The notes under the pieces were generated by a model that saw only the letters and a program-made list of their open reading frames with translations, ran no database searches and was not told the origin of the DNA. A program made the translations under genes and the position numbers. 34,462 nucleotides of DNA from Sedimentisphaerales bacterium (lineage in GTDB: Bacteria > Planctomycetota > Phycisphaerae > Sedimentisphaerales > Anaerobacaceae), in contig JANQFY010000362.1 in NCBI GenBank assembly GCA_028277585.1, forward strand, positions 1 to 34,462, in the 5' to 3' direction. Each line of letters starts with the position of its first letter. Position 1 is the stretch's first letter. Below, piece by piece: positions 1-34,462 of this stretch.

Positions 1-800
1 GAACCGCGCAGCTCTATCGTAACGGGATTCGCGTGTGGGCAGCGAACCTGACCGGTCGCGACGGTGTGATTGCGTTGACCAAGGAAATCGAAGAATCTCA
101 GACGTCTTGGTATGTCCTGCGTGTGGAGGATCAACGGGGCAACTGGGCGATCACGAGCCCGATCTACTTCGAGTCGCCTGCTGCGACACCGACGCCGGCC
201 GAGGCGATCCTGTTGGCGATAAACAACTGTACGCGCTTCGTCGAGTTGCGGCGGGAGTTCTTCGCCCATGTCATTGTGACCGTCTCGGAGGGCGAGACGA
301 TCGAAGCGGTGGAACTGCTTCGTGATGGCCGGGTACAGAAGGTCTTTCCGGTCCATGAGGGCAGTCAGATGCCAAAGAACAAGGTCCCGGTGACGGAACT
401 GCGTGGCGAGTATGAAACGGGATGCGTGTGGCACCCGAGTTCCAGGAAGGCCGTGCATTTCCAGGGAGATTGTCCGGTCAGAGACTCCGGGTGGTATGCC
501 GTGCGCTTGCGGACAGATGCCAGCCGGGTTGTCACCTCCGACAGCGTCCGCTTCGAGGCGGATCACCCGAACAGCAGGACACTTTCCGTGGCCCAACTGA
601 ACGGCCGTGGCAGTTCATTGAAACTCCTGGGATACGGTGAGGAAATCCCCCTTGAGGACATCGAGCTGCCCTCTAAAGGCGATCACTGGTGGTATCCCAA
701 GAACACTTACTGGCAGATGGTCGTTGATTTCGGGCAGGGGACCCGGCGGATGGGCGGTGGTTGGGAGGGAGCCGAAACACTGTTTCGCCCGGCAAACTGA
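1..800 (+). CDS. C-terminal part of a secreted protein, possibly CehA/McbA-type (PHP) metallohydrolase
   Basis: The reading frame is open from the left edge (frame starting at base 3) and ends at a TGA at 798-800, so the start lies outside the window. A GTG at 33 is in frame but has no ribosome binding site, and the coding sequence continues upstream of it. The visible start of the fragment has a short strand-rich stretch with the phrase 'SWYVLRVEDQRGNWAITSPI'. Phrases like this occur at the end of CehA/McbA-type PHP metallohydrolases in planctomycetes. No metal-binding residues are in the visible part, so the enzyme assignment is inference. About 200 further residues, rich in Trp and charged residues, match nothing I recognise. 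The next gene has its own promoter 22 bp downstream. Confidence 0.5.
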   Translation, partial: TAQLYRNGIRVWAANLTGRDGVIALTKEIEESQTSWYVLRVEDQRGNWAITSPIYFESPAATPTPAEAILLAINNCTRFVELRREFFAHVIVTVSEGETIEAVELLRDGRVQKVFPVHEGSQMPKNKVPVTELRGEYETGCVWHPSSRKAVHFQGDCPVRDSGWYAVRLRTDASRVVTSDSVRFEADHPNSRTLSVAQLNGRGSSLKLLGYGEEIPLEDIELPSKGDHWWYPKNTYWQMVVDFGQGTRRMGGGWEGAETLFRPAN

Positions 801-822
801 TCTGGCGAGGCGGCTGTTCGCC

Positions 823-851
823 TTGTTACGGCCAGCGGGATTTGCTAGAAT
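823..851 (+). promoter_or_regulatory. Sigma-70-like promoter of the CotH/lamin-tail gene
   Basis: A -35 TTGTTA (823-828) and a -10 TAGAAT (846-851) are separated by exactly 17 bp. The pair lies just after the preceding stop codon and about 90 bp before the ATG at 941. Confidence 0.55.
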
Positions 852-940
852 GAACTTCGAAAGTTGGACGCCTCGAGTGAGGAGGGGATATTGGTCCACC
901 TGATCGTCGGGGAGCATTCGTCGGAAGGAGTGCGTCGCGT

Positions 941-3900
941 ATGGGTCATTCTACCAAGACATGCCTGTTGCTTTCGAGTTTCGCCGTTGTTTTCGGCGCT
1001 GGTCCGGCGATGGTCGGTGGAGCGGATCTGGTCATTAGCGAGTTCGTGGCGTCGAATGACCGGAGTCTGCGGGACGCCGATGGCGACTCTCCCGATTGGA
1101 TTGAGATCCAGAACACGACGGTCGAAGACATCCCTCTCGACGGCTGGTCGCTGACCGATGATCCGAACGATCTGACCCAATGGGAGTTCCCGGCCGTGTC
1201 CATCCCGCCGGGCGGATTCCTCGTCGTTTTCGCATCGGGCAAGGACCGGCGCGATCCGGAGAGCGAACTCCATACGAACTTCGCTCTGTCCGCTGACGGA
1301 GAGTCCGTCATCCTGGTGGCGCCGGACGAAACAATCGCTCACGCGTATCCTGATTATCCACCTCAGTTCGCCGACATCGCCTATGGAATGACCGGGGCGA
1401 ATGCCGGCCTGCAAACCGAGGCGGTCCTGATTGCTGACGGCGCCGAGGCCAAGGCTTTGATCCCCACCGACGATTCGTTGGGTGTCGATTGGAGATTGGC
1501 AGGGTTCGACGACTCTTCCTGGCTCAGCGGCTTCACGGGGGTGGGCTATGACTACGCGGGGCACGTTGGGCTGGACGTCGGCGCTATGCGGCATGTCAAT
1601 CCCACCGTGTTTGTCCGCATCCCGTTTCATGTTGCCGATGCGGCTTCGGTAGGGCAGTTGATTCTGCGCCTGAAATACGAGGACGGTTTCGTCGCCTATC
1701 TGAACGGCTTCGAAGTGGCGCGGGCCAACGCACCGGCCGGCGAGGACCTACCGTGGAACGCGGCGGCAACCGCCAATCGACCCGATCAAATCGCCGTCGA
1801 GTTCGAGGAGTTCGACATCACGATGTATCGAGACTGGCTCATTCAGGGGGGCAATCTCCTAGCCATTCACGGACTCAACGACGGCGCAACCAGTTCGGAT
1901 CTGCTGCTGACCCCTGAACTCGTGGCGGTCAGCTTCGAGCCGCTGGATATCTCGGGCGTCGTGGAAGGATACCTCCTGCAGCCGAGCCCCGGGGCCCCGA
2001 ATCAGTCGGCGCTGGCGGAGATCGGCCCGGCCCTGCGCGATGTGACGGAGAATCCACCTCCACCGGCGGCGGGTGAGGAGCTTGTGATCACCACCCGGGT
2101 CGTCGAGACACAGGCGCCGTTGCTGGGCATCAGCCTGACCTGGTTGACCGGTTTCGACGTGGAGAGCCGGGTGCCGACGACAGAGACGATTCCCATGGTT
2201 GACGACGGGACCGCCGGGGACGCCACGGCCGGGGATGGGATCTACGCGGCGATCATTCCCGGATGGGCCTACCGACCGGGTGACATGGTTCGTTGGCGCG
2301 TCGACGCGGTCGATGCCGAGGGACGCTTCTCCCGGGCACCGCTGTTTCCCCATCCATACGATTCACCCGAGTACTACGGCACCGTCGCCCAGGATCCTTC
2401 GCTGGATCATCCGTTGCCCGTGATGTACTGGTTCGTGGAGAGAGTCTCGGCCTCGGAGACGCGCAGCGGCACGCGCGGGTCGGTCTTCTTCCTGGATCAG
2501 TTCTACGACAACGTCGACATCCACATTCGCGGGGGCAGCACCTCGGGCGCTCCGAAGAAGCACTTCAAGATTCGCTTCAATCACGGGCACAAGTTTCAGT
2601 ACCGCGAGGGGGCGCCGCGCGTCAATGAGATCAATCTGAACAGCACCTACAGCGACAAGGCGTATCTGCGACAGAATCTGGCGTTCGAGGCCTACGACTG
2701 GTGCGGTTGTCCGGGCAGTGAGTCGTTCCCCGTTCGCGCCCAGCGCAACGGCGAGTTCTACGGCGTGCAGATCTTCATCGAGGAGCCCGAAGAGGAACTG
2801 CTAGAACGCGAAGGGCTCGACCCCGACGGCGCGCTGTACAAGATGTACAATACGTTCAACCCGGGCGGCGGCGCTGAGAAGAAGACGCGCCGTTGGGAGG
2901 GACGTCAGGACCTGGATGATTTCTGCCGCGCCATCAGCTATGCATCCGGAACGACCCGGCACAACAACATCTTCGATCAGGTCGATCTCCCGCGGACGCT
3001 CAATTACCTCGTCGGCACGATCCTGACGCACCAGAACGACCACCCTCACAAGAACCACTATCTCTACCGCGATTCGGACGGTTCGGGGCAGTGGTGCTTC
3101 ATGCCCTGGGACCACGACTTGACGTGGGGCTCCAACTGGACGGGCAGTTCGTATCATGACTACATCTACGCGGCCGACGATCAAGTGCCCGGCAAACCCC
3201 CGACGATCAAACCTTCGCATCCCTTTGTGGGCAAGCAGGACTGCCAGGAATGGAATCGCCACTGGAACCATCTCATCGACGCGCTGCTGAACGACGCGAC
3301 AGTCCGCGAGATGTACCTGCGGCGTCTGCGCACGGTGATGGACGAGTTTCTCAAACCGCCCGGTACGCCGTATGAGGAACTGTTCATCGAGAATCGCATC
3401 GACGAACTCGTCGCCATGATGCTGCCCGACGTGTCGCTCGACTATTCGATCTGGGCCGCTCCCTGGCCCTGGGGCGGGCAGGGGGACTATCCCCCCGATC
3501 AGACATTTCCCTACGCGGTCAGCATTATCAAGGACGATTACCTGGCCGTTCGCCGCACGCATCTTTTCGTGACGCACAACGTCGATCGTGTCGGCAGCTA
3601 CAACATCCCCGGTTCCTATTCGGCCGCTATTCCCAATGCCCAACCGGTCGACGCGACACTCGTCTTCGGGGACTTCGAGTTCAACCCGGCCTCGGGCGAT
3701 CAGGACGAGGAGTTCATTGAGTTGGTCAACCCCAATGCGTACGCCGTCGACATCTCCGGCTGGGAACTGACCGGTGGGGTCGAACACACGTTTCTGCCCG
3801 GCACGGTCATCGCCAGTGGACGCAGTCTCCATGTCACGCCCAGTGCGCGAGCGTTCCTGAACCGATCGACCAGCCCCCGTCGTGGGGAAGGGCGGTTCGT

Positions 3901-4504
3901 TCAGGGCGACTACCGAGGGCATCTCTCCAGTTGGGGCGAGACCGTGACTCTCGCCGACCGGGCCGGTCGGGTGGTGACTGCCCTGGAGTACCCGGGCGCT
4001 CCCAGTGACCAGCAGCGATACTTGCGTGTCTCGGAGATCATGTACAACCCGTCCGAGGGGAGCGTACTCGATAACGATGAATACGAATTCATCGAACTGA
4101 CGAACATCGGGTCGGCGCCTCTGTCACTGGCCGGCGCCAAAATCACCGATGGTGTGCTCTACGCCTTCCCGGACGACTCCTCGCTCGTCCTTCAGCCGGG
4201 TGGCGTTATCGTCGTCGTCAAGAATCGCCAGGCGTTTGCGGAGCGCTATGAGATCGGCGGGATTACCCTCGCGCCCGGGGCGTTCAGGGGCAATCTCAGC
4301 AACGCGGGTGAGACGATCAAACTCGAAGACCTCACCAATAGCACGATTCTTCAGTTCGGGTACAAGGACGGTTGGTACGATGCAACCGATGGCTTGGGCT
4401 TCTCTCTGACGATCGAAGACGCGGCCCATCCGGACCTTAACAGTTGGGACGATGCCGACGCCTGGACCCCCAGCACCGAGCAGGATGGTTCCCCTGGCAT
4501 CTGA
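941..4504 (+). CDS. Secreted CotH-kinase-like protein with three lamin-tail domains
   Basis: This is a 1187-aa exported protein. Residues 1-28 form a signal peptide (hydrophobic core CLLLSSFAVVF, small residues before DLVISE). A lamin-tail domain follows at about 28-150 ('SEFVASNDR', 'DWIEIQN', 'GWSLTDD'), then a beta-sandwich at about 165-345. A CotH-like kinase domain spans about 490-860. It includes 'IHIRGGST', 'KKHFKIRFN' and the late acidic motif PWDHDLTWG at 722-730, with D724 and D726 as likely metal ligands. Two more lamin-tail domains lie at about 905-1030 and 1035-1165, each with an 'EFIELxN' strand. CotH proteins phosphorylate spore-coat or surface proteins in some bacteria, but the substrate here is unknown. 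Start: the ATG at 941 has GGAAGGAG at 923-930, 10 bp upstream. A cell-surface or extracellular role is inferred from domain content. Confidence 0.88.
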   Translation: MGHSTKTCLLLSSFAVVFGAGPAMVGGADLVISEFVASNDRSLRDADGDSPDWIEIQNTTVEDIPLDGWSLTDDPNDLTQWEFPAVSIPPGGFLVVFASGKDRRDPESELHTNFALSADGESVILVAPDETIAHAYPDYPPQFADIAYGMTGANAGLQTEAVLIADGAEAKALIPTDDSLGVDWRLAGFDDSSWLSGFTGVGYDYAGHVGLDVGAMRHVNPTVFVRIPFHVADAASVGQLILRLKYEDGFVAYLNGFEVARANAPAGEDLPWNAAATANRPDQIAVEFEEFDITMYRDWLIQGGNLLAIHGLNDGATSSDLLLTPELVAVSFEPLDISGVVEGYLLQPSPGAPNQSALAEIGPALRDVTENPPPPAAGEELVITTRVVETQAPLLGISLTWLTGFDVESRVPTTETIPMVDDGTAGDATAGDGIYAAIIPGWAYRPGDMVRWRVDAVDAEGRFSRAPLFPHPYDSPEYYGTVAQDPSLDHPLPVMYWFVERVSASETRSGTRGSVFFLDQFYDNVDIHIRGGSTSGAPKKHFKIRFNHGHKFQYREGAPRVNEINLNSTYSDKAYLRQNLAFEAYDWCGCPGSESFPVRAQRNGEFYGVQIFIEEPEEELLEREGLDPDGALYKMYNTFNPGGGAEKKTRRWEGRQDLDDFCRAISYASGTTRHNNIFDQVDLPRTLNYLVGTILTHQNDHPHKNHYLYRDSDGSGQWCFMPWDHDLTWGSNWTGSSYHDYIYAADDQVPGKPPTIKPSHPFVGKQDCQEWNRHWNHLIDALLNDATVREMYLRRLRTVMDEFLKPPGTPYEELFIENRIDELVAMMLPDVSLDYSIWAAPWPWGGQGDYPPDQTFPYAVSIIKDDYLAVRRTHLFVTHNVDRVGSYNIPGSYSAAIPNAQPVDATLVFGDFEFNPASGDQDEEFIELVNPNAYAVDISGWELTGGVEHTFLPGTVIASGRSLHVTPSARAFLNRSTSPRRGEGRFVQGDYRGHLSSWGETVTLADRAGRVVTALEYPGAPSDQQRYLRVSEIMYNPSEGSVLDNDEYEFIELTNIGSAPLSLAGAKITDGVLYAFPDDSSLVLQPGGVIVVVKNRQAFAERYEIGGITLAPGAFRGNLSNAGETIKLEDLTNSTILQFGYKDGWYDATDGLGFSLTIEDAAHPDLNSWDDADAWTPSTEQDGSPGI

Positions 4505-4552
4505 GAAGATCTGAGCGGTCCGGCGAGATCGGAGATATCCGAGAACCACGTC

Positions 4553-4582
4553 TTGGCGGGCAGGGGGTTGGTACGCTATAAT
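4553..4582 (+). promoter_or_regulatory. Sigma-70-like promoter of the HzsA-like/SUMF1 gene
   Basis: A perfect -10 TATAAT (4577-4582) is preceded by TTGGCG (4553-4558) at an 18-bp spacing. It lies about 70 bp upstream of the GTG start at 4654. Confidence 0.55.
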
Positions 4583-4653
4583 CAACAAGGTCGAAGGCCG
4601 GCCGGGGGCTGTGCCGTTGTGTCCAGGTCTGAAGGCAGAGGTGTGCTGATTTC

Positions 4654-7600
4654 GTGGTGAAACCGTCGCCCATCTTCGTTGTTGCGCTCGTTGTTGCGGG
4701 AGGGCTGCTCCTGCCGCCGGGCGGACTTCATGTAACCGAAGGGCAGGAGCTATTCTCGTACCAATCTCGGACGCTGCGGGCGGCGATCGAAGATCTTATT
4801 GAGACCCACGGCCTGCAATACCCCCAAGGCCGAGAGTACCTGCGGCGTCTGGATGAACTGGCCGAATCGCTGGATGCGCGCGATCCCGCCGCGCAGCAGC
4901 AGTTTGAGCGGCTGCGGCGCGAGGCGCTGCTGGCCAATCCGTTGTTGGATTTCGACCGACTGCTGTTCGTCAAGCGCAAGAGCGAGCCCTATGTCCCCTC
5001 GGCCCTGGATAAGAAGATCGGGCTCTCCAACAGTCTCGGCGCGGACCTGGGCTTCCCCTCCAACCACGAATGCAATTCGTCGTTGCCTCGGGAGGGCTAC
5101 GACAATGAGATTGCCGTTCTGTCTCTGCGAGACATGGGCCGCGGGCCGCGCACCCTATACCGACCTGACGCCGACGTCTATGTGGGGGAGATGGACCTGC
5201 ATTGGGATGGGCAGCGACTGCTGTTCACGCAATCCGGCAAGAAGAACTGGAGCGTATGGGAGTTCCGTGCGGACGGAACGGGTTTGCGAGATGTCTCGCG
5301 AATGCCTGACGACGTCGACAGTTTCGACGCGTGCTACTTGCCCAATGGCAAGATCGTATTCGGCTCCACCGCCTCGTATCAAGCCGTCCCCTGTTGGCAC
5401 GGCCGCAAGTGGGTGAGCAATCTGTACCTAATGGACGCCGACGGGGCGAACGTACGCCAGTTGTGCTTCGATCAGGATCATGATTTTCATCCGTGTGTTC
5501 TGGGCAATGGGCAGGTTCTGTTTCACCGTTGGGATTACACGGGGATCAATCACATCTTCATGCGTCAACTGATGGTCATGAATCCGGACGGCACAGGTCA
5601 GCGCGCGGTCTATGGGAGCAATTCGTGGTATCCAAACGCGCTGTACTTCCCGCAACCATTTCCGGGCGAGAGCCACCGGCTGGCCTGTATCCTCGCCGGT
5701 TACCATGGGGTCCACCGGATGGGCCAGTTCGTGCTGGCCGACACGAGCCGGGGTTGGTACGGCGCCGATGGACTCGTGCGGCGGATTTCGGGCAAGGGCG
5801 ATTCCATCAAGCCGAAAGTGCAGGATGCTTTGGTCAACGCCGACTGGCCCAAGTTCCTGCATCCCTATCCGCTCAGTGACAAGCACTTCCTTGTGGCATG
5901 CTGGCCCCATCGCAAAGCGAACTGGGGAATCTACCTGGCGGATGCATTCGACAACCTCCTGCTCCTGTATGAGGAGCCCGGCCATGCTATGTTGGAACCG
6001 ATCCCAATCGCCGAACGACGGAAACCGCCGGCGATTCCGGAGAAGGTCGATCCGAGCCGGGACGATGCGGTGGTCTATTTGCATGATGTCTACGCGGGTC
6101 CGGGACTGGCGGGCGTGCCGCGCGGTACGGTCCAGTCGCTGCGCGTGCTGGCGTATCACTTTGGGTATCGCCACCTGGCGGGGCCGGACAAGATTGGGTA
6201 CGGCGGGCCTTGGGAAGCGATGCGCATCCTGGGTACGGTTCCTTTGGAGGCCGATGGCTCGGTCATGTTCCGTGTTCCAGCCAATACCCCCATCGCCGTT
6301 CAGCCATTGGATGCCGAGGGCAAGGCCGTCCAACTGATGCGGAGTTGGTTCACCGCCATGCCTGGCGAGGTTCTCTCCTGCGTGGGGTGTCATGAGAGCC
6401 CGGCCGAGGCGACCCCTCCGCAACTGGCGACGGCCGCTCAGCGAAGACCCCGTGACATTGAGCCCTGGTACGGTCCGGCCCGCGGATTCGATTTCGCCCG
6501 TGAGGTGCAGCCGGTCCTGAACAAGTATTGCGTGGCCTGTCACGATGGTCGTTCCGGCCGGCCCGATCTTCGCGCCGAAGAACTCGTGCCGGACTACCAG
6601 GGCCTTCGCCTCTCGAAACTGGGTGTCAATCGGTTGCACCCTGCCATGAGTCAAGACACGGACGGCTACCTCAAGTACACACCGGCCTACGATGCTCTGA
6701 TCCCGTATGTCCGCCGGGTTGGCATCGAGGACGACGTCAGCCTGCTCATGCCGGGCGAGTACCATGCGGACACCAGTCCTCTGATCCAAATGTTGCAGCG
6801 CGGTCACCAGGGTGTAGAACTCAATGCCGAGGCCTGGGATCGACTCGTCACCTGGATCGATCTGAACGGCCCTTGCCATGGGACCTGGGGCGACGTGTAT
6901 CCGATTCCGGACGGCGCCCACGAACGACGCATGGCCCTGCGTCGTGCCTATGGTGGTCCGCCGGACGACCCCGAGACGGTTCCGGATCGACAGCCCTTCG
7001 ACGAAACGCCCGTTGAACCGGCATCACCGCCGGCCCCAACGTCGGTCAGGACCGCCTCGCTGTCGGTTGTCGGGGCAAGCCAGGTCGAGAGGATTGTGGA
7101 CCTGGGGCAGGGCGTAACGATGAAGCTCGTGAGGGCGCCGTCCTTCGAGGGCGGACCAGTGTTCTGGATCGGGGCATGCGAAGTCACCAATCGGCAGTTC
7201 CAACTGTTTGACCCGAGCCACGATGCCCGGTACTATCAGAAGCGGCATGTCCGCAGCGATGACAGGGGATTGCCGCTCAATGGACCGAACCAGCCGGCGG
7301 TTCGGGTCTCCTGGGATAGTGCGATGGACTTCTGTCGCTGGCTCTCGGATCGGACGAGGATGGCCTTTACGCTGCCTACGGAGGACCAGTGGGAACACGC
7401 TTGTCGAGCCGGGCGGGTGACGTCGCTTGGCTACGGCGCTCTGGAGGACGATTTTTCTCCGTGGGCCAATGTGGGCGACCTGGCCTTCGCCGGTCTGGCC
7501 ACAGTAGAGAAACGACGCGCATGGGAGAAGGGCAAGGCCCCTCAGATAACAGGAGGCGTCGAACATCTGGCGATGGAAGGAGCGGCCCTGGCCCGATCGG

Positions 7601-7884
7601 ATGCCAGCGACGGCGCTGTGGTGACGGCGGATGTGGGCAGCTATCGACCCAATCCATGGGGCCTCCACGATATGCATGGCAACGCCGCGGAGTGGACGCA
7701 GACGGCTTGCGGAACGGACCACTGGATCGTCAAGGGCGGGTCCTTTTATGATCCGCCGCGGTTCTGTCGTAGCGACCTCCGCGTGGCCTATCCCGCCTGG
7801 CAGCGGGTCTTCAATGTGGGATTCCGCGTTGTCTGCACGGAGACGGACGTTGTCCGTGTCACGCGGGCTCAGAATGGGGAGTGA
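4654..7884 (+). CDS. HzsA-related dihaem c-type cytochrome fused to a SUMF1/FGE-like domain
   Basis: This 1076-aa protein has an N-terminal hydrophobic export signal (about 7-22). A WD-like beta-propeller region of the hydrazine synthase alpha family fills much of the N-terminal half ('LYLMDADGANVRQL', 'NPDGTGQRAVY'). Two haem-binding motifs follow: CVGCH at 576-580 and CVACH at 626-630. A sulfatase-modifying-factor/FGE-like domain occupies about 823-1065 ('ACEVTNRQF', 'LPTEDQWEHACRAG', 'NAAEWT', 'KGGSFYD', 'VGFRVVC'). Of the two catalytic cysteines of classical formylglycine-generating enzyme, the first position appears to be Asp1033 while Cys1038 fits the second, so FGE activity is unlikely. 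HzsA relatives are widespread in planctomycetes outside anammox, and their reaction is unknown. GTG start at 4654 (another GTG at 4657); the ribosome binding site is weak. The gene sits 47 bp before the next cytochrome gene, suggesting co-transcription. Confidence 0.85.
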   Translation: MVKPSPIFVVALVVAGGLLLPPGGLHVTEGQELFSYQSRTLRAAIEDLIETHGLQYPQGREYLRRLDELAESLDARDPAAQQQFERLRREALLANPLLDFDRLLFVKRKSEPYVPSALDKKIGLSNSLGADLGFPSNHECNSSLPREGYDNEIAVLSLRDMGRGPRTLYRPDADVYVGEMDLHWDGQRLLFTQSGKKNWSVWEFRADGTGLRDVSRMPDDVDSFDACYLPNGKIVFGSTASYQAVPCWHGRKWVSNLYLMDADGANVRQLCFDQDHDFHPCVLGNGQVLFHRWDYTGINHIFMRQLMVMNPDGTGQRAVYGSNSWYPNALYFPQPFPGESHRLACILAGYHGVHRMGQFVLADTSRGWYGADGLVRRISGKGDSIKPKVQDALVNADWPKFLHPYPLSDKHFLVACWPHRKANWGIYLADAFDNLLLLYEEPGHAMLEPIPIAERRKPPAIPEKVDPSRDDAVVYLHDVYAGPGLAGVPRGTVQSLRVLAYHFGYRHLAGPDKIGYGGPWEAMRILGTVPLEADGSVMFRVPANTPIAVQPLDAEGKAVQLMRSWFTAMPGEVLSCVGCHESPAEATPPQLATAAQRRPRDIEPWYGPARGFDFAREVQPVLNKYCVACHDGRSGRPDLRAEELVPDYQGLRLSKLGVNRLHPAMSQDTDGYLKYTPAYDALIPYVRRVGIEDDVSLLMPGEYHADTSPLIQMLQRGHQGVELNAEAWDRLVTWIDLNGPCHGTWGDVYPIPDGAHERRMALRRAYGGPPDDPETVPDRQPFDETPVEPASPPAPTSVRTASLSVVGASQVERIVDLGQGVTMKLVRAPSFEGGPVFWIGACEVTNRQFQLFDPSHDARYYQKRHVRSDDRGLPLNGPNQPAVRVSWDSAMDFCRWLSDRTRMAFTLPTEDQWEHACRAGRVTSLGYGALEDDFSPWANVGDLAFAGLATVEKRRAWEKGKAPQITGGVEHLAMEGAALARSDASDGAVVTADVGSYRPNPWGLHDMHGNAAEWTQTACGTDHWIVKGGSFYDPPRFCRSDLRVAYPAWQRVFNVGFRVVCTETDVVRVTRAQNGE

Positions 7885-7931
7885 TGGGGCGATCGAGATA
7901 ACGAGTTGACGGGAAGGCAGGTTCACAGGCT

Positions 7932-9776
7932 ATGATTCTTCATGTGTTGGCAGGTATGATTCTAACGAGTGCGGGGGCTTCAACGGGTTCGGCGTCCCTT
8001 TCTCCCCAGGCGGTTCTGGCAGTCGAGCACCGACAGGAGCTGTATGTTGCTCTGGGTGATGCCCGTCAGATCGGCGTGTACGACGTTGCGAGTGACAGGA
8101 TCGTCCGCACGATCAAGGTCCCGGGCGAACCGACGAGTCTGGCTCTCAGCGGTGGGGGACGATGGCTCTACACCACCTGTGGGCAGGTCGACGGACGCGT
8201 CTGTGTGATCGATACCACCACGGGGCGAACCGTGCGGGACATCCCCGTTGGATACGGTCCTGTCGCAGCTACGCTGGACGCCCGGCGGAGCATTCTGTAT
8301 GTCTGCAATCGGTTCGACAACGACGTCTGGGCGATCGATCCGATTGACGGCGCATGCCTGGGCAAGGCGCCGGTGGTGCGGGAGCCGATCGCGGCGGCGC
8401 TGACGCCCGATGGCAACTGGCTCTATGTCGGGAACCACCTGCCGGCCGGCGCGATTGGCGCCGCCGCCGTGGCCTGCGAGGTCTCTATGATCGATACGGC
8501 GACGATGCGAGTCGCCGCGTCTGTGTTGCTGCCCAACGGCAGCACAGGGCTTCGCGGCATGACGGCTTCGCCCGACGGCAAGTATGTCTACGTCTCGCAT
8601 ATCCTGGCGCGATACACCGTGCCGACGACGCAACTGGATCGAGGCTGGATGAATACGAATGCCCTGAGCATCATCGATGTTCAGGCGCAGAAGGTGCTCG
8701 ATACTGTGCTCCTCGACGATGTCGATCGCGGCGCGGCCAACCCCTGGGGTGTCGCCTGCTCGAATGACGGTAAGACGCTCTTCGTGACCCATGCCGGTAC
8801 GGACGAACTGAGCGTCATCGATGTCGATGGCATGCTGGCCAAGATCAAGGACCATCCGTCCAAGCAGCGTACTGGTCAGCAGGCGGCCAGCGGTAACTCA
8901 TCCTATGGGGGGGCTTCGGTCGCGGCGGTTGCCAATCAACTCAGCTTCCTCAAAGGAGTACGGCAGCGCGTACGTCTGGAGGGCAAGGGACCGCGCGCTC
9001 TGGCGGTGATGGGAGCCAAGGTCTACGTTGCTGAGTGCTTCACCGGGACGATGACGGTGGTCGACACCGCCCCGAAGACGATCGCGACGATGGCTGTGGC
9101 GCTAGGGACGCAGCCGCCGCTGAAAGGGCCGCGGCGTGGGGAGATGCTGTTCAATGACGCGTCGCTCTGCTTTCAGCAGTGGCAGAGTTGCGCAAGTTGC
9201 CATCCCGATGGACGCGTCGATGCGCTGAATTGGGACCTTCTCAACGATGGGATCGGTAATCCCAAGAACACCAAGAACATGCTGCTCGCCCACCAGACGC
9301 CGCCGGCAATGATTACGGGTGTGCGTCCCCATGCCGAGTACGCCGTTCGGTCGGGATTCCGCCACATTCTGTTTGCCGAGTGCAAGGAAGCGGATGCCGT
9401 GGCGATCGACGCCTATCTCAGTGGCCTCCAAGCGGCGCCGAGTCCCCATCTTGTCGAGGGCAAGCTCAGCGCCGCCGCCCGGCGTGGTAAGGCCCTGTTC
9501 CGCAGTGCCGGCTGCGCCGCATGCCATGCGGGGGACTTGCTCACCGATATGCAGAAGTACGATGTGGGTACGGCCGACGGGGTGGATAAGGGCAAGGAGT
9601 TCGACACGCCGTCGCTGGTGGAACTCTGGCGGACGGCGCCCTATCTATACGACGGTCGCGCCGCCACGATTCGCGAGGTCCTGACACGCTACAATCCGAA
9701 TGATCTGCACGGCGTCACGTCGGATCTCAGCGCGGACGAAATCGCGGATCTGGAGGCCTACGTCCTCTCGCAGTAG
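7932..9776 (+). CDS. Secreted YVTN-type beta-propeller fused to a MauG-like dihaem domain
   Basis: The 614-aa product starts with a short signal peptide (about 1-22). A seven-bladed-type propeller (about 25-400) follows, with repeated phrases such as 'YVALGDARQIGVYD', 'YVCNRFDNDVWAID' and 'FVTHAGTDELSVID'. The C-terminal third resembles MauG/dihaem cytochrome c peroxidases. It has two CxxCH sites, CASCH at 420-424 and CAACH at 528-532, and the family's late phrase 'DTPSLVELWRTAPYLYDGRA'. Members transfer electrons or act on peroxide or protein substrates outside the cytoplasm; which applies here is not visible. ATG start at 7932, with a purine-rich GGGAAGGCAGG about 11 bp upstream. It is probably co-transcribed with the HzsA-like gene and ends 14 bp from the convergent response-regulator gene. 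Confidence 0.87.
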   Translation: MILHVLAGMILTSAGASTGSASLSPQAVLAVEHRQELYVALGDARQIGVYDVASDRIVRTIKVPGEPTSLALSGGGRWLYTTCGQVDGRVCVIDTTTGRTVRDIPVGYGPVAATLDARRSILYVCNRFDNDVWAIDPIDGACLGKAPVVREPIAAALTPDGNWLYVGNHLPAGAIGAAAVACEVSMIDTATMRVAASVLLPNGSTGLRGMTASPDGKYVYVSHILARYTVPTTQLDRGWMNTNALSIIDVQAQKVLDTVLLDDVDRGAANPWGVACSNDGKTLFVTHAGTDELSVIDVDGMLAKIKDHPSKQRTGQQAASGNSSYGGASVAAVANQLSFLKGVRQRVRLEGKGPRALAVMGAKVYVAECFTGTMTVVDTAPKTIATMAVALGTQPPLKGPRRGEMLFNDASLCFQQWQSCASCHPDGRVDALNWDLLNDGIGNPKNTKNMLLAHQTPPAMITGVRPHAEYAVRSGFRHILFAECKEADAVAIDAYLSGLQAAPSPHLVEGKLSAAARRGKALFRSAGCAACHAGDLLTDMQKYDVGTADGVDKGKEFDTPSLVELWRTAPYLYDGRAATIREVLTRYNPNDLHGVTSDLSADEIADLEAYVLSQ

Positions 9777-9790
9777 GCGTTGTTCGCCCG

Positions 9791-10474
9791 CTAGTCCTGA
9801 GGCGGTTCGAATTTGTAGCCGACTTCGCGAACGGTCTGGATATAGGTCGGGCGGTGCGGATCGGGCTCGATCTTGTTGCGCAGTGTGGTGACGAATCGAT
9901 CGATGCTGCGCGTCCCGACGTACGAATCGTATCCCCAGACGGCGTTGAGGATGTCGTCGCGAGAGAGGGCTCGGCCCGGCTTCTTGACGAACAGTTCGAG
10001 CAAGCCGAACTCCTTGGGGGAGAGCTTGATCTCTTCGTTGTCGCGCGTGAGCTTTCGAGCGGGCAGATCCAGCGTGTAGTCGCCGAAGCGGTAGACGTCC
10101 GCCTGGGCCGGTTGCGTACGGCGCAACAGCGCTTCGGCGCGGGCGAGCAGTTCTTTGATGCTGAAGGGCTTGGTGACGTAATCGTCGGCTCCGAGGTTCA
10201 GGCCCAGGACGACATCCGACTCCTCGCTCTTGGCGGTGAGCATGATGATCGGCGTGTCGATTCCCTCCTTGCGGATCAGCCGGCAGACCTCATAGCCGTT
10301 GATCTTGGGTAGCATGAGGTCCAGCAGGACCAGGTCCGGTTTGGCGTTCAGCACGGCGTTCAGTCCGGCCTCGCCGTCCTCGGCGGCATGGACCTGGTAG
10401 CCCCGGAACTCGAAGTTGTCCCTCAGGCCGCGCAACATGGCGGGGTCGTCTTCGACGATCACAACCGTCTTCAC
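9791..10474 (-). CDS. OmpR/PhoB-family DNA-binding response regulator
   Basis: This is a 227-aa protein of the usual length for the family. The receiver domain (1-115) has acidic pocket residues E8, D9 and D10, phospho-acceptor D52 ('LVLLDLMLP'), T80 and K102 ('TKPF'). The winged-helix trans_reg_C domain (about 130-225) carries 'LSPKEFGLLELFVKKPGRALSRDDIL' and ends 'YIQTVREVGYKF'. The start is a GTG at 10474 ('MKTVVIVEDD'), chosen over longer options because AAAGGA lies 7 bp before it and the receiver begins there. Upstream, in the same direction and 13 bp away, is the sensor kinase gene, so the two proteins are probably a cognate pair. The likely target is a direct repeat upstream of the operon. 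The signal and regulon are unknown. Confidence 0.95.
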   Translation of the reverse strand: MKTVVIVEDDPAMLRGLRDNFEFRGYQVHAAEDGEAGLNAVLNAKPDLVLLDLMLPKINGYEVCRLIRKEGIDTPIIMLTAKSEESDVVLGLNLGADDYVTKPFSIKELLARAEALLRRTQPAQADVYRFGDYTLDLPARKLTRDNEEIKLSPKEFGLLELFVKKPGRALSRDDILNAVWGYDSYVGTRSIDRFVTTLRNKIEPDPHRPTYIQTVREVGYKFEPPQD

Positions 10475-10481
10475 TGATGGT

Positions 10482-10487
10482 TCCTTT
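10482..10487 (-). promoter_or_regulatory. Ribosome binding site deciding the response-regulator start
   Basis: AAAGGA (read on the minus strand) lies 7 bp before the GTG at 10474 and fits between the kinase stop codon (10488-10490) and that start. It argues against a start at 10597 inside the kinase gene. Confidence 0.75.
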
Positions 10488-12593
10488 CTATCCGTTCTTG
10501 TTCTGTGCGGGCAGGGCGACGGTGAACGTGCATCCCTGTCCAGGTTTGCTGTCGACCGAGATGGTTCCGGCGTGGGCGTCGACGATGAATTTGGCAATGC
10601 TCAGACCCAGGCCGCAGCCCTCGGCCCGCCGCGACAGACGCCGATCCACCTGGTAAAACCGTTTGAAGATGCGCTTCTGCGCCCTACGTGGGATGCCGAC
10701 GCCCTTGTCCGAGACGCTGAACCGGACCGAGTGATCCTGATGGGTGACGCTCAGCTTGATCTGCTTGTCATCTTGAGAGTACTTGCACGCGTTGTCCAGC
10801 AGGTTGACCAGAACCGTCACCATGGCGTCGGGGTCCGCCTTGACTTCGGGCAGATCGGCGGTGATGTCCGTTTCGAGATCGCACGCGGTGCTGCTGAACT
10901 TGGTCATAACCGCCTCAGCGGCGGTGCCAGCGATCTCTTGCGGAGGCACCATTCGCATCTGGAAGGCCTGCTTGTTCCTTTCCATCCGCGAGAAGGTCAG
11001 GAAGTTGTCGATCAGGCGGCTGAGCCGGCCGTTCTCGCTCGAGATCAACTGCAGGTATTCCGTGACTTGCTGTTGGTCGCGGTAGTGGCCCTCCAGCAAC
11101 GTATCGACCAGGACACGCATGGAAGCCAGCGGTGTCTTCAACTCGTGGGTGACGGTGGCGATGAAGTCGTTCTTGAGCCGATTGAGCCGAACCTGTCGCC
11201 CAATCGACTTGGCCGCGACGGCGCCGAAGGCGAGAATGAGCATGATGACAAGCGTCCCCGTCCAGGTGTAGGCGGCGATCTGCTCACCGGCGGCTTTGTC
11301 GAGCACGTCGCCTTCCTGGAAGAAGAGCTCTATCTGCCAGTTGGGGAAGTACGTTCCGACAGGCCCCGTGGCGAAGGGCTCGCCGATCGGTTTGCTCTGT
11401 CCGATGACGAGTTGACCGGCTTCGTCGACAATGCGATAGTCGATGTACTCGTCGCGAAACGCTTTCGCGAAATCGGCGAGCCCAGCGTGAATCGTTCGAT
11501 CGGATAGCAGCGCCAGATACGTTCGGCCTTGCGACCGATGAACCAATCCGTAGCTGGCTTCATCACCGGCCGTCAGCGGCGTGAGACGATCGGGATTCCA
11601 GTTCTCGAACGCGGTGGTCGAAGGGAAACGCTCGGTAAGTTCGAGCGAGCGGGTTTCCGCGGCGATGAGGTCCTCCAGTGGAACCCGGTGAACGCGCCGC
11701 ATCTGTGCCTGTAGGACAGGCTTGTCGCGTGCAATCTCCAGCAGTTTCTGGGCGACGAAGAGGTTCTGGTCGGTGGTCAGAGAAGCGCCGGCTTCGTTGG
11801 CCCGGTAAAGCATGGCCGCCAGTTCAGTGAAGGTTGTCTCGAACAGGTTGGCGTACTGACCTCGGTGACGCACCCAGTTGAGCATCAGGAGTCGGGCATT
11901 GGCGATGAGCGAGAGGATCTCCGCGTCTCCGGTTTCAGTTAGGGGGCTGTTCGTTGCCTGGCGGCACACGGTAATGGCTTCGCCAATCCGGTCCATCTTG
12001 CCCAGTGATCGGCTCTGCCCGATCACCGCGGCGAGGTAGCGCCGATCCAGAGCGAACTCATCAGTCTGTTCCGACTTGCCCAGGGACAGTCCGCGTCGGG
12101 CTATTCGAATCAGGCGTCCCGGATCGGTCAGGGCCGCCCGGGCATGCTGTTCATACCGTTGAGCGGCCCGGGCGTAATCCTGGTCGACGAATTCCAACTG
12201 CCAGGCGTCGGCGAAGACGGCAGACGCCTCGCCGGCGCGATCGGTTGACAGCAGGGGGTAGAGCCGTTCTCCCGAATTGGCGTAGATGAGCAGACCGTCG
12301 CAGCCGTTGCCCCCGGCGGCGGTCACGAACTCCTGGTAGGGCGGTTTCGGCTCATCCGACCCGAACTGCCGACACCGTTCGGCCCAGTCCTTCTCGACGT
12401 TCTGCATGGCTTCGGCGAGTTGGCCCTGGTAGAAGGTGATCAGCTTCTGTCGGACCACGAGGTGTTCGTTGTCGATCGCCTCGTTCATGAACCAGAGCAA
12501 ACAGACGGTGGGCAGTATCACCGCTACTACCAGCAGCAATACCACCCACCGAAACTGACCGTATTCTGTATTGACCTTCTGCTTCAAACGCAC
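10488..12593 (-). CDS. Membrane sensor histidine kinase with large extracytoplasmic domain
   Basis: The 701-aa protein has a transmembrane helix at about 15-36, a long extracytoplasmic region (about 37-443) and a second helix at about 444-463. The cytoplasmic kinase core follows: H box 'VTHELKTPLAS' with phospho-acceptor H483, N box 'NLLDNACKYS', G1 'DKGVGIP', F box 'FKRFYQVD' and G2 'GCGLGLSIAK'. The sensor region contains TPR-like helical stretches ('QDYARAAQRYEQHARAA', 'GKMDRIGEAITVCRQA') and matches no ligand-binding domain I know. GTG start at 12593 with GAGG six bases upstream. It lies 33 bp after the secreted CBM9 protein gene and 13 bp before the response regulator, so all three are probably one operon. 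It faces away from the reductive dehalogenase genes, whose expression it may control (inference from position). Confidence 0.94.
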   Translation of the reverse strand: MRLKQKVNTEYGQFRWVVLLLVVAVILPTVCLLWFMNEAIDNEHLVVRQKLITFYQGQLAEAMQNVEKDWAERCRQFGSDEPKPPYQEFVTAAGGNGCDGLLIYANSGERLYPLLSTDRAGEASAVFADAWQLEFVDQDYARAAQRYEQHARAALTDPGRLIRIARRGLSLGKSEQTDEFALDRRYLAAVIGQSRSLGKMDRIGEAITVCRQATNSPLTETGDAEILSLIANARLLMLNWVRHRGQYANLFETTFTELAAMLYRANEAGASLTTDQNLFVAQKLLEIARDKPVLQAQMRRVHRVPLEDLIAAETRSLELTERFPSTTAFENWNPDRLTPLTAGDEASYGLVHRSQGRTYLALLSDRTIHAGLADFAKAFRDEYIDYRIVDEAGQLVIGQSKPIGEPFATGPVGTYFPNWQIELFFQEGDVLDKAAGEQIAAYTWTGTLVIMLILAFGAVAAKSIGRQVRLNRLKNDFIATVTHELKTPLASMRVLVDTLLEGHYRDQQQVTEYLQLISSENGRLSRLIDNFLTFSRMERNKQAFQMRMVPPQEIAGTAAEAVMTKFSSTACDLETDITADLPEVKADPDAMVTVLVNLLDNACKYSQDDKQIKLSVTHQDHSVRFSVSDKGVGIPRRAQKRIFKRFYQVDRRLSRRAEGCGLGLSIAKFIVDAHAGTISVDSKPGQGCTFTVALPAQNKNG

Positions 12594-12626
12594 CGGCTAC
12601 CTCATAGCCGTATTGAGAAGAAACTT

Positions 12627-15209
12627 CTACCGGTCATCCTTCCCGAGCAAGAGGCCGGTTCCAAAGGCGCTCGGATTGGTCCAGGCGTCGTCCTGTCGCG
12701 CGTTCCAGGCGATTTTGGAGTCGCGCTCGCCGCCGTCGTCGTCATCGTTGACCTGAACGTCCAGGCCGATGGCGTCTTCGGGACTCGGTTGGGCGCCCAG
12801 GGTCGCCCACGGGAAACACACCTCCAGCCGGTATCCGTCGTCGGTCTTGGCGAAGGCGTACTCGACGCCGCCGGTTTTGTTGTGATGCGCTTCGCCCATG
12901 GCCGGCGCCACCGTGTCCCAACTGAAGAAGTACTGATAGTCGTTGTCGTCGTACTCCCAGCTTCGGCTGTGGTCGGCGTCGATGAAGATTTCCACGCCGT
13001 CATCCAACCACTGGTCGTCCGAGTCGTTCTGAAAGGCGTCGTCGGTGACATCGACCAGCACGTAGAGGTTCTGCTTGTCGAAGAGCGCCTTGAACGAGGC
13101 CGAGAGGTCGCTGTCCGACGAGGGGTTGCCATAGTAGCTTCGCTCGAGGTTGTAGGATTCGGCGGGCGACCAGCAAACGTCGGCTTTGCCGTCGATCACC
13201 GGGGCGGTCTGGGCCCGGGAAATCCGCGCCGGGGGCCCTTGCCCCGCGTGAGGCTGATTCTCAAATCGCTCGATGGTTTGCTGGATCTGCATGATCGGTC
13301 CGATGATCTGGCTGATCGACGGTAGATCGGTGATGCTCAGACGAAGGCCCAGGCTGTTCTCCTCTTCATTCGTCTGCAGTCGAATCGTAGTCTTCTCGCT
13401 GGCTTGAATCAGTTGCTCCATCGCGCTGTGCATCTGATCGAGCTGTTCGCCCTCGGGCAGATTCGTGTTTGCGGCCGCGAACTTCGCGAGGCCAGCCACG
13501 CTGATCATGATCAGTTTACTGCCCGCGTTTGCCTGAGTATTCAGGGCGTTCTTGAGCATGCCGGAACCGGCGCCGCTGGCCCGCTGCTTCATGGCGGCCA
13601 GCGACGAGGTGATCAGGTCGGGATTGAAAGACAAGACCGTTGTCTTGCTGGCCTGGTCCATATAGCCGAACACCTTCTCGTAGTTGGCCAGCGTGATGTC
13701 GTACTTGCCGCCCACTACGTCGCTTTCCTCGGCGATCAGGTTCATTGTACGCAGCACGGTTGTCAATAGGTCACGGGTCTTCTGCGGATCGACACTGGTA
13801 ATCGCCAGACCGAGAGATTTCGCCTGGGGAGGAATCTCGCCTTCACGGGCCTCGCTCGATCCCGACATCGGGGTCACGAAGAGCGTGATCTGCTCGATGT
13901 TGCTGAACAGATCATTGCCGATATCCAGCCCCGTCGCGTTCATGATCTGCTGATGGAGTGCATCGGCCTGCGGCGTACCCGGCTGACCCAGTCCGATCGA
14001 GAGCATGGCGATCGCGTTGGAGGGGATCGCCTTCAGTGCCGCGGCGCTCAAATCGGGGGTGCGGAACATGTCGTATGCGACGCAGCTGTGGCCTTCCTTG
14101 AGGTTGGCGTTGGCCTCCAGGGCCAGCCCCGTCTTGGTTAGCGAAAGCGACGCGATGATGTCCTCGACGTTCTCGAAATCGACGAGGCCGTTGGCCATCT
14201 GCAGTTCCTGGGGGACCTCCTCGGGGGGCAACGTCGTCAGCAGTTTCTGGTAGGACTCATTGACGTTGAGCCAGAGCGTCAGGGCGTTGTCCTGGCGGGC
14301 TCGCTTGCTGATCTTGGCAAAGGACTTGTTCGATGAAGCCAGTGATGGTTGGCGCACCAAGCCCTGGTATTGCTTGACCGACCACTTCAGTTGGTCCATG
14401 GCCCCAGGGGCCGGGCTCGCCAGGATCACGATCGTGTCGTCGTAGGCGGCGCCGCCACCATCCGGGAAGCTGACGACCTTCATGCCCTGGATCGGCTCGA
14501 GCGCCCGGCCGAACATTCCCAGGCCGGCCTGCAACAGCCCGCGCAGGATGTCGCTTTTGCCCGGATAGAGAACGATGATGGCCGGCGGGGGACCATCGTT
14601 GGGAAACCCCGTGACGCCGATGCCCAGGCCGCGAATCTTCTTGAATTCAGCCATCATGCTGGGGTTCATCAAGGCGCCGATGAAATCGGCCGGGTTCTTC
14701 TCGCCCGTCTGCTCGCCGGAATCCTGGTCGCCTCCCACCATCGCGAGCGGATTCTCGAACGGCGTGTCCTTGAGCATGCTGAGAATGGTCTCGACCTGAC
14801 GGCCCGGGCTGCCGATCTCCAGATACATCAGCGTCTCCGGCGGCATCAGGCTGGCCGGGTCGGCGTTGCCCAGTTCGTCGAGCAGGGGGCGGACCTTCGC
14901 AATCAGTTGCGTCTGGTCCTTGTGCTCGGCGAGAAGTTTGCCAAACGCCGCCTTGGCGTCATGCTCCTTCTTGAGCTTCATATAGCACATGCCCTGGCGA
15001 TAGAGCGCCTGAGCGACGAGGTTGTCCTGCGCCGAATCGTCCTCGATGACCTGCTGATAGACCTTGATCGCCGCGTTGAGGTCGCCCTCGACCTCCTCCG
15101 CGTACAGCCCTTCGCGCAGCAGGACCGAGGCCGACTTGGCCATGATGGTCGAACTGAGCAGGGTCAGCAGCAGCAGGCTGACTCTCAGTACAGAAACTCT
15201 CCTGGTCAT
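12627..15209 (-). CDS. Secreted protein with TPR-like N-terminus and C-terminal CBM9-like domain
   Basis: The preferred start at 15209 gives 860 aa beginning 'MTRRVSVLRVSLLLL', a clear signal peptide, with AAGGAG 6 bp upstream. A start at 15329 would add 40 residues that spoil this signal. Residues about 30-110 look like one or two TPR units ('DLNAAIKVYQQVIEDD', 'AQALYRQGMCYMKLK'). A long middle region (about 110-650) is unassigned and resembles secreted planctomycete proteins of unknown function. The end (about 661-860) resembles a CBM9/DOMON-type beta-sandwich ('APVIDGKADVCW', 'LYVLVDVTDDAF', 'DDGVEIFIDADH'). It is the first gene of the operon with the kinase and regulator, which suggests a role in sensing or as a major regulated product. 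No catalytic motif was recognised. Confidence 0.8.
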   Translation of the reverse strand: MTRRVSVLRVSLLLLTLLSSTIMAKSASVLLREGLYAEEVEGDLNAAIKVYQQVIEDDSAQDNLVAQALYRQGMCYMKLKKEHDAKAAFGKLLAEHKDQTQLIAKVRPLLDELGNADPASLMPPETLMYLEIGSPGRQVETILSMLKDTPFENPLAMVGGDQDSGEQTGEKNPADFIGALMNPSMMAEFKKIRGLGIGVTGFPNDGPPPAIIVLYPGKSDILRGLLQAGLGMFGRALEPIQGMKVVSFPDGGGAAYDDTIVILASPAPGAMDQLKWSVKQYQGLVRQPSLASSNKSFAKISKRARQDNALTLWLNVNESYQKLLTTLPPEEVPQELQMANGLVDFENVEDIIASLSLTKTGLALEANANLKEGHSCVAYDMFRTPDLSAAALKAIPSNAIAMLSIGLGQPGTPQADALHQQIMNATGLDIGNDLFSNIEQITLFVTPMSGSSEAREGEIPPQAKSLGLAITSVDPQKTRDLLTTVLRTMNLIAEESDVVGGKYDITLANYEKVFGYMDQASKTTVLSFNPDLITSSLAAMKQRASGAGSGMLKNALNTQANAGSKLIMISVAGLAKFAAANTNLPEGEQLDQMHSAMEQLIQASEKTTIRLQTNEEENSLGLRLSITDLPSISQIIGPIMQIQQTIERFENQPHAGQGPPARISRAQTAPVIDGKADVCWSPAESYNLERSYYGNPSSDSDLSASFKALFDKQNLYVLVDVTDDAFQNDSDDQWLDDGVEIFIDADHSRSWEYDDNDYQYFFSWDTVAPAMGEAHHNKTGGVEYAFAKTDDGYRLEVCFPWATLGAQPSPEDAIGLDVQVNDDDDGGERDSKIAWNARQDDAWTNPSAFGTGLLLGKDDR

Positions 15210-15261
15210 GACAAACTCCTTTCCAAAACAGATTAGCAGAGACAGTTCAATAGGCACAAGC

Positions 15262-15296
15262 GTAATATGCCGTGGACGTGTTACCGATTTGTTACC
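15262..15296 (-). promoter_or_regulatory. Pho-box-like operator and -10 of the two-component operon
   Basis: On the minus strand two copies of GGTAACA (15296-15290 and 15285-15279) are separated by AATC, giving an 11-bp period. TATTAC (15267-15262) follows 11 bp later as a -10 element. This is the architecture of PhoB/OmpR-family activated promoters, where tandem 7-bp half-sites with 4-bp gaps replace the -35. A weaker third half-site may begin at 15301 (plus strand TGTCC). The sequence differs from the E. coli Pho box, so the match is in geometry, not letters. Confidence 0.6.
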
Positions 15297-15412
15297 GGTA
15301 TGTCCTTTTTCGGTGATTTCTCGTGACATCGAATGTGTCTGCTGGGGTGATTGAGTGACATCGACATGACGACCACTGATTGGGTGCTAGAGGGCTCTCC
15401 TAGGGTTTCGTG

Positions 15413-15429
15413 ATCCACTGGAAGTGGAT
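15413..15429. promoter_or_regulatory. 17-bp perfect dyad, candidate operator
   Basis: ATCCACT and AGTGGAT form a 7-bp inverted repeat around GGA, about 20 bp before the possible rdhA -35. No T-run follows, so an operator is more likely than a terminator. The binding protein is unknown. Confidence 0.4.
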
Positions 15430-15448
15430 GAGTACGGCTCGAAAAGCC

Positions 15449-15478
15449 TGGAAAGCACGGGCCTAGTCATGGCATAAT
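15449..15478 (+). promoter_or_regulatory. Candidate rdhA promoter
   Basis: TGGAAA (15449-15454), an 18-bp spacer and CATAAT (15473-15478) form the best sigma-70-like pair before rdhA. The -35 is poor, as expected if an activator is required. Other placements are possible. Confidence 0.3.
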
Positions 15479-15492
15479 CTCTCGATACTGAG

Positions 15493-15506
15493 TACCGATC
15501 TGATAC
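15493..15506. promoter_or_regulatory. Degenerate second copy of the Pho-box-like core before rdhA
   Basis: TACCGATCTGATAC matches the core of the upstream repeat (TACCGATTTGTTAC, 15282-15295) at 12 of 14 positions, in the same orientation and with the same 11-bp TAC period. It ends 7 bp before the rdhA ribosome binding site, so binding here could block as well as stimulate expression. Confidence 0.35.
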
Positions 15507-15525
15507 TTTGTATGGGAAGGCCATC

Positions 15526-16980
15526 ATGGAAACAGGAACGGATATGCCCGAGCGGCAACTCCGGGTCAACCGAAGGACACTCATCAAGGCGGCCGGGGCG
15601 ACCAGCGCCGTGCTCGGCCTGTCGGGGCTTGGGCTGTCCGGCTATCGGGCAGGCAAGGCCCCGGACAGCTACACGGGCTGTGAAGGGTCCCAGGGAGCGG
15701 CCCAGGATTTCGACCGGAAGCGATTCGCCGTCGACACGCCGCCTTACGAGAAGGTCGGCCCCACGTCTCGCGCCGATGGGCGAACGGAAGTGATCTTCAG
15801 TCGGGTCGGCGTCGCGCGGTCTGCCGCGGAGAAGGGCGCGAAGATCGAGGACCTCGATGAACCGTTCAAGAGCTATTACGCGCAGCATCCCGAGGATTTC
15901 GAGTTCGACAAGCAGAACCGCGAACTGAGGCGGAAGGTCCGGGAGGATAGCGAGGAAAACCGAAACCGATACATCCTCGCCGAGGCCTGGGCCGGCGCGA
16001 TGGGAGCGGTCTCGCCCAGGTCGATCGGCAACGATCCGCCGGAGGTGTCGGATTTCCCGCGGCAGGGCTCCCGCGAACCGTTCAAGATGAAGAGTCCGGC
16101 CGCCACGGCGAAACTCATCAAGAAGGTCAGCTATGAGTTCGGAACGGTGCTGGTGGGGATCACCAAGCTCAATCCCGACTGGGTGTATCAGTACCCCAGC
16201 AGCCGACGCGGCTTCGCGACCGATGAGCCGATCGAGGTGCCGAAGCACTGGAAGTACGCGATCGTGGTCGGCACGCCGATGTCGTGGGATCCGATGTACG
16301 CCAACCCCACGTACGGGACCAGCAACGACGCCTATTCCAAGTCGCGGATCGTCGCGTTTCGCCTGGCGTCGTTCATCAAGCGACTGGGCTACGCAGCTCG
16401 ACCCCACACGCCCGGCAACAGCTACGATCTCATGGTGCCGCCCATCATGGTCGACGCCGGGTTGGGCGAGCAGGGCAGGCATTCGGTTGTCATCACGCCC
16501 GAGCTGGGATGCAATTTCCGGCCCGCCGTTGTCACCACCAACCTGCCGATGGCGACGGACAAGCCGATCGCTTTCGGCGTACAGGAGTTCTGCAAGACCT
16601 GCAAGATCTGCGCCGAGCAGTGTCCCAGCGGCGCGATCTGCAAGGGAGACAAGGAAGTGGTCCGGGGGTACCGACGCTATCGACTGCACAGTTCGAAGTG
16701 CTTCAACTTCTGGAACTCCACGCATGGCAGCATGGGGTGCAGAGTCTGTATTGCGGTGTGCCCCTACACGCGCAAGTCGAACTGGGTGCATAAGACGGCG
16801 CTGCAGGTCACGGCCAACGATCCCACGGGTCTGTCCCACAAGATGCTGACTGGGATGCAGAAGCGTTTCTATCCCGGCCCCGAGCCTTCCGACTATTATG
16901 CCGCCACTCTCGGCGGGAAGAATGCCTCCTACAGAGAGCCGCCGTGGTGGCTGAAGACGGAAGACTTCATTGCACTCTAA
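15526..16980 (+). CDS. rdhA: Reductive dehalogenase catalytic subunit
   Basis: RdhA enzymes remove halogen from organohalides using a corrinoid and two [4Fe-4S] clusters. This 484-aa protein has a Tat signal (NRRTLIK, twin Arg 16-17, then a hydrophobic Ala/Gly/Leu stretch to about 38). The family body includes 'VDTPPYEKVGPTSRADGRT', 'VGITKLNPDWVY' and 'IVAFRLASFIKRLGY'. Tyr270 is a candidate for the catalytic Tyr (Tyr246 in PceA). 'GLGEQGRHSVVITPELG' follows. The first cluster is C356-x2-C359-x2-C362-x3-C366-P. The second is C392, then C405-x2-C408-x3-C412-P. The ATG at 15526 is preferred to the TTG at 15508 because GGGAAGG lies 5 bp before it. The enzyme should act outside the cytoplasmic membrane with RdhB as anchor. 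The substrate cannot be read from sequence. Confidence 0.93.
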   Translation: METGTDMPERQLRVNRRTLIKAAGATSAVLGLSGLGLSGYRAGKAPDSYTGCEGSQGAAQDFDRKRFAVDTPPYEKVGPTSRADGRTEVIFSRVGVARSAAEKGAKIEDLDEPFKSYYAQHPEDFEFDKQNRELRRKVREDSEENRNRYILAEAWAGAMGAVSPRSIGNDPPEVSDFPRQGSREPFKMKSPAATAKLIKKVSYEFGTVLVGITKLNPDWVYQYPSSRRGFATDEPIEVPKHWKYAIVVGTPMSWDPMYANPTYGTSNDAYSKSRIVAFRLASFIKRLGYAARPHTPGNSYDLMVPPIMVDAGLGEQGRHSVVITPELGCNFRPAVVTTNLPMATDKPIAFGVQEFCKTCKICAEQCPSGAICKGDKEVVRGYRRYRLHSSKCFNFWNSTHGSMGCRVCIAVCPYTRKSNWVHKTALQVTANDPTGLSHKMLTGMQKRFYPGPEPSDYYAATLGGKNASYREPPWWLKTEDFIAL

Positions 16981-17000
16981 CTCATCCTGGGGAAGTGATC

Positions 17001-17282
17001 ATGTCGTTTTTCGAAGGTGGTTTGTTCTGGTTCACCGAAGGGGTGCTCGCCTGTCTGGCGATCATTGCGCTGAGGACCTGGACCCAGGACAAAGGCATCC
17101 GCATGCCGTTCTGGAAATGGCCCGTGGTTTGTACTTGGGTGCTGTTTCTTGGTGTGTCGATCGCCTATGTCGGTACGAGTCTCGGTGAGGGTGAAAGGCA
17201 CGCCGCCTTCCTCGGCGCGGTTTGTGCGGCGGTGATAGCCTCTGTATCTGGAGTTGTGGTGTGGCGACTGCTAAGGCTGTGA
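17001..17282 (+). CDS. rdhB: Reductive dehalogenase membrane anchor
   Basis: This 93-aa protein is typical in size for RdhB, with three predicted membrane helices (about 13-25, 40-58 and 68-90). The second loop carries 'GEGERHAAFLG', resembling the Glu-Pro-Arg-Ala-like signature of RdhB proteins but with Gly-Glu-Arg in place of Pro-Arg. RdhB is thought to hold the exported RdhA at the membrane. The start is the ATG at 17001, with GGGGAAG just upstream and 20 bp after the rdhA stop. A start at 16944 would overlap rdhA and spoil the N-terminal topology. Identification rests largely on position, size and topology, because the family is poorly conserved. The stop overlaps the start region of the next gene. 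Confidence 0.8.
   Translation: MSFFEGGLFWFTEGVLACLAIIALRTWTQDKGIRMPFWKWPVVCTWVLFLGVSIAYVGTSLGEGERHAAFLGAVCAAVIASVSGVVVWRLLRL
17250..17253 (+). promoter_or_regulatory. Ribosome binding site favouring the 17261 start of rdhC
   Basis: GGAG lies 7 bp before GTG 17261. The competing GTG at 17279 overlaps the rdhB stop as GTGA but has only a close AAGG. Confidence 0.45.
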
Positions 17283-18427
17283 CAAAGAACCGCGAGCGGT
17301 TGCTCGCCTTCGCGATCGTGGTCTCACTCCTCGCTGGCTGGGTCGTGGGGTGGTCTCGACACCACAGTGACGTTGCGGGCTTCCTGCAGCAGGGTTTGCC
17401 GGATGCGGTTCGTTTCGAGTCTGAGCAGGACGACATCTACGCCGGCCTGACCGACGCTCAATCCGAGAGCGAGACCGTCGGTTACGTCGCCATCCGCTCC
17501 GCCCCTGGCTATGCGGGCCCCGTAACCGTTGCAGTCGGCCTGGACCCAAACGGGACGGTCGTCAACGCCGTGCTCGTTCGACAAACGGAGTCGCCTGCGT
17601 TCTTCCGGAAGGTGGCCGACAAGGGGTTCCCGGGCCGCTTTAAAGGCAAGGCGTGTTCCGACCCCTTCGAAATCGGGGATGACGTCGATTCGGTTACCGG
17701 TGCGACTGTCACTCTGACGGCTCTCACAGAAGCGATCCGCCTGGCCTGCTCCGACATAGCGACGGGGCGGTTGGGTCTGCCCCCGGTCGTCAGGCCAAGG
17801 CCGCCCATACAGTTCGGCCTGCCCGAGATACTGCTGATCCTCCTTATCGCGACTGGGTTCGCTGCCCATGCCAAGAAACTGCCAGGCGGGCCGACCATCC
17901 GGTGGGTCGTGTTGATCGCTTCGCTGGTCTTTGTCGGTTTCGTGTGGCGCCGACCGGTCTCGCTGGCGAACATCAATTCCTTACTGATCGGGTACTGGCC
18001 GGGATGGCAAAACGGTGTCTACTGGTGCGTACTCCTCGCTGCCCTTCTGGTTCCCGCAATTCTGACCGGCAAGACACCGTACTGCAGTCATATCTGCCCC
18101 TTCGGCGCCGCCCAGGAGATCCTCGTGAAGGTGGGAGGTTCGAAGAGGCAATTGCCCCCGAAGTACGGGCGGCTGTTCAAGATCCTCCAGCGAGCCCTAG
18201 CCTGGATCGCTGTGATGTGCGCCCTGATCTTTCGCAACCCGACCGCCATCAGCTACGAAGCCCCGGCGACGCTCTTCACCTTCATCGGCGCCAACTGGCA
18301 GTTCGTCCTCCTGGCCCTGATCCTGATCGCCTCGCTGTTCATCGCCCGCCCCTGGTGCAACGCCCTCTGCCCCATCCGCGCCGTCACCGACTACCTCCGA
18401 CTCCTCAGGAGGAACTTCGGACGATAG
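17261..18427 (+). CDS. rdhC: RdhC/NosR-like FMN-binding polyferredoxin membrane protein
   Basis: RdhC (PceC-type) proteins carry a covalently bound FMN outside the membrane and are implicated in electron transfer or maturation for reductive dehalogenases. This 388-aa protein shows the expected order. A first membrane helix lies at about 13-30. A periplasmic FMN-binding domain (about 50-170) has 'DSVTGATVT', with Thr149 the likely FMN attachment site. Further helices lie at about 187-203, 213-229, 253-269, 311-325 and 346-362. Two Cys-x3-Cys-Pro motifs (C275/C279 in 'YCSHICPFGA', C366/C370 in 'WCNALCPIRA') are typical of NosR and RdhC. GTG 17261 is favoured; 17279 (18 bp later) is the alternative. 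Either overlaps rdhB, suggesting translational coupling. NosR itself is less likely given the rdhAB context. Confidence 0.87.
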   Translation: MATAKAVTKNRERLLAFAIVVSLLAGWVVGWSRHHSDVAGFLQQGLPDAVRFESEQDDIYAGLTDAQSESETVGYVAIRSAPGYAGPVTVAVGLDPNGTVVNAVLVRQTESPAFFRKVADKGFPGRFKGKACSDPFEIGDDVDSVTGATVTLTALTEAIRLACSDIATGRLGLPPVVRPRPPIQFGLPEILLILLIATGFAAHAKKLPGGPTIRWVVLIASLVFVGFVWRRPVSLANINSLLIGYWPGWQNGVYWCVLLAALLVPAILTGKTPYCSHICPFGAAQEILVKVGGSKRQLPPKYGRLFKILQRALAWIAVMCALIFRNPTAISYEAPATLFTFIGANWQFVLLALILIASLFIARPWCNALCPIRAVTDYLRLLRRNFGR

Positions 18428-18466
18428 GCGCCGGCTCGTGCCACACCCCATCAACCAGCAGCAGGG

Positions 18467-20545
18467 TCACTCCTCCTCATCAAAGGCCTCCCACCAAAGC
18501 CGAGGATAATCCCACCCCTCGTCAATCCACCAGATGTCCTCCGTCCCATTCTCCTCCTCCCCCGCAAAGTCCCACCCCGCCTCCAAGAACAGCGCCGCCG
18601 TCATCATCTCCGCCATGGTCAGTGCCGGTGCATCATTGCGTTTACTCTTTCCGATAGCCTCGGTCTGGACGAAAGAAGCGAAGATCCTGCCGCTGGAATC
18701 TCCGGCCAAGCCATGGGCGTAAGTGGCGCCGATCACGTCACCTGTCGAATAGCAGCGTCTGATTGTGCCGCCCCGGTTGTCTCCGATTAGACCACCGACC
18801 CTCTCGTATCCGATGACCCTGCCACTCGCATAACAGTCCCTAACCGTGGCTTCGTGCCAAAGCCAGCCAGTCAAACCACCTACATTCGTATTACCGACAA
18901 CATCACTGGTGGAACGACTGGTTGTTATGCTGCCAGATCCTGCTAGGCCACCAACCGAATCGCGTCCAACTACAAGCCCCGAGGAGCCGCAGTTCACTAA
19001 GAAACCGTCATTCTTGCCCACCAAGCCGCCCACGCTGCTCTCACCGGTGATCGTTCCGGAGACGTGACAGTTCGCGACGCGGCCTTCATTCCAGCCAACC
19101 AGAGCGCCAATGCCGTGCCCGTCATCGACTCGGATTGTTGCATTAACGAGATTGAGGTTCTTAACCTCGGCGCCAAAGATGTTCCCGAAAAGACCGACGA
19201 AGTCCTTGTTGCGGAGATCCCAATAGAACTTGGGACTCAATTCCCAGGTGAAATTGTGGATGCTGTGCCCTTTGCCGTCGAACACGCCGGTGAAGGGGAT
19301 CGGAGTTATTTCGTGTCCCCACTCACCGTAGCCGGCGGCGATTCGATGGAAATGCGTACCCGTGTAGTCTCCCAGGTCCAGATCGGCCATCAGTTCATAG
19401 TGCTTATCCCACTCCTCGGGGTACCGGCCGATCAGATCCAGTTGTCCAGCCGTGTAGATCCGGTAGGGATCTGAGGGAGTCCCTGTGCCCGGCAATAGGT
19501 GCGAGAGTTCCAAGGGGCCAATTGTTATCCCGGGCTGGCCCTCCCAGGCCAGTCTCGGATAGTCACGACCTTCGTCGATGGTCCAGATCCCTTCGTTGTC
19601 CGGGGTGCCCCACGCTAGATAGGTGGCGACCGTTCGCATCTGAGCGGCTGCCCTGCTGCGGGCGATGTCGTACGTCTCCCGGTTGCCTGTCTGGAACTCC
19701 CAGAAGGATTCTTCTCCCGATCCTCGGCCGACCAGTCCGCCCGAGTTCGAGTTCCCTACGACCAGACCCACTGCGTAACAACTGACGATTTCTCCCTGTC
19801 CCACCAGCCCGCCGACATAGTCATCGCCGAGCACAATGCCCATGGCATAGCAATTGCGAACGTCAAAGGCTGCTCCAGCGAGCCCTCCAACATTCAGGAC
19901 GCCGGTGACTTTGCCGGTGCAGTAGCAGCCGGTGACTTTGCCCTGGGGGTCATACCGCCTGTCCTCGTCGATTCGACCGGCCAAGCCGCCGACTGTGTTC
20001 TTTCCTGAGACAGTCACTCCTATGGCATAGCAGTTCCTGATCGCTCCCGCGTCAAGCCTGCCGGCGAGCGAGCCGACGTAGGTTCCTATTGCAGCCTCCA
20101 CTTTCGGTTCGATCAGGCCCAGATCGCGGATCTCGGCATTGGGATCGTGGATACACCGGAAGAGCCCCGTGTAGTATTCGTACCGTTAAACGTACGTGAA
20201 GTTTGAGATGGTGTGACCGTTGCCGTCAAAGACTCCCATGAACGCTGTCGGTTGCGTCACATCTGGGATATCGTGCGATCTGCTGTCGATTGTGCCACGC
20301 GCCCCAATGAGGTTGAACTCCTCGCCGGCATAGGCGGACAGGTCGATGTCGGCCATGAGTTTGAAGTGTTTGTCCCAGTCGTTGGGGTCGGCGCCGATGG
20401 CGTTCATCTGCTCGGGCGTGTAGATCAGGTAGGGGTCGTTGGGTTCGCCTGCGCCACCGCCGTATTGGGCGATTGCCGCCCGACTTAGGGCCGCGATGAG
20501 GATGCAGACCACGACAGCAGGGGGGAAAGCTCCTTTCCTCTCCAT
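18467..20545 (-). pseudogene. GLUG-repeat secreted protein gene interrupted by an in-frame TAA
   Basis: A gene starting at ATG 20545 (GGAAGGAAG just upstream) encodes a signal peptide ('AVVVCILIAALSRAAIAQ') and a first module ending 'GHTISNFTYV'. A TAA at 20186-20188 then stops translation after 119 codons. The same frame continues without shift ('RYEYYTGLFRCIHDPN') for another 572 codons to 18467. The downstream part carries many GLUG motifs ('VGGLAGR', 'VGGLVGQ', 'VGGLIGDN', 'NCYAIG') and a second copy of the module ('DPYRIYTAGQLDLIG', 'WDKHYELMADLDLG'). GLUG repeats form beta-helical surface or secreted proteins. The intact remainder means the stop is recent, is a sequence error, or is read through. 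A later start at 20101 lacks a signal peptide and is unlikely to serve. Confidence 0.75.
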
Positions 20546-21347
20546 TTCGCTTCCTTCCAGATAGTCTTCTATGATCGTATGATGACATCGACACGCCGCA
20601 CTGGGCCGCGTCGCTTCTATACGAATAAGATGCGATCGGACGCACATCTGTTCCCTGAGGTGAACATGATTCTTCGAGAAAAGCGTCCCTGCCTCGCGTG
20701 CCGTACTTGCGATTCTATTCTAGCATCTCAGCCGCGAATTCAGGAGTTCTTCTCGACTATCATCCGACTGGAGCCGAGGGCGGAATAGAGGAATCTGGCT
20801 GCGTGCGTGACGCGCTGCCCCGCAATGGGGAGATCCCTCCGTTGCGGCCATGGTAGGTCGTGCGTCCCCGCACGACTTTGGCGGGCGAGACGCCCGCCCT
20901 ACGTTTCGCAAAGAACGTGCAACGGTTTATGTGCAGAAGCCGGTGACATGGAAGATTTTTTTGGTGTTGTCACGGCCTGAGGTTACGGCGCTTGGACGTG
21001 CTGCGTTTCCCGTTTTTTTCGCAATGAACGTGCAGTTCGGCCCATTAGTAGAGGGGGACTCTTCCTCGGCGGGGCCGAGAAAGGAGATCAAAGTGCAAAG
21101 TGTAGAATGCAAAGTTGAGGAGGTCATCGCCGCGGCGCGGCGATTCAACAAGTTCGGCCCATGGCCTGTGGCACCTGATTCAGCTCGCCTTCGGACTGAG
21201 GTGTCGTTTTGAACAAACGAACCCAATTATCGTCGATATTGGCTCAGGAACAGCGATTTGACGGGAAAACGAACCCAAACGAAGCCAATCGGCCCCGATG
21301 CCTGACGTGGGCAGGGCTCGTCGGGACCCCGTTTTTGCGGGTGGGGC
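20546..21347. other. Non-coding stretch with interspersed repeat-like hairpins
   Basis: No convincing gene was found; short frames here lack ribosome binding sites and protein-like composition. The stretch holds a two-hairpin element (20852-20902), a perfect 9-bp dyad around one base at 21126-21144, and the 12-base direct repeat AAACGAACCCAA at 21215-21226 and 21267-21278 (with a one-mismatch third copy at 21277-21288). It resembles the repeat-rich spacer DNA of planctomycete genomes. Confidence 0.55.
20852..20902. repeat. REP/MITE-like double-hairpin element
   Basis: GTCGTGCG-TCCC-CGCACGAC (20857-20876) and GGCGGGCG-AGA-CGCCCGCC (20880-20898) are two perfect 8-bp stems separated by TTT. They are flanked by GTAGG (20853-20857) and CCTAC (20898-20902). 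The compact, symmetric design in a gene-free region is typical of small non-autonomous interspersed repeats. Copy number in the genome is not visible here. Confidence 0.6.
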
Positions 21348-21375
21348 TTGAGAGTTGGGACGTTGTCGGTATAAT
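21348..21375 (+). promoter_or_regulatory. Sigma-70-like promoter of the phosphofructokinase gene
   Basis: TTGAGA (21348-21353), a 16-bp spacer and a perfect TATAAT (21370-21375) lie 53 bp before the ATG at 21429. Confidence 0.7.
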
Positions 21376-21428
21376 GGCCCGTTCGCGTAAGGACAGAATG
21401 CTGGATTTGCTATGGGAGACCCATTGAA

Positions 21429-22640
21429 ATGGCAGATACGCTGAAGGGCAACGCAGTGGTAGGGCAGTCGGGCGGACCGACGGGCGTGATCAACGCCTCG
21501 CTGGTCGGCGTGATCGAAGAGGTTCGCAAGCACGCGGATATCGAGAACCTGTACGGGGCCGTCCACGCGGTCGCCGGGATGGTCAAGGACGATTTCATCG
21601 ATCTGGGCCAGATCGGGACCGATACGCTGGAGACGGTCGCCGCGTCGCCTTCCTCGGCGCTGGGCTCGAGCCGTGACAAGCCGGACGAAGAGTATTGCCG
21701 CAAGATCATCGAGGTGTTCAAGAAGCGCAACGTGCGGTACTTCTTCTACATCGGCGGCAACGACTCGGCCAACACCGCCCACATCCTCAACACCGTGGCC
21801 GACGAGACCGACTACAACATCCGCGCCTTCCACGTGCCCAAGACGGTGGACAACGACCTGCTCGTGACTGACCACTGTCCGGGCTTCGGGACGGCCGCCA
21901 AGTTCGTTGCGCAGGCGCTGCAGGGAGACGACCTGGATAACCGGGCGCTGCCGGGCGTCAAGATCGATGTCATCATGGGTCGTCACGCCGGCTTCCTGAC
22001 CGCCGCGACGGCGCTGGGCAGGCAGCGTGACGACGATGGACCGCATCTTGTGTACGTGCCCGAGCGTCCCGTCTCGATGGACAAGTTCCTGGCTGACGTC
22101 GAAGGCGTGTACAACAAGCTGGGCCGCTGCGTGATCGCGGTCAGCGAGGGCATCTGCGACACCGACCACAAGACCTGGGCCGAGAAGCTGGCTGAAAACG
22201 AAGAGCGGGACGCCCATGGCAACATCCAACTCTCCGGGACCGGCGCCTTGGCCGATTTCCTCGCCGGTCAGATCAAGACCAACCTGAAGATCAAGCGCGT
22301 CCGCGCCGATACCTTCGGGTACCTGCAGCGCAGCTACGCTGGTCTGCAGTCGCAGGTCGACGTCGACGAGGCCCGTCAGTGCGGCCGTCAGGCGGTCAAG
22401 TTCGCGATGGAGCACGATAGCGGTTCGGTCGCGATCCAGCGCACCGGCGACGGCGACAACTACGCGGTCGAACTGGTCCGGACGGAACTGAAGAACGTGG
22501 CCGAGAAGACCAAGTCGATCCCCGACGAGTACATCAACGCCGACGGCAATGGCGTCACCGACGCATTTGTCAAGTACGCGATGCCGCTGGTGGGCGGACT
22601 GCCCAAGACGGAGTACCTGGGCACCTACCCGAAGATTTGA
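21429..22640 (+). CDS. PPi-type 6-phosphofructokinase
   Basis: This 403-aa cytoplasmic enzyme phosphorylates fructose 6-phosphate in glycolysis. The N-terminal 'GQSGGPTGVINAS' (12-24), 'GGNDS' (109-113), 'PKTVDND' (137-143) and 'MGRHAGF' identify the PfkA superfamily. Asp112 where ATP enzymes have Gly (GGDG), and Lys138 in PKT where ATP enzymes have Gly (PGT), are the accepted marks of pyrophosphate use, so a reversible PPi-dependent reaction is inferred. Asn111 replaces the usual first Asp, as in a known GGND subgroup. ATG start at 21429 with GGGAGA upstream. The gene has its own promoter and terminator and is probably a single-gene unit. It would save ATP in an anaerobe. Confidence 0.93.
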   Translation: MADTLKGNAVVGQSGGPTGVINASLVGVIEEVRKHADIENLYGAVHAVAGMVKDDFIDLGQIGTDTLETVAASPSSALGSSRDKPDEEYCRKIIEVFKKRNVRYFFYIGGNDSANTAHILNTVADETDYNIRAFHVPKTVDNDLLVTDHCPGFGTAAKFVAQALQGDDLDNRALPGVKIDVIMGRHAGFLTAATALGRQRDDDGPHLVYVPERPVSMDKFLADVEGVYNKLGRCVIAVSEGICDTDHKTWAEKLAENEERDAHGNIQLSGTGALADFLAGQIKTNLKIKRVRADTFGYLQRSYAGLQSQVDVDEARQCGRQAVKFAMEHDSGSVAIQRTGDGDNYAVELVRTELKNVAEKTKSIPDEYINADGNGVTDAFVKYAMPLVGGLPKTEYLGTYPKI

Positions 22641-22661
22641 CAAGTCGATAGTGACTTTCGA

Positions 22662-22697
22662 CCCCGCGCCTGCATCGGTATCCGGTGCAGGCCGGGG
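22662..22697. terminator. Strong hairpin between convergent genes, likely bidirectional terminator
   Basis: CCCCG-C-GCCTGCA pairs with TGCAGGC-CGGGG, and inside the loop CGG-TAT-CCG pairs again, giving a nearly continuous stem. It lies 22 bp after the phosphofructokinase stop and 27 bp before the convergent gene's stop. There is no long T-run on either side. Confidence 0.65.
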
Positions 22698-22723
22698 TGT
22701 TCACTTCTGAGCCACGACCGCGT

Positions 22724-23671
22724 TTACGGTCGCTTGCAGAATCGCTTCCACTGGGTTTCGATGTCAGCTACGGGCTTCCTGTCCGCATGGACGTACAGGC
22801 CGTAGCGAAGATGAAGCGGCTTGCCCGGTGCTATATCGCGTGGGTCCGTGTACGTCAGTGATGCACCCATCCAGCCGTCGTCGCGGACGTGGAAGTGGGA
22901 CGGATGGTTTGGGTTCTTTGGGTGGTCGAAGAGGGTGACGCCCTCGAGCACGCCGTCGGCGATCGCGCCGGAGTAATCCACCCAGCGGGCGGGCTTGCGG
23001 AAGACCTCCTTCTCGTTCACGGCGCCTTCGGAGTTGCGGATGCGCCCACCGCCGTCGCGTACGCCGATCGTCTTGGCCATGCGTACGCCGACAATCCCGA
23101 ACGGTGTCTTATTCAATGTCACCGTCCGGTCTGCGGCGTTTAGTGCCAGGTCGATCACGAGCAGCCACTCCCCGTCCCCCAGGAGTGTCACGGTCGTCCT
23201 GCGCGTCTCGTTCAGTAGGATCGCGCCAGCCGCAGTGACCCACGCATTCTCGGTCGTAATCGACGAGGTTTCGCCCTGGTCGTCGTATTTGACGAGGCGT
23301 TGGTGTCGGATGGTGTTGCCGCTGGTGTCGACCCAGAAGTTATTTCCGGCGACGTTGTGGTGCGTGATCCAGACGGAGTTGTGGTGGCTGTGCCCTTGAG
23401 GATCGTGCGGATGCCCCATCTGCGTCAAGCCGCGGCCCGAGGGCCCGATGATCGGATACAGGAACGGCCGCTCCAGACCCGCCCCGAAGTGGTACCGCAT
23501 GATCTCCACTCCGTCACGCTGAAATGACGCCTGCCCGTACGGCAGTGGAATCACCTGAAGGCGCGGCACCGGCTTCGGTTCCGGGAGGTCCCTTGGCGCC
23601 GCGACTGCTGTGAACTGCGGTTGACAGAGGATGAGCATAGCGGCGAGGAGACAGAACAGTCGTGCGAACAT
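22724..23671 (-). CDS. Secreted DUF6807 (PmoA-like) protein
   Basis: This 315-aa protein has a signal peptide ('MFARLFCLLAAMLILCQPQ', cleavage near AVAA). The body is a beta-rich domain with the phrases 'YHFGAGLERPFLYPIIGPSG' and 'HPHDPQGHSHHNSVWITHH' that mark the family named after 'PmoA' (PF14100). Despite that name it is not a methane monooxygenase subunit. Members are common in planctomycete gene sets for carbohydrate breakdown, and their function is unknown. The His-rich stretch could bind metal (inference). Start: ATG 23671 with AAAGGAG 5 bp upstream. An earlier in-frame codon at 23980 would overlap the neighbouring gene. A promoter sits at 23737-23764. Confidence 0.85.
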   Translation of the reverse strand: MFARLFCLLAAMLILCQPQFTAVAAPRDLPEPKPVPRLQVIPLPYGQASFQRDGVEIMRYHFGAGLERPFLYPIIGPSGRGLTQMGHPHDPQGHSHHNSVWITHHNVAGNNFWVDTSGNTIRHQRLVKYDDQGETSSITTENAWVTAAGAILLNETRRTTVTLLGDGEWLLVIDLALNAADRTVTLNKTPFGIVGVRMAKTIGVRDGGGRIRNSEGAVNEKEVFRKPARWVDYSGAIADGVLEGVTLFDHPKNPNHPSHFHVRDDGWMGASLTYTDPRDIAPGKPLHLRYGLYVHADRKPVADIETQWKRFCKRP

Positions 23672-23736
23672 AGCTACTCCTTTCTCGCGGCGCGCGTTGG
23701 TGGGCTTCCCTGTAGCAGGTCGCGTGCCTTCCGAGT

Positions 23737-23764
23737 ATTCTAGCGTATCTCGTTCGCATGGCAA
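23737..23764 (-). promoter_or_regulatory. Sigma-70-like promoter of the DUF6807 gene
   Basis: On the minus strand, TTGCCA (23764-23759), a 16-bp spacer and TAGAAT (23742-23737) form a good pair, 66 bp before the ATG at 23671. It lies after the end of the upstream GLUG gene, so this gene can be transcribed alone. Confidence 0.6.
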
Positions 23765-23780
23765 CTTCATTCGCGGCAGG

Positions 23781-26507
23781 TCACCTCGATGTCGTTGCTT
23801 CCGATGTCCCTCCATATATGCCCAGATTGACGCGTCCGCCGTTGGGCAGCGGTTCGCTATCGAACGGCGTGCCCGGATTGCCCGCATCAATGCAGGGGGA
23901 GGTCGGCTGCAGATGGTAGTCGCCGGCCAGCCACTCGCTGGTCGAATCGTCTGGATCGGCCCATGCGCCGAGCAGGACAAAGAGCGGGTCCACCTCAGTG
24001 GTGCAATGCGTCAGGGCTGGGTTTTCGGTCTGAATCTGCGGGGCTGTGCCGTCGCCGTTGAGCCAGAAAATGCAGTTGGTGGCTTGGAGCTGCCCATCTG
24101 TTGTTGCCGGTCCGACGTTCTGTGCGATCGTACAGTTGGTGACCTCCGCCGTGCCGTCCACCTTGACGCGCCCCGTACTCTTGATCATCCCGACCCCGGC
24201 GCCACCATTGGCCGCGATCAGACAGTGATCGAGGTGGGCTGAACACGCGAACAACTCGATGCCAGGACCTTGATTGCCGGTGATTCGACAGTTTCGCAGA
24301 TGCAGGGGGGCTCTGTTGCTCTGAATGCCGTAGCTTCCTCCCGTCAGCGTCAAGCCCGTCAGTGACGTTTCGTCTGCGACCGGTTCGAGCGTCACGACCG
24401 GTTCACCCGGATGGCCCTGGATGATGGTTGTTCTAGCTGCTGCAGGATTGACCGGGTCGACGGCCGCAATTCTCGGTGCCTTTTCGATCATGCGGAGATT
24501 CGTGCGATAGAGCCCTGGACACAACACAACGACGTCATCAGGGCCAGCGGCGCCCAGCGCGGTCTGGATGGTTGCGTACCCGCGTGGGCCAATTGAGATG
24601 GCCGGTGTCTGGGCCGTCCCGAAGACGGCGAACTCGGCGATCTTCACCTCGGTTCCTTCGTAGTCATGGGCCCCGGTCACGGTGAGTCTCACGAATCGGG
24701 CCGGCATAGCCTCGAAGGCGTCCACGGTGGGCAGGACCGGCTTGCCGATGGTTTCATTCTCTGACCGGTCTATGAGAAGACCGTAGGAATCTTCTGCTGA
24801 GAGCTTTGCCTCGACCTTGTACTGATAGGCTCTGTTCTCCGGGCAGAGCAGTTCCGTTCGGTTGATCCTGTGGACCAGACCCATGTCCACCTCGATCCAC
24901 TGCGGGTAGCCCTGGGCGATCCAGCACGTGGTGGAATTAGCGTCGATTGCGCGATCGCCCGGATGGTCGGCGTGCTCGCCGGACGCGATCAGGATGCTGT
25001 CGAAGGCCAGGTCCGTGTCACCGTCGAGCAGGGTCAGTTCATCGATGTGGAGTCCAGTTGATGTCGGAGTCGCCGTCAGCCTGATTGCGTTGTTGCCATG
25101 GTTCAGATACGCACAGATGCCGACCGTATTCCAGGCGCCTCCGGCCCCGGTACTTGGGAACGATTGCTCGGAACAGACCACCACGCCGTTGACGGACACT
25201 TCTGCAGAGACGGCCTGATCGGTTCTGTTGATATAGCGCAGGCATACGGTCTGCGTTCCCGGCGAAGAGGCGGAGACTGTCCATTCTATCTCGTTGGCAA
25301 CTTCGGGCTGCAGACTCACGTAGCCGACGCCCCTGAATTCTGGCGCAGCGCATCCAACTCGAGCGCCGTCGATGACGGCGTCTTCTGCCGGATAGGGTAC
25401 GGGTATCGGCGGATAGCCAGAAGTTGACTCCCATTGCAGGGCGGGGTAGTCCGCAACTCGAACTATCCAGATGTCCGCCGTGTCCCAGCCTGCGTTGCGA
25501 TAGGTTGCCGGGTCTTGCATCTGAAGGGTCGAGAGACCCGTACCACCGGCGCAGACGGACTGGCCGCTCGTGTCCAGATCCCAGAAGCAGTCGGATACGG
25601 TGGTCCCCATATCCTCCCCGAGGAGCCCACCGATACGCGAGGTGCCGGTTACCTGGCCGGCCGCGTAACAATGGGTGATCATCGTCTGAGCGCCGGACTG
25701 TCCGCAGAGTCCGCCGACGTTGGCGCCGCCGGAGACACGACACGTGCTGTACGAGTTGACAATCTCGCCCTTGGCGGTGTTCCAGGGGGCCGAGTGGCTG
25801 TTGCTGCCCACCAGACCGCCGACATTCCGCTCGCCTGTCACCTGACCGGCGGAACTGCAGTTGTGAACGCGCCCGAAGTTGCTGCCTATGATGCCGCCTA
25901 CGTCGCGGTTGCCCGTCACCTCGGCTGTGGCGTGACATTCGATGATGTTGATAGGGGTGCCCGATCCGGCCCACGTCTGTCCGACGAATCCGCCCACGCC
26001 CCAGTCGGCGACAATGGTGCCGCCGAGGATCTTACAGTTGCGGATGATACCTTCGCCCAGACCTGCGACCAGGGCACCCACGGTCACGCTCTGCGGGCAG
26101 TCAATTCGGGGATCGATCAGGACGATGTTTCTCAGTTCACCCGGTTGACCGAGCGCCTCGAACATCCCGATTCTGTCTCGGGTGGACTGGCAGGTGAAGT
26201 TCCTGATCTCAAAGCCGTTGCCATCGAACGTACCGGTGAAGTTCAGTCCTCCGTATTGGCCGATTCGATGGAACTGTTCGCCTGTATAAGCGCCCAGGTC
26301 TATGTCGGCGATCTGCTGGAAGTGTTTGTTCCAGTGTGTTCGGTTCAGACCAATGGCATTCATCTGTTCGGCGGTGGCGATCAGAAACGGATCGTCGGCG
26401 GTCCCGGTACCGCCGGCGTATTGGGCCCGTAGCGAGCAGGGCAGTAGGCCCAAGATGGCACAAGCGAGCAGCAATCTCACTGTTTCTTCACGTTTCTGAA
26501 GCATCAT
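23781..26507 (-). CDS. Secreted GLUG / discoidin / beta-helix protein
   Basis: This 908-aa protein starts at ATG 26507, with GGAGG about 6 bp upstream and a signal peptide ending near 'SLRAQ'. The first module ('GTADDPFLIATAEQMNAIG', 'HFQQIADIDLG') and GLUG motifs ('VGGIIGSN', 'VGGLVGSN', 'IGGLLGED') occupy about 30-370. A CBM6/35-like sandwich lies at about 375-495, an F5/8-type discoidin domain at about 500-635 ('AIDANSTTCW', 'WIEVDMGLVHRINR'), and a right-handed beta-helix at about 640-870 ('YATIQTALGAAGPDDVV', 'LRNCRITGNQGPGIEL'). It ends with the phrase 'CIDAGNPGTP' common in such proteins. It is probably a surface or secreted carbohydrate-binding protein. The front end is paralogous to the interrupted gene at 18467-20545. 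Confidence 0.85.
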   Translation of the reverse strand: MMLQKREETVRLLLACAILGLLPCSLRAQYAGGTGTADDPFLIATAEQMNAIGLNRTHWNKHFQQIADIDLGAYTGEQFHRIGQYGGLNFTGTFDGNGFEIRNFTCQSTRDRIGMFEALGQPGELRNIVLIDPRIDCPQSVTVGALVAGLGEGIIRNCKILGGTIVADWGVGGFVGQTWAGSGTPINIIECHATAEVTGNRDVGGIIGSNFGRVHNCSSAGQVTGERNVGGLVGSNSHSAPWNTAKGEIVNSYSTCRVSGGANVGGLCGQSGAQTMITHCYAAGQVTGTSRIGGLLGEDMGTTVSDCFWDLDTSGQSVCAGGTGLSTLQMQDPATYRNAGWDTADIWIVRVADYPALQWESTSGYPPIPVPYPAEDAVIDGARVGCAAPEFRGVGYVSLQPEVANEIEWTVSASSPGTQTVCLRYINRTDQAVSAEVSVNGVVVCSEQSFPSTGAGGAWNTVGICAYLNHGNNAIRLTATPTSTGLHIDELTLLDGDTDLAFDSILIASGEHADHPGDRAIDANSTTCWIAQGYPQWIEVDMGLVHRINRTELLCPENRAYQYKVEAKLSAEDSYGLLIDRSENETIGKPVLPTVDAFEAMPARFVRLTVTGAHDYEGTEVKIAEFAVFGTAQTPAISIGPRGYATIQTALGAAGPDDVVVLCPGLYRTNLRMIEKAPRIAAVDPVNPAAARTTIIQGHPGEPVVTLEPVADETSLTGLTLTGGSYGIQSNRAPLHLRNCRITGNQGPGIELFACSAHLDHCLIAANGGAGVGMIKSTGRVKVDGTAEVTNCTIAQNVGPATTDGQLQATNCIFWLNGDGTAPQIQTENPALTHCTTEVDPLFVLLGAWADPDDSTSEWLAGDYHLQPTSPCIDAGNPGTPFDSEPLPNGGRVNLGIYGGTSEATTSR

Positions 26508-26598
26508 GATGACCTCCGCGTTCTTATTGCTGTGGATTGGTGAGGACCTCCCGCGCTGGGGCCGTGTCTGTTTCCCCATTCCCGGTTCGTCGGTGGAT

Positions 26599-26627
26599 GT
26601 TTCATTTTTGGGGCGTTAAAATGAAAC
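26599..26627. promoter_or_regulatory. Perfect 10-bp inverted repeat in a divergent promoter region
   Basis: GTTTCATTTT (26599-26608) and AAAATGAAAC (26618-26627) are exact reverse complements with a 9-bp gap. They sit between the GLUG gene and the sigma-factor gene. A second dyad, CGAATC-C-GATTCG (26627-26639), adjoins it. An operator is more likely than a terminator because both genes point away. Confidence 0.5.
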
Positions 26628-26665
26628 GAATCCGATTCGGCCTGGAATGAAGAAGGTGAGACGGT

Positions 26666-27955
26666 ATGGAAAGTGATGTTGATCTTGCGAAGATGGTGCG
26701 GCACGCCCAGCAGGGGCACGCCGATAGCCTGGACCGGTTGGCCCGAGAGGTCCGGCCGCGGGTGATGGTCTATCTCTACCGGATGACACTGGATCACCAT
26801 CTGGCTCAGGATCTGACCCAGGAGACGATGCTCACCTTGATCAAGTCGTTGCAGCACCTCAAGACGGACAGTCACTCATCACTGTGGGCCTGGATATACC
26901 GTACGGCGTTAGGCAAGGGACAACACTACTTCCACAAGCAGGGCCGACGACAGAACCGGCGGCCAACGACCGTTGACCACGAGATCCTCGATCAGTTGGA
27001 AGCTCATTCGATGCCGGACGGGCTCGACCACGCCCAGCGGGGCGAGCTGATCGAGGCCATGAGTGATTCGCTCGAGACGCTAAAGACAACGTACCGTCAC
27101 GTGCTCGTGCTCCGGTGTTTCGAGCAACTCTCCTTTGCTCAGATTGCCATCGTCCTCGGGGGCGGATCGGAACTTCGCGCGCGTCTGCTCTTCATGCGCG
27201 CCAAGCGGGCGCTGCAACGTCAATTGCACAATCGTGGTTTCGGGCCGCGGTACTTCCTGTCGGGGCTGACCGGCTTCGCCCTGGTCACGGGTCTGCGCAG
27301 CAAGAGCACGGCGGCCATCCCCGCGGTGACAGCCGAAGTGGTGGGGGCCGGAGCGGTCGGTCTGGTCGCGACGCCGTGTGGTATCGGGGTTGTCGTTGTT
27401 GCGATCCTGGCACTGACAGCCGGTTCAGCCCTTGTGCGCGGTCCGACTTCCGCAGTTCCGAAGGTCTCGGAGCCCGTGCCCTGGGGATTTGCGTCGCAGT
27501 TGATCGGCGTCCATGATCCGGATGGTGACGGTTGGGAGCGGTTGATTCCTTTTGACGGCAGGCCGGACCTGTACGTTCCCATCGATCCGAACTCCATTCT
27601 CGAGAAACCGGGCGCCAATACCTTTCTCATTCTGCCTGAAAGGCACTGGGTGGAGCTCGGCTTCCCGGGAGTCCTGGTCGATGGCCCGGGGCCTGACATC
27701 GAGTACTACTGTCTCAAGACCGACAACCTCCCGCCCATCTACCTCACCGATGCAAATGGGCGGAGTCATCGACTTCTGAATCCCCAGAGCGAACTGCTGC
27801 AGAACTGGGCGTATCGGGTCACCTTCGACCTGGCTCACTGTCAGTGCCCCTTCATCCCTACCGCCATTCGTATCGAGGGCGTCGGTCCGCCCACACAGCC
27901 GGACCCATTGATATGGATGAACCTGAAGGCGCGAGTGGTTCCGTCGGATGTATAG
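26666..27955 (+). CDS. ECF-type sigma factor with C-terminal transmembrane segment and extra domain
   Basis: Residues 1-190 are an ECF sigma factor that directs RNA polymerase to promoters. Region 2 (about 20-95) has 'DLTQETMLTLIKSL' and 'WAWIYRTALGKGQHYF'. Region 4 (about 133-188) has 'YRHVLVLRCFEQLSFAQIAIVLG'. A Gly/Ala/Val hydrophobic segment (about 226-257) follows, then a Pro- and Asp-rich domain (about 270-429) with 'DPDGDGWERLIPFDGRPD'. The domain would lie outside the cytoplasm if the segment spans the membrane. Classic ECF proteins end near residue 190, so the extension more than doubles the length. A self-contained sensor/sigma is inferred. Start: ATG 26666 with GAAGGTGAG upstream. 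The divergent GLUG gene shares its promoter region and is a possible target. Confidence 0.85.
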   Translation: MESDVDLAKMVRHAQQGHADSLDRLAREVRPRVMVYLYRMTLDHHLAQDLTQETMLTLIKSLQHLKTDSHSSLWAWIYRTALGKGQHYFHKQGRRQNRRPTTVDHEILDQLEAHSMPDGLDHAQRGELIEAMSDSLETLKTTYRHVLVLRCFEQLSFAQIAIVLGGGSELRARLLFMRAKRALQRQLHNRGFGPRYFLSGLTGFALVTGLRSKSTAAIPAVTAEVVGAGAVGLVATPCGIGVVVVAILALTAGSALVRGPTSAVPKVSEPVPWGFASQLIGVHDPDGDGWERLIPFDGRPDLYVPIDPNSILEKPGANTFLILPERHWVELGFPGVLVDGPGPDIEYYCLKTDNLPPIYLTDANGRSHRLLNPQSELLQNWAYRVTFDLAHCQCPFIPTAIRIEGVGPPTQPDPLIWMNLKARVVPSDV

Positions 27956-27974
27956 AGGCCGAGAGGTCTGGCCT
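27956..27974. terminator. Weak hairpin between convergent genes
   Basis: AGGCC and GGCCT pair around a 9-base loop directly after the sigma-factor stop. No T-run follows. Confidence 0.25.
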
Positions 27975-27985
27975 GTGATCCGATG

Positions 27986-28240
27986 TCACCGGTGGATGTC
28001 CCGACGGTGTCCGATGTGCATGATAGTGATCGTGCGGGTCTGATCGTCGATTTCGTAGACTACCCGATATGAGCCAATCCTGATTCGCCACCCCACACGA
28101 CCACTGAGTTTCTTCGAACCGGGCGGCCTGGGTTTCTCGCCGAGCTTCCGGATGCCGTCACACACTCGAAGATAAGGCTCCGGTGATAGTTGCGAGAGTT
28201 CCTTTTGGGCGCGTCGGAGAATCGTGATGGCGTATATCAC
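27986..28240 (-). CDS. RelE/ParE-family toxin
   Basis: The 84-aa protein has the size and late strand pattern of RelE/ParE toxins: 'KKLSGRVGWRIRIGSYRVVYEI' followed by 'TITIMHIGHRRDIHR'. RelE members cut mRNA on the ribosome, whereas ParE members poison gyrase. The basic residues near the end (R79, R80) fit RelE better, but this is not decisive. GTG start at 28240; it overlaps the antitoxin stop by 4 bp (GTGA), a sign of translational coupling. Confidence 0.88.
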   Translation of the reverse strand: MIYAITILRRAQKELSQLSPEPYLRVCDGIRKLGEKPRPPGSKKLSGRVGWRIRIGSYRVVYEIDDQTRTITIMHIGHRRDIHR

Positions 28241-28440
28241 TGTCGATCCCGCTCGATCTCGTTGATGGCCTGCTCGAATGGGACAGCTTCGTCGCCGGCA
28301 GCTTTCGCGGCGTCATAAGCGCGGATCGCCTCCAGTTCTTCTGCTTCCTCAATCAGCTTTCGGTATTCGGTGATATCGAGTATCACGGCTTTCTTCTCGC
28401 CGCTGTCGTCGACAACGAACTGATGCTTAGGAATTGCCAT
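28237..28440 (-). CDS. Phd/RelB-like antitoxin
   Basis: The 67-aa antitoxin begins 'MAIPKHQFVVDDSGEKKAVILDI' and continues 'TEYRKLIEEAEELEAIRAYDAAKAAG'. This is the short strand, helix and acidic tail pattern of Phd/YefM-like antitoxins, where the N-terminal part binds DNA and the tail neutralises the toxin. The start at 28440 is chosen because the family begins there and GAGAGGG lies about 8 bp upstream. A GTG at 28500 would add 20 residues that overlap the operator repeats. The gene precedes the toxin and is expected to repress its own promoter. Confidence 0.85.
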   Translation of the reverse strand: MAIPKHQFVVDDSGEKKAVILDITEYRKLIEEAEELEAIRAYDAAKAAGDEAVPFEQAINEIERDRQ

Positions 28441-28451
28441 GTCCTGTGCCC

Positions 28452-28491
28452 TCTCATGTGACACCATCTCATGTGCAATCGAGCGCACATG
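28452..28491. promoter_or_regulatory. Putative operator of the toxin-antitoxin operon
   Basis: CATGTGC (28470-28476) and GCACATG (28485-28491) form a 7-bp inverted repeat with an 8-bp gap. TCTCATGTG occurs twice (28452-28460 and 28467-28475), 15 bp apart. The cluster lies just upstream of the antitoxin start, where antitoxins of this type bind. Confidence 0.5.
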
Positions 28492-28528
28492 GACGGCCAC
28501 GATCCAGTGCTATTCGCCGCTATTGCCT

Positions 28529-28556
28529 ATTATACATTCTGTCGATGCAATCACAA
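28529..28556 (-). promoter_or_regulatory. Sigma-70-like promoter of the toxin-antitoxin operon
   Basis: Read on the minus strand, TTGTGA (28556-28551), a 16-bp spacer and a perfect TATAAT (28534-28529) lie about 90 bp before the antitoxin ATG. Confidence 0.6.
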
Positions 28557-28572
28557 CGATTCCGTTTGAGCC

Positions 28573-29268
28573 TCAGGATGCCTTCGTGGTTAGCCTGCTG
28601 CCAGTGTCGGGTAGGGACTGAAGCAACAGGGGAATCGGGGCGAACATCAGCCATGCCAGGCCCAGAGCAAGGAATGAAGGCCATTCTGTCGATAGTGCGA
28701 TGAGCGGGTGTCTGATTCTGCGCTCTGCGAGGTGATTTGGATAGTTTCTTTTCGCAAAGTCCGGTGTCCGGCGACGGGCTCCGAGTAGTTGGGGCAACGA
28801 TACGAACGGCGCCGAGGTAAGTTCTAGGGGCGTGGGTTTCGGAGTGCTCAGGAGGCGCCACAGAGCCAGCAGCAAAGAAAGTACGCCGAACGGCAATGCG
28901 AGGACCACCAGCTGTGTGCCCCAGCCAACTCGCCAGGCAAGGAGTGTGAAGAGCGCCAGGGCACTAGCCGCGACGCCATGTCGAAGCGACCATGATCGCA
29001 CCGTGCAGATTTCGATATCTGCGTCGGCATCTGATTCAAGTATGAGGATCAGGCGGTAGATGTAATCCCACTCCGATTTGGTCAGAGCGACCTTGTGATT
29101 CTTCAGGTCGTCATAGAAGTGCCAGAGTTCATGTGCAATTGTCATGACCGTTGGATCGTCTGTCCGGATTCGGCCAAGCGCGTCGTCGAACTCGAAGGAC
29201 GTGATCTTCTCGGTTAGGAACAACCTGGTCACGGCTGCTACTTGCTTCCGCGCTTCCGAGTCAATCAT
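28573..29268 (-). CDS. Membrane protein of unknown function downstream of ftsY
   Basis: The 231-aa protein starts at ATG 29268 with GGAGG 7 bp upstream. The N-terminal part (about 1-90) is soluble and acidic, with the phrase 'ELWHFYDDLKNHKV' resembling small conserved proteins of unknown function ('LWxFYDDLxxHK'). Three membrane helices follow (about 98-116, 118-140 and 196-217). I do not recognise the family. It lies 53 bp after ftsY in the same direction and may be co-transcribed with it, but no functional link is implied. Confidence 0.7.
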   Translation of the reverse strand: MIDSEARKQVAAVTRLFLTEKITSFEFDDALGRIRTDDPTVMTIAHELWHFYDDLKNHKVALTKSEWDYIYRLILILESDADADIEICTVRSWSLRHGVAASALALFTLLAWRVGWGTQLVVLALPFGVLSLLLALWRLLSTPKPTPLELTSAPFVSLPQLLGARRRTPDFAKRNYPNHLAERRIRHPLIALSTEWPSFLALGLAWLMFAPIPLLLQSLPDTGSRLTTKAS

Positions 29269-29321
29269 GGCGAATCCTCCGCAGGAGCCACACTTCTCCG
29301 CTCGATTGCCCGTCGTTACTG

Positions 29322-30245
29322 TTACGCAAAGAGGGCGTCGACGAAGTTATCCGGTTCGAACTCGGCGATGTCTTCAGGCTTCTCGCCCAGGCCCACAAAC
29401 TTGACGGGGATGTCGAGTTGGTCCTTGATCGCGATGACGATGCCGCCGCGGGCGGTGCCGTCGAGCTTCGACAAGAAGATGCCGGTGACATTGATTGCTT
29501 CGGTGAACAGCTTCGCCTGTGAGATCGCGTTTTGTCCGGTGGTGCCGTCCAGGACGAGCAGCACTTCGTGGGGGCCGTCCGGGATCTTGCGCGTCACGAC
29601 GTCCCGTATCTTCGTCAGTTGGACCATGAGATCCTTCTTGGTGTGCAGTCGTCCGGCGGTGTCGAGGATGACCACATCGGCGTCGCGCGCCAGGGCGGCC
29701 TCGCAGGCGTCGAAGGCGACAGCGGCCGGGTCGCTGCCGGACTGGTGTTTGACGATCTGAACCCCGATGCGATCGGCCCAGATGCTCAATTGCTCGACCG
29801 CCGCGGCGCGGAACGTGTCGCAGGCGGCGACGATGACCTTCTTGCCGTCCTGGTTCAGCGTGTAAGCGAGCTTCGCGATGCTCGTGGTCTTGCCCGTTCC
29901 ATTGACGCCGGCGACCAGGATGACAGTCGGCCCTGAATCGGCTTGATGCAACTGCCTGTCCTGATGAGGCCAGTAACTCTTGATGTGCTCCTTCAGGAAG
30001 GGGATCACCTCTTCGGATTGGGATATCTTGCGGGCGCGATAGGCGTCGCGCAGTTCCGTGATGAGCTTGTCGGTAGTCTCGACGCCGATATCGTCGCGGA
30101 TGAGCGTCTCCTCGAGTTCGTCCAGCAAGTCGTCATCGATCTTGCGGCCCAGACTCAATACCGTCGAGAGCGAGGAACTGATCTTGCTGCGGGTCTTGCC
30201 CAGTCGTTCCTTCAGATAATCTTTCGTTTTGGAGAATATTCCCAT
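29322..30245 (-). CDS. ftsY: Signal recognition particle receptor FtsY
   Basis: FtsY docks ribosome-SRP complexes at the membrane and activates the SRP GTPase. This 307-aa protein has the short N-terminal amphipathic start (MGIFSKTKDYLKERL), the N domain helices, and the G domain motifs G1 'GVNGTGKTT' (113-121), 'DTFRAAA' (143-149), G3 'DTAGR' (195-199) and G4 'SKLDG' (259-263), ending with the family phrase 'GLGEKPEDIAEFEPDNFVDAL'. The long acidic A domain of E. coli FtsY is absent, as in most bacteria. ATG start at 30245 with AGGA upstream. It is divergent from dnaA, 421 bp away. Confidence 0.96.
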   Translation of the reverse strand: MGIFSKTKDYLKERLGKTRSKISSSLSTVLSLGRKIDDDLLDELEETLIRDDIGVETTDKLITELRDAYRARKISQSEEVIPFLKEHIKSYWPHQDRQLHQADSGPTVILVAGVNGTGKTTSIAKLAYTLNQDGKKVIVAACDTFRAAAVEQLSIWADRIGVQIVKHQSGSDPAAVAFDACEAALARDADVVILDTAGRLHTKKDLMVQLTKIRDVVTRKIPDGPHEVLLVLDGTTGQNAISQAKLFTEAINVTGIFLSKLDGTARGGIVIAIKDQLDIPVKFVGLGEKPEDIAEFEPDNFVDALFA

Positions 30246-30446
30246 GTCGGATTCCTATTTGTCGTTAGACGCCGTGCCGTTACGACGGCCAGAGAAGTTC
30301 GGGACAAATGGCAGTCGCCACCACGCGTCGATGGTATCGGCATTTTGGGAAATTGCAAGGGCAGAGGTGCAAATCCGCGCCGCGGATGGTTAGCGAACGT
30401 CGCGTCCAACGCGTGTTCTGATTTTCGCGTCGCATGCCGATTTCGT

Positions 30447-30474
30447 TTGACATTGGGTCTGAGAGGGCTTAAAT
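30447..30474 (+). promoter_or_regulatory. Candidate dnaA promoter
   Basis: A perfect -35 TTGACA (30447-30452) is followed after 16 bp by TTAAAT (30469-30474), a fair -10. The leader would be about 185 nt. Confidence 0.45.
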
Positions 30475-30652
30475 ATGGGACTCCAATTGTGCCCCATAGG
30501 CATGAGCCGAGTTGGATTTACGGGGGCGGTTCCTTTGTTGTAGATAGTGGGTCGGCGTGCCCTATGTGGTCTGGATATGCGACAGCTAGCAGTGTGTGTC
30601 CCGCACGGCCGGAGAAGGTTCTTCATATCGAAGGATCAGCCGGGATGCGCGT

Positions 30653-30660
30653 AAAGGAGG
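30653..30660 (+). promoter_or_regulatory. Strong ribosome binding site deciding the TTG start of dnaA
   Basis: AAAGGAGG lies 6 bp before TTG at 30667. Its strength supports the rare start codon. Confidence 0.8.
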
Positions 30661-30666
30661 CTGGCT

Positions 30667-31986
30667 TTGCCCGCAGGTGAGGTGCACAACATTTTCACGG
30701 ACATCGTCGATCGAGCCAAGGCGCTGGATCCGGCCAATGCCCGTAAGTGGTTCGACGATTTGAGCGTCCTGGATTTCGATGGGGGCTCGATCGACATCGG
30801 CTGCCCCGACGAATCGAATGTGCGCTATCTCGACGAGAACTGTCGATCCAGTTTTACTCGCGCCGCCCAGCAGATCACGGGCCATCTTGTGACGGTCGAT
30901 TTCGTGGTCGGCTCCGGCGGCAAAATGATCGCGCCCGAACCGGCCGGTCGCGTCGGGCCCGCACTGCATCCGGACTACACGTTTGTCAATTTCGTCGTCG
31001 GTCCCAGCAATCGTCTGGCTCACGCCAGTTGTGTCGCCATCAGTCAGTCACTGGGCGAAACGTATAACCCGCTCTTTCTTTATGGCACGGCAGGCCTGGG
31101 CAAGACCCATTTGCTGCACGCCGTCTGTCATGAGATTCAGCGGCGCCTCGACGGAGCGGTCATTCAGTTGCTCAGTTGCGAGGACTTCGTTAATCGATTC
31201 ATCCGCGCCATCGAACAGGGAAACATCACCGGGTTCCACAGCCAGTTTCGCACCGTCGATGCGCTCGTGATCGATGACATTCAGTTCCTGCGCGAGCGCG
31301 AGCAGAGCCAGGAGGAGTTCTTTCATACCTTCAACGCGCTCTATAACAGCGGCAAACAGATCATCCTCAGCGCCGACAGCCCTCCGAACGAGATTCCCTC
31401 GCTCGAGGCGCGCCTGATTAGCCGATTCAATTGGGGGCTGGTCGCCCGCGTCGATCCGCCGAGCTATGAGACGCGCATCGCCATTGTTCAGAAGAAGGCG
31501 CATCTGCGTGGTTTGGAAATCAACGATGAAATCGCCGAGTACATCGCCCGGCAGGTCCAGGCCAACATTCGGGAATTGGAGGGCGCCCTGACGACCATCT
31601 ACGCCTTGGCGACTACGTTGAAGGAGCCGGTGACGTTGGAGTTGGCGCAGACGGCGCTGGAAGGGCAGATCAAACTCGCCACCCGGCACATCAGCATCAG
31701 CGATATCATCGACGTGGTGACGCAGCACTTCGATGTCCGCCTGACCGATCTGCAGAGCAAGCGGCGCAGTCAGAGCATCACCGTGCCTCGACAGATTTGT
31801 ATGTACCTGGCCCGTCGCTTGACCAAGCACAGCCTCGAAGAAATCGGCGGTCATCTCGGAGGCCGCGACCACACGACCGTGATGCATGCCTGCAGCAAAA
31901 TCGCCGACGCTCAGGAAGGCGATCCCAAGATGCAGGCCCTGCTGACGGAACTGACGAAGCAGGTCACCCAAGCCCAGCAGGCCTGA
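30667..31986 (+). CDS. dnaA: Chromosomal replication initiator DnaA
   Basis: DnaA binds origin boxes and opens DNA at oriC. The 439-aa protein has domain I (about 1-75), a short linker, and the AAA+ domain III with Walker A 'GTAGLGKTH' (140-148), Walker B 'VIDDIQF' (201-207) and sensor/arginine regions ('ARLISRFNWGL'). Domain IV carries the signature 'GGRDHTTVMHAC' (398-409). The start is TTG 30667, supported by a strong ribosome binding site. A low-activity start codon fits a tightly controlled initiator. dnaN is not next to it; its neighbours are divergent ftsY and, downstream, an unrelated secreted protein, an arrangement unlike most bacterial dnaA loci. Confidence 0.96.
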   Translation: MPAGEVHNIFTDIVDRAKALDPANARKWFDDLSVLDFDGGSIDIGCPDESNVRYLDENCRSSFTRAAQQITGHLVTVDFVVGSGGKMIAPEPAGRVGPALHPDYTFVNFVVGPSNRLAHASCVAISQSLGETYNPLFLYGTAGLGKTHLLHAVCHEIQRRLDGAVIQLLSCEDFVNRFIRAIEQGNITGFHSQFRTVDALVIDDIQFLREREQSQEEFFHTFNALYNSGKQIILSADSPPNEIPSLEARLISRFNWGLVARVDPPSYETRIAIVQKKAHLRGLEINDEIAEYIARQVQANIRELEGALTTIYALATTLKEPVTLELAQTALEGQIKLATRHISISDIIDVVTQHFDVRLTDLQSKRRSQSITVPRQICMYLARRLTKHSLEEIGGHLGGRDHTTVMHACSKIADAQEGDPKMQALLTELTKQVTQAQQA

Positions 31987-32537
31987 CGATTCACCTATTC
32001 TCCTGTCGAACGACTCGTGCTCCGAACGCACATGTCGATCCAACGGGCCGGATGGAAAGAACCACTTCGCGAACAGACCTATGGAGAGAATCCTATTGTC
32101 GCAACGGCCCTTTGCCGATATACTGGAGTACGTTAGGGTTTCTTAGAAGCGAGGGCGCTGCGGCACGGGCGGCGAGGGGGACCGGTGATCGCCGGAATCG
32201 TGAGTTCCGGTAGAAACGCTGCTCGGAGGCCTGAACGCCATGTGTTGCGGGAGACGCAGAGGTTGCCAGGGGGTGGACAGGGTGGGTGCATCCTGCACGC
32301 GCCTGCGACGGTTCCCTTCCTTTCCAGAGCGAGCACTCCCTAGGATGCGGAAAGGAGGTGGCCCCGAACGCCTATAATCTGTTCCATCAGAGAGCGATAA
32401 ACCCAAACCCGGGCCGGCGCCACTGGGGCCGGTCGCTCCGCCAGGGAGGGAGTTCGCGGAGAAGCATGGAAGCAGATGCACTTCGGTGTGTGGCTGGAGT
32501 GAGGTTCTATGAGTTTCTTCTGAAGGAGGTCCTGAAC
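31987..32537. other. Gap between dnaA and the LamG gene with a promoter and possible long leader
   Basis: No protein gene was found. A promoter candidate at 32096-32124 would give a leader of about 400 nt to the next start. It includes hairpins CCGGAA-TCGTGAG-TTCCGG (32193-32211) and GTGCA-TCC-TGCAC. An isolated TATAAT at 32373-32378 lacks a good -35. No known riboswitch or RNA family was recognised. Confidence 0.45.
32096..32124 (+). promoter_or_regulatory. Sigma-70-like promoter candidate after dnaA
   Basis: TTGTCG (32096-32101), a 17-bp spacer and TATACT (32119-32124). It is either the LamG gene's distant promoter or that of a small RNA. Confidence 0.4.
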
Positions 32538-34462
32538 ATGTCTAGACGATTGTGTGGGTTGGGAATTACTTTGGTCGTACTCGGCGCGATCGGTACAGCT
32601 TCGGCCGACCTCGTGGGCTATTGGCCGTTTGACGATGGGGCCGGCACTACGGCCGTGGATACCTCCGGCTATGGAAATGACGGCGTGGTCGAAGGGGGTG
32701 GTGATTCGGTCTGGGTCGAAGGCCAGATAGGTGGCGGCGTGGCCGTGGGAAATGGTGTATGGGTCAATGTGCCGCCGGAGGCTTGGGAGCCGATCGAAAC
32801 TCACTTCACCGTGGCTTTCTGGGCCTTTGGATACGACGCCTTGGGCAACAACTGGGGATTCTTCGCCACCGGCGGCGGGGCCAATCGAATAGCCGGGTGC
32901 CATATCCCCTGGGGCAATGGCAATGTCTACTATGATACGGCTACTACCGCAGGGGCTTGGGAGCCAGAGCGAATCTTCACCGCCCTGGATGCGGGCCTGG
33001 CTACCGGCGTGTGGAACCACTGGGCCTTTACCAAGAACACGGACACCGGTGAGAAGATCATCTACCTCAATGGCGAGCCCTTCCTCAGTGGGAGCGACGC
33101 GACAGGCCTCGTCACGGAGATTGATGCGTTCGTCATCGGTGCTGGTCCGGGCGGCGCCAACCAGTACCTGGGGGTGATAGACGACTTTCAGCTCTATGAT
33201 GTCGAACTCACCCAAGGAGAGATTCAGGCCGCCATGTTCGGTATCAGCAAGGAACAGGCCTCTGCACCCATCCCGGAAGATACCAAGATCGATGTGCCGC
33301 GAGACGTAAGCTTGGGCTGGGAAGCCGGTGAGTACGCTGCGACCCACGACGTCTATCTCGGAATCGTCTTCGAGGATGTGAACGAGGCCAGCCGCGGCGA
33401 TGACAGGGGCGTGTTGGTCAGTCAGGGCCAATCGGCGTCGACCTACGACATCGATGGCGTTCTTGAGTATGGCCAGACCTACTACTGGCGCATCGACGAA
33501 GTCAACGGCGCTCCTGACAACACGATCTTTAAGGGCGAGACCTGGAGTTTCACGGTCGAACCGCTGGCGTACCCGATCGCCAATGTCACGGCGACGAGCA
33601 ATATCGAGGCTGCTCCCGGCACCGGCCCGGAGAACCTGGTCAACGGTTCCGGCCTGAATGAGAACGATGAGCATTCGACCGAGAGCACCGACATGTGGCA
33701 GATCTCCCCGGCCGGTGAGACGGCAACCCTCGAGTTCGCTTTCGAGGGTGTCGAGAAGCTGCACGAGATGCTCGTCTGGAACTACAACGTCCAGTTCGAG
33801 CCGATGCTTGGCTTTGGTGTCAAAGACGCCACGATCGAGTATTCCGAGAACGGTGTCGATTGGGCGACTCTGGGCGATGTGACGTTCAACCAGGCGACCG
33901 CCTCGGCGACGTACACGGCCAACACGACTATTGAGTTCGGCGGCGTGGCGGCGCAGCACGTCAGGATTACGATCAACAGCGGGTTCGGGATGCTGGGCCA
34001 GTTCGGGCTCAGCGAGGTCCGCTTCACATCGATCCCGGTCCAGGCGCGTGAGCCGCAGCCGGAAGACGGCGCTGCGAACGTCGCGGTCGATGCCGACGCC
34101 AGTTGGCGTGCGGGTCGCGAAGCCGTTTCGAGTGAGGTCTATCTTAGCACCGATCCCAACGCCCTGGAGTTGGTCGGTACGGTCACCGCGACGGCCGCCG
34201 ATCTTGAAGCGCTGCATCTGGATGCGACGTACTATTGGCAGATCGTCGAGGTCAACGAGGCCGAAGCGATCAGCAGTTGGGCCGGCCCGGTCTGGAGCTT
34301 CTCGACGGAAGGCTACATCGTTGTCGAGGACTTCGAGAGCTACGACGACGAGGAGAATCGCATCTATCAGACCTGGGTCGATGGCTATGGTGTCGATGGC
34401 AACGGGTCGCAGGTGGGGCATCTCGAATCGCCGTTCGCCGAGCAGACGATCGTCAAGAGCGG
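32538..34462 (+). CDS. Secreted LamG/discoidin protein, 3' end beyond the window
   Basis: The frame from ATG 32538 stays open to the right edge (641 codons read). AAGGAGGT lies 7 bp before the ATG. A signal peptide ends near residue 23 ('IGTASA'). A LamG/concanavalin-like domain (about 24-235) begins 'LVGYWPFDDGAGTTAVDTSG'. A linker with 'QTYYWRIDEVN' (about 312-322), a discoidin-like domain (about 350-500) and a second strand-rich repeat with 'ATYYWQIVEVNE' follow. 'VEDFESYDDEEN' (about 595-606) begins another domain cut by the window edge. Both phrases are frequent in secreted proteins of Sedimentisphaerales-type planctomycetes. A carbohydrate-binding surface role is likely, but any catalytic part would lie outside the window. 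Confidence 0.88.
   Translation, partial: MSRRLCGLGITLVVLGAIGTASADLVGYWPFDDGAGTTAVDTSGYGNDGVVEGGGDSVWVEGQIGGGVAVGNGVWVNVPPEAWEPIETHFTVAFWAFGYDALGNNWGFFATGGGANRIAGCHIPWGNGNVYYDTATTAGAWEPERIFTALDAGLATGVWNHWAFTKNTDTGEKIIYLNGEPFLSGSDATGLVTEIDAFVIGAGPGGANQYLGVIDDFQLYDVELTQGEIQAAMFGISKEQASAPIPEDTKIDVPRDVSLGWEAGEYAATHDVYLGIVFEDVNEASRGDDRGVLVSQGQSASTYDIDGVLEYGQTYYWRIDEVNGAPDNTIFKGETWSFTVEPLAYPIANVTATSNIEAAPGTGPENLVNGSGLNENDEHSTESTDMWQISPAGETATLEFAFEGVEKLHEMLVWNYNVQFEPMLGFGVKDATIEYSENGVDWATLGDVTFNQATASATYTANTTIEFGGVAAQHVRITINSGFGMLGQFGLSEVRFTSIPVQAREPQPEDGAANVAVDADASWRAGREAVSSEVYLSTDPNALELVGTVTATAADLEALHLDATYYWQIVEVNEAEAISSWAGPVWSFSTEGYIVVEDFESYDDEENRIYQTWVDGYGVDGNGSQVGHLESPFAEQTIVKS

Follow-up and report, generated by a model that had tools for sequence, protein, structure and literature searches.

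The stretch of DNA analysed here (the window) is the 34,462-nt contig JANQFY010000362.1 of Sedimentisphaerales bacterium assembly GCA_028277585.1, read on the forward strand. At positions 15526-18427 it carries, judged from its sequence, an authentic rdhABC operon that encodes a reductive dehalogenase of the exported, respiratory type. An earlier note on this DNA had described a complete and tightly packed rdhABC set, and all three genes are present with the motifs of their families:

Positions 15526..16980, + strand: rdhA, catalytic subunit, a corrinoid/[4Fe-4S]2 reductive dehalogenase of 484 aa, predicted to be Tat-exported (TIGR02486, PDB phmmer and profile matches, alignment, tree)
Positions 15571..15588, + strand: twin-arginine motif RRTLIK of the Tat signal, RdhA residues 16-21 (conserved in the branch described below)
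Positions 16591..16626, + strand: first Fe-S motif, C-x2-C-x2-C-x3-CP, CKTCKICAEQCP, RdhA residues 356-367 (FeS1 of PMC6797604)
Positions 16738..16764, + strand: second Fe-S motif, C-x2-C-x3-CP, CRVCIAVCP, RdhA residues 405-413 (FeS2 of PMC6797604)
Positions 17001..17282, + strand: rdhB, membrane anchor of 93 aa with three helices, ExE motif (GEGE) and WKW in place of WYEW (motifs, adjacency to rdhA)
Positions 17261..18427, + strand: rdhC, membrane flavoprotein of 388 aa with an FMN_bind domain and two Cx3CP motifs, GTG start (Pfam, motifs, homologue starts)

Spacing between rdhA and rdhB is 20 nt, and rdhC overlaps rdhB by 22 nt. The mechanical open reading frame of rdhC begins at TTG 17222, but the start was reset to GTG 17261 because homologues at two other loci (L024 and L025) begin at the aligned codon. 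The operon contains no dedicated regulator gene and no PceT chaperone gene. A two-component system 2.9 kb from rdh was considered as a regulator and set aside, because the block that it forms with a TPR_CBM9 gene is conserved in relatives without rdh.

RdhA passes the curated family model TIGR02486 with 176.1 bits (E 1.5e-51, cut-off 160.35). Among proteins in the PDB, phmmer found NpRdhA (E 1e-38) and SmPceA (E 8e-35), and in a profile comparison with solved structures SmPceA scored highest (236 bits). Together with a gene order of rdhA-rdhB that is kept in 22 of 22 related loci, these scores place the match to the family far beyond chance at the sequence level. Epoxyqueuosine reductase (QueG) had been named beforehand as the relative from which RdhA should be separable. 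RdhA scores 47 bits against the QueG model TIGR00276, where 200 are required, and the two are separated in our tree with support of 100/100; identity with QueG is rejected, and the host genome has separate QueG-like genes besides rdhA. RdhA was likewise compared with the catabolic class and does not belong there, having a Tat signal, an RdhB partner and Arg332 instead of Lys, and no fused reductase domain.

The Tat signal and both Fe-S motifs were found as the earlier note had reported. RRTLIK has Leu for the Phe of RRxFxK and is followed by a hydrophobic stretch; across the branch the pattern RR-x-[FL]-[LI]-K is conserved, with RRxFLK in most members. Tyr270, the residue to which the same note had pointed, aligns gap-free with the catalytic Tyr of SmPceA (Tyr246), DhPceA (Tyr337) and NpRdhA (Tyr426). 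Arg332 occupies the position of SmPceA Arg305, which is Lys (K488) in catabolic enzymes. Tyr270, Arg332 and every Fe-S cysteine are invariant in an alignment of 24 sequences. The phrase TTNLPM, which had been read as a sign of divergence, proved ordinary: SmPceA has FTNMPL, NpRdhA TTDLPM and other planctomycete Rdhs TTNLPL.

RdhA differs from PceA in two places. Ahead of the VPxHW segment it has about 24 residues fewer than SmPceA and about 30-33 fewer than DhPceA; the shortened region falls between SmPceA residues of about 165 and 205, and the missing segment presumably lies near the substrate channel. The loop that holds SmPceA Asn272 reads HTPGxSYDLM in RdhA, being one residue longer and having Pro296 in place of the Asn. 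Asn272 is near the substrate channel according to the published description of SmPceA. As both differences would lie near that channel, a substrate other than PCE is plausible from the sequence; RdhA sequences as such have no predictive value for substrate (PMC6797604).

An AlphaFold2 model of RdhA built with 24 sequences was of low confidence (mean pLDDT 59, pTM 0.59). In a Foldseek search with this model (pLDDT 59), the best 36 matches were all reductive dehalogenases (E 8e-19 to 3e-15), with QueG next at about 1e-6; TM was about 0.5. The model speaks for the fold but is too poor for a pocket to be examined in it. A putative corrinoid pocket around Tyr270 is suggested by residue conservation and by this fold match.

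RdhB is the small three-helix anchor that had been described, with 93 aa and three hydrophobic segments. No family-model match was obtained for it with Pfam and curated models. Its ExE motif reads GEGE (Glu63/Glu65) and lies between helices 2 and 3, and alignment with Dehalococcoides RdhB brings out a shared ExE, a nearby Ala and Trp, and an N-terminal WF..G. The earlier note had called its signature altered. The change of the Dehalococcoides W-Y-E-W to W-K-W is real and runs throughout the branch, but it is not a defining signature because a Sulfurospirillum RdhB (L045) lacks WYEW as well.

RdhC proteins are recognised by [S/T]G[A/S]Tx[S/T], two Cx3CP motifs and six transmembrane helices (PMC5928378). 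The protein from the window matches PF04205 (FMN_bind) and PF12801 (Fer4_5) above cut-off and has the expected motifs, TGATVT at 146 (its Thr149 matching the threonine to which FMN is attached in PceC), CSHICP at 275 and CNALCP at 366, in keeping with the first description; by Kyte-Doolittle hydropathy only, it has about six hydrophobic segments. The solved structures closest to it are RnfG proteins. The taxa for which a 2018 paper lists RdhC are limited to Firmicutes, Chloroflexi, Proteobacteria and Bacteroidetes (PMC5928378), and in PceABCT the RdhC homologue is about 50 times less abundant than PceA (PMC8905343).

Relatives of the RdhA were sought in 84,980 species genomes. The scan started from exact matches to 8-residue peptides of the query, a procedure biased towards close relatives, and the group must extend beyond the 21 loci that it found. 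With the window these make 22 members, and identity to the window RdhA is 55-87%. They come from MAGs of Planctomycetota/Phycisphaerae, Aminicenantes and other Acidobacteriota, Latescibacterota, Gemmatimonadota, Zixibacteria and Desulfobacterales, many of whose names refer to cold seeps, the Black Sea, the Guaymas Basin or estuary sediment. Every one of the 22 loci has rdhB adjoining rdhA, and 14 have rdhC (one truncated by a contig end). Only rdhA, rdhB and rdhC were common to the operons in an all-against-all BLAST of their neighbourhoods, and neighbouring Pfam domains were heterogeneous. No IMG/VR viral contig matched the query RdhA peptide patterns. Two of the loci (L039 and L042) have a second rdhA, of the PceA side, directly upstream.

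A maximum-likelihood tree was built with PDB and plasmid references, QueG, the catabolic group and 15 other planctomycete Rdhs. All 22 proteins fall in one branch (100/100), whose stem is long at 1.05 changes per column. QueG, the catabolic NpRdhA group, PceA-type references and the 15 other planctomycete Rdhs lie outside it, which bears out the divergent branch proposed earlier. When the tree was rebuilt without long-branch rows, they remained one branch (95/100). Its nearest join relative to the PceA and catabolic groups had support of only 68/19, and its six planctomycete members clustered with moderate support (86/80, rebuilt tree). We found no description of the branch in the open-access literature on planctomycete rdh, which is weak evidence of novelty. 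It appears to be a distinct branch, uncharacterised in the open literature and spread over sediment bacteria of at least six phyla.

The host MAG has 7.17 Mb in 532 contigs and is 80% complete. This fragmentation, and the occurrence of branch members in many phyla, could suggest a misbinned contig carrying an operon that is not planctomycete. Against this, the TPR_CBM9, histidine kinase and response regulator genes beside rdh have syntenic counterparts, 58-80% identical, in four genomes of the genus and in another member of the family, DnaA and FtsY are on the same contig, two other genera of the family have rdhABC with 87% identical RdhA, and the GC3 of rdhA (0.82) is the same as that of host genes. 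Misbinning, rejected by the synteny with same-genus genomes, is exceedingly improbable; by its gene content the contig is genuinely planctomycete, as had been supposed. The five syntenic relatives have no rdh at that place, and synteny stops at rdh; in the two other genera the operons lie among unrelated genes. No Rdh was detected in five same-genus genomes at E below 1e-25; the same threshold gave an Rdh in 7 of the 161 genomes of the order. In a sample of 392 genomes of the phylum, 11 had an Rdh, and for six of these, the window among them, it scored above cut-off. The scattered occurrence of these genes, their shifting surroundings and the mixture of phyla are consistent with horizontal transfer. 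As rdhA has the composition of host genes, nothing points to its having come very recently from a donor of different composition.

RdhA very probably acts as a membrane-bound corrinoid reductive dehalogenase, and we infer its activity, substrate and electron route from the sequence. Its most likely role is that of an exported enzyme for anaerobic electron disposal. The protein would fold with a corrinoid and two [4Fe-4S] clusters, be exported by Tat and be held by RdhB at the outer face of the cytoplasmic membrane. Electrons would pass through the two Fe-S clusters to cob(I)alamin, which would break the carbon-halogen bond; Tyr270 is the putative proton donor, and Arg332 would stabilise the site. 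H2 or fermentation, for example, could supply the electrons that would in this way be disposed onto an organohalide. That the host uses organohalides, perhaps natural marine bromo- or chlorophenols, as electron acceptors, as the earlier note proposed, is a conjecture. The host genome has three cobalamin riboswitches and NiFe hydrogenases of group-1-like, NiFeSe/uptake-like type.

One rival explanation is that the operon serves classical organohalide respiration of the Desulfitobacterium kind, in which menaquinol is oxidised by RdhA2B2 where the A and B subunits meet (the MOOR complex) and RdhC is accessory. The hydrogenases and the RdhB ExE would suit this route, and so would several residues of the menaquinol site, which in DhPceA comprises K489, H495, R499, D515 and Y520 (PMC10624902): His422 (H495) and Tyr449 (Y520) are kept in RdhA, and Arg416 is a conservative equivalent of K489. 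However, some site residues are conserved in quinone-independent organisms too (PMC10624902), and by alignment R499 corresponds to Leu426 and D515 to Met444/Gln445. No MqnA/D match passed the cut-off in any of six genomes of the genus, of which four are at least 94% complete, and no MenB match passed it in same-genus genomes. MenD was likewise absent over cut-off from the host (80% complete MAG), where there were distant TPP-enzyme-like matches only. Controls for these searches behaved as expected. The host genome (80% complete MAG) had no match to heme-copper oxidase (COX1). A classical menaquinol-fed route in this host is doubtful because no menaquinone marker was found in the genus and no heme-copper oxidase in the host genome, and because two residues of the site are changed; we regard it as rather unlikely. 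Quinone-independent entry, perhaps through the FMN of RdhC, is more likely on the basis of these absences and the two pocket residues. We offer RdhC as the entry point as a hypothesis only, since it is missing from a third of the branch and, as noted above, far scarcer than PceA in PceABCT.

A further explanation is that the protein is a non-respiratory periplasmic corrinoid reductase, either for detoxification or with a substrate that carries no halogen, as is the case for its relative QueG and epoxyqueuosine. The remodelled HTPGxSYDLM loop with Pro296 and the shortened region described above would agree with such a role, as would the single copy of RdhA in the host genome, unlike many dedicated dehalorespirers, and the spread of the branch among organisms not known as dehalorespirers. 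On the other hand, Tat export, the RdhB anchor and RdhC make up a respiratory-type set, and the genome's own QueG-type genes and the clear separation from QueG in the tree argue against a QueG-like function; this explanation is the less probable of the two and seems quite unlikely. A broader proposal can be put forward tentatively. The branch may be a separate rdhABC subfamily, transferred between at least six anoxic-sediment phyla and working without menaquinone, in which electrons come in by way of RdhC and its RnfG-like FMN domain, or another partner, and the substrate pocket is remodelled for a common natural organohalide; taken as a whole, we consider this rather unlikely.

Known organohalide-respiring bacteria belong to few phyla, and sediment metagenomes are rich in rdhA genes without an assigned role. 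The present locus provides a complete operon of the exported type, firmly placed on a planctomycete chromosome and belonging to a compact, highly conserved branch of several phyla. The kind of system is familiar; the branch, and the route by which the host would power it, are not. With an active site that hardly varies within the branch, a test of any one member would be informative for all. With its apparent lack of menaquinone markers, the host genus is a useful case for the powering of RdhAB without quinone and for the role of RdhC.

Among characterised systems, PceABC of Desulfitobacterium hafniense and Dehalobacter restrictus (PceA2B2 menaquinol:organohalide oxidoreductase, PDB 8q4h) has the same A-B-C gene order, Tat signal, Fe-S motifs, catalytic Tyr and Arg, RdhB ExE, and RdhC FMN and Cx3CP motifs. 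The planctomycete operon differs in having no PceT and in its place on another branch of the tree, and compared with DhPceA its RdhA lacks about 30 aligned residues before the VP-HW segment as well as D515 and R499, in a host genus where no menaquinone marker was found. SmPceA of Sulfurospirillum multivorans (PDB 4uqu) is the best profile match and has the equivalents of the catalytic pair (Y246/R305), whereas the planctomycete RdhA lacks its segment of about 24 residues and has Pro at the Asn272 position. The Sulfurospirillum RdhB (L045) is without the first helix and without W-K-W.

Catabolic enzymes of the NpRdhA/BhbA type (PDB 4ras) share the corrinoid core, the equivalent of Tyr426 and the absence of the same inserted segment, but they have Lys where the planctomycete enzyme has Arg, no Tat signal, no RdhB and a fused reductase domain, and they form a separate branch. 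Compared by description, the rdhABC of Desulfoluna, marine respirers of bromo-organohalides, is alike in gene content, in the FMN and Cx3CP motifs of RdhC and in its marine sediment setting, although its host is sulfate-reducing and contains menaquinone (PMC7031245). Hybrid RdhA proteins with N-terminal transmembrane helices are similarly widespread in uncultured sediment phyla (PMC6797604); they have neither a Tat signal nor a separate RdhB, and the planctomycete RdhA has both.

Genes for reductive dehalogenase catalytic subunits (rdhA) occur in tandem at two of the loci compared with the window:
L039, 4366-7449, tandem rdhA genes
L042, 2-2715, tandem rdhA genes
In both loci, the rdhA belonging to the window's branch is directly preceded upstream by an rdhA that the tree puts on another branch, and the two genes have a single rdhB and rdhC in common. 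The planctomycete Phycisphaerae bacterium SM23_30 (G526) carries three rdhA genes, each from a separate branch of the tree (L023/L040, L022, and L016). The host genome also encodes a short QueG/RDH-like protein of 231 aa (L085, G000:C307, 1806-2501), which scores under both curated cut-offs and whose gene adjoins a diaminopimelate epimerase gene.

Downstream of rdhC are GLUG-repeat protein genes (18467-20647, - strand):
18467-20101, - strand, GLUG-repeat gene
20186-20647, - strand, GLUG-repeat gene
The former starts 85 nt past the last base of the latter, and the two are possibly a single gene broken by a frameshift or stop.

Two further gene pairs lie in the window:
4654-9776, + strand, hydrazine-synthase-like pair (domain/family model matches)
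9791-12593, - strand, OmpR-type response regulator and PhoR/WalK-like histidine kinase
Locus comparison showed that same-genus genomes keep the regulator and kinase together with the TPR_CBM9 gene, several of them having two response regulators there, compared to one in the window. Within the hydrazine-synthase-like pair, the first gene (4654-7884, +) encodes CxxCH motifs and an FGE-sulfatase domain alongside the HZS alpha middle domain, which scores 98 bits against a cut-off of 26.6. The second gene (7932-9776, +) weakly matches the HZS beta-gamma fusion model (139/1250 bits). Comparable co-located homologues have already been published from non-anammox PVC bacteria (PMC12758564).
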